Below, piece after piece: positions 1-38,540 of a stretch of DNA of 38,540 nucleotides. Below the pieces are notes generated by a model. The model made no database searches. It worked only from the letters and a program-made list of their open reading frames with translations, and had not been told where the DNA came from. The stretch comes from Bacillus sp. J33 (lineage in GTDB: Bacteria; Bacillota; Bacilli; Bacillales; Cytobacillaceae), in assembly GCF_000518885.1 (NCBI RefSeq), contig NZ_JAEL01000004.1, forward strand, positions 1-38,540. Reading direction: 5' to 3'. Positions within the stretch are counted from its first letter, which is position 1, and every line of letters starts with the position of its first letter. Made by a program: the position numbers and the translations under genes.

Positions 1-104
1 TGAGGACGGAAATCGGTGAGCGGCCTGGAAAATGGTCGACATGTAGAGTTCATGAGGACGGAAATCGGTGAGCGGCCTGGAAAATGGTCGCTATGTAGAG
101 TTCA
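1..104. repeat. 52-bp tandem direct repeat, two copies
   Basis: Two 52-bp units (1-52 and 53-104) are identical except for two bases near position 39-40 of the unit (GACATG versus GCTATG). The array probably starts before the window. The unit carries blocks CGGAAAT, GGTCG and AGAGTTCATGA. The same blocks, at the same spacing and in a 52-bp unit, occur on the opposite strand at the end of the window (38298-38540). An open frame runs through the repeat, but it has no ribosome site and no protein-like composition. Confidence 0.9.
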
Positions 105-157
105 TGAGGGCAGGCATGCATCTCTTTATCTCTTTTCCTGTGCCGCCAAGACAATCC

Positions 158-224
158 AGCGTTCAGCGGGCTGTCTGACGCTCCCCGGTGCATTCGCACC
201 TTCGGGGTCTCCCGCTGACACGCT
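158..224. repeat. Long imperfect hairpin
   Basis: Arms TCAGCGGG (163-170) and CCCGCTGA (211-218) enclose a second stem, CCCC (183-186) with GGGG (204-207), and a third, GGTGC (187-191) with GCACC (196-200), closed by an ATTC loop. The outer arms extend through AGCG and CGCT. This resembles the GC-rich hairpin elements scattered between genes in Bacillus genomes. There is no T-run, so a simple terminator is unlikely. Confidence 0.65.
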
Positions 225-243
225 TCTCACGCAGGACATTGAA

Positions 244-333
244 TTAGCATCCTTGAATAAACACCTCGTCGTAAGGAAATGCGGTAGCATTTTCGATGAG
301 ATCGCACCTTCTACCCAATCAACAGGATGCTAA
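244..333. repeat. 90-bp element with perfect 10-bp inverted ends
   Basis: TTAGCATCCT (244-253) and its exact complement AGGATGCTAA (324-333) bound a 70-bp interior with no open frame of note. The arrangement could be a tiny non-autonomous mobile element or a large stem-loop. No clear target duplication is visible. Confidence 0.45.
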
Positions 334-338
334 AATTA

Positions 339-431
339 TCAATAAGCTTTAACACAGCCAATTTTTAATAACAATAGAAATACAATCAGCAGCGTGTTAG
401 CCAAGGCCATTTTCGGATTGGACATGGCCAT
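339..431 (-). pseudogene. Possible remnant of a membrane protein gene
   Basis: Thirty codons from ATG at 431 encode a strongly hydrophobic peptide (M-A-M-S-N-P-K-M-A-L-A-N-T-L-L-I-V-F...). The frame stays open upstream to about 467 and remains hydrophobic there. No ribosome site precedes the ATG. It looks like the tail of a decayed membrane protein rather than an intact gene; chance hydrophobicity in AT-rich DNA cannot be excluded. Confidence 0.2.
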
Positions 432-504
432 CACACTTACGATTAAAAAAATCGGAAAAGAAGGATATCAGTTTAATAGCAACCTCATATCACATCTCTT
501 GCCC

Positions 505-987
505 CTATAAACCCTTTTCCAGCTCGATTTCATCTCGTATTGGAATTCCATCATAGCCGGCCAGCGGAATTTGCGGCTTGATTTTTCTCGCTTCTTTGAC
601 AGCATCTTTGTGTAGTCTGCAAAGCGTATATCCTCTTTTTTGGTAAAATCTTAGTGCATTCAGGTTGTCGTTAGTTGTAATGAGATGAATTCGGCTGCAG
701 CCATGAGCCCTTGCAGCAGCTTCCGCTTTTTCAACAAGCATAGTGCCAATCCCTTTGCCTTCTCTGATGCTATCCAAAGAGATAATTTCACAATCATGAC
801 CTGTTATGATAAAAGTCAGCAGACCTACCAATTCTTCCTTTTCATCGATTGCAGCAAAGCCATCCAGTTTGCTGCAGTCAAACACACCGCTTGAAATGAC
901 CATTTCGGGGGTGCCCCAATGGGTTGTAAAGAAATTCATTACTTTATCTGCTCCAATTTCACCGGTTCCCATAATATTCCATTTCAT
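505..987 (-). CDS. GNAT family N-acetyltransferase
   Basis: This 160-residue protein has the GNAT fold signature. The acetyl-CoA loop is in the segment S-L-D-S-I-R-E-G-K-G-I-G-T-M-L (about residues 70-84, R-x-x-G-x-G core). It is followed by a helix and a typical C-terminal N-A-L-R-F-Y-Q-K-R-G-Y motif near residues 109-119. GNAT enzymes transfer an acetyl group from acetyl-CoA to an amine; the substrate is not evident. The ATG start is fixed by a strong AAAGGAGGGGG ribosome site about 5 bases upstream. The gene stands alone, divergent from the histidine kinase. Confidence 0.85.
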   Translation of the reverse strand: MKWNIMGTGEIGADKVMNFFTTHWGTPEMVISSGVFDCSKLDGFAAIDEKEELVGLLTFIITGHDCEIISLDSIREGKGIGTMLVEKAEAAARAHGCSRIHLITTNDNLNALRFYQKRGYTLCRLHKDAVKEARKIKPQIPLAGYDGIPIRDEIELEKGL

Positions 988-1053
988 CTTTTCCCCCTCC
1001 TTTATTTTAATATAATTCTTAAAGACCTTAATTTACCATACTTTTTATTTTTT

Positions 1054-1083
1054 CTGACAATTTTCACTAAAATGTGCTAAAAT
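1054..1083 (+). promoter_or_regulatory. Probable sigma-A promoter for the histidine kinase
   Basis: CTGACA (1054-1059), an 18-bp spacer, then an extended -10 TGCTAAAAT (hexamer 1078-1083). The predicted transcript would start about 70 bases before the GTG start at 1161. Confidence 0.45.
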
Positions 1084-1160
1084 TTAAATCAGTTATAATC
1101 AATAAAAAGAAACAATATAGAATTTTTGTATAACATCTTTTTTATGGGGCAGGTGAAACG

Positions 1161-2426
1161 GTGGAAATCACGAAGCATTTTTTCTTTAATTTATCGCTCT
1201 TGATCGTCATCTTATTTTTGGTGCTCGTATGGGCGGAAAAAAGCTCGAAATTCCGTTTTTCAAAAGGCTGCTCCTATATCTGGTTTTTGTTTATGATGTG
1301 GATTTGCTTTCAGTTTTCTTATCAGCCAGACCCACATTATTTTTACGATCTAAGAATCATTGTAATCATTATCGGTGGATTATATGTCGGGATTGGACCG
1401 CTATTGGCTGTCTCCCTTATTATTATGAGAGGCTTTTATGGCATCGAACCCGGCTTTTATACCAATATCCTTTTATATTTGCCGTTGGGGATTACTCTCT
1501 GGAAGCTGTATCCATGGTTTTGGAGGCAAGCTGCAAGAAAGAGAATTCGAACTGCCATAATGCTGGCTGTGGTTACAAGTGTCCTGACCGTGATTACAAT
1601 GGAAATAGCCATTCCGCCGCAAAACCGCTTTGACGCCTGGTTTGCCTACCTGGTAATCCCTCCATTGGGTGCTGGCATGATTTCGTATGTGATAGAGTTT
1701 GCAAAGAAAAATCTCGATATCCGCGAAAACCTTGTCCGGGCCGAGAAGCTAGAAGCTGTCGAGCAAATGGGTGCTGCCATTTCTCATGAAATCCGGAATC
1801 CTTTAACAGCAGCAATCGGATTTGTGCAATTATTGCAGGAGCAAAAACTTCCGCCCCGTAAACGGCAGGAATACTTGACCATTGTGAAATCAGAGCTGGA
1901 ATCAGCCGAGCAGGTCATCCAGAACTATTTAACCTTTTCCAAGCCTGCTTTAGATAAGATAGAAGAAATAAATGTAAAAAAAGAGCTTATGCAAGTAATT
2001 AATATATTAAAACCAACCGCCAACCAGAATTCTGTTGAGATTAATTCGGATTTCGCCCTGCTGGGTTCCATTGAAGGTGATCGCCAGAAATTCCACCAAT
2101 GCTTTTTAAACGTTATTAAAAATGCAATTGAAGCGATGCCGCGCGGCGGACAATTATACATAGAAACACAATATAGCAGCAGCCACATTACAATCGAAAT
2201 AAGGGATACGGGTGTCGGAATGACTCAGGAACAGCTCCAGCGCCTTGGCGAACCCTATTATTCAACGAAAGGTTCAAAAGGTACTGGGCTGGGAATGATG
2301 GTTGTTTTCAGCATCGTGCGGGCAATGGACGGCACGGTTAAGGTAAAAAGCAAAATTGATGAAGGAACTGTGTTTACTTTTTCTTTCCCGTCTTATAAAC
2401 CCGATATAAAAAAGCATAAAGCATAA
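1161..2426 (+). CDS. KinB-like sensor histidine kinase
   Basis: This 421-residue membrane kinase has about six hydrophobic segments in residues 8-180, then a HisKA domain with phospho-acceptor His209 in the H-box A-I-S-H-E-I-R-N-P-L. The HATPase domain shows a D-T-G-V-G-M G1 box, G-E-P-Y-Y-S-T-K, and a G-T-G-L-G-M G2 box. As I recall it, the G-E-P-Y-Y-S plus G-T-G-L-G arrangement and the N-terminal multi-TM sensor match B. subtilis KinB, which feeds the Spo0F-Spo0B-Spo0A phosphorelay. No response regulator lies next to it, as expected for an orphan phosphorelay kinase. GTG start with AGGTG upstream. Signal unknown. Confidence 0.85.
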   Translation: MEITKHFFFNLSLLIVILFLVLVWAEKSSKFRFSKGCSYIWFLFMMWICFQFSYQPDPHYFYDLRIIVIIIGGLYVGIGPLLAVSLIIMRGFYGIEPGFYTNILLYLPLGITLWKLYPWFWRQAARKRIRTAIMLAVVTSVLTVITMEIAIPPQNRFDAWFAYLVIPPLGAGMISYVIEFAKKNLDIRENLVRAEKLEAVEQMGAAISHEIRNPLTAAIGFVQLLQEQKLPPRKRQEYLTIVKSELESAEQVIQNYLTFSKPALDKIEEINVKKELMQVINILKPTANQNSVEINSDFALLGSIEGDRQKFHQCFLNVIKNAIEAMPRGGQLYIETQYSSSHITIEIRDTGVGMTQEQLQRLGEPYYSTKGSKGTGLGMMVVFSIVRAMDGTVKVKSKIDEGTVFTFSFPSYKPDIKKHKA

Positions 2427-2462
2427 AAAAACAGCATGGATTGATCATCCTGCTGTTTTTAT
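2425..2462. terminator. Bidirectional terminator
   Basis: AAAAACAGCA pairs with TGCTGTTTTT, with an inner GGAT/ATCC stem and a short loop. It overlaps the kinase stop codon and lies before the convergent histidine phosphatase gene; A-run and T-run let it work on both strands. Confidence 0.85.
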
Positions 2463-2499
2463 TATTTATAAATTAGGAAGGCGAATTACTTCCCCATGA

Positions 2500-3090
2500 T
2501 TATTTAATTTGCTCCTTCTCAAGGTGGTTTGTGCAGTTATACAGCTCGCATCCCCACTGGCTTTCCTTTATAAAAAGCTTCGTAATCGATGTGTTTTTTA
2601 ACGGGCTGGACAAATCAAGATGCGGGACCAGTTCTTTTAAAATATGGCGGATAAAGGAACCATGGCTGACAACAAGCACATTTTCGTCCTGGTGCTTGGC
2701 CGCAATCTCCTTCATGAATTCCATTCCCCTTTCACTCACGCTTTCACGGGGCTCGAATCCCAGGTCCATTTCACGCCAGCTGCTGCCCCATCTTTCAAGC
2801 CTCTCTGCTTCGGTTGTTCCTTCAATTAGGCCGCCTCCGACTTCCCTGATTCTAGCGTCAAAATGAATAGGAATAGGACTGAATTTTTCTTTGATGACTT
2901 CTGCTGTTTGCCGTGCTCTTAACAAATTGCTGGAATAAATCACATCCCATTTTTCATTTCTGAGCCGTTCAGCCAATAGCTCAGCCTCAGCCATACCTTC
3001 TTCATGCAGGGGAATATCCGAACTGCCCTGTGCTCTGCCCTCTTTATTCCATGGTGTAACGCCATGCCTGATCAAACCGATTTTAGTCAT
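2500..3090 (-). CDS. Histidine phosphatase (phosphoglycerate mutase-like)
   Basis: A 196-residue member of the histidine phosphatase superfamily. The catalytic R-H-G signature (L-I-R-H-G-V-T-P-W-N) sits at residues 7-16 with the usual following Q/S-D-I-P-L. The second histidine is in V-V-S-H-G-S-F-I-R, about residues 140-148. Length and layout match the PhoE/CobC-type phosphatases of Bacillus (such as YhfR) rather than glycolytic mutase, which is longer. The substrate cannot be inferred. A GGAAAGGA ribosome site precedes the ATG. It is a single gene flanked upstream by a repeat element. Confidence 0.85.
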   Translation of the reverse strand: MTKIGLIRHGVTPWNKEGRAQGSSDIPLHEEGMAEAELLAERLRNEKWDVIYSSNLLRARQTAEVIKEKFSPIPIHFDARIREVGGGLIEGTTEAERLERWGSSWREMDLGFEPRESVSERGMEFMKEIAAKHQDENVLVVSHGSFIRHILKELVPHLDLSSPLKNTSITKLFIKESQWGCELYNCTNHLEKEQIK

Positions 3091-3128
3091 TTGTATACGT
3101 CCTTTCCATTTTCAATTGATGTTTCAAT

Positions 3129-3287
3129 TAGGCTCTTTTCCCAAAATGGTTGTTATACTTTAAATTCTGCCCGTTGATTACAGCACGGGGCACTTTAGCT
3201 TTCACGCGGGAGCCAAATGCCCTCCGCTACAATCAACTCAACTTGTTAAACTTACGCTGAATAGCAGCAAACTACGAAAACAGCCTT
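3129..3287 (-). repeat. Interspersed repeat, copy 1 (reverse orientation)
   Basis: The ends are TAGGCTCTTTTCC (from 3129) and ACGAAAACAGCCT (to about 3287). Read on the minus strand, it matches the element at 27469-27699: a GCTGCTATT-type left part, GTTGATTGTAGCGGAGGGCA, a GTGCCCCGTGCTGTAATCAACGG-like right part, and AGAGCC at the end. It lies between the histidine phosphatase and the small membrane protein gene and contains no gene. Confidence 0.75.
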
Positions 3288-3355
3288 CTATTAAAAGGGA
3301 GGATTTCCTTCAGCATTAATGCATATAAGCGTAATTAACCCCTCCCCACACCGTT

Positions 3356-3526
3356 TTATAATCCAAACCAATAATACCCGCTCAACACTATAAAACTAAT
3401 TAAGAAAATCAGGCAAATATGCCTCATGCCATTTTTCCCAGCAGGTTTCCGTACCCCGCCGAAAAAGAAATACATAGATCCTGCAGCAAAAATAAAATAG
3501 ATTGCTATATTTAGCAGAATTTCCAT
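3356..3526 (-). CDS. Small two-TM membrane protein, hypothetical
   Basis: Fifty-six residues with two predicted membrane helices (about 3-22 and 36-53) joined by a short basic loop (G-V-R-K-P-A-G-K-N-G-M-R). The open frame extends upstream, but the start at M-E-I-L-L-N is supported by an AAAGGGTG ribosome site about 8 bases away. It lies 70 bases after the signal peptidase gene on the same strand, with a stem-loop between. I do not recognise a family. Confidence 0.55.
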   Translation of the reverse strand: MEILLNIAIYFIFAAGSMYFFFGGVRKPAGKNGMRHICLIFLISFIVLSGYYWFGL

Positions 3527-3562
3527 GGAAACACCCTTTTTATTTTTCAAAGATATGCAAAT

Positions 3563-3589
3563 AGAGCGGAATTTAAAACACACCGCTCT
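3563..3589 (-). terminator. Stem-loop after signal peptidase gene
   Basis: AGAGCGG (563-569) and CCGCTCT (583-589) form a 7-bp stem with a 13-base loop just after the signal peptidase stop. The T-run is poor (ATTTGC), so this may be a weak terminator or a processing hairpin. Confidence 0.45.
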
Positions 3590-3596
3590 CAGGCAA

Positions 3597-4118
3597 CTAA
3601 TCTACTACCCGTATATTTTCAAAAGGATAAAAAACAAACTTGCTGACACCAATGATCTGCCCTTCAGGGATAAAACCAAGGCCGTTGCGGCTGTCAAGGC
3701 TTTTCAGCCGGTTGTCCCCCATCACAAAGTAATGATGTTCAGGAACGATTAATGGCCCAAAATCACCTGTCAGGTTATTCACAAGTCCTTCAGCTGCTTT
3801 GCGATTTTCAGACAGGTAGGATTCATCCCACCGATTTCCGTTAATAAATAGCTGGTCATTCTTCATCTCTATCTCATCACCAGGGAATCCTATGAGCCTT
3901 TTAACATAGTTTTTATCTTGGCCCTTAATAATCACAATATCGCCTCTATCCAGCTCTTCAAATTTATTTACAAAGATCTTTTCCTGGTCATGGAGGGTAG
4001 GGTCCATCGAAGCCCCTTCCACATAGTAAGGCGAGAATAGAAAAGCCCTAATGATCATTGCTATGCCCAATGAGAACAGGAGCGATTTTAGCCAGCCTTT
4101 TACATCAATTCCTTTCAT
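3597..4118 (-). CDS. lepB: Signal peptidase I (SipS/SipT type)
   Basis: A 173-residue type I signal peptidase. It has one N-terminal membrane anchor (about residues 10-28), the catalytic serine Ser37 in G-A-S-M-D-P-T-L, and the general-base Lys73 in Y-V-K-R-L-I-G-F-P-G-D. A C-terminal box G-D-N-R-x-x-S-x-D-S-R follows. The enzyme removes signal peptides from secreted preproteins outside the cytoplasmic membrane. One membrane span and this length fit the prokaryotic-type Sip enzymes of Bacillus, not SipW. Its ATG overlaps the DinB-like gene stop by 4 bases (ATGA), so the two are translationally coupled. Confidence 0.93.
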   Translation of the reverse strand: MKGIDVKGWLKSLLFSLGIAMIIRAFLFSPYYVEGASMDPTLHDQEKIFVNKFEELDRGDIVIIKGQDKNYVKRLIGFPGDEIEMKNDQLFINGNRWDESYLSENRKAAEGLVNNLTGDFGPLIVPEHHYFVMGDNRLKSLDSRNGLGFIPEGQIIGVSKFVFYPFENIRVVD

Positions 4119-4660
4119 TTTCCTGCACCTTGGCTATAGCTTTCAGCACTCATATACCGATTAATGATCAAGCTGCGGTGGTGAAGCTCATGCCCGGCAA
4201 TAATATAGGCGATTGCCCTGGCGGATACTTCGGTTCCGTTCGCGTTTCCCCGCTGAAGCAAAGCTTCCTCCTCCAGGCTTTTTACTAGAGTAATTGTATT
4301 TTGCCGGACAATGGACAGCTGCTCTAAAAGTTCGTTGATAGGGAAGCGGTTAAAATTCGCATTTTTCACATATTCATTATCATCGTACCCTGGGAGCATC
4401 GCCGTTTCTCCTCTGCTGATGCAAAGCAGGCGGTATGCCATGATGCGCTCAGTATCCGTGATATGGCCAATCACTTCTTTAATCGTCCACTTTTCCGGTG
4501 CATACCGAAAGTGAGCCTGTTCATCATCCAGATCTTTTAGCAATTTAACAGTTTCCTTATTTTGCCCAGCAAGAATCTCCAGCAAATCACCTTCAGGCAC
4601 GGAATTGACATATGCTTTGTAATATGGTGCATACTCGTTTGCTTCTGGTTTCTTCAGCAT
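4115..4660 (-). CDS. DinB-like metal-dependent hydrolase family protein
   Basis: A 181-residue protein of the DinB/YfiT-like four-helix fold. Candidate metal ligands are the His of V-I-G-H-I-T-D-T-E-R (about residue 66) and the G-H-E-L-H-H motif near residues 157-162, the usual His triad positions. W-T-I-K-E-V is also typical. Members act as small-thiol transferases or unknown hydrolases; the substrate here is unknown. The frame also allows a GTG three codons earlier (4669). I chose the ATG at 4660 because AAGGGGTGG sits at proper distance from it and overlaps the GTG. It is coupled to the signal peptidase gene. Confidence 0.85.
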   Translation of the reverse strand: MLKKPEANEYAPYYKAYVNSVPEGDLLEILAGQNKETVKLLKDLDDEQAHFRYAPEKWTIKEVIGHITDTERIMAYRLLCISRGETAMLPGYDDNEYVKNANFNRFPINELLEQLSIVRQNTITLVKSLEEEALLQRGNANGTEVSARAIAYIIAGHELHHRSLIINRYMSAESYSQGAGK

Positions 4661-4785
4661 GGCTTCCACCCCTTTTCTTTTACCTAATTTTACTAAAAAA
4701 ATTTTATCCAGTCACCTTTCAAGACTGAATATCTGTACATTCTTTGCTAATGTCAATGAAAATAGCAATGCTGCCTGATAAAAAA

Positions 4786-4824
4786 ATAGGAAACAAAAAT
4801 AACGAGCATGCGTGCACACTCGTT
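4786..4824 (-). terminator. Terminator of the MBL hydrolase gene
   Basis: On the minus strand, AACGAG and CTCGTT pair around a 12-base loop and are followed by ATTTTTGTTT. The stem begins at the stop codon of the gene. Confidence 0.7.
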
Positions 4825-5647
4825 ACGTCTGAAAAAGCTCTCCGCTGACTGCCTTTATATATCTATCTGCGGAACGCTGAACGGCTTGGCCTGCTTCTTT
4901 TTCTATGACTCTATGAAATGCGTTGTAAATCCTGTCAAAGGATAGTGCCTTTATTTTACCGGCCATTCTTTCAACGGTTTTGGCCGGCAAAGGAATGAGG
5001 TTCGGGTAGCTGTACATAAAACTGACCCATTTGCGGTCGGAAACAATCTGGATGATATCGCCTGTCAGCAATACACCTTTTCCATTATTCCCATTTTGCC
5101 AGTGGAGCACTGCACCACCTTTGAAATGGCCGCCGAGGCGGCAGATTTCCAGGCCGTCGTGCAGCTTTAAACTTTCTCCGCTCCAGAAAATGATGTGCTT
5201 ACTGTCCCTCATCACCCATTCCCTGTCATCTTCATGAATGTAAATGGGAACGTTGAACCTCTCCGCCCATTCCGCTTGGGAGGAGTAGTAATGGGGATGG
5301 GAAAGTGCAATAGCCTGGATTCCGCCAAGCTCCTTTATCGTTTGGATGGTTGCCTCATCTATATAAGTAATGCAATCCCATAAAAGATTGAAGCCATTAT
5401 TTTGAACCAAATAAGCTGTCTGGCCGATTGCAAATTCAGGTACAGTTGTGAGGCTATAAAGATTGGGTTCATTCTGGGATATTTCATTACTGTATGCATG
5501 ACATTCCTGCATTTCTTTCATTGTGGTCCATTCCTGGCCGCCCAGTCCCACATACTGACGTTCTTCCTGGCAAATTGGACAGCTTTCAGGCTCGTGATCG
5601 GAAGGCGGAAATTGTGTTCCGCACGTTTTGCAAATATATTTTTCCAT
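4823..5647 (-). CDS. MBL-fold metallo-hydrolase with N-terminal rubredoxin-like knuckle
   Basis: A 274-residue protein. Residues 4-27 form a rubredoxin-like site, C6-x-x-C9 and C23-x-x-C26, which should bind Zn or Fe. The rest is a metallo-beta-lactamase fold: S-H-P-H (His117, His119), G-G-H-F-K-G-G (His174) and L-T-G-D-I (Asp197). The canonical H-x-H-x-D-H box is reduced to H-x-H-Y-Y-S, so the second metal site looks altered. I recall homologues with the same S-H-P-H-Y-Y motif, so this is a family trait, not a mutation. Function unknown. AGGAGG ribosome site 7 bases before the ATG. Confidence 0.8.
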   Translation of the reverse strand: MEKYICKTCGTQFPPSDHEPESCPICQEERQYVGLGGQEWTTMKEMQECHAYSNEISQNEPNLYSLTTVPEFAIGQTAYLVQNNGFNLLWDCITYIDEATIQTIKELGGIQAIALSHPHYYSSQAEWAERFNVPIYIHEDDREWVMRDSKHIIFWSGESLKLHDGLEICRLGGHFKGGAVLHWQNGNNGKGVLLTGDIIQIVSDRKWVSFMYSYPNLIPLPAKTVERMAGKIKALSFDRIYNAFHRVIEKEAGQAVQRSADRYIKAVSGELFQT

Positions 5648-5757
5648 TATGATTCCTCCATTTCATTAGCTGGCTACAATATCCATTTTATTGGTGTTCG
5701 TCCCTTTCTAAATCGCCGGAATGGATGAAAACTGGCTACACCTTTAGTCTGAATGTT

Positions 5758-6150
5758 TTAAGAATTGTATTTAAAGCCCAAAGTAAACATTTCAAACCCA
5801 AGCTTCTCATAATAACCTGCTTTATCTTCCTCGGCGAGCAGCTGAAGGTAGAGCTTCGCCTCGGTGCATCGCTCTGCCATCATACGCACCATTTCCTTTC
5901 CCACCCCCTTGCTGCGATAGGAAGGATCAACGATTAATCCGCAAAGATAGGCATTGATAACTCCATCAGATATAAGCCGCCCTGTTCCAATTAAGCGCTC
6001 TCCATCATAGACACTTACGACCATCCAGCTCTGCTTCATCGCTTTATGCAGCGTTTCTTTTGGAAGCTTTAAAAAATCCTTCCAGCCGTCATTCTCATAT
6101 AAACGGTATATTTGCTCCATTTCGGGAACCCTTTCTTCATATCTAAGCAC
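5758..6150 (-). CDS. GNAT family N-acetyltransferase
   Basis: A 130-residue GNAT protein with the beta4-alpha3 acetyl-CoA segment L-I-V-D-P-S-Y-R-S-K-G-V-G-K-E-M (about residues 71-86) and a C-terminal G-Y-Y-E-K-L-G-F-E. It is short for the family but complete. The start is GTG at 6150, set by AAAGGAG seven bases upstream; an overlapping ATG two bases further up is out of frame. The acceptor substrate is unknown. Confidence 0.82.
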   Translation of the reverse strand: MLRYEERVPEMEQIYRLYENDGWKDFLKLPKETLHKAMKQSWMVVSVYDGERLIGTGRLISDGVINAYLCGLIVDPSYRSKGVGKEMVRMMAERCTEAKLYLQLLAEEDKAGYYEKLGFEMFTLGFKYNS

Positions 6151-6294
6151 ATGTATTCTCCTTTAAAAATAGATTGGTAGTCCTATTCGCGTTAAGCCTT
6201 TGAAAATCCTTTTCGATTCAGTTGACAATTTAAGAGAAGCTGTAAGAGGCTGGCTAATGTCTGACACTTCGGCAGAAATCGTTCATTTTTTTAT

Positions 6295-6377
6295 AAGGCT
6301 CTTTTGCTTTATAAGTTCTGGTCCGCTGATTAAACTTAGTTCCGCCCGAAAAGCAGCAAAGTTTACGAAACTTTTTT
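6295..6377 (+). repeat. Interspersed repeat, internally deleted copy
   Basis: The left end AAGGCTCTTTT (6295-6305) and the right part (AAAAGCAGCAAAGTTTACGAAACTTTT) match the ends of the elements at 3129-3287 and 27469-27699, but most of the middle is missing. It lies in the 276-base gap before the gene at 6427. I see no other feature in that gap. Confidence 0.55.
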
Positions 6378-6426
6378 CATGATCCATCCGTAAAGAAATG
6401 TAACGAACTGATTAGGAGAGATAATC

Positions 6427-8106
6427 ATGGGAAACATCTTTATTTTTTCGCTGATTGCCGGACTTGCAATTTCAGTCCTTTTGATGCCATTTAGCCATAT
6501 GGCCAAGTCTGAGAAGGAAGGCAAAAAGCTTGGAACAGGCATCGTGGCTGGGACTCTTATCGTTACCGTCCTGCTTGTTTTTGGGTTTTATTATTTTAGC
6601 AATCTGGATCGGAATTTATCGGGCTTATGGCCAATTTTAATTATCGCTTCCCTTGGCGGAGCTGCTTTCGCGGCCGGGAAAGAACGAATGATTAAAGCAG
6701 CTTTATTTGCCGGAAGCCTTATTGCCGGTATATTCTTCTTAACTGCCTTTCTCTTTAATGCTGATGAAAAATATGAAAGTGCGAAAATGAAAGAGAAAAC
6801 GGAGATAGAGACATTTGACGAAACGGAAACGCCAGCCAGCGTACCTCCTCAATTTGCGCGCAACAAGATGAAAAAGGCTTTTGGCCAGGTGCCGAACACG
6901 AGCTATTATGAACTCGGCAGCCTGCAGATCCAGAAGGTCGATGGAGAGTATGTGTACATTGCGCCTGTTGAGTTTTCCGGATTTTTCAAATGGTGGAATG
7001 GAGACAAAACACCTGGGTATTTTACCATCAGTGCGACAGATTCCACTGCCAATCCGAAATTTGTGAAGTCGGATATGGTTTACACGCCATCGTCCTATTT
7101 TAATAAAAACATTGAGCGTCATATCCGGATGCAGTATCCTCAGCAAATCTTTTATGGAGATGTACAGTTAGAGGTGGATGACGACGGCAAGCCTTATTAT
7201 ATCCGCTCTTTCGGTGAGTTTATTTCTGCCCGAAATGGCTTTGACGTTCAGGGAATGGTCATGGTCGATCCGGTGAATGGAAAAACGAAGGCCTATAAGC
7301 TTCAAGATGTTCCCGATTTTATTGATGGGGCCGTGTCGCCGGAAACGGTCAGCCTGCAAAACAGCTATTACGGAAATTATGTTCACGGCTTCTGGAACAG
7401 CAAATTTGGCAAGACCGATGTAAGGCTTCCTTCAGATGAAGGTACCGAAGCAAATGTAAGCCCCATTTTTGATGAGAATGGCGACATGTACTATTTTACC
7501 GATTTTACAAGCCCGAAAGAAGGCGTGGATTCAATGCTCGGCTACTCACTGACAAACTCCAGAACAGGAGAAGCGACCTTCTTTACCGGCAACCTGGAGG
7601 AGTCGTATATGGATTCCCAGGGAGCCCTGCAAATCATCGAGAAGAAGTTTATTGAGAAAAAATGGAGCGGTGAAATGCCTGTTCTTTATAACTTCTACGG
7701 CGAAGCCAGCTGGCTGACTCCAGTTCTCGACGCAAATGGATTCCTGCAGAATTACTTTATTGTTTCGGCAGCCAATCCGGAAATTTCCGCATACGGCACA
7801 ACGCCAAATGATGCGTTAAAGCTTTATAAAACCGCACTTCAAAGAGGCGGCGGCACAGTGGACGGAAGCTCGAAGGCAGAGGAAAAACAGATAAGCGGCA
7901 CTGTCTTGAGAGTTTATAAAGAAAAGTCCGGTGATTTCACAATTGTCTCGTTTTTACTCGACAACCGCCAGAGTTATGTAGTTTCATCTGAAGCAGTACC
8001 GATGGCCATCTATTTGCAGGAAGGCGATAAGGTGAGCGTGAAGTATCTGGGTACTGGCGAGGTATTCCTGCCTGTTAAGGAAATGAAAGTTGAAGGACTG
8101 GATTAG
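6427..8106 (+). CDS. Large membrane-anchored protein of unknown function
   Basis: A 559-residue protein. Residues 3-108 hold four predicted membrane helices (about 3-21, 36-57, 65-82, 87-108). Residues 110-559 are soluble, rich in aromatic and acidic residues, and probably extracytoplasmic. The last 70 residues (from I-S-G-T-V-L-R-V near 488) have the alternating beta pattern of a small barrel with K-V-S-V-K-Y, loosely like an OB fold; this is inference. I do not recognise the family. An AGGAGAG ribosome site precedes the ATG. It is a single gene closed by a strong terminator, with no operon partner to suggest a role. Confidence 0.75.
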   Translation: MGNIFIFSLIAGLAISVLLMPFSHMAKSEKEGKKLGTGIVAGTLIVTVLLVFGFYYFSNLDRNLSGLWPILIIASLGGAAFAAGKERMIKAALFAGSLIAGIFFLTAFLFNADEKYESAKMKEKTEIETFDETETPASVPPQFARNKMKKAFGQVPNTSYYELGSLQIQKVDGEYVYIAPVEFSGFFKWWNGDKTPGYFTISATDSTANPKFVKSDMVYTPSSYFNKNIERHIRMQYPQQIFYGDVQLEVDDDGKPYYIRSFGEFISARNGFDVQGMVMVDPVNGKTKAYKLQDVPDFIDGAVSPETVSLQNSYYGNYVHGFWNSKFGKTDVRLPSDEGTEANVSPIFDENGDMYYFTDFTSPKEGVDSMLGYSLTNSRTGEATFFTGNLEESYMDSQGALQIIEKKFIEKKWSGEMPVLYNFYGEASWLTPVLDANGFLQNYFIVSAANPEISAYGTTPNDALKLYKTALQRGGGTVDGSSKAEEKQISGTVLRVYKEKSGDFTIVSFLLDNRQSYVVSSEAVPMAIYLQEGDKVSVKYLGTGEVFLPVKEMKVEGLD

Positions 8107-8270
8107 GAACAAAAGAAGCTGCTCGAAGCATCATTCTCCGAATCATGCTCCTCGCAAGATATTCAAGGGAGCCTATTCGGGATGAAAACTGGCCAGGTGC
8201 TTGTGCTAGATGCAGACAACTGTTGACAAAGATATTCACATACTTGGATTTTATAATTTCCTGCACAGCG

Positions 8271-8307
8271 AAAAAACACGATGAAGGCAGCCTTCATCGT
8301 GTTTTTA
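8271..8307. terminator. Strong bidirectional terminator
   Basis: AAAACACGATGAAGG and its complement flank a CAG loop, with A-run and T-run on either side. It separates the convergent genes ending at 8106 and 8308. Confidence 0.92.
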
Positions 8308-9153
8308 TTAGCTTGGTATTAAATTGGCTGATTTAATCGCACTGGAAAGCGTGGACTTGATCGATACGCTATCAAATGAAAGTCCAAGCTGGACAGCAGT
8401 CTGGGCGATTTCCGGCCTTAACCCGGAGATCGTTGTCTTTACTCCGATCAAGCTCAGTGCTTCAATTAACTGGAACAGCTGATGGGCTACCATCGTGTCG
8501 ATCATGACAACACCTGACAGATCCAAGAATAGCTGGTTCACCCCCAATTTATTGCACTGCTGAAGGGTATTTTCCAGCATGCTCTTAGCACGGGCCGTAT
8601 CAATATCCCCAACGAGCGGCAGAAGTGCAATGTCATTCGTTAAAGAGATGACCGGAGAGCTTAATTCAAGAATTAAATCCTGCTGTGCCTCCAGCCTTTT
8701 TTGGGAATGATTATTATATTCTTCTGTGAACCATGTGACAACTTCACCGAACGTTCTTACAACAATCCTGTGCCATCTTGAAATTTGGCTGTAGTCATAT
8801 TGGCCATTGTTCATTTCAATAAATTCATCGATTAAATCCAAGTACTGGCCCTGTGTTCTGAAGAATTCATGGAGAATCAATTGTAAAGGCGTACGCAAAT
8901 GATCTTCATCCTGTGCCACTTTTACGATCCAGTTTTCAAAATCATTAAAGAAGGTCTCTTCATCTTTATTAAAAACCTCACAGAATTGCTTGTGAAATTC
9001 ATGATTTTGTTTTTTGACACCTTCAATAACTGCAGGATCATCGGAAGTGTAGATTCCGCCACTTTCGCTCTTATCCAAATTTGCATACCAGTCTTCAGTT
9101 AATTGCCACGTTTTTTTCAATAAAAATTGATATAATTCATCATTGCGGTGCAT
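8308..9153 (-). CDS. RsbR-type stressosome protein (STAS domain)
   Basis: A 281-residue RsbR paralogue with an N-terminal globin-like sensor (about 1-150), a linker helix and a C-terminal STAS domain (about 165-275). Both threonines phosphorylated by RsbT in RsbRA are in place: Thr186 in G-D-I-D-T-A-R-A and Thr220 in M-I-D-T-M-V-A. They are 34 residues apart, the same spacing as Thr171 and Thr205 of RsbRA. G-L-R-P-E-I-A-Q-T is the other hallmark. It should join the cytoplasmic stressosome that senses stress for sigma-B. It is an orphan; rsbS, rsbT and rsbU are not in the window. Confidence 0.9.
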   Translation of the reverse strand: MHRNDELYQFLLKKTWQLTEDWYANLDKSESGGIYTSDDPAVIEGVKKQNHEFHKQFCEVFNKDEETFFNDFENWIVKVAQDEDHLRTPLQLILHEFFRTQGQYLDLIDEFIEMNNGQYDYSQISRWHRIVVRTFGEVVTWFTEEYNNHSQKRLEAQQDLILELSSPVISLTNDIALLPLVGDIDTARAKSMLENTLQQCNKLGVNQLFLDLSGVVMIDTMVAHQLFQLIEALSLIGVKTTISGLRPEIAQTAVQLGLSFDSVSIKSTLSSAIKSANLIPS

Positions 9154-9233
9154 CCCTGACTCCCCTTACCGTTCAAATGATTCTATTCATATTTTAACTG
9201 AAGAAAATACAAGTGTCGATTTTCAGCCATTTT

Positions 9234-10547
9234 TTAACTATTCTTTACAGCCATTTGTCCAGCCTTTTGCTGATAGCTGACACCTGGTTTAGGAAGCAGG
9301 ATACTTAGCGCAGAAGCGCCGGCAAGCAGAACGATGGAGGCAATAAAGGAACTGTCGTAGCTTCCTGTCAGGTCAAATAAAACACCCGGAACAAAGGAAC
9401 CCAGCGCCGAACCAAGCTGATGGCTTAAATAGATCCAGCCGATTACTGCCCCGACTGACAAATGCTTGAAGTATTCAGTTGCCAGCTTCATCGTTGGTGC
9501 CACTGTTGCAAAATTAACCACCCCAAAGCTGATCGCAAACATAATTAATAGATGTGATTGTGAGATGAAAAAACCAAACAGGGAAGCATCATTCACAATG
9601 ATTAATAATATCACAATTGTCAGAGCTCTCACTCCGTACAAAAATCCCAAAATCATTCTGCAATTCCACCGGTCAGCAAGAAAGCCTGAAGCGATTGTCC
9701 CCATAATGTTAAAACCGGCCAGCAAACTGACAGCTGCCCCTGTTATGCCAGGAGTAAAACCGCAATACTGGGCAAAAGGGATAAGATGTGTATCCATCAG
9801 GCCAGTTGTCGTGACTCCGCAGACGAAAAAAGGAAGCATAAGAAACATAAATTCTTTGCGCCGCATGAGCTGGAAAATAGAGAGCGTTTCCTTAGCCGTT
9901 ACTTCCTTTTGGCCGTTTAGGCTTTTTTCAGCCTCTTCTTTTGCACCATAAGCTGTTATGTTCAAGTCTGACGGGCTGGAACGGATAAACAGGAGAAGCA
10001 GCGGAAACACAATGAAAATCAGAAAGCTGCCTAATACAATGACGGTTGTTTTCCAGCCTAGCTGGTCGATTAGGAACAAAGACAAGGGAACAAGGACAAG
10101 CTGTCCGGCTGCTGTTCCGGCTGACATGAGCCCCATGGCCATCCCCTTTTTATCAGCAAACCAGTTTGCTACAGCAATTGTTCCTGCTACATTGGAGGCC
10201 CCTCCAAAACCGACAGACGCGATCACCCCATAAATAATCATCAGCTGGAATGGACCGGTTGTGAAAAAGGTGAGAATTGTCGATAATCCAATCAGTAAAA
10301 TGCTCCACGAGAGGATATGGCGGATTCCATACTTGTCAATCAGCCTTCCCACATAAGGCTGTGAAATGGCAAAAACAATATAGCTGATAAACGCTACAAG
10401 CGAAATGACGCTGCGATTTGTGGAAAACTCACTCTCCCACGGTGTCATAAACGCCCCAAACGAGAGCCGCACTCCTTGTGCCGCCAGCAAAGCAACAAAC
10501 GTCAAAACCAAAATCACCCACGCGTAATGAACCCTAAAACGCTGCAT
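9234..10547 (-). CDS. MFS transporter (oxalate/formate or monocarboxylate type, YbfB-like)
   Basis: A 437-residue major facilitator with 12 predicted membrane helices. It has the loop 2-3 signature G-R-L-I-D-K-Y-G near residues 64-71, a central hydrophilic loop near 195-225, and the second-half repeat G-F-L-A-D-R-W. The N-terminus R-V-H-Y-A-W-V-I-L and overall pattern recall B. subtilis YbfB and the OFA/monocarboxylate branch. The substrate is unknown. The frame is open for 16 more codons upstream, but AGAAGG eight bases before M-Q-R-F-R-V supports the start at 10547. Confidence 0.82.
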   Translation of the reverse strand: MQRFRVHYAWVILVLTFVALLAAQGVRLSFGAFMTPWESEFSTNRSVISLVAFISYIVFAISQPYVGRLIDKYGIRHILSWSILLIGLSTILTFFTTGPFQLMIIYGVIASVGFGGASNVAGTIAVANWFADKKGMAMGLMSAGTAAGQLVLVPLSLFLIDQLGWKTTVIVLGSFLIFIVFPLLLLFIRSSPSDLNITAYGAKEEAEKSLNGQKEVTAKETLSIFQLMRRKEFMFLMLPFFVCGVTTTGLMDTHLIPFAQYCGFTPGITGAAVSLLAGFNIMGTIASGFLADRWNCRMILGFLYGVRALTIVILLIIVNDASLFGFFISQSHLLIMFAISFGVVNFATVAPTMKLATEYFKHLSVGAVIGWIYLSHQLGSALGSFVPGVLFDLTGSYDSSFIASIVLLAGASALSILLPKPGVSYQQKAGQMAVKNS

Positions 10548-10676
10548 GATGTAAACCTTCTTTCTTGGCGAATGGCACCGATACCAGTTGTGCATACCCG
10601 AATAGATGTCCGGCGCTTTTTAAGAATTATCATACCATAAAAAGTTTTATAACATTCGGAATTTTGCTTAAAGAAA

Positions 10677-10725
10677 GTACCAGGTATCTATACCACTTAA
10701 CGGGAGTGGTATAGGCATCTGGCAC
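10677..10725 (-). repeat. Palindromic repeat, copy A (likely terminator)
   Basis: GTACCAGGTATCTATACCACT and AGTGGTATAGGCATCTGGCAC pair over about 21 bp around a short loop. On the minus strand it directly follows the methyltransferase gene and is followed by TTTCTTT, so it can terminate that transcript. A close copy lies upstream of the same gene at 11976-12023. Confidence 0.75.
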
Positions 10726-10732
10726 TCACTTT

Positions 10733-11926
10733 TTAGAGCTTTTGTATAAATGCTACCTTGAGGTAATTTCCCTCTTTGAATTCCTTGATGGTGCGGAAGT
10801 CTTCCGGGAGGGTAAATTCTTCAAGGATTTTGTAGCGGTCTCCTGTCTGACTGAATGCTTTTTTAATAAATTCATTGAATTTCTTCATGTTGAATGTGCT
10901 GCAATTTGAGGAAGCGACAATTATGCCGTTTTTTCCTGTAATTTGAATCGCCTGTTCGAGCAGTTCCGGATAATCTTTCCTGGCACTGAACGTATGCTTT
11001 TTGGAGCGCGCAAAGCTTGGCGGATCCAGGATAACCATATCAAATTTCAGCTTTTTTCGGACGGCATATTTAAAGTAGTTGAAGACATCTTCAACGATAA
11101 TGTCCTGTGCTTCATAGTCAATGCCATTGACACTGAACATCTCAATCGTTTTGCTTTTGCTCCGGTTGGCAAGGTCGACACTGGTTGTTTTCAAAGCCCC
11201 TCCCAAAGCGGCAGCAGCTGAAAAAGCCCCAGTGTAGGAGAAGGTGTTCAACACGCGCTTCCCCTCAGCATACTTGTCCCTAATTGTCTTCCTTACATCT
11301 CTTTGATCAAGGAACACGCCGACCATGGCTCCTTCATTCAGATAGATGGGATAATGGATGCCGTTTTCCTTTACTATCAGAGGAAATGACGCCCGGTCAC
11401 CGGCTACAAAGTCATCATCTTCAATATAAGTGCCTTTTACTGCAAAGCGTTTCTTTTCATAAAGTCCTTTTACATCAGCCGTCTTCATGAATGCCTTCAC
11501 AGCGATATTCTTAAAGGCATAAATCCCTTCACTGTACCAGCTGATGACATAATACCCATCATAATAATCAATGGTTATGCCGCCGATTCCGTCTCCTTCT
11601 CCATTGAAGACCCGGAAAGCAGTTGTATCTGGATCATTGAAAAGGGCTTCTCTCCTTTCCAGCGCTTTTTTAAACTTTTTAACAAAGAACGTTTCATCAA
11701 ACGCTTCCTGCTGATTATGTGTCAGCACCCAGCCTCTGCCTTTGTTTTGCCTGCCATAATAGCCCTTGCCAATAAACCTGTTATTCTCATCTACTAGCTC
11801 AATGATGGTCCCCTCTTCTATTCCCTTCGGAAGCCGCTGAACAGACTCTTCTGTCACAAGCGGATATCCAGCTTGAAAATTCTTTTTATATTTGGACGCT
11901 GCCGTTAATTTTATCGATTTACCCAT
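10733..11926 (-). CDS. Class I SAM-dependent rRNA (cytosine) methyltransferase, YwbD/RlmI-like
   Basis: A 397-residue protein with an N-terminal PUA domain (about 1-75), a central EEHEE-type domain and a C-terminal Rossmann methyltransferase. The SAM-binding motif is V-L-N-T-F-S-Y-T-G-A-F-S near residues 220-231, the catalytic-loop motif D-P-P-S-F-A-R-S is near 300, and the cysteine motif S-S-N-C-S is near 338. Length equals E. coli RlmI (396), which makes m5C1962 in 23S rRNA. The exact target in this organism is inference. The frame opens 12 codons earlier, but GGGTG before M-G-K-S-I-K favours 11926. Confidence 0.85.
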   Translation of the reverse strand: MGKSIKLTAASKYKKNFQAGYPLVTEESVQRLPKGIEEGTIIELVDENNRFIGKGYYGRQNKGRGWVLTHNQQEAFDETFFVKKFKKALERREALFNDPDTTAFRVFNGEGDGIGGITIDYYDGYYVISWYSEGIYAFKNIAVKAFMKTADVKGLYEKKRFAVKGTYIEDDDFVAGDRASFPLIVKENGIHYPIYLNEGAMVGVFLDQRDVRKTIRDKYAEGKRVLNTFSYTGAFSAAAALGGALKTTSVDLANRSKSKTIEMFSVNGIDYEAQDIIVEDVFNYFKYAVRKKLKFDMVILDPPSFARSKKHTFSARKDYPELLEQAIQITGKNGIIVASSNCSTFNMKKFNEFIKKAFSQTGDRYKILEEFTLPEDFRTIKEFKEGNYLKVAFIQKL

Positions 11927-11975
11927 ATGTTCACCCAATCGTTTTGTTAGTGTAGCTACCATTGTAACATTAAAT

Positions 11976-12023
11976 GTACCTGGTACCTATACCAGCTGGC
12001 CGAGTGGTATAGGTGCCTGTCAC
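11976..12023. repeat. Palindromic repeat, copy B
   Basis: Arms GTACCTGGTACCTATACCA and TGGTATAGGTGCCTGTCAC flank a GC-rich loop. It shares the GGTAYCTATACCA core and the CCTGGTAC/GCCTG ends with copy A at 10677-10725. It sits 50 bases upstream of the methyltransferase start. Confidence 0.75.
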
Positions 12024-12064
12024 CTGCAAAGCGCCATCTTTCACTGCTATTCGCTATTTGTCAT

Positions 12065-12088
12065 TTTCAATCAAACGTTTGATTGAAA
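12065..12088. promoter_or_regulatory. Orphan 24-bp perfect palindrome, TetR-type operator
   Basis: TTTCAATCAAAC is followed directly by its exact complement GTTTGATTGAAA. Perfect palindromes with an AAACGTTT centre are typical of TetR-family operators. No tetR gene adjoins it. The nearest downstream start on the plus strand is the ATG at 12148 with a good ribosome site but only a 50-codon frame, suggesting a site left by a lost gene. Confidence 0.55.
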
Positions 12089-12147
12089 GGGCTGGCACCC
12101 ATAATGCGGCCTGATTTTTTCCCGGGAAATGAATGGGAGGATTGTCG

Positions 12148-12300
12148 ATGAGTTCAGGATATCATTCGACAGAAGCTTTATGTTGCAGCAGGCTTTTCCC
12201 CTTTAGAAATGGCAGGGAATCGTCCTCTAAAACTCGAATTTTTCTATTCCAATATAAAAACTCCAGGCTCCTTAAAGCCCAGAGTTCGGTCATTGCTTAA
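12148..12300 (+). pseudogene. Fifty-codon open frame behind GGGAGG; possible gene stub
   Basis: ATG at 12148 follows GGGAGG by 7 bases, and 60 bases upstream is the perfect palindrome at 12065. The peptide (M-S-S-G-Y-H-S-T-E-A-L-C-C-S...) is not protein-like in its second half, and the frame runs through the terminator of the convergent gene. It may be the 5' end of a deleted gene. Low certainty. Confidence 0.2.
12255..12284 (-). terminator. Terminator of the acetyl-CoA hydrolase gene
   Basis: On the minus strand CTCTGGGC pairs with GCCTGGAG (two G-U pairs) around an 8-base loop, followed by TTTTTAT. Confidence 0.7.
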
Positions 12301-13829
12301 CAAAAGCTCCACTGCGGAGCGGCTGCTTCTTTTTCTTTCAGCATGGTTCCTCTTTTTGCAAAGTCAGTGTGCCAGGAGAGTGCTTTTTCAAGAACATGCG
12401 GAGTTTGGCCGCCTCGCGCAAGAGCTTCCCGGTAATATTCGCGGAGCTGATCCCGATACAGCGGATGTGCACAATTCTCGATAATCAATTCAACCCTTTG
12501 CCTTGGTGCTAAACCGCGAAGATCGGCATAACCCTGCTCCGTAACAATTACGTCCACATCATGCTCCGTGTGGTCAACATGTGACACGAATGGCACGATG
12601 CTTGAAATCTTGCCGTCTTTGGCAATAGATTTGGTTACAAAAATAGCCAAACGGGCATTTCTCGCAAAGTCGCCGGATCCCCCTATTCCGTTCATCATTT
12701 TTGTTCCGAGGACATGAGTGGAGTTGACGTTTCCATAGATATCAAGCTCCAGTGCCGTGTTAATCGAAATCAAGCCGAGGCGGCGAATGATTTCAGGATG
12801 GTTTGAAATCTCCTGCGGACGCATGATTAAGCGGTCTCTATACCGGTCAAAGTTCGAAAATACTTCTTTCATCTTCTTATCTGATAGAGTGATCGAGCAG
12901 CAAGAAGCGAATTTCACCTTTCCGGCATCCATCAAATCGAACACGGCATCCTGAAGGACTTCAGAATAAACTTCCAAATTCTCAAATTCCGAATCTACCA
13001 TTCCATGCAGCACTGCATTTGCTACAGAACCAATTCCGGATTGCAGCGGCGCTAGGCTATTAGTCAGCCTGCCTAATTCAATTTCCTTGCGGAGGAACTG
13101 AATCAGGTGCTGAGCCATCAAAACGGTTTCGTCATCGGGAGAGACAATCGTAGAAGGAGAGTCCTGCTGATTCGTGAATACGATTCCCTTCACTTTTTCC
13201 AAGTCAACCTCAATTCCCGGCGTTCCAATACGTTCATTCGCTTTTGTTAAAGGAATCGGATCACGTTCCCCCTGCTTTCCCGGGTCATATAAATCATGCA
13301 AGCCTTCCAGCTGTGTGGATTGTGCAAGATTGATTTCGATAATAATAGATCTTGCATTTTCTGCAAAAGATAGCGAGTTTCCGATTGATGTAGATGGAAT
13401 GATCATCCCATCTTCCGTAATTGATACCGCTTCCAAAACAGCGAAATCGACAGGGTCCATGACGTTAGCGCGAACCAGCTCGGCTGTATGGGATAGATGC
13501 TGGTCCACAAACAGGAAGTCACCCTGGTTAATCCCTTTTCTCATTGTCGGATCTGCCTGGAATGGCAGGCGCTTTCCTAAAATTCCGGCTTCAGCAAAAA
13601 GCTTATCAACATCTGAACCCAGTGAAGCCCCCGTATAGACATTCACCTTAAAGCGTTCATGTTTGGCACGATCGACCAATGCAAATGGCACCGCTTTCAC
13701 GTCACCCGCACGTGTAAAGCCGCTTAATCCAAGCGTCATCCCGTCCTGAATCCAGGATGCCGCTTCCTCAGGTGTGACAATCCGGTCATGCAAACGCGTA
13801 TCTCTAATCCTGTCTAAATGTTTCTCCAT
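12297..13829 (-). CDS. Acetyl-CoA hydrolase / succinate CoA-transferase family
   Basis: A 510-residue class I CoA-transferase of the Ach1/Cat1 family. Motifs include G-L-S-G-F-T-R-A-G near residue 38, the G-G-S-G-D-F glycine motif near 377, and V-T-E-Q-G-Y-A-D-L-R-G-L near 423, characteristic of this family. It moves CoA between acetyl-CoA and carboxylates such as succinate, or hydrolyses acetyl-CoA, linking acetate to the TCA cycle. I placed the start at 13829 (M-E-K-H-L-D), 9 bases after AGAGGGG; an in-frame ATG three codons earlier touches that site. A LytTR regulator gene lies just upstream on the same strand. Confidence 0.88.
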   Translation of the reverse strand: MEKHLDRIRDTRLHDRIVTPEEAASWIQDGMTLGLSGFTRAGDVKAVPFALVDRAKHERFKVNVYTGASLGSDVDKLFAEAGILGKRLPFQADPTMRKGINQGDFLFVDQHLSHTAELVRANVMDPVDFAVLEAVSITEDGMIIPSTSIGNSLSFAENARSIIIEINLAQSTQLEGLHDLYDPGKQGERDPIPLTKANERIGTPGIEVDLEKVKGIVFTNQQDSPSTIVSPDDETVLMAQHLIQFLRKEIELGRLTNSLAPLQSGIGSVANAVLHGMVDSEFENLEVYSEVLQDAVFDLMDAGKVKFASCCSITLSDKKMKEVFSNFDRYRDRLIMRPQEISNHPEIIRRLGLISINTALELDIYGNVNSTHVLGTKMMNGIGGSGDFARNARLAIFVTKSIAKDGKISSIVPFVSHVDHTEHDVDVIVTEQGYADLRGLAPRQRVELIIENCAHPLYRDQLREYYREALARGGQTPHVLEKALSWHTDFAKRGTMLKEKEAAAPQWSFC

Positions 13830-13900
13830 AATGCTCATCCCCTCTATCTTGATATATGTAATCATTTTACCCGCGAAAAAGAGGGAGCCAGGATTTTTGG

Positions 13901-13930
13901 ATTATATTACGGAAAATTCCGATAAAACAG
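13901..13930 (-). promoter_or_regulatory. Possible regulated promoter of the CoA-transferase gene
   Basis: On the minus strand a perfect TATAAT (13906-13901) has only a poor -35 (TGTTTT, 17 bp upstream). The spacer contains CGGAA-TT-TTCCG (13910-13921), an inverted repeat. A good -10 with a weak -35 suggests activator control; the neighbouring LytTR protein is the obvious candidate. Confidence 0.35.
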
Positions 13931-13961
13931 CAAATTTTTAGACTGAACCAGGATGAATTTT

Positions 13962-14606
13962 CTAAAAACCGAGTAATTTTCGGAAATAACTTGAGTAGGA
14001 TTGGCTGACAGGCACCCGGTCCCCATTTTTCATAGCCAGCAAAAAAGTTGAGTGGGTATCAGGAAAAATCTCCTTAATATGATTCACATTCACAATGAAA
14101 GAGCGGTGGCAGCGGATGAAACTATCCTTCGGCAGCGAATATTCAAAATCCTGAAGGGAGTATTTATGTGTGCCGCAGTTGCTGCCTGTATGTACATACG
14201 TTTTCTTGTCCTTTGCTTCAAGATAAACTACCTCTGAAAAAGGAATCGGGATCCAGCCATCATTCGTTTTCATTGTCACAACGGATTTGCCGTCTGTCAG
14301 TGCTGGAAAAATGGCAGTTACACAGCCTTCGAGCTTCCCTTCATGCAAAAATGGCACTGCCATTCCGTGATAGGGCACGCCAAATACATCCCGATCAATA
14401 AACTCAGACACCCGCTGCTGTGTCCCAATAGCTTTATGGGCAATGGTCCCTTCTTTTACAATGTCACCCGGCCTTATTTTTAAATCAATCCGCTTGCTTG
14501 GCCGATAATAAATATATTCCTTCGTATTGGAAACCGCGATGGAAATCTCATCGGAAAACAGCTCCCCAATAACATCCAAGAGCGAAACAACAGTAATGCT
14601 TTCCAC
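13962..14606 (-). CDS. LytTR-family transcriptional regulator with N-terminal sensor domain
   Basis: A 214-residue protein. Residues 1-105 look like a small PAS/GAF-like sensor (S-L-L-D-V-I-G-E-L-F...Y-Y-R-P-S...G-T-I-A-H-K-A). Residues 110-212 are a LytTR DNA-binding domain: I-P-F-S-E-V-V-Y-L-E-A, K-Y-S-L, F-I-R-C-H-R-S-F-I-V-N-V-N-H-I, and R-V-P-V-S-Q-S-Y. It has no receiver domain, so it is not a response regulator. It probably senses a metabolite and controls the downstream CoA-transferase gene. The frame opens at GTG 14618, but AAAGGTG touches that codon and is nine bases from the in-frame GTG at 14606, which I prefer. Confidence 0.8.
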   Translation of the reverse strand: MESITVVSLLDVIGELFSDEISIAVSNTKEYIYYRPSKRIDLKIRPGDIVKEGTIAHKAIGTQQRVSEFIDRDVFGVPYHGMAVPFLHEGKLEGCVTAIFPALTDGKSVVTMKTNDGWIPIPFSEVVYLEAKDKKTYVHTGSNCGTHKYSLQDFEYSLPKDSFIRCHRSFIVNVNHIKEIFPDTHSTFLLAMKNGDRVPVSQSYSSYFRKLLGF

Positions 14607-14744
14607 GTTTTTCAGCACCTTTCATGATGATTGCCTTCTCTTATTTTACAAGTTTTTGCAGAAGGTTTCTATGAATCCGAATTTGCTGAAATTCTTATCA
14701 TTCCTTTGAACAGTCCGGCATAAAATAGAGGATTATAACCCTAA

Positions 14745-14859
14745 AGAGAAAAGCGGAGGCGCCTTGCCCGCCCTCGACATGCACAAGCCGAGCATATCCC
14801 TTTACGTACTGAAAGGCTTGGCTTGCGGCCTTGAGTGGGTAGGCGCCGGAGCCAGACAG
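14745..14859 (+). repeat. Interspersed Bacillus-type repeat (GCGGAGGCGCC...GGCGCCGGAGCCAGACA)
   Basis: This GC-rich island in an AT-rich gap begins AAAGCGGAGGCGCCTTG and ends GGTAGGCGCCGGAGCCAGACA. AAGCCGAGCATATCC and GAAAGGCTTGGCTT form an inner partial inverted repeat. I recall the same beginning and end from many Bacillus intergenic regions. It fills most of the 312-base gap between the LytTR gene and cbpA, which holds nothing else I can name. Confidence 0.7.
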
Positions 14860-14918
14860 TCATTGAAGTTCAAATTTAAAGATTTTTTATTGGGTTAGGG
14901 GTAAAGGAGGATGCTGGT

Positions 14919-15563
14919 ATGCTGATTCGCCATCAGATGGTGGAGAAAAGAGACGTCCGTTTCTGTGATGAAACCTTTAATTTGGAAAAGGCACTGCAGT
15001 TTTTAAATGAAACAGGTTATCGATGTGTTCCAATTCTGGATCGGACACATACAAAGTTTGTCGGAAATATTTACAAAGTTGATATTTTAGAATATAAAGA
15101 GGATCATTCATTGAATGACCCCATTACGGTGCTGGCCACCGACCAGGAGACTGTGATAGAAGAAAATGACTCTTTTATGAAGGCCTTCTTTACACTAAAA
15201 AGATACCCTTATTTGCCTGTCGTCAATCAAAATGATCAGTTTGTCGGCCTGCTGACGCATGCTGCCGTACTGGAGCTGCTGGAAGAGGCGTGGGGATTGA
15301 ACCGGGGCAGCTATACCCTTACATTAGGAAGCTACGGAACGCAAGGAACACTGAAAAAGATGACCAGTATCATCAGCAAGTATAGCGATATTCAAGGCGT
15401 CATCTCACTGGATTCCTCCAGCTCCCATGTCAGCCTAATCCGCAGGGTTCTTTTCACACTGCCAAAGGATACATCCAAGCAAACCCTGGATAAAATTAAA
15501 AAGGAAATGGACGAAAATGGCTTCCGGGTTATCGGGGTTGAATGCCATGATGGGAAATGCTAA
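14919..15563 (+). CDS. cbpA: CbpA-like cyclic-di-AMP receptor (CBS-CBS-ACT)
   Basis: A 214-residue protein with two CBS motifs (about 1-62 and 63-125) and a C-terminal ACT-like domain (about 132-208). The first CBS repeat holds T-G-Y-R-C-V-P-I-L-D and F-V-G-N-I-Y; the second holds Y-P-Y-L-P-V-V and F-V-G-L-L-T. This order and length match the c-di-AMP-binding protein CbpA known from Listeria; the shorter DarB/CbpB lacks the ACT part. Such receptors adjust metabolism and potassium balance to c-di-AMP. GGAGG lies eight bases before the ATG. Single gene with its own terminator. Confidence 0.82.
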   Translation: MLIRHQMVEKRDVRFCDETFNLEKALQFLNETGYRCVPILDRTHTKFVGNIYKVDILEYKEDHSLNDPITVLATDQETVIEENDSFMKAFFTLKRYPYLPVVNQNDQFVGLLTHAAVLELLEEAWGLNRGSYTLTLGSYGTQGTLKKMTSIISKYSDIQGVISLDSSSSHVSLIRRVLFTLPKDTSKQTLDKIKKEMDENGFRVIGVECHDGKC

Positions 15564-15581
15564 TCTGCTTTGAAATAGACT

Positions 15582-15613
15582 ATAGCCGCTCCAATTTTGG
15601 GCGGCTTTTTTGC
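15582..15613 (+). terminator. Terminator of cbpA
   Basis: AGCCGC-TCC and GG-GCGGCT stem, AATTTT loop, then TTTTTT. Confidence 0.88.
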
Positions 15614-15669
15614 TTAACGGTTATTGCGATGTATAAACTCCTGGTATCCATAAATAACGGTGAAAATAA

Positions 15670-16878
15670 TTAAACTGCAGAATCCAGTCTAAATGTCCCT
15701 TCCATTTTCTTCACAATTTCTTTCCCGATTTCAATAGACGCCGTTGCTGCTGGGGATGGTGCATTTAAGACATGTATGGAGCGTTTGCTTGGCACAATGA
15801 AAAAGTCATCTACCAGGGAGCCATCGTCCTTTAATGCTTGAGCTCTTACGCCTGCAGGACCGGGTACAATATCGTCTTTTTGGATATCAGGCATTAGTTT
15901 TTGAACATTTTTCATAAATAGTTCTTTGGAAGCAGAGCGGACCATCTCATCCACTCCCTCTTTTATATACTTGCTTGCAAGCTTCCAAAAGCCTTTATAT
16001 GAAATAACCTCCATCAGGTCTGCCAAATTGATATCTGTCTTTTTGTAGCCCTCACGTTTAAAGCTTAGGACCGCATTTGGACCAACATCGATTGATCCAT
16101 TAATCATTCGTGTAAAATGAACGCCAAGGAATGGAAAGTTGGGATTTGGCACAGGGTAGATCAAGTTTTTGACCAGGCTGCTTTTCTCTGGCTTCAGCAT
16201 GTAATACTCGCCCCTGAAAGGGACAATTTTCACATCCGTTTTTAATTTGGCAAACTTGGCAATCCGGTCTGAATGCAGTCCGCCGCAGTTAATATAGCAG
16301 GATCCTCTTATTTCGCCCTTGCTTGTTCCTACAATCACTTCCTTTGCCGTTTCATCTATAGATAATACTTTATGATTCAGCAGAATGTCCCCGCCTTTTT
16401 CCATAATAATCTCAGCCATTTTTTCGGAAACCTGCTTATAATTCACAATGCCCGCCATTGGAACATGAATGGCTTTTTTGCCATTCACATGCGGTTCAAT
16501 TTCATGCAGTTCGCTTTTATCAATCATCCGGATCCCCAGACCGTTTTCAAGTCCTCGCTGATATAAATTTTCCAAAAGCGGAAGCTCAAAATCCTCGCTG
16601 GCTACAATCACTTTTCCGCAAATATCCACTTCAAGCCCATGTTCCCGGCAAAACTTTGTCATGGATTCACTGCCTTTTTTCGCAAGCCTTGCTTTATAGC
16701 TTCCAGGCTTATAGTAAATCCCCGAGTGGATGACCCCGCTGTTATGGCCTGTTTGATGAGCTGCAACATAGCTTTCCTTTTCGAGGATCGCTACCTTAGC
16801 TGCCGGAAACCGGTTCAGCAGCTCCATCCCTGTTGATAGGCCGACAATCCCCCCGCCAATAATAATGTAATCATACAT
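15670..16878 (-). CDS. lhgO: L-2-hydroxyglutarate oxidase
   Basis: A 402-residue FAD-dependent oxidase of the DAO family. The dinucleotide motif I-I-G-G-G-I-V-G-L-S is at residues 6-15. The family signature Q-T-G-H-N-S-G-V-I-H-S-G-I-Y-Y near residues 42-56 marks LhgO/L2HGDH, and the C-terminus has P-G-P-A-G-V-R-A-Q-A. It oxidises L-2-hydroxyglutarate to 2-oxoglutarate and passes electrons to quinone at the membrane. It is the last gene of the operon with the TRAP transporter and the FadR-type regulator. GGAGG precedes the ATG closely, with AAAGGG as an alternative. Confidence 0.9.
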   Translation of the reverse strand: MYDYIIIGGGIVGLSTGMELLNRFPAAKVAILEKESYVAAHQTGHNSGVIHSGIYYKPGSYKARLAKKGSESMTKFCREHGLEVDICGKVIVASEDFELPLLENLYQRGLENGLGIRMIDKSELHEIEPHVNGKKAIHVPMAGIVNYKQVSEKMAEIIMEKGGDILLNHKVLSIDETAKEVIVGTSKGEIRGSCYINCGGLHSDRIAKFAKLKTDVKIVPFRGEYYMLKPEKSSLVKNLIYPVPNPNFPFLGVHFTRMINGSIDVGPNAVLSFKREGYKKTDINLADLMEVISYKGFWKLASKYIKEGVDEMVRSASKELFMKNVQKLMPDIQKDDIVPGPAGVRAQALKDDGSLVDDFFIVPSKRSIHVLNAPSPAATASIEIGKEIVKKMEGTFRLDSAV

Positions 16879-16962
16879 GATCCTCCACCCTTTCTATTTC
16901 TTTAAGGCTCTTTTTTTAAAATAGTGGTTTTATTTTAAGCTGGCCAACAACTTGTTCCGTGA

Positions 16963-17682
16963 TTACAGCGGCACCTTATTTCCGTTCGCTTCGTTTACTT
17001 TCAATTTTTTTCTCACATTTTTAAGATGAATATTCATAGCGTCTGCAGCCGCAATTTCATCCCGTTCCCTGATGGCTGAGAAAATACTCATATGTTCCTG
17101 AAAAACTTGTTCCCGCTTTTCCGGCAGCCCCACGTTTTTCTGAAGTGAAAAAGAGATGGCTTTTCGATATAGATCATCAATGTTTTCCATCACTTGTATC
17201 ATGAATCTGTTTTTAGTGGCACCTATCAGGTGTTTGTGAAAATTAACGTCTGCCTGATCTCCTACTGCTTCCGGATTCGTCAGCGTAATCTCGAATTGAT
17301 CCAGCGCCTGTTTCATTTTTTTCAAATCAGCCTCATCACGACGTAAGGCAGCAATAGCTGCGGCCTGTGTCTCCATTGCGATCCGCATTTCCAGAAGCTC
17401 AAAAACCTGATCCACTGGAATTAATTCAATCGCTAAAGATTCAAGCATTTCTGCCATATTAACCTCTTTGACAAAGCTGCGGCCGCCTTGCCTTGATTCA
17501 ATAATTCCGCTGGCAGATAAAACACTCAATGCTTCCCGAACAGGCGCACGGCTGACGCCAAACAGTTTGGCGAGTTCATTCTCGGATGGCATTGGCTGAT
17601 TTTGCGGGAACTTGCCTTCCTTTATCATTTCTTTAAGCTGGTCCAGCACTTGAGCCGATATTTTTTTACGTTCAATTTTCAT
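16963..17682 (-). CDS. GntR/FadR-family regulator, likely 2-hydroxyglutarate-responsive
   Basis: A 239-residue protein. A winged helix-turn-helix (residues 1-70; P-S-E-N-E-L-A-K-L-F-G-V-S-R-A-P-V-R-E-A-L) is followed by an all-helical FCD ligand domain (about 78-225; N-F-H-K-H-L supplies a likely metal ligand). LhgR and CsiR, which control lhgO in other bacteria, are of the same family. By context this one should repress its own operon until the substrate appears. The frame is open 28 codons further upstream inside the TRAP gene; AAGGAG at the TRAP stop supports the start at 17682. Confidence 0.87.
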   Translation of the reverse strand: MKIERKKISAQVLDQLKEMIKEGKFPQNQPMPSENELAKLFGVSRAPVREALSVLSASGIIESRQGGRSFVKEVNMAEMLESLAIELIPVDQVFELLEMRIAMETQAAAIAALRRDEADLKKMKQALDQFEITLTNPEAVGDQADVNFHKHLIGATKNRFMIQVMENIDDLYRKAISFSLQKNVGLPEKREQVFQEHMSIFSAIRERDEIAAADAMNIHLKNVRKKLKVNEANGNKVPL

Positions 17683-17696
17683 TGGCTTGCAGCTCC

Positions 17697-19661
17697 TTAT
17701 ATAGTGATTTCGACTGAACTGCTTTTCTTTACTCTTATGATATGGAAGAAAATTGCAAACACACAAAGCACAAGCCCTGCGATATCCGTCATCATGCCTG
17801 GTTTAATCAGCATTAGAGCTCCTGCAATCATCAATACTCTTTCGGCAATGGTCAGTTTTGCATTTAAGTAGTTTCCAAGTGCAGATGCCAGAGCATAAAT
17901 TCCAAGGGTACTTGTGACTAAAACCAGCGCTACAGATGCAAAAGATAAGCTTTCCCCCTCTGCAGGCTGCAGAAGCATATTTGGATTATACGCAATCATG
18001 AATGGAATAATAAAACCCGGCAGTGAGATTCTAAGAGCTTCCCATGACGTTTTCATTGCATTGGCACCGGCCAATCCAGCAGCGGTATAGGAGGCTAAAG
18101 CTACCGGAGGGGTGATATTGGATAATGCCCCGAACCAGAACACAAAGAAATGTGCTGCGACCGGATTAACGCCTGCCTCAATCAGGGCTGGTGCAGCTGT
18201 AACAGCAACCACAATATAAAGCGCTGTTGATGGAAGCCCCATACTTAACACAATGCAAGTGATCATAACAACGATTAAAATAAGCCACAGATTTCCGCCT
18301 GTTAATTCAACAATATTATAAGCCAGTGTAGAGCCAATACCAGTCATGGTTACGACACAAATAATGATTCCGATGGCAGCACAGGCTATCCCTACTTGTA
18401 TGGTTCCTTTTCCGCCCTCAATAAATGCTTCGATTGTTTTTGAGATGGTAATTCTTGAAGATTTGTCTTTTGCCAGCCAGCTCGCTAAAATAACAGACCC
18501 GATTCCGGCAAAACCGGCAAATAGGGCTGTTTTCCCCATTAATAATGTTGTGATGACAACGATAATCGGAATAAGCAGAACGCCGCGCTCCTTTAGGATC
18601 TGAACAACATTTGGAATGTTTTCCCTGCTGATTCCTTTTAAGCCTTGTTTTTTCGCTTCAATATCAATGGCAAAAATCAGCGCGATATAATAGAGAAAAC
18701 TTGGAATGATCGCTGCCAAAATGACAGTTGTATACGAGATTCCAAGAAAACCGGCCATGATGAATGCGGCAGCCCCCATAATCGGAGGCATAATCATACC
18801 GCCAGTTGAAGCAGCTGCTTCAACAGCCCCTGCAAATTTAGGCTTTAAGCCAATAGACTTCATCAAAGGAATGGTGAAGGCACCCGTTGTAGCTACGTTG
18901 GCAACTGCACTTCCGCTTAAAGAACCTGTTAATGCACTTGAAATAACAGCTACCTGTGCAGGACCTCCCCGTTTTCTTCCTGCAATCGCCAGCGCCAAAT
19001 CATTGAATAGCTGTGTTGCACCGCTGACTGACAGGAAAGCTCCAAATAGGACGAACATAACAATGAAAGTAGAAGCGGTCGAAAGGGTCAGCCCCAAGAC
19101 ACCTTCTGTTGTCATATATAGACGATATAAAAGGCGTTCCAATGAAAAACCGGCATGGCCGAAAATCCATGGGAAGTACGTTCCGAACAAAGCATACACG
19201 ATCGCTCCCCCGCAAAGGATTGGAATAAAGATTCCCACTGCTCTTCGCGAAGCCTCCAATAACACAATAATCGTAATCGCTCCAAATATGTAGTCAATCA
19301 TAATTGGCTGGGAGCCTCTGTCCACATGAATGGCTGTATAATTTAATAGCAAATAGCCAAGACCGGCAATGGAAAGGGCAGCAAATATATAATCTGGGAT
19401 GGTAATTCGATTCTGATCAGAAGATTGCCCGGCAGGATAAAGGATAAAAGTCATAACCAGCAGGAAACCCAGGAAAATCAGGTTTCTATAAATCTCTTGA
19501 ATATTGGATAATCCGTTTGAATAGATGGCAAAAACAGAAAACATCACAGCGATAACGGCAGCTGCTTTTTTATATGGGCCGTTCAGCAAGCGCATGCCGC
19601 CGCCCGCTTCCTTATCCAAATCAGCTGGTTTGATTACATGTTCACTAGATGGCTTTGTCAT
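17697..19661 (-). CDS. TRAP transporter fused permease (TAXI type)
   Basis: A 654-residue membrane protein with about 16-18 helices, combining the small DctQ-like part (N-terminal third) and the large DctM-like part. The hallmarks G-S-L-S-G-S-A-V-A-N-V-A-T-T-G (about 248-262), A-A-S-T-G-G-M-I-M-P-P-I-M-G-A-A and G-L-P-S-T-A-L-Y are all present. It imports organic acids with the sodium or proton gradient using the TAXI receptor encoded 14 bases upstream. A Gram-positive host has no periplasm, so the receptor must be membrane-tethered. The substrate is inferred as 2-hydroxyglutarate or a close relative from the lhgO link. Confidence 0.9.
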   Translation of the reverse strand: MTKPSSEHVIKPADLDKEAGGGMRLLNGPYKKAAAVIAVMFSVFAIYSNGLSNIQEIYRNLIFLGFLLVMTFILYPAGQSSDQNRITIPDYIFAALSIAGLGYLLLNYTAIHVDRGSQPIMIDYIFGAITIIVLLEASRRAVGIFIPILCGGAIVYALFGTYFPWIFGHAGFSLERLLYRLYMTTEGVLGLTLSTASTFIVMFVLFGAFLSVSGATQLFNDLALAIAGRKRGGPAQVAVISSALTGSLSGSAVANVATTGAFTIPLMKSIGLKPKFAGAVEAAASTGGMIMPPIMGAAAFIMAGFLGISYTTVILAAIIPSFLYYIALIFAIDIEAKKQGLKGISRENIPNVVQILKERGVLLIPIIVVITTLLMGKTALFAGFAGIGSVILASWLAKDKSSRITISKTIEAFIEGGKGTIQVGIACAAIGIIICVVTMTGIGSTLAYNIVELTGGNLWLILIVVMITCIVLSMGLPSTALYIVVAVTAAPALIEAGVNPVAAHFFVFWFGALSNITPPVALASYTAAGLAGANAMKTSWEALRISLPGFIIPFMIAYNPNMLLQPAEGESLSFASVALVLVTSTLGIYALASALGNYLNAKLTIAERVLMIAGALMLIKPGMMTDIAGLVLCVFAIFFHIIRVKKSSSVEITI

Positions 19662-19674
19662 AGTATACCCTCCT

Positions 19675-20691
19675 TTATTTCGCTTCCGGCGGTATTAGGT
19701 TTTCCGGTATATCCAAACCGGCTTCTTTAAAATACTTATAGGCCCCTGCATGCAATGGAACGGATACTCCATCCAAGGCAGTCTCCAAAGTCATTTCTTT
19801 GGCGGAGCTGTGCACTTCATACATTTCATCCAGGTTTTCATAAAGTGTTTTTGTCAGAATGTAGATGGTTTCTTCATCCATTTCTTTTGTAGTCGATAAT
19901 AAATTCGGCTGGGCAATGGTGTTGATATCCTTATCTACGCGCGGATATGTGCCTGCTGGAATGACATAGCGGTACCAGCTGTCCGAAATAGCATTGATGC
20001 TATCTAATTGTTCATCAGTCACCTCTAAAATGGATGCTTTTATATTACTTGCATACATATCCGTTACAGCTGAAATCGGAATACCGGCAGGAAGCGAACC
20101 TCCGTCCAGTCTTCCATCTCTCATCGCTGAAACGGTATCACTATAGCCTAGGTATTCTGGAGAAATATCCTTTTTCGTTAGTCCAAGCCCCTCCATCATG
20201 ACAACAGTTGATTGTTCTGTTCCGCTTGCCTGCGGGCCGACCGAGAAACCTGTTCCCTTAATATCATCAATCGTGCCTGTTTTCACTTTGTCATTCATAA
20301 GGACAAAATGCTCCACGTTTGGCCAGAGCATGGAAATCGTACGGAGATCCTCGTAGCGCTTCCCTTCGAAGGAACCGTTTCCGGCATATGCCTGGGATGA
20401 AATCAGCCCTTGCAGAATTGCCAGCTGAGCTTCCCCTTCACGAAGGAGCTCAATGTTTTCAATAGAACCGGCAGATGACTGACCGCTCGCTTGGATTTTT
20501 TTATCTTTTAAATGACTGCTCCATACATTGGCCATTCCTACTCCGATTGGATAATATGTACCTCCTGTTGATGCAGTAGCGACAGAAACAAATTTTTTGT
20601 CTTTGTTTTCTGCAGCAGTACGCACTCCAATAATCGCAATAAACACTAATGTAAAAATGGATATAATAATCTTCCACTTTTTTTGCAGCAT
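19675..20691 (-). CDS. TAXI-family TRAP transporter solute receptor
   Basis: A 338-residue extracytoplasmic receptor. An N-terminal hydrophobic segment (about 6-24) serves as signal or anchor; there is no lipobox cysteine, so tethering may be by an uncleaved signal peptide. The TAXI domain follows: A-T-A-S-T-G-G-T-Y-Y-P-I-G near residues 38-50 and S-V-G-P-Q-A-S-G-T-E near 149-158. It captures the solute for the fused permease. First gene of the operon, with GAGGAGGAAGG just before the ATG. Confidence 0.9.
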   Translation of the reverse strand: MLQKKWKIIISIFTLVFIAIIGVRTAAENKDKKFVSVATASTGGTYYPIGVGMANVWSSHLKDKKIQASGQSSAGSIENIELLREGEAQLAILQGLISSQAYAGNGSFEGKRYEDLRTISMLWPNVEHFVLMNDKVKTGTIDDIKGTGFSVGPQASGTEQSTVVMMEGLGLTKKDISPEYLGYSDTVSAMRDGRLDGGSLPAGIPISAVTDMYASNIKASILEVTDEQLDSINAISDSWYRYVIPAGTYPRVDKDINTIAQPNLLSTTKEMDEETIYILTKTLYENLDEMYEVHSSAKEMTLETALDGVSVPLHAGAYKYFKEAGLDIPENLIPPEAK

Positions 20692-20733
20692 AGACCTTCC
20701 TCCTCTTCCGATGAATGTAAGCGGTTTTTTGAA

Positions 20734-20746
20734 CTTGTATTACAAG
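20734..20746. promoter_or_regulatory. FadR-type operator
   Basis: CTTGTA-T-TACAAG is a perfect 13-bp dyad and fits the T-N-G-T-N3-A-C-N-A consensus of GntR/FadR-subfamily regulators. It directly follows the -10 box of the operon promoter, so a bound repressor would block transcription. The likely ligand-responsive protein is encoded by the third gene of the same operon. Confidence 0.6.
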
Positions 20747-20774
20747 CATACAACATTATGGATTTATAATTCAA
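20745..20774 (-). promoter_or_regulatory. Promoter of the TRAP-lhgO operon
   Basis: Minus strand: TTGAAT (20774-20769), an 18-bp spacer, TATGCT (20750-20745). Start of transcription would fall inside the TTGTATTACAA operator. A partial CcpA-type site (TGTAAGCGGTTTTT, 20716-20729, last two bases off consensus) lies just downstream. Confidence 0.5.
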
Positions 20775-20909
20775 TGAAAATTCTAATTTTTTGTTTTATT
20801 ATGCAAAGTCGGAGGATAAATTCATTATTATTTCATGCTTATTTACATTTATTTCTTTCCCTTGTATAAGATTTTAAGAAAAATAGATATTTGCAAAATT
20901 TGGTATAAA

Positions 20910-20943
20910 AAAGACCATTTTCCCAAATAAGAAAATGGTCTTT
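20910..20943. terminator. Strong terminator of the GNAT gene
   Basis: AAAGACCATTTTC and its exact complement flank an 8-base loop, followed on the minus strand by TTTTTT. Confidence 0.9.
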
Positions 20944-20946
20944 CAT

Positions 20947-21441
20947 TTAAAGCAGCTTCCCCATATAATACTCATCCACAAACTCGCCGTTGATCAAGAG
21001 GGATCGTTTTTTAATGCCTTCGATTTGAAATCCGGCTTTTTTGTATAGAGCCAAACCAGCTTCGTTTTTAACAACGGTTGTTAGTTCAAGGCGGCGGATG
21101 TTCTGGTTAAAGGCCCATCTGTTCAGTTCCTCAAAAAGCTTGGTGCCCACTCCTTGCCCCCTGTGTCCCCTGGCTATGCCCACAACCAGATAGGCAGAAT
21201 GGCTGTTTCTTCTTGCAGAGCCGCCCATAGCCATTAGAAAGCCAATCAATCGGCTATCCTTCTCCGCTACGATGATGGTTGAATGATCTTCTTTTTTGAT
21301 TGCTTCGATTCGTTTCTGTTGCGCCTCCGGTGTCGTCCTTCTTTCGCCAGGTTCGAAAAGCATATATTCTGACTCGCTTTCCACCTGGTTGATCAGGTTG
21401 GCCAGGGCCTCGGCGTCGGATGGTTTTATGTGCCGAATCAT
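20947..21441 (-). CDS. GNAT family N-acetyltransferase (RimI/SpeG-like)
   Basis: A 164-residue GNAT enzyme. V-V-G-I-A-R-G-H-R-G-Q-G-V-G-T-K-L-F (about 86-103) binds acetyl-CoA; L-E-L-T-T-V-V-K-N-E-A-G-L-A-L-Y-K-K-A-G-F near 117-137 is the C-terminal core. The pattern resembles the ribosomal-protein or polyamine acetyltransferase branches; the substrate is not determinable. AAGGGG lies nine bases before the ATG. The MazG-like gene ends 18 bases upstream, so the two probably form one transcript. Confidence 0.85.
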   Translation of the reverse strand: MIRHIKPSDAEALANLINQVESESEYMLFEPGERRTTPEAQQKRIEAIKKEDHSTIIVAEKDSRLIGFLMAMGGSARRNSHSAYLVVGIARGHRGQGVGTKLFEELNRWAFNQNIRRLELTTVVKNEAGLALYKKAGFQIEGIKKRSLLINGEFVDEYYMGKLL

Positions 21442-21459
21442 AAGATTGTCCCCTTTCTC

Positions 21460-21843
21460 TTACTTTTTTACTAGACTTCCATCCTTATTCTTCCGGTTCC
21501 TTACTTCCTCCATCTTCCCATAAAAACTTTCCTCCATATCAATAGAGAAGAAATTATAGAATTTAATTAAATAAGCGAGGCAGTCTGAGAGCTCCTTTCC
21601 TATATCCTCTTTCAGTTGATCCTTTGCCAATTCAAAGGCTTTTTCTTCATCCATTCCTTCTTTAGTGTACTCATGGACAAGATTGAAAGCTTTCCGAAGC
21701 TCTTCCGCCACCTCTGCCACTTCGGTCGTCAGCAGCAAGTAATTATTCAATAGAGAATCCCGGCTCTCAGCATAATTCTTCTCACTGATCTCCCAGCCCA
21801 TCTCTTTCTGGTAATCTCTCATAAAGTTTTGCAATTCCTTCAT
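21460..21843 (-). CDS. MazG-like nucleotide pyrophosphohydrolase family protein
   Basis: A 127-residue all-helical protein with T-E-V-A-E-V-A-E-E-L-R-K-A (about 39-51) and I-G-K-E-L-S-D-C-L-A-Y-L near residues 80-91. These are the E-x-x-E and E-x-x-D metal-binding pairs of the MazG/dUTPase-like fold that hydrolyses non-canonical NTPs to NMP and pyrophosphate. AGAGGTG lies 7 bases before M-K-E-L-Q-N, which I take as the start instead of the ATG 7 codons upstream. Probably co-transcribed with the downstream GNAT gene. Confidence 0.8.
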   Translation of the reverse strand: MKELQNFMRDYQKEMGWEISEKNYAESRDSLLNNYLLLTTEVAEVAEELRKAFNLVHEYTKEGMDEEKAFELAKDQLKEDIGKELSDCLAYLIKFYNFFSIDMEESFYGKMEEVRNRKNKDGSLVKK

Positions 21844-21919
21844 TAATTCACACCTCTTTTTCAATAATTATCAAAAAACCTGGCAGTCCCGGGGTTTTCG
21901 TTATAATAACTGGCACTCC

Positions 21920-23131
21920 CTACCGTTCAATCGTCCGGGACAATACTGCACCGGCAACCAGTCCCCAAACTGGCGCGCTAATATGGAGAAAGCTGATGCC
22001 TGATAAAGTGACAATGAAGGCGGCGAGTGCGCTTAATCGAAAGCGGTTCCCAGAAAAGCCCATTTGCAGGCTTGAGTGCAGAACACCGATCAGTGCAAAG
22101 CCAGCCAGCAGCGAAACAAAGGCTTCCGGAAGCGATTGGATAAAAGGGACGATTTTCCATGCGAAAATTCCAAAAATAATCGTGATGGCACCAGAAACCA
22201 CCGCACCCATATATCGTTTCTCCCTTGGCCCTGAATCTGGCCCGGCACAAATGGCGCTCATCATTCCTGCGATATTGGCACACTGACCTCCAAAGAAGCT
22301 TGTGACTATTGAGAAAACACCGCTCGATGATACAATTTTTCGAATAGGCGGCTTGAAATCCGCACTTTCAAGCGCCCCTATCCCCGGTGCAGCGTCATTG
22401 CTTAAAATCAGCATGGCCAGCGGCAATGCAATCGTGACCAGTCCCATCCAGGTGAATTCAGGTATCTGTAAAGAAGGAAGGAAATAAGAAATCTCTTTGG
22501 CTGGGGTGAGTTCGGCTGTAAAAAATAAAACCGCAAAGGCTGCAGCGACTGCCGCTAATACCGGCGGGAACTTTTTTACATACCTTGTAAAAAGCAAAAA
22601 ACTGATTAAAGCGGCCCATCCGGCAAGAGGCATTTCCTGTATCGCCGGAACGAGCTGCACCACATAGCCGGCTACGAGCCCGCCCAGCATGGATGCAATC
22701 ACTTCTTTAGGCACCCAGCCAATAATTTTTGTAAATAGGCCCGATATGCCTACCAGAAAGATCAGCACCCCCGACATCACATACCCGCCAATCAATTCCG
22801 GATAAGTATGCTGGGCTGTGACCGTCGCCAAAAAAGCAGCCCCTGTAATCGAATGCCCCCCGGTAATCGGAATCCTATAGAGAAGGGGCATAAGAATGCT
22901 ATATACGCCCCCGAAAAAATAAACAGCAAACATCCAGTTGATTGTCTGCTGGTCAGTAAATCCTCCGGCCGCCGCTGCCTGTAAAATGATAAGGGCCGGC
23001 CCTGTCATGACCAGCGTACTCGCAATAATGCCCGATGAAAGATTTTCACCTGTCAGATCCTTGACCATGGAATGCTTAAGTAATTTTTCCTTTGAATGAT
23101 GCTCTCTGTGCTTCTCCTCCGGCAATCCCAT
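21920..23131 (-). CDS. BenE-like benzoate/H+ symporter family protein
   Basis: A 403-residue carrier with about 12 membrane helices after a charged, His-rich N-terminus (residues 1-25). The motif I-T-G-G-H-S-I-T-G-A-A near residues 89-99 and S-N-D-A-A-P-G-I-G-A-L near 245 fit the BenE family of the NCS2-like fold, as does F-F-G-G-Q-C-A-N-I-A-G. Benzoate or another small acid or base could be the substrate; no catabolic genes are next to it. The ribosome site is modest (GCAGGA). A promoter with consensus -35 lies upstream. Confidence 0.8.
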   Translation of the reverse strand: MGLPEEKHREHHSKEKLLKHSMVKDLTGENLSSGIIASTLVMTGPALIILQAAAAGGFTDQQTINWMFAVYFFGGVYSILMPLLYRIPITGGHSITGAAFLATVTAQHTYPELIGGYVMSGVLIFLVGISGLFTKIIGWVPKEVIASMLGGLVAGYVVQLVPAIQEMPLAGWAALISFLLFTRYVKKFPPVLAAVAAAFAVLFFTAELTPAKEISYFLPSLQIPEFTWMGLVTIALPLAMLILSNDAAPGIGALESADFKPPIRKIVSSSGVFSIVTSFFGGQCANIAGMMSAICAGPDSGPREKRYMGAVVSGAITIIFGIFAWKIVPFIQSLPEAFVSLLAGFALIGVLHSSLQMGFSGNRFRLSALAAFIVTLSGISFLHISAPVWGLVAGAVLSRTIER

Positions 23132-23167
23132 ATTCCTGCCCCCGACCTTCCTTTATTTTTTATTACT

Positions 23168-23196
23168 ATCATGATTTTAAACGAACCAATTGTCAA
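23168..23196 (-). promoter_or_regulatory. Promoter of the BenE-like gene
   Basis: Minus strand TTGACA (23196-23191), a 17-bp spacer, CATGAT (23173-23168). Immediately upstream of the -35, TTTCGTATACGGAA (23201-23214) is a near-perfect dyad centred on CGTATACG, positioned like an activator site. Confidence 0.5.
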
Positions 23197-23230
23197 ACTA
23201 TTTCGTATACGGAAGTACTCTTTAATGGCT

Positions 23231-23745
23231 GCTAATCCTTCTTAATAATTACTATCTTCCCTCCCGCTCTTCATATTTGGTCGTTATACCTGCTGATTAA
23301 CTACCATATTCTTTCCCACTCCCCATTTTGGTCACTAACCGTTCTTAATAACTACCATTTTCTCCCCTACTCTCCACTTTTGGCCGTTATTCCTTCTGTT
23401 TAACTTCCATTCTCTCTACCTCTCTCCACTATTGGTCGTTAACCCTCTGATTAACTATCATTTTCCCTCCTTCTCCCTACTTTTGGGCGTTATTCCTGCT
23501 GATTAACTACCATTTGACCTCCTTCTCCCTACTTTTGGGCGTTATTCCTGCTGATTAACTACCATTTTCCTCACTCTCCCTACTTTTGGCCGTTATTCCT
23601 GCTGATTAACTACCATTTGACCTCCTTCTCTCCACTTTTGGTTGTTAATTCTGCTGATTAACTACCAAAACTTCCCCTCCTTCCCTTTTTTGGTCCTTAA
23701 GCCCTCTCTTTAAATCATTTATCCTTTCCTTCTCAGCCTTAGGTC
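23231..23745 (-). repeat. Tandem array of ten ~52-bp units carrying ribosome-site/mini-ORF cassettes
   Basis: Units begin near 23231, 23282, 23333, 23385, 23437, 23488, 23540, 23591, 23642 and 23694; spacing alternates 51 and 52. Units 6-8 are nearly identical and the outer ones are diverged. The minus strand of most units reads AGGAGG-like purines, 4-8 bases, then ATG-GTA-GTT-AAT-CAG-CAG-GAA-TAA (M-V-V-N-Q-Q-E-stop); for example ATG at 23513 to TAA at 23490. Variants start with TTG (unit 9) or have other codons. The array fills most of the 841-base gap between the BenE-like gene and the RND pump; the remainder (23746-23972) holds only a small GAGACA/TGTCTC stem. Confidence 0.85.
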
Positions 23746-23972
23746 CGAGACAAAGATATGTCTCTGGCTCGTTATGGTACCAGCGGATCGAAGCTAAGAT
23801 GGTATTTGTAAGAATTGTTAAGTTTTTCCTGCAGACAAGGTCTGATTTTGCCGGAATAGGTCGCCTAAATTATTGGATTTTTTACCAAATAATAGTCATT
23901 TATGCCTATTAAACTGTGCATAGTTAGATCTTGGATACAAATTTTCACTATTAGGGAGTAAGGAGACTGGTT

Positions 23973-26900
23973 ATGAAGTTATTAAAATTGGTTGTACAGA
24001 GAAAAATCCTGGTGGGACTAATGACCGTATTGATTTTGGCCATCGGCAGCTTTTCTATTTTTGAATTGGATAAAGAGCTGATGCCGCCGGTTACGATGGA
24101 CGGCGCTTATGTAGAGGTCAGTGCCGGTGAAATGGCGGCAATAGAAGTGGAGCGATCGATCACCACCCCCTTGGAGCAGCAAATCAGGGGGATTGATGGA
24201 GTAGAAAAAATCGACTCAACAACAACCATTGGGCGAAGCTCCTTTCAAATTACATTTGAACAGGGCAAGGGCGATGACCTTTTTAAAGAGGTAGAATCTA
24301 TTGCAAATGCGGCTAAGGGGGAAAATACAGCCATCACTGATGTCACTTCAGGTCAGTATGGAACTGCTCAAAGCTATGAATTTTACATGGATGTATCTGG
24401 CGGAAGCATGGAGGAAATGACTGATTTTGCAAAAAATGTCCTCGAACCGCGTTTGGAAGCATTAGATGAAGTCCGTGACGTATCGCTTGCAGGCGTTCAG
24501 GAACATGAAGTGACAATCGAAATGGACCGCAGCAAAATAGCGGAAAAAGGGCTGGATGCCACAGCCGTAATGGGTGCAATCCAGCAGGTAAACAGCGAGG
24601 CAACACTTGGGGAACTGAGCAGTGATTCCAACTCTCCTTCCCTCCGCTGGAACACGAAATTGGAAAACGTGGAGGATGTAAAAAATATTAAAATTCCTTC
24701 ACAAGGAGGATACATTGATTTAAAAGAAGTGGCAGATGTTTCACTTCAGCCGCTTGAAAGCTCATCCTTTGTTTGGAAAAACGGCACAAAAGATTTTATT
24801 TTTGTCCAGGCAGGACGTGCTGCAGATGCCACACAAATTGAGATGGCAGCAGCCGTACGCGATGAAATTAAAAACATTCGTGAAGATGGTTTAGTAAAAG
24901 GCTTTGAATTAAATGAAATGGTCGCCCAGGCTGATTACGTCCAGGAATCGATTGATGGGGTGACCGGCAATATCCTGATTGGCGGCATTATCGCAATTGC
25001 GATCCTGATCGTTTTCCTAAGAAATCTAAGGGCTACCTTTATCATCGGCTTGTCGATACCAACCTCGATTCTTCTGACATTTACAGCGATGTGGGTGTTT
25101 GATTACAGCTTTAACATCCTGACCCTGATTGGTTTAGGTCTTGGAATTGGTATGATGGTCGATTCCTCTATTGTTATATTGGAATCCATTTACCGAAAGA
25201 AAGAGCAGGGCTTTGGCAAGCTGGAATCAGTATTGGAAGGAACAAAGGAAGTGGCATCAGCTGTTATTGCATCCATGCTGACGACGATTGTGGTCTTTCT
25301 TCCGATCGGGCTGATTGGCGGCGATGTCGGAATATTTATGATTATGCTGACAGCAGTTGTCGCGATTACTTTGATCAGCTCTGTAGTCATTTCGTTCACA
25401 CTGATTCCGTCTCTTTCTGAAAAATTGCTAAAGCTCCGCAAACCGGAGAAAGAGAGCAAAGAAGGACCTTTCATGCGCCTGTATAGCCGTACCGTTGCAT
25501 GGACCGTAAAGAAAAAACGATACAGCTTTGCTGTCATTGCCGTCTTTTTCCTGCTGTTTGCCGGCTCTTTAACACTTGTGACAAAAATCCCAATGACCAT
25601 TATGCCGGATGTTTTCAATCGGTATACCGAGCTGATGGTTGACCTGGAATCTGGAGTTTCTGCTAAAGATAAAGAAGCCATTGCACAGGGGATCCATAAA
25701 AAACTGCAATCCATTGAAGATGTAGAGTCCAATTATGTCATGGATAATGGCGGCATGTTTTACACCATTATCAACATGACAAAGGGCGAAGATATCACAA
25801 GGGAGCAAAAAGAAATAAACGAAGACATTATGAGGGAACTCCGCGGCTTGTCGGATACGCTTCCCGTTGAAAATGTCCAGAGCGCCATGTCAAGCGGCGG
25901 GGGTTCTCAAATCCAGGTGAATATTAAGGGTGAGGAATTTGCAGATTTGCAGGCGCTTGCCGGCGATTTCTCCAAAAAACTTGAAGGCATCGATGGGATT
26001 GCTGGTATTGCAAATTCGATGGAACGCACTTCCGAGGAGCAGGTTATTGTTCTAAAGGAAAAAAAGATTGAAAAAGCAGGACTGACACAGCCGCAAATCA
26101 AACAGTTTATCGAACAGGCCTTCCTGCAAATGCCTATCGGTGAAGTGACTATAAATGATGAAAATATGCCGCTAGCTTTGAAATGGGCTGAAAAGACAGA
26201 TTCCCAAACCGCTTTATTGGATTTAAGAGTCCCAACAGCTGATGGAGAAAAACCTTTATCTTCTTTTATTAAATTGAATCGTGTTAATGCACCAAATGAA
26301 ATTTCGCACAGTGATGGAGAGCGATTTATCTCGATTTCTGCGGATATAGAGGGAAAGGACCTTGGTGCCATTAACCGTGATGTCCAAAAGCTCATCAGCG
26401 ATTTTGAAGCACCTGCTGGCTATACAGTCTCCGTTGCCGGTGATCTAGAGCAGCAGCAGGAATTGATCATGGATATGGCGTTTGTGTTAGCCATTGCCAT
26501 TTTCCTAGTGTACTTGGTGATGGCGGTCCAGTTTAACCATCTCGGCCACCCGCTGATCGTCATGTCTGTCATCCCAATGACAATTGTGGGCGTTATTCTT
26601 GGCTTGTTCATAACGCAAATGGAGCTTAGTGTTATGTCAGGTATGGGTATCGTAATGCTGATAGGCATTGTGCTAAACAACGCCATATTGCTGATCGACC
26701 GGACGAAACAGCTCCGTGCAGAAGGCTTATCTGTGGAAGACTCCCTATTGGAGGCTGGAAAAAACCGGATCCGCCCGATCTTTATGACGACGCTGACTAC
26801 AGCTGGCGGAATGCTTCCTTTAGCCTTAGCATCCGGAACATCAGGCAACTATCAGGCACCAATGGCAACTGTCATTATTTCCGGACTGCTATTCGCAACC

Positions 26901-27032
26901 TTTATCACACTCCTGCTGATTCCGGCAGTATACCGCTTGTTCACTACCTCCAGCCTTCGTTTCGGGTGGCTAAAGAAGAAGCGAAAAAAAGAACATGACG
27001 ATGTAAAAGCAATTCCTGATACAGTGAAATAA
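23973..27032 (+). CDS. swrC: RND-family efflux pump, SwrC-like
   Basis: A 1019-residue RND transporter with the usual layout: TM1 (10-30), a large extracytoplasmic loop (about 33-335), TM2-6 (338-480), TM7 (about 515-540), a second loop (to about 830) and TM8-12. Length and a Gram-positive host fit B. subtilis SwrC (surfactin resistance). TM4 reads G-M-M-V-D-S-S-I-V-I: the first Asp of the AcrB proton pair is kept, the second is Ser. TM10 reads L-N-N-A-I-L-L where AcrB has the lysine. R-P-I-F-M-T-T in TM11 is kept. No adaptor or regulator gene adjoins it. AAGGAG precedes the ATG. Confidence 0.88.
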   Translation: MKLLKLVVQRKILVGLMTVLILAIGSFSIFELDKELMPPVTMDGAYVEVSAGEMAAIEVERSITTPLEQQIRGIDGVEKIDSTTTIGRSSFQITFEQGKGDDLFKEVESIANAAKGENTAITDVTSGQYGTAQSYEFYMDVSGGSMEEMTDFAKNVLEPRLEALDEVRDVSLAGVQEHEVTIEMDRSKIAEKGLDATAVMGAIQQVNSEATLGELSSDSNSPSLRWNTKLENVEDVKNIKIPSQGGYIDLKEVADVSLQPLESSSFVWKNGTKDFIFVQAGRAADATQIEMAAAVRDEIKNIREDGLVKGFELNEMVAQADYVQESIDGVTGNILIGGIIAIAILIVFLRNLRATFIIGLSIPTSILLTFTAMWVFDYSFNILTLIGLGLGIGMMVDSSIVILESIYRKKEQGFGKLESVLEGTKEVASAVIASMLTTIVVFLPIGLIGGDVGIFMIMLTAVVAITLISSVVISFTLIPSLSEKLLKLRKPEKESKEGPFMRLYSRTVAWTVKKKRYSFAVIAVFFLLFAGSLTLVTKIPMTIMPDVFNRYTELMVDLESGVSAKDKEAIAQGIHKKLQSIEDVESNYVMDNGGMFYTIINMTKGEDITREQKEINEDIMRELRGLSDTLPVENVQSAMSSGGGSQIQVNIKGEEFADLQALAGDFSKKLEGIDGIAGIANSMERTSEEQVIVLKEKKIEKAGLTQPQIKQFIEQAFLQMPIGEVTINDENMPLALKWAEKTDSQTALLDLRVPTADGEKPLSSFIKLNRVNAPNEISHSDGERFISISADIEGKDLGAINRDVQKLISDFEAPAGYTVSVAGDLEQQQELIMDMAFVLAIAIFLVYLVMAVQFNHLGHPLIVMSVIPMTIVGVILGLFITQMELSVMSGMGIVMLIGIVLNNAILLIDRTKQLRAEGLSVEDSLLEAGKNRIRPIFMTTLTTAGGMLPLALASGTSGNYQAPMATVIISGLLFATFITLLLIPAVYRLFTTSSLRFGWLKKKRKKEHDDVKAIPDTVK

Positions 27033-27043
27033 TCCTTTTCAGT

Positions 27044-27077
27044 CCCCCCTCTATGCTGAGGGGGCATTATTTTTTTA
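27044..27077 (+). terminator. Terminator of the RND pump gene
   Basis: CCCCCTC and GAGGGGG (27045-27051, 27058-27064) with a 6-base loop, followed by CATTATTTTTTT. Confidence 0.88.
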
Positions 27078-27175
27078 GGCATGCGCGGATGTTTCAAGCA
27101 CTAGGGACAAGGACTCTTCCCTTCTGATTTTCCAATCATATATTGATAGCAATTAATAGGAAAGGAGTGAATCTT

Positions 27176-27415
27176 ATGTGCCACAATTGTATTGAAAAAA
27201 AGATAATCTGCTGTATAAAGAAGGACAAACATCACTGCTCTTGCAAAAAATGCTTCCCTGATTTCCATCACTGTTCATGTAAAAGATGCTTCCCTGATTT
27301 CCATCACTGCTCTTGCAAAAGATGCTTCCCTGATTTCCACCACTGCTCTTGCAAAAAATGCTCCCTTGACTTTCACCATTCCTTTCATAAGAAGTGCTCA
27401 TGCCACTGCTGCTAG
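27176..27415 (+). CDS. Cys/His-rich 12-residue-repeat protein, putative metal binder
   Basis: Seventy-nine residues, of which 20 are Cys and 13 His. After a head with C-x-x-C and C-C pairs (residues 2-13), four tandem 12-residue units (19-66) follow the pattern H-H-C-S-C-K-K/R-C-F-P-D-F. A degenerate fifth unit ends in C-S-C-H-C-C. Each unit offers C-x-C-x-x-C plus two His, a plausible Zn/Cu/Fe site. Repeats are also 36-bp repeats in the DNA. AAAGGAGTG seven bases before ATG 27176 sets the start. A very strong terminator follows. Not recognised: it could be metallothionein-like, a spore-coat component, or a precursor peptide. No signal peptide. Confidence 0.75.
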   Translation: MCHNCIEKKIICCIKKDKHHCSCKKCFPDFHHCSCKRCFPDFHHCSCKRCFPDFHHCSCKKCSLDFHHSFHKKCSCHCC

Positions 27416-27433
27416 AGTAAAAGCAAACAAGCC

Positions 27434-27468
27434 ATCAAAAAAAGCAGGGGCCCCCTGCTTTTTTTGAT
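27434..27468 (+). terminator. Terminator with 17-bp arms
   Basis: ATCAAAAAAAGCAGGGG (27434-27450) and its exact complement (27452-27468) flank a single C. The G-C core and the run of seven T make an efficient terminator for the Cys/His-rich gene. The last two bases abut the repeat element that follows. Confidence 0.92.
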
Positions 27469-27699
27469 AAGGCTCTTTTCGTAAGGTTTGTTGCTATTTG
27501 AAGGCGAACGCAGTTTACCCAACTGAGCTGATTGCAGCGGAGGGCACTTAACTCCTGCTCAGAAAAGAGGTAAGCGGAAGACCCCGCAGGAAAAGCCGGG
27601 GAGGCTCGCATCGCTCCTTCGCGGAAAGCAAGTGTCCCGTGCTGAAATCAACGGACAAAATTGATAAACTAAAACAACAATCTATGCGAAAGGAGCCTT
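27469..27699 (+). repeat. MITE-like interspersed repeat, longest copy
   Basis: Terminal inverted repeats AAGGCTCTTTTCG (27469-27481) and CGAAAGGAGCCTT (27687-27699) match in 12 of 13 positions. The interior includes GTTTGTTGCTATT, GCGGAAGACCCCGCAGGAAA and GAAATCAACGGACAAA. Related copies lie at 3129-3287 (inverted) and 6295-6377 (deleted). It has no coding capacity. It occupies most of the 325-base gap before the GtrA gene. Confidence 0.8.
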
Positions 27700-27740
27700 T
27701 GACAAAATCCTTTTCGATCGCGCTGCATATCCTGCTGCAG

Positions 27741-28175
27741 TTATTTAAAAACAAAATATTTCTGGCCAATATAATTGGTTAATGTGTAAAAAGCTGCCCC
27801 CATTAAAACGGCAAGCTCCTCCCGGGAAAGATCATACCCGGCAAAAATAAGGTCCTGAATATTGCCGGCAGCCAAACGGCCTATTGTATAAGAAAGAAAG
27901 TAGCAAAATATAACGACAGCCAGAAAACGGACAGCACTTTTTGGAATGCTTGCTTTGCTTTGGAAAGTAAAAGTCCTATTAAGAAAATAGCTGATGGCAG
28001 CTCCCGTGCTATTGCCGATAAAAGTTGCTGCCCAGTAAGACATTCCAAGCAAATTTAAAAGAGCAAACATAATGGATAGGCCTGCCAGCGTATTGACTGC
28101 CCCAACAAGCATAAAACGAATAATGGTATTAGTTCGTTTCAGATAATTTCCTGAAATTAATGTTCGTGAACTCAT
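27741..28175 (-). CDS. GtrA-family membrane protein (putative polyprenyl-phosphate-sugar flippase)
   Basis: A 144-residue protein with four predicted membrane helices and the GtrA features F-M-L-V-G-A-V-N-T (about 20-28), S-Y-F-L-N-R-T-F-T-F near 63-72 and a C-terminal Y-F-V-F-K. GtrA proteins are thought to flip undecaprenyl-phosphate sugars across the membrane for glycosylation of teichoic acids or other polymers. Two ATG codons compete; the CGGAGG site is eight bases from the second (28175). The gene overlaps the end of the GT2 gene by 47 bases, so the two are coupled. Confidence 0.87.
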   Translation of the reverse strand: MSSRTLISGNYLKRTNTIIRFMLVGAVNTLAGLSIMFALLNLLGMSYWAATFIGNSTGAAISYFLNRTFTFQSKASIPKSAVRFLAVVIFCYFLSYTIGRLAAGNIQDLIFAGYDLSREELAVLMGAAFYTLTNYIGQKYFVFK

Positions 28176-29166
28176 TTTCATTGCCTCCGTCAGAAATCAG
28201 CTGCCGGGATACAGGCAAACTAAAACCATCAATTTCAACTGAAAATTTAGGTCTCCGTTTTGTTTCCTTATAAATTTTCCCAATGTATTCTCCCACCAGG
28301 CCAATCGCCGTCAGCTGAAGCCCCCCAAGCATCCAGATGGAGGTGATTAAAGAGGTCCAGCCTGTCTCTGTTTCACCAAAAAACCGCAGCCCAAGGAAGT
28401 AGATGCCAAATAAAAGACTAACAAAAAATGAGCTGATCCCTAATGCCATGACCATCCGAATCGGTGTAACAGAAAAAGAGGTAATTCCTTCAAAGCTAAA
28501 GGCAAGCATCTTCTTTAGCGGATACTTGGATTCCCCTGCAAGCCTTTCTTTACGGTCATAGTACACATTGGCTGTTTTAAACCCAAGCAGAGGCACAATC
28601 CCGCGCAGGAACAGATTTGCCTCCTCATATCGCTGCAGCTCTTCCAATGCACGCTTGCCCATCAGCCGGAAATCTGCATGGTTATAAACAAGATCGACTC
28701 CCATCTTCTTCATTAACTTATAAAAGCCCTGGGCAGTGCTTCTTTTGAAAATGGTATCCGCATCCCGGTTTCTCCTAACCCCATAGACTATTTCATATCC
28801 TTCCCGGAATTTCAGGATAAACTCCCGGATTACTCCTATATCGTCCTGCAAATCGGCATCGATGGAAACCGCACAGTCTGAAACCTTTTCTGCAGCTGTC
28901 AGACCGGCAAGCAGGGCATTCTGGTGACCCACATTTTTGGCAAGTTTTATTCCCCTTACCTTATCGTTATTTAAGCTTTGTCTGTATATGATCTGCCAGG
29001 TCTGGTCCTTGCTTCCATCATCCACAAACAGAATCTTGCTTTTATCTGAAATTAAATCGTCTTGCACAAGCTCATCCAGCAAATAGCTCAGCTGATGAAC
29101 GGTTTCCGGCAGTACCTCCTCTTCGTTAAAGCAAGGAACCACGATGGTAAGTACTGGGTTGTTCAT
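28129..29166 (-). CDS. GT2 polyprenyl-phosphate glycosyltransferase (CsbB/YkoT-like)
   Basis: A 345-residue enzyme with a GT-A catalytic domain: V-V-P-C-F-N-E-E-E-V near residues 9-18, F-V-D-D-G-S-K-D near 47-54, and the D-x-D site S-I-D-A-D-L-Q-D-D near 98-106. R-L-M-G-K-R-A follows, and two C-terminal membrane helices (about 235-260 and 270-295) anchor it. The class moves a sugar from UDP-sugar to undecaprenyl phosphate on the inner face of the membrane. An AGGAGG site seven bases before 29166 decides the start; the frame itself opens 52 codons earlier inside the preceding gene. It is the middle gene of a three-gene operon. Confidence 0.88.
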   Translation of the reverse strand: MNNPVLTIVVPCFNEEEVLPETVHQLSYLLDELVQDDLISDKSKILFVDDGSKDQTWQIIYRQSLNNDKVRGIKLAKNVGHQNALLAGLTAAEKVSDCAVSIDADLQDDIGVIREFILKFREGYEIVYGVRRNRDADTIFKRSTAQGFYKLMKKMGVDLVYNHADFRLMGKRALEELQRYEEANLFLRGIVPLLGFKTANVYYDRKERLAGESKYPLKKMLAFSFEGITSFSVTPIRMVMALGISSFFVSLLFGIYFLGLRFFGETETGWTSLITSIWMLGGLQLTAIGLVGEYIGKIYKETKRRPKFSVEIDGFSLPVSRQLISDGGNENEFTNINFRKLSETN

Positions 29167-29182
29167 TCTATTTCCTCCTGCA

Positions 29183-30862
29183 TTATATGGCTTTATAAAG
29201 GTAGATTTTCCAGACAGAGCTTTTTGATTCAAAAACCTTCTCAAGCCGAAGCCTATTATCCCCCGCATTATCGATCGGAACGGATGAAAAAATATAGGAG
29301 CCGCCCATGGCTTTGAATGCATCTGTATTCAGTTCAAGATTTTCCAATCTTTTCTTAGTCCGCTTTTTAAACATATAATGCTTTCCCAGCTCGTCCGTAA
29401 ATACATAGCATCTTCCGCCCCATTCATCAAAATATTCGCGGATTCTTTTGTTCTTTTCCAGTTCTTTTTCAATGATTTTCCGAAATTGATATTTGTATGT
29501 TAAGGGATAAAAATTATTATACGTATCTAAAGTATAGAAGCCATTATACTGGGCAATGGCAGGGTGAAGGCCTATGCTTGCAACACGGTATTCCTCCTGC
29601 GGGACCCCAATGTATTCCTTAATATCCGAGAACTGCTCTTCTGCGTAAAATTGCCTGACAGTAGGCTTATCTTGGAAAAGAATTTCCTCGTTAAAAAAGG
29701 AAGCCACAAACACTTGAGCCAGCAAAAAAACGGGAACCAGCCGCCTCCAAAACAAATCGCTGGACCAAATGATCTTCAAAGACAAGGCAAAGAGAACATA
29801 AATAATCAGCGGCCTTAAAAAGTGATACCTGGCAAAGTTGAACGTATCAAGTACATGAAAACGCTCTGTCAGCGGCAGCCAGCCTTTGTAAAACCAGAAG
29901 GCATACCATGCCGACAAGGCAAAGTTTAAGACAAACAGGAACAAAAACACTTTTTCATTTTTCCAGCTCTTTTGCCTGATGATCATAAAAAGGGCCACAA
30001 ACATAAGCGGCAGGATAACCAGGGTGTGGATCGTAGCAGCATGGTGGTGTCCTATAGCAAAGTTTTTAAAGGTTAAGCGGACACAATGCCAAAAGGTTAA
30101 CCTGGCATGGAAATATTCATCACGGCTGTTGGGTTCATCATCAAACAGAAAGGAATAAACAAGCCGGTATTCCACGATAAGAAATATCCCGGTCATATAG
30201 GCGATCGAAAGCAGAAAAGGCCAATTCCATTTTCGCTTCCTGATCACATCTGTCAGCCAGAAGATCCCCATCGCGCTCAGGAAAAAGAAAAATCCCAGGA
30301 CAATGCTCGCATACAGGGGCAATAGTGTTAGGACAAGAATGTTTTTCCAGGACCTTTCCCCTTGCCTTATATTTAAAAAAGCCCAAAGTGCAAGCGGCAT
30401 TCCTAGCGTGCTCAGCATACCGGAAGGCCAGAAAGGAGTGAAGGCAAATGCCAGAGCTGTCCCGATCGTTATAGGCGCCCATTTCTCCTCTTTAAGAAAA
30501 TGCTTTTTCAAAAGCAAATACATGCCGATAAAAGCAAACACCCTTGTAATCGTCTGGCTTAGAGCATAGGCCATCATCGTTGGAAAGAGTGCATATAGCC
30601 AAACAATTAAGGTAAATTCAGAGCCAAATGCATTTCGGGACAGATTACCGTTTATAATTTGCGGAATAGCCGCATCAATCGGCCCTGTCAGCTGGCCGCT
30701 CTCGGCAAGAACTTTATACCATGCAAGATTGGAATCCAAATTATCATGTACGCGAATATGTGCATTTTCACCTAATAGGTATAGCGGGGACACGAACAAA
30801 GCCAAAGCAATAAAGGCTAAGACAAGGAGTTTTTTCTCGGCTGTTATTTTTTTCAAAAGCAA
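29183..30862 (-). CDS. DUF6044/YkoS-like multi-pass membrane protein, likely GT-C glycosyltransferase
   Basis: A 559-residue protein with about 11-12 membrane helices and a soluble C-terminal part (about 415-559). H-D-N-L-D-S-N-L (about residues 39-46) in the first outside loop is acidic, as in the catalytic first loop of GT-C enzymes, and resembles the H-D-x-x-D of YkoS/YfhO-type proteins. With the GT2 and GtrA genes it would transfer the flipped sugar to an acceptor polymer outside the cell. Start is TTG at 30862, six bases after AGAGGTG. First gene of the operon, 16 bases before the GT2 start. Confidence 0.8.
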   Translation of the reverse strand: MLLKKITAEKKLLVLAFIALALFVSPLYLLGENAHIRVHDNLDSNLAWYKVLAESGQLTGPIDAAIPQIINGNLSRNAFGSEFTLIVWLYALFPTMMAYALSQTITRVFAFIGMYLLLKKHFLKEEKWAPITIGTALAFAFTPFWPSGMLSTLGMPLALWAFLNIRQGERSWKNILVLTLLPLYASIVLGFFFFLSAMGIFWLTDVIRKRKWNWPFLLSIAYMTGIFLIVEYRLVYSFLFDDEPNSRDEYFHARLTFWHCVRLTFKNFAIGHHHAATIHTLVILPLMFVALFMIIRQKSWKNEKVFLFLFVLNFALSAWYAFWFYKGWLPLTERFHVLDTFNFARYHFLRPLIIYVLFALSLKIIWSSDLFWRRLVPVFLLAQVFVASFFNEEILFQDKPTVRQFYAEEQFSDIKEYIGVPQEEYRVASIGLHPAIAQYNGFYTLDTYNNFYPLTYKYQFRKIIEKELEKNKRIREYFDEWGGRCYVFTDELGKHYMFKKRTKKRLENLELNTDAFKAMGGSYIFSSVPIDNAGDNRLRLEKVFESKSSVWKIYLYKAI

Positions 30863-31057
30863 TCTTTACACCTCTAGGTTCAAGATTATTTACAGATTAG
30901 GGTTTACGAACATTTGCAAAATATTCCTAAACAGCCATTCCAAGATGATAAAGGGGATAATACAACCTTCCGGCAACATAAAAATAAAGAGAAACCGCAT
31001 ATAGGCCTGTGGATGAATTCAAAGAAAAGTGCTCAAGAAACAGCTTGGGGGGATATT

Positions 31058-31918
31058 ATGATTAAAAAAGCGGTCATACCTGCTGCAGGACTTGGAACGC
31101 GCTTCCTGCCGGCTACAAAGGCCCAGCCTAAGGAAATGCTCCCAATTGTCGACAAGCCAGCCATTCAATATATTGTGGAAGAAGCCATCGCTTCAGGGAT
31201 CGAGGATATCATCATCATAACCGGCAGGAACAAAAGAGCCATTGAAGACCATTTTGATAAATCGGTTGAAATGGAGTTATTGCTTCAGAAAAATGGAAAG
31301 GTCAAGATGCTTGAGGAAATACGTGAAATTTCGAATTTGGCCGATATCCATTATGTCAGGCAAAAGGAGCCGCTCGGACTGGGGCATGCCATTTTATGCG
31401 CCAAAAAATTCATTGGCAGCCAGCCTTTTGCCGTCCTTCTTGGGGATGACATCATTGATGCCGAAAAGCCTGCTTTGCTTCAAATGATCGAGCAGTATAA
31501 CAAAATGGGTACGAGTATTCTCGGGTGCGATGAGGTGCCAATTTCTGAAGTAAATAAGTATGGGATCGTCGGATACTCAGAGCAGCGGGAGGAATTATAT
31601 AAGGTTGATAGCCTTGTGGAAAAACCGCCTATTGAAAAAGCCCCATCTGCCCATGCCATTATTGGCCGTTATATCCTAACCCCGGCTATTTTTGAAATGC
31701 TTGAAAACAGCAAGCCTGACAGCAAAGGAGAATGGCAGCTGACAGATGCGCTTCATGCATTGCTCGGCCGTGAGAGAATCTATTCCTATTTAATTAAAGG
31801 CAATCGTTATGATACTGGGGATAAATTCGGTTTTTTAAAAGCCTCGATCGATTTCGCCCTGCAGAGGCCAGAGCTAAAAGAAAAGCTATTACTATATTTA
31901 AAGCAAATTCATCAATAA
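31058..31918 (+). CDS. galU: UTP--glucose-1-phosphate uridylyltransferase
   Basis: A 286-residue enzyme that makes UDP-glucose from UTP and glucose-1-phosphate. The nucleotide-binding start P-A-A-G-L-G-T-R-F-L-P-A-T-K-A is at residues 8-22, with G-L-G-H-A near 105-109 and the metal-binding L-L-G-D-D near 128-132. V-E-K-P and G-R-Y-I-L-T-P follow as usual (GtaB/GalU). GGGGGG five bases before ATG 31058 decides the start; the frame opens earlier. It is divergent from the glycosylation operon, to which it can supply UDP-glucose. Its 3' end overlaps a galE remnant by 21 bases. Confidence 0.93.
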   Translation: MIKKAVIPAAGLGTRFLPATKAQPKEMLPIVDKPAIQYIVEEAIASGIEDIIIITGRNKRAIEDHFDKSVEMELLLQKNGKVKMLEEIREISNLADIHYVRQKEPLGLGHAILCAKKFIGSQPFAVLLGDDIIDAEKPALLQMIEQYNKMGTSILGCDEVPISEVNKYGIVGYSEQREELYKVDSLVEKPPIEKAPSAHAIIGRYILTPAIFEMLENSKPDSKGEWQLTDALHALLGRERIYSYLIKGNRYDTGDKFGFLKASIDFALQRPELKEKLLLYLKQIHQ

Positions 31919-32150
31919 CTTCTTACTTTTGTATCCGTCAGGGTGAGAGCTGTGCCATCTCCATGCATCCTGAACCATCTGGCGGATGGATGATTTTTTG
32001 GGATGCCAGCCCAGCACTGCCTGGGCTTTTTCTGATGAGGCAATCCATTCCGCCGGATCTCCCGGCCTGCGGGTGGCAATCTTCACGCTAAAAGTTTTCT
32101 CCGATACCTCTGCAGCCGTTTTAATCACTTCTTTTACTGATATGCCTTTG
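31898..32150 (-). pseudogene. galE: 3' remnant of UDP-glucose 4-epimerase gene
   Basis: About 80 codons match the C-terminus of GalE: K-G-I-S-V-K-E-V-I, R-R-P-G-D-P-A-E-W-I-A-S-S-E-K-A, L-G-W-H-P-K and D-A-W-R-W-H-S-S-H-P-D-G-Y. The other roughly 250 codons (Rossmann domain, Y-x-x-x-K) are absent. Upstream the DNA runs straight into the end of the CBO0543 gene in another frame, with a breakpoint near 32150. A deletion has removed most of galE beside galU. The fragment has no start of its own and should be inactive. Confidence 0.8.
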
Positions 32151-32697
32151 TTCTGCCTATCATCCGATTTAAGCCTCTGATCAGCAAACGCACGCCCAAA
32201 AACAAGAGAATAAAGCCGATAAACGAATACGTATGCTTCCAATGAATCATTACGAATATATTTAAAAAGCTGAATAACGGTTCAATGATAAAGGCAAAAA
32301 TCGCCGCCAGGATAATCGCTGCTGCAGAAAAGCTTTTCCAGGTGCGGAAATATTGATAAATCAGCATCCCTGAAACAGGTATAACAACAAAATCTGCCGG
32401 GATCAACGACGGGATAAAATAAAACAATTTATCCGGGTAACCCCACAGCATAAGACCCACTCCCAATACATCCAGGAAACACGAAACAATTCCGCAGGTT
32501 AAGCCGAAAACAAGGATTTCAAAAAAGCGCTCCTTGTCCACCAGCCTCCACCAAATAAAATAAGGAAGAATGGCGGAAGCAACTAACAGCCACCAATTGA
32601 AACTGAATAAATCTTCCTTCACCCAATGTTCAAAAGAAACATTCTTTAAAACTTCTCTTGCTTTTTGCACTTCATCGTAAGAGGGAAATTTGCTCAT
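32134..32697 (-). CDS. CBO0543-family membrane protein
   Basis: A 187-residue protein with about five membrane helices after a 37-residue soluble head. Motifs W-W-L-L, P-Y-F-I-W-W, W-G-Y-P-D-K-L and Y-F-I-P-S-L-I-P-A-D-F-V-V-I-P fit the CBO0543 family, common in Bacillus and of unknown function. The start at 32697 is backed by AGGTGA four bases upstream; the longer frame begins in the upstream terminator. Its last six or so codons and stop lie in galE-derived DNA, so the native C-terminus may have been changed. Confidence 0.75.
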   Translation of the reverse strand: MSKFPSYDEVQKAREVLKNVSFEHWVKEDLFSFNWWLLVASAILPYFIWWRLVDKERFFEILVFGLTCGIVSCFLDVLGVGLMLWGYPDKLFYFIPSLIPADFVVIPVSGMLIYQYFRTWKSFSAAAIILAAIFAFIIEPLFSFLNIFVMIHWKHTYSFIGFILLFLGVRLLIRGLNRMIGRTKAYQ

Positions 32698-32793
32698 ATC
32701 GTCACCTGCCGCGCGAGTTGATCGTTTGTTATCATCATTCCCCATGCAAGAAGTTACATACAGTAAGCCGATGGTTTTAGTAAAATATAAAAC

Positions 32794-32823
32794 ACAAAAA
32801 ACGGCTGGCCGAAGCCAACCGCT
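32794..32823 (-). terminator. Terminator of the MerR (Mta-like) gene
   Basis: Minus strand: CGGTTGGC, loop TTCG, GCCAGCCG, then TTTTTTG; a classic UUCG-capped stem. Confidence 0.85.
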
Positions 32824-32832
32824 ATCCATTCC

Positions 32833-33594
32833 CTATTTTTGCCCTGTATAAATTAAGATGGCATCCCTTAAAAACTCGGCAGCACCTGGATGAATTTTAT
32901 CATAATACGCTTTAAATCTTTCATCTGCCACATACATTTCCGCAAGGCCTGCATGGGCTTCCTTGCTGTATTCACTCCAATAAAACGTAATCCATTGTTT
33001 ATGGAGATCAGCTGCTTTTTGTGCCAGATCGCCTGAGGGGTCGCCTGTTTTAATGGCATCAGCCAATGTGCTGTTCACTTCTTCGGCTAATTTCGTTACT
33101 TCCTCATGCTGATCCTTGGTCATATTCATAAGCTTGGCGTTAGATTGATCAACAGTCTCGTCGCCATATTTTTCACGGATTTCTTTCCCGTATTTTTTCT
33201 CATTCTCTTCAATCATTTTCTTCTTAAATCCTTCAAACTTTTCTTTGTCTGACATCGTCCTTCTCCCTTCTGCTGACATAATGGTTTTTTCTACATTCGC
33301 AATAAGCAAATCCAGCTGCTTTCTTTTCTCAAGAAGTTTCTCGCGATGCTCTCTCAGTGCATCGGCGGCATCAAAAGCTGGTGCCGTTATGAATTCCTTA
33401 ATCTGATCCAGGCTGACCCCAAGCTCTCGATAAAATAGAATCTGCTGCAGCCTGTCAACTTCCGGCTGGCCATATATCCGGTATCCCGATGAATTGATCC
33501 TTGCCGGCTTAAGAATCCCAATTTCATCGTAATACCTTAGAGTCCTTGAACTGACCCCAGCCAGCTGAGCCAGCTTCTGCACTGTGTATTCCAT
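32833..33594 (-). CDS. MerR-family regulator with TipAS antibiotic-recognition domain (Mta-like)
   Basis: A 253-residue protein. The N-terminal MerR winged helix (V-Q-K-L-A-Q-L-A-G-V-S-S-R-T-L-R-Y-Y-D-E-I-G, residues 5-26) is followed by a long dimerisation helix (about 75-108) and a TipAS-type helical ligand domain (about 130-250). The W-I-T-F-Y-W and L-A-E-M-Y-V-A-D-E-R-F-K-A-Y-Y-D motifs in that part are typical. Mta of B. subtilis (257 residues) and TipA activate multidrug genes and their own promoters. Its own promoter (33642-33672) has the MerR architecture. AAGGAGG lies 10 bases before the ATG. Confidence 0.88.
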   Translation of the reverse strand: MEYTVQKLAQLAGVSSRTLRYYDEIGILKPARINSSGYRIYGQPEVDRLQQILFYRELGVSLDQIKEFITAPAFDAADALREHREKLLEKRKQLDLLIANVEKTIMSAEGRRTMSDKEKFEGFKKKMIEENEKKYGKEIREKYGDETVDQSNAKLMNMTKDQHEEVTKLAEEVNSTLADAIKTGDPSGDLAQKAADLHKQWITFYWSEYSKEAHAGLAEMYVADERFKAYYDKIHPGAAEFLRDAILIYTGQK

Positions 33595-33619
33595 GCGATC
33601 ATTTCCTCCTTTCGAAAAG

Positions 33620-33635
33620 CAGAAAGTACTTTCTG
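33620..33635. promoter_or_regulatory. 16-bp perfect palindrome in the MerR gene leader
   Basis: CAGAAAGT is followed directly by ACTTTCTG. It lies between the -10 box and the ribosome site, so it is probably a second operator rather than an RNA hairpin, since there is no loop. The binding protein is unknown. Confidence 0.45.
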
Positions 33636-33641
33636 TTTATT

Positions 33642-33672
33642 ACGATACACCTTTACGCAGCGTGAAGGTCAA
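33642..33672 (-). promoter_or_regulatory. MerR-type autoregulated promoter
   Basis: Minus strand: TTGACC (33672-33667), a 19-bp spacer, TATCGT (33647-33642). The spacer centre is the dyad ACCTTCACG-CTG-CGTAAAGGT (33649-33669; one mismatch in 9). A dyad inside an over-long 19-bp spacer is the hallmark of promoters untwisted by MerR-family activators. The adjacent MerR protein is the natural binder. Confidence 0.82.
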
Positions 33673-33703
33673 ACACTTTTGATAAAAAACTTATTAAATT
33701 TTT

Positions 33704-34084
33704 TTAATCCATCTTTTTAATCAGGAGAGCTGCGGTCGTCTTTGAAATTCTGCATCCTTCCAAATCCTGCTCCTTAAGCAATCCAAGATCCAGTGCAGAT
33801 TTAATTTTCCCTTCATCCGGCCGCTTTTGAATCAGGTCAATAAGATTCAGTTCCTCCAATTTACTGACAGTCGGTACCGGGTCAAACCTCTCTGCTCTTC
33901 TAATCTGTCTCTGTAATCTATAGTTATTGATCTTTACTTCCCCTTTTTCATTCTTTCCTACTGCGGTATCGAAATACTGGTGGAACAAGTCTTTGAGTTT
34001 ATCCAGCTCAGTTTCCAAATCCTTCTTCTTGCGGTTCAGTTCTTCAAATCGGGCCAGCATATCCTTCGTAATCATGTTTGCCAC
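33704..34084 (-). CDS. Small coiled-coil protein, possibly SOS-controlled
   Basis: A 126-residue, highly charged cytoplasmic protein. Residues 7-35 form a probable coiled coil (L-A-R-F-E-E-L-N-R-K-K-K-D-L-E-T-E-L); the C-terminal third is helical and ends in I-S-K-T-T-A-A-L-L-I-K-K-M-D. No family recognised. Start is GTG 34084, six bases after AGAGGGG; an ATG three codons on is too far from it. A LexA-type box lies about 70 bases upstream, followed on this strand by a TATATAT segment usable as a -10. Confidence 0.7.
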   Translation of the reverse strand: MANMITKDMLARFEELNRKKKDLETELDKLKDLFHQYFDTAVGKNEKGEVKINNYRLQRQIRRAERFDPVPTVSKLEELNLIDLIQKRPDEGKIKSALDLGLLKEQDLEGCRISKTTAALLIKKMD

Positions 34085-34152
34085 ATGGATCCCCTCTTTT
34101 CTTGGATGATATTTCATCTTATTACAGGGATGGCAGGGATATGCATATATAC

Positions 34153-34166
34153 AGAACATTCGTTCT
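34153..34166. promoter_or_regulatory. Putative LexA (SOS) box
   Basis: AGAAC-ATTC-GTTCT is a perfect dyad. On the minus strand, GAAC-GAAT-GTTC fits the Bacillus LexA consensus GAAC-R-N-R-Y-GTTY at every defined core position; only the outermost bases differ. It lies between the divergent small genes starting at 34084 (minus) and 34245 (plus). Confidence 0.6.
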
Positions 34167-34244
34167 TAATTTATTCAGATCACTCAACATGAATAATTTG
34201 GTGTAAAATGGAATTAATAGACAAACTCAGATTGGGAGGGAAAA

Positions 34245-34499
34245 ATGCTATTAACCATTTTTTGGATGATACTCGGGTTATATGTATTGCTTTCACTTTT
34301 CTTCGTGCCTTTGCAATATCGATTTTTGGCTGCCCTAAAGAAGGAGGAAGCCGAAAACAAGAGCAGGGGCAATACACAGGGAGAAATGTATGACAGCATG
34401 GGAGCTGGAGAATTGGCACTTCACGAAAACATGCAGGGAAACCCAATCTTCTTTCTGGCCAATTTCCTTGCATTGATTATTTATAGGGTTAGGCATTGA
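34245..34499 (+). CDS. Small two-TM membrane protein
   Basis: Eighty-four residues: a membrane helix at about 3-22, a charged linker (L-K-K-E-E-A-E-N-K-S-R) with an N-x-Q-G-E-M-Y-D stretch, G-N-P-I-F-F-L-A-N-F-L-A, and a second helix at about 66-81. GGGAGGG lies four bases before the ATG, among the best ribosome sites in the window. I recall similar short Bacillus DUF proteins but cannot name the family with confidence. It is divergent from the coiled-coil gene and shares its upstream region, including the LexA box, about 80 bases away. Confidence 0.65.
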   Translation: MLLTIFWMILGLYVLLSLFFVPLQYRFLAALKKEEAENKSRGNTQGEMYDSMGAGELALHENMQGNPIFFLANFLALIIYRVRH

Positions 34500-34535
34500 A
34501 CGGTTTCGCTTTTTTTCGGCGACATATTGAAAATT

Positions 34536-34561
34536 TCGCGGAAATATCTAAATTTCCGCGA
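34536..34561. repeat. Stem-loop with 9-bp perfect arms
   Basis: TCGCGGAAA (536-544) and TTTCCGCGA (553-561) with an 8-base loop. No T-run follows on either strand. It may serve as a weak or factor-dependent stop for the small gene ending at 34499. Confidence 0.6.
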
Positions 34562-34576
34562 TCAAGTGAGAAAAAA

Positions 34577-34616
34577 TGCCTGGCAGCCTTTAGATGAAGG
34601 TGCCAGGCACTTTTTT
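34577..34616. terminator. Terminator of the AidB-like gene
   Basis: TGCCTGGCA and TGCCAGGCA with an inner CCTT/AAGG stem, flanked by runs of A and T. The TGCCAGGCAC core recurs in several intergenic hairpins of this window. Confidence 0.85.
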
Positions 34617-36228
34617 ATTCCAATTCTTCAATCGCAACCGTCTGATACGCTTTAAAAAATGAATCACAGAATTGATCCCACTCTTCAGCTGCTTCCATGG
34701 AAGCTTCGCTGACTTCCCCGCATACCGGGCGCTGCAGCAGGTCTGTCAGCTGATCGGCAAATCTTTCAATCGTTTCCTGTGGAGCACCTTCCAGCACATT
34801 CGCCACAAAATCAGCTGGCGGATACCAGTCAGCAACTCGCTGAATATCCCGGTAAATTTGTGTCAGCAAAAGATTGCGCGGACCTTCCCACTGCTCATTT
34901 ACGACCACATCACGGAAAATGCGCGGCAGTGAGGAGAATTCCTCCATGACACCATGGCCGGCAAAAACGGAGATGGCCTCCCGCAGAACTTCTGCTCCTT
35001 CATATGTTGTACAGATTTTTTGGAGCAGGACAAGCTCCCTTAGATTGAACAGCTGCTTCCTTAATTGGAGCGGCTGTTCAACTGGAATTCCGGCATTCAG
35101 CGGCTGGTCGAGGCGCAGGAACAGATCATAGATTTTAAAAGCGCCTGCCGTTGTCCGATGGGCGGCGTTTTCAAGCCGCTTCAAGGTTCTGGCGGATAGG
35201 GGATAGTCTTTTACCTTTTTCCCAAAGACTGTCCGGAAATCGCCATAAAGGTTTGCTTCCCGGGCTGCACGGAGCATAAAGCCAGCACAGGCAATGCCGA
35301 TTTCAAGGCGGGATAATGTTAGAACAATGCCAACGGCAACCGCCACGCCTTTTCCAGCCGGCCCAACCGGATAGGCTAACGCTCCATCATACTGGAATTC
35401 CCCGGTCGGCAGCTCGGCCGTCCCCATTTTCCACTTGATCCGGTTGATTTCATAGCCATTGCGTTTTTCCTTTTCCTTATCACCAGGCAGCCAGGACGGA
35501 ACAATGAATGTCGATACTTTATCAGTGCCGAAAATTTTCGCCGTTACCACTGAATAGTCGGCGTGGGCAACTGAGCAGAAAAATTTATTTCCATAGAGGC
35601 GATAGTTTTTCCCGTCTGGAACAGCTTCCAGCACATTGGCAGGCAAATCAGAACCGCCCTGGATTTCAGTCATGAACTGGGCACCGATTGCGAAGTCCCC
35701 GTCTATTCCTTCTTTTGTATGATGTAAAATTTCCTGAAGTTCAGGATGATCTTTATTTGGATATTGTTCAAGGAGTGCAATTAATCCAATCGTACATGTC
35801 AGCGGACAGGCGACACCAGCTTCCCCCAGCTGATGAATCAGCATCCGTTTCACAAAACTTTCCCAGGATGGCATTTTGCTTGAAAATAGGCCTTCACCAA
35901 AAACTTCTTTTTCCAGCTGATGAGTTTCCATTGGCCGGACAACACGGTCAATCCGATGGTTGAATGCATCATAGTGCAGCATATACGGACGGACTTCGGG
36001 CCTTGCCGCTCTCTCGGCAAGCGTGTTCCATTTGGACGAGACTGCTGGAGAAAAACGCAGCAGTTCATTATGTAACTGCTCATAATTGGCGCCTGCAAAT
36101 TTTTTTAGGGCCTTTTGCAAAAAAGAATCATCTCTATACCAATCCAGATTGCTGCGCAGTTCCAAAAACTCATCAAATGTGTATGAATTCTTTCCTCTTG
36201 TTTGCTGGTCCTGGGAAGTTAAGTTCAT
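34615..36228 (-). CDS. AidB-like acyl-CoA dehydrogenase
   Basis: A 537-residue flavoprotein, close to AidB (541) and longer than ordinary acyl-CoA dehydrogenases (about 380). Motifs: G-A-Q-F-M-T-E-I-Q-G-G-S-D near residues 180-192, W-K-M-G-T-A-E-L near 266-273, R-L-E-I-G near 314-318, F-R-D-V-V-V-N-E-Q-W-E-G-P-R-N near 430-444. The first 150 residues form the extra AidB N-terminal part. In E. coli AidB answers alkylation damage; here the link with an acyl-CoA synthetase and a MerR regulator points to short or branched acyl-CoA oxidation. AAGGAGTG lies nine bases before the ATG. Confidence 0.85.
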   Translation of the reverse strand: MNLTSQDQQTRGKNSYTFDEFLELRSNLDWYRDDSFLQKALKKFAGANYEQLHNELLRFSPAVSSKWNTLAERAARPEVRPYMLHYDAFNHRIDRVVRPMETHQLEKEVFGEGLFSSKMPSWESFVKRMLIHQLGEAGVACPLTCTIGLIALLEQYPNKDHPELQEILHHTKEGIDGDFAIGAQFMTEIQGGSDLPANVLEAVPDGKNYRLYGNKFFCSVAHADYSVVTAKIFGTDKVSTFIVPSWLPGDKEKEKRNGYEINRIKWKMGTAELPTGEFQYDGALAYPVGPAGKGVAVAVGIVLTLSRLEIGIACAGFMLRAAREANLYGDFRTVFGKKVKDYPLSARTLKRLENAAHRTTAGAFKIYDLFLRLDQPLNAGIPVEQPLQLRKQLFNLRELVLLQKICTTYEGAEVLREAISVFAGHGVMEEFSSLPRIFRDVVVNEQWEGPRNLLLTQIYRDIQRVADWYPPADFVANVLEGAPQETIERFADQLTDLLQRPVCGEVSEASMEAAEEWDQFCDSFFKAYQTVAIEELE

Positions 36229-36250
36229 GGAAAAATCACTCCTTTTTTAA

Positions 36251-36280
36251 TTGACAAAATGTTATTTTCAGAATTATTAT
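36251..36280 (+). promoter_or_regulatory. Promoter of the MerR-synthetase operon
   Basis: TTGACA (36251-36256), an 18-bp spacer, TATTAT (36275-36280). The start of transcription falls just before the ACGTTAACGT operator. Confidence 0.6.
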
Positions 36281-36305
36281 AAAACTAAGCTAACGTTAAC
36301 GTCAA
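36276..36305 (-). promoter_or_regulatory. Promoter of the AidB-like gene
   Basis: Minus strand TTGACG (36305-36300), an 18-bp spacer, TATAAT (36281-36276). It overlaps the divergent plus-strand promoter, and its -35 is part of the operator dyad. Confidence 0.65.
36290..36305. promoter_or_regulatory. Shared MerR-family operator
   Basis: A perfect 10-bp dyad ACGTTAACGT (36293-36302) within CTAACGTTAACGTCAA. It covers the -35 of the minus promoter and lies just past the start site of the plus promoter, so one bound regulator can control both. ACGT-centred dyads of this kind recall LiuR, a MerR-type regulator of branched-chain acyl-CoA genes. Confidence 0.6.
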
Positions 36306-36321
36306 CTAGGAGGATGCAGAG

Positions 36322-36726
36322 ATGGCAGAGGAAAAACTTTTTACCATCAGTGAGCTTGCAGCAATGTTTGATATCAGTTCAAGGACAATCCGTTATTACG
36401 AGGAAATTGGCATGCTGACTTCCGAAAACCGGGATAGCCTGACTAAACAGCGCAGCTATACGAATAAAGAGCGGAGACGCTTGAAAATGATTTTGCGCGG
36501 AAAAAAGCTCGGGTTTAGCCTCCAGGAGATCAAAGAAATGATCGAGCTCTATGAATTAAACCCTGAAGGAGAAGCCGAAAAAAGCAGAATCCTTGCATTT
36601 GCAGACAGCAAGCTGAAGGAAATCGAGGAACAAATCATGCAGCTGCAAATGCTGCGGGAAGACATTTTGACGTACAAAGAAAAGTATGAAAACAGCCAGG
36701 TAAAGACAGCCAAAAATCAAATTTAA
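36322..36726 (+). CDS. MerR-family regulator, LiuR-like
   Basis: A 134-residue MerR protein. Its winged helix (F-T-I-S-E-L-A-A-M-F-D-I-S-S-R-T-I-R-Y-Y-E-E-I-G-M-L, residues 7-32) is followed by R-G-K-K-L-G-F-S-L-Q-E-I-K-E-M and a dimerisation coiled coil (about 83-120). There is no separate ligand domain and no cysteine, unlike metal-sensing MerR proteins. Size and context match LiuR-type repressors of acyl-CoA genes. AGGAGGATGCAG precedes the ATG. It is 15 bases ahead of the synthetase gene and divergent from the dehydrogenase, with the operator between. Confidence 0.85.
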   Translation: MAEEKLFTISELAAMFDISSRTIRYYEEIGMLTSENRDSLTKQRSYTNKERRRLKMILRGKKLGFSLQEIKEMIELYELNPEGEAEKSRILAFADSKLKEIEEQIMQLQMLREDILTYKEKYENSQVKTAKNQI

Positions 36727-36741
36727 AAGGGGCTGAGCCAA

Positions 36742-38232
36742 GTGGGAGCAACGATTCACGGAGTTTTGGAAAGAAACGCAAGAAAGTTTCCTGAAAAGGA
36801 CGCATTTATTACAGCTGCAAACAGGCTTACATATGGGGACATGAACAAAACGTGCAACAGGCTGGCAAAATATCTGCAGGATGAGGGAGTCCAGCGCGGC
36901 GACCGGATTGCCGTGATGTCGCGGAATAATGAGCACTTCTTTTATGCTTTTTTCGCCTGTATGAAAATTGGCGCCATTCCGATGCCGATGAATATCCGTT
37001 TGACACCGAAGGAATTAGGAGCGATTTTTACTAATTCAAATGCAGCTGGGATGCTGTATGAGAATGAGTTATCTGAAACCGTTACGGCTTTAAAAGAAAG
37101 CGGCCGTTTGAAGCACTATTTTTCCATTCAGGATAGTGTAGGGACATCCGCCCATTTTTCAGGCGAGAATTTAAATATGCCTATTGATTCGGGTGATGTT
37201 TGCGAAATTCTCTTCACTTCCGGCACGACCGGAACGCCAAAAGGAGTCGTCTTTAACCATGAACGCATTCTCGCGATTGCTGCGGCTGTTTCCGTTAATT
37301 TCAGCCTTTCCCATAAAGATTCCATGCTCACTCTGATGCCGCTCTCCCACTCTGCTCCGTTAAATACTTTTTTCATGAGCGGCTTATACTGCGGAGCTTC
37401 CCATGTGATTGGGGACTTTACACCAAAGGGGTTTTTGAATTGGATCCAGCAGGAAAAAACGACTTTCTCATTCGCAGCACCAGTTGCTTATCTGCTTGCT
37501 GCCAAAGACCCCGAGCTTGCATCTTATGACTTATCAAGCATGTGCGTATTTGCTTACGGAGGCGGCCCTTTTGCACTCGCTTCATATCATCATGTTAAAA
37601 AAGCATTCCAGAATGAAAACTTCTACCAGGTTTACGGTTTGACCGAAGCAGGGCCAAACGGCATTTTGTTATATCCGGAAGAACACCTGAAGAAAGCCGG
37701 AAGTATCGGCAAGCATCCTACCGTCAATATGGAAATTCGGGTCGTTCGCCCTAACGGGACCGATACCGCTCCAAACGAGTATGGCGAGATTCTTTTAACA
37801 GGCGACAGCTTAATGCTGGAATATGACAATAACCCGGATGAAACGAACGCTGCCATCAAGGATGGGTGGCTGTATACTGGAGACATTGCCTATCGCGATG
37901 AAGATGGATATTTTTACATCGTTGATCGAAAAAAGGATATCATCATTTCAGGGGGCATCAACATCTATCCGCGGGAAATCGAAGAAGTCCTCGCCAGGCA
38001 TGATGCCGTTTTAGAATCCTGTGTTGTTGGTGTTCCTCATGAAGAATGGGGCGAAACCGTCAAAGCGGTCGTTGTGCTTAAGAAGAATGTTGAAGAAAAT
38101 GAGCTTCGTGCGTTTGCCGCTGAACATCTGGCTGAGTTTAAATGTCCCCGTATCTACTCCTTTGTCGATGAGCTGCCACGGAATGCGAGCGGGAAGATTT
38201 TGAAGGAGCAGGTGAAATTGGTTTATTCATAA
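36742..38232 (+). CDS. Acyl-CoA synthetase (AMP-forming, class I adenylate-forming enzyme)
   Basis: A 496-residue ligase. The P-loop motif F-T-S-G-T-T-G-T-P-K-G is at 158-168 and Y-G-L-T-E-A-G-P-N near 300. The hinge region has Y-T-G-D-I-A-Y and D-R-K-K-D-I-I-I-S-G-G-I-N-I-Y-P-R-E-I-E, and the catalytic Lys485 is in N-A-S-G-K-I-L-K. It activates a carboxylic acid through an acyl-AMP to acyl-CoA; the chain length cannot be read from the sequence. GTG start, nine bases after AGGGG, 15 bases after the MerR gene, hence one operon. It probably supplies the substrate of the AidB-like dehydrogenase. Confidence 0.9.
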   Translation: MGATIHGVLERNARKFPEKDAFITAANRLTYGDMNKTCNRLAKYLQDEGVQRGDRIAVMSRNNEHFFYAFFACMKIGAIPMPMNIRLTPKELGAIFTNSNAAGMLYENELSETVTALKESGRLKHYFSIQDSVGTSAHFSGENLNMPIDSGDVCEILFTSGTTGTPKGVVFNHERILAIAAAVSVNFSLSHKDSMLTLMPLSHSAPLNTFFMSGLYCGASHVIGDFTPKGFLNWIQQEKTTFSFAAPVAYLLAAKDPELASYDLSSMCVFAYGGGPFALASYHHVKKAFQNENFYQVYGLTEAGPNGILLYPEEHLKKAGSIGKHPTVNMEIRVVRPNGTDTAPNEYGEILLTGDSLMLEYDNNPDETNAAIKDGWLYTGDIAYRDEDGYFYIVDRKKDIIISGGINIYPREIEEVLARHDAVLESCVVGVPHEEWGETVKAVVVLKKNVEENELRAFAAEHLAEFKCPRIYSFVDELPRNASGKILKEQVKLVYS

Positions 38233-38249
38233 TAGCGGGTTTTGGATGA

Positions 38250-38291
38250 AGGGATCAGAATGCGGAGCAGCCGCCTGGTCCCTGTTTTGTT
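38250..38291 (+). terminator. Terminator of the acyl-CoA synthetase operon
   Basis: AGGGATCAG pairs with CTGGTCCCT (one G-U) with an inner GCGG/CCGC stem, followed by GTTTTGTT. Confidence 0.75.
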
Positions 38292-38297
38292 ATTGGG

Positions 38298-38540
38298 CTA
38301 TGAAGACTTTTTTCGCTTATCGGATTTATTTGGGGAGCCATGAAGGGTTTAAGAAGATCTTTTTTCGCTCTCTGATTCCATTTGTGGCTTCATGAACTCT
38401 TCATGGCTACCTTTTTCTGCTCTTGGATTTCATTTCCGGCTTCATGGGCCTTTCATGGCGACCTTTTTTTGCTCTCGGATTTCATTTCCGGCTTCATGGG
38501 CTCTTCATGGCTACCTTTTTTCGCTCTCGGATACGATTTG
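38298..38540 (-). repeat. 52-bp tandem repeat array, running off the window
   Basis: Units at 38388-38439, 38440-38491 and 38492 onward are 52 bp and nearly identical; 38336-38387 is diverged and 38298-38335 is shortened. The minus strand reads CATGAAGCCGGAAATGAAATCC..., AAAAAGGTAGCCATGAAGAG. Its blocks CATGA, CGGAAAT, GGTCGC/GGTAGC, ATG and AGAGTT occupy the same positions as in the 52-bp unit at 1-104. Confidence 0.9.

Follow-up and report, generated by a model that had tools for sequence, protein, structure and literature searches.

A short cysteine-repeat gene confined to part of the genus Cytobacillus encodes a candidate component of the spore surface

We describe a small, cysteine-rich repeat gene that is self-standing, under selection and limited to part of one genus, and whose product is probably a lineage-specific, disulfide-prone structural protein, made in the mother cell, of the outer layers of the spore (coat, crust or exosporium). 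The gene occupies positions 27176-27415 on the + strand of a 38,540-nucleotide stretch of the Bacillus sp. J33 genome, which at its full length we refer to as the window. Named relatives identify the host genus as Cytobacillus.

The open reading frame begins with an ATG and encodes 79 amino acids. Its translation bears out the 20 Cys and 13 His counted in an earlier note on this DNA and adds 13 Lys; Cys makes up about a quarter of the protein and Lys about a sixth. A tandem array at 27230-27374 (+ strand), delineated by TRF (period 36, 4.0 copies, 88% matches) and by comparison of the units, comprises four 36-bp copies, each encoding one C-x-C-x-x-C unit. The description of these as four clean units followed by a partial fifth proved slightly generous, since HHCSCK(K/R)CFPDF is the sequence of three units and the fourth reads HHCSCKKCSLDF; the fifth is indeed degenerate, reading HHSFHKKCSCHC, and CSCHCC comes after it. 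Between units 2 and 3 there are three nucleotide substitutions, each of them synonymous, and 19 further genomes carry orthologues that share the start, the Cys spacing and the promoter, so that the frame is a real gene and not a product of chance.

As the earlier note had proposed, the gene has a ribosome-binding site and a terminator of its own. The sequence AAAGGAG (27161-27167, + strand) stands 8 nt before the ATG and is conserved across the orthologue alignment, and 3' of the stop codon a perfect inverted repeat at 27434-27468, to which we assign no strand, forms a hairpin with 17-bp arms and a 1-nt loop. A terminator consensus scan called this hairpin on the - strand only, probably because the T run of the + strand sits within the arm. 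The terminator scan also placed the terminator of the upstream RND gene at 27045-27064 (+ strand), between the RND and Cys units, and most of the aligned orthologues are preceded by a similar hairpin of G/C runs. With its own ribosome-binding site, its 3' hairpin and a terminator closing the RND gene, the Cys gene most likely constitutes a separate transcription unit. Just 3' of the terminator, positions 27474-27700 hold a dispersed repeat element with at least 43 matches in the same genome at 74-100% identity, a count obtained by scoring 40 of 260 first-look candidates and in which some matches are split pieces. The outer ends of this element seem by eye to be inversely repeated, repeat detection gave no such pair, and the element is absent at that place in five carriers compared. 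Elsewhere in the 38.5 kb, the tandem arrays at 1-109, 23232-23667 and 38359-38539 share a period of 52 bp, although their three sequences seem unrelated.

To establish the distribution of the gene, a profile was built from ten members and searched against 193 genomes. Orthologues were found in 20 of the 36 genomes of the genus and in none of the 157 others of the family, a single search recovering all 20 carriers with E values no higher than 0.001. Even sampling across the order gave matches in 3 of 397 genomes, each of them a member of the same genus. A single-sequence search of the genus, which at a threshold of E 0.1 matched 21 of 36 genomes, had given clear relatives in 16 other genomes (the weakest in G009, E 0.002), and three more orthologues (G015, G016 and G028) were read downstream of the orthologous RND pump. 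Named loci that match number twelve: six of C. firmus or C. oceanisediminis, one of Cytobacillus sp., two of Bacillus sp., and one each of Sporosarcina globispora DSM 4, Paenibacillus sp. and Pseudomonas sp., labels that may be outdated or wrong. A peptide-pattern scan of genome contigs with the window protein alone yielded no confirmed relative, whereas the profile of orthologues succeeded, and a plasmid collection contained no match to the Cys protein. Having neither a short Cys-repeat ORF nor profile support, the weak matches in G004, G011, G030 and G035 together with some second matches (E 0.003-0.1), the family-search matches outside the genus in G089, G133 and G183 (E 0.01) and three weak matches in the window's own genome were rejected.

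The 20 orthologues together hold 72 C-x-C-x-x-C motifs, from 1 to 8 per protein, in agreement with the earlier expectation that repeat number would vary between genomes. Successive motifs are separated by exactly 12 residues in 45 of 52 cases. A high and conserved Cys content is one mark of the spore-surface class, and here Cys accounts for 19.5-29.9% of residues in all 20 orthologues. In the alignment, conservation is highest in the 19 Cys-led columns (mean identity 94%), followed by the Lys-led (19 columns, 91%), the His-led (9 columns, 84%) and the remaining columns (75%), and Cys residues outside the repeats are conserved as well. HH, by contrast, precedes the first Cys in only 26 of the 72 motifs and is replaced elsewhere by PH, KR, KS, KH, HF, KK and others, so that the His-His pair is no fixed part of the unit. 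Of the Cys/His spacing looked for in homologues, the Cys motif and its 12-residue interval are therefore conserved and the His-His pair is not, and the proposal that C-x-C-x-x-C plus HH forms one metal site in every repeat finds no support across the family.

The same data bear on the reading of the protein as a metallothionein-like buffer, in which each C-x-C-x-x-C unit, together with His where it has one, would bind an ion of a soft metal (Zn, Cu or Cd) in sporulating or growing cells. The high Cys content, the C-x-C and C-x-x-C spacing, the richness in His and Lys and the nearly invariant Cys columns would all suit such a role, which we nevertheless judge unlikely, though worth weighing. 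Besides the poor retention of HH, the adjoining pump is of AcrB type and is not always present, and family searches gave the buffer no backing: with E values allowed up to 10, neither the window protein nor any of the 10 members scanned of the 20 matched a Pfam or NCBIfam family, which accords with the earlier remark that the protein belongs to no nameable family, and the sole match in a PDB sequence search of solved structures was a BUD31 homologue at E 4.8. Structure prediction from a nine-sequence alignment (mean pLDDT 49.9, pTM 0.30, 0 residues at 70 or above) gave a model too poor to weigh a metal-bound against a disulfide-bound fold. Metal binding, whether alone or on the spore, is possible and appears to be the weaker reading compared with a spore coat role.

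Among the 111 of 190 orthologue pairs with usable dS (above 0.05 and under 1.5, the other 79 being outside this range or not computable), dN/dS has a median of 0.13 and a highest value of 0.36, with none at or above 1. These pairs are not independent, and the window's gene takes part in just one of the 111, 18 of its 19 pairs being among those left out. For the pairs with usable dS, the Cys gene is under purifying selection. It is thus extremely improbable that the frame is a functionless, fast-evolving repeat which base composition and a 36-bp period keep free of stop codons. Such an origin could account for an antisense frame that is fully or nearly fully open in 6 of 20 copies (79 of 80 codons in the window's genome) and for the frame breaks in 2 of 20, but the low dN/dS, the conservation of start, ribosome-binding site and promoter words, and the conserved Cys outside the repeats argue against it. 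The antisense ORF itself was rejected as a gene, its full length not being open in 14 of the 20 copies. Frame breaks in close relatives, which the earlier note had counted against the gene, do occur in part: G005 is broken near the C-terminus and G009 within the repeats, where biological origin and assembly error are both possible, whereas the frames of G015, G016 and G028, whose pumps are nearest in identity, are intact.

In a tree of the pump protein from 17 genomes, three one-motif species branch outside a group that unites the window's genome with the other ten carriers in the tree (support 93/92, slightly below the program's mark of 95), and the branch of the window's genome is the longest among carriers. 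From this branching we infer that the array may have grown separately in the line of the window, with the FPDFHH version, and in the others, with the SDEHK version. A broader and speculative idea, which we consider rather unlikely, is that the unit was invented in one Cytobacillus branch as a counted cross-link or metal site, that slippage between 1 and 8 copies adjusts how densely the spore surface is cross-linked or how much metal it carries, and that branches amplified different versions (HHCSCKKCFPDF in the window's species and CSCKKCSDEHKH in others).

We also considered the genomic surroundings. Upstream, at 23973-27032 (+ strand), lies a gene for an RND pump of the AcrB/AcrD/AcrF family. 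A pump at least 84% identical over residues 1-1018 is encoded in 14 genomes, all 14 of which carry the Cys gene, and two further carriers, G008 (70%) and G009 (89%), have a partial pump; in carriers G005, G026, G031 and G034 no orthologous pump was found, and in G023, G030 and G033 the pump is 71-72% identical and the Cys gene is absent. These presence patterns make the pump a frequent neighbour rather than a needed partner, and a functional tie between the two was rejected because the gene is kept in four genomes without an orthologous pump found. Their retention of the gene likewise tells against the product being a small secreted or modified peptide (a bacteriocin or killing factor) or an accessory peptide of the adjacent pump, which we regard as very unlikely. 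The protein is small and Cys-rich and has a transporter gene alongside in 14 of 20 carriers, with a partial one in 2, but reading by eye revealed no hydrophobic signal peptide in the Cys protein, a terminator separates pump and Cys gene, and the next genes, encoding GtrA, a glycosyltransferase and DUF6044, include no maturase.

Synteny was assessed from sixteen neighbourhoods, one of which (L036) begins 170 bases before the gene and has its upstream side outside the sequence. Downstream of the Cys gene, a MerR-type gene is present in 16 of 16 neighbourhoods and a gene without Pfam match, presumably CBO0543-like, in 15 of 16, L045 being the one where it was not found; upstream, the gene that precedes the pump in the window, which we take to be xanthine-permease-like, occurs in 12 of 16. 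In the window, the CBO0543-like gene is separated from the Cys gene by a block at 27741-31918 with genes for GtrA, glycosyltransferase 2 and DUF6044 and a last gene that we assume to be GalU-like. This block was not found in the 16 fetched neighbourhoods, and GtrA and a glycosyltransferase are encoded downstream of the Cys gene in G015, G016 and G028.

Upstream of the gene lie two conserved words, GGACAAGG (27105-27112, + strand), whose letters we take to resemble the consensus of a SpoIIID site, and CATATATT (27137-27144, + strand), a putative -10-like element for a mother-cell sigma factor. GGACAA and CATATATT are invariant in the 20 aligned upstream sequences, and the spacing between them is 26 bases in 17 of 19 measured and 27 in 2 of 19; in G005 it is 26. 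Across the 36 genomes, the pattern GGACAAG-N{16,30}-CATATATT has 32 matches, made up of the 20 orthologues and 12 scattered sites, compared with 10 for the reversed control. Published work describes the SpoIIID motif as 8 bp long, with a first base that is almost exclusively G at strong sites (PMC517825), SpoIIID as auto-regulatory (PMC11736430), the -10 of a sigma-K promoter as CATATAAT, which CATATATT resembles, and the -10 elements of sigma-E and sigma-K as very similar, the -35 differing as ATA versus AC (PMC3789822). Neither the AC of sigma-K nor the ATA of sigma-E was seen by eye at the usual -35 distance in alignments of the orthologue upstream regions; activator-dependent promoters can be without a -35 (PMC7438776). 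In the window's own genome a looser form of the pair pattern gave 5 matches, one of them the Cys gene, against 11 for the reversed control, and genus-wide the 12 other matches are no commoner than the control, so that no regulon is seen; the roughly 300 bp preceding the genome's own cotD contain neither GGACAA nor GGACAG. As regards the mother-cell promoter, another mark of the spore-surface class, what was found is a SpoIIID-like box and a -10-like element at 20 of 20 orthologues, without a -35 and without a regulon. An imperfect AAGG-N7-CCTT dyad, noticed by eye in the upstream block, could be the operator of a metal regulator and would then favour metal buffering, against which stands a promoter that, judged from its words, looks specific to the mother cell.

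The SpoIIID-like word recurs upstream of spoIIID itself. Of 30 loci examined, from 36 genomes, 26 have GGACAAGG some 265-300 bp before spoIIID, on the strand opposite to that gene; two other loci (L103 and L104) have GGACAAGT at the same place and two (L122 and L126) have none. The background frequency of GGACAAGG, 24 in 500,210 strand positions or 0.038 per 400 bp, is an overestimate, since the sample includes 16 Cys-gene promoters. In the window's genome, the box of the Cys gene and the site upstream of spoIIID both read TAGGGACAAGG. Orientation is + strand at the Cys gene and - strand at spoIIID, and the spacing to the CATAT element differs. The SpoIIID-like box, the -10-like element and the recurrence of the box upstream of spoIIID lend sequence-level support to the link with sporulation suggested in the earlier note. 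All 36 genomes of the genus have spoIIID, including the 16 in which the Cys gene was not found, so that, going by its distribution, the Cys gene would not be required for sporulation in general. The region preceding spoIIID (L101 and L103-L131) also contains, about 260-300 bp from the gene, a conserved block CCTTGTCC...GTGCATAT, possibly an autoregulatory SpoIIID site.

On the reading as a spore outer-layer protein, transcription would start just below CATATATT, directed by one of the mother-cell sigma factors, sigma-E or sigma-K, and SpoIIID would act at GGACAAGG, about 26 nt above CATATATT, with activation perhaps more likely than repression. The protein would then join the forming coat, where its C-x-C-x-x-C units would fix it by intra- and interchain disulfides, possibly supplemented by Lys isopeptide links, and the number of units, from 1 to 8, would set the cross-link points offered per chain. 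Richness in Cys and Lys, together with the lack of a confidently predicted fold, agrees with a protein that cross-linking sets in place. The outer layers of spores consist in part of lineage-specific proteins overlooked by family models. The protein described here has an extreme Cys content and belongs to no named family, and because its repeat number varies naturally while its promoter is almost constant, the effect of cross-link number on properties of the spore shell is open to direct test. It also provides a candidate SpoIIID-dependent promoter outside Bacillus subtilis.

In order to place the protein among known systems, we compared it with four groups. SmtA-type bacterial metallothioneins are small and Cys-rich, with C-x-C and C-x-x-C spacing and some His; the Cys protein differs from them in its lack of a Pfam match, its open repeat number, its many Lys and its sporulation-like promoter, and no Pfam or NCBIfam model of bacterial metallothionein and no solved metallothionein matched it. 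CotY/CotZ of the Bacillus subtilis crust and ExsY of the Bacillus exosporium are larger and have a Pfam family of their own, whereas the Cytobacillus protein has no Pfam match, and no Pfam or NCBIfam model of this Cys-rich coat family was matched up to E = 10. What they have in common with it is richness in Cys, theirs being proteins of the spore surface. CotD (PF11122) is likewise short and His/Cys-bearing and is a spore coat protein, but the window's genome has a separate CotD gene (G000:C191), and neither the window protein nor any of the 10 members scanned matched PF11122; SpoIIID binding sites are reported for B. subtilis cotD (PMC517825). The fourth comparison is with CdeM and CdeC of the Clostridioides difficile exosporium, which are monocistronic, sigma-K controlled and repeat-bearing, with 8.7% and 9% Cys, respectively (PMC6101409), CdeM being given there as unique to C. 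difficile (PMC6101409; PMC7677010). Like them, the Cys protein is Cys-rich, has short Cys repeats, is most likely monocistronic and has a putative late mother-cell promoter; they differ in size (161 and 405 aa), in their Cys content of about 9% and in repeats that, as described, are not a 12-residue C-x-C-x-x-C unit. The same sources state that CotY/CotZ self-assemble in a manner favoured by disulfide cross-linking (PMC6101409) and that CotY/CotZ, ExsY, CdeC and CdeM are set by cross-links, or are thought to be (PMC6101409; PMC7677010). By analogy with these proteins, a coat role is the most likely reading of the Cys-repeat protein. The letters of its 12-residue unit were not found in the literature searched and the family appears to be undescribed in the searchable literature; it would be a new family among the small, lineage-specific, Cys-rich proteins of the spore surface.
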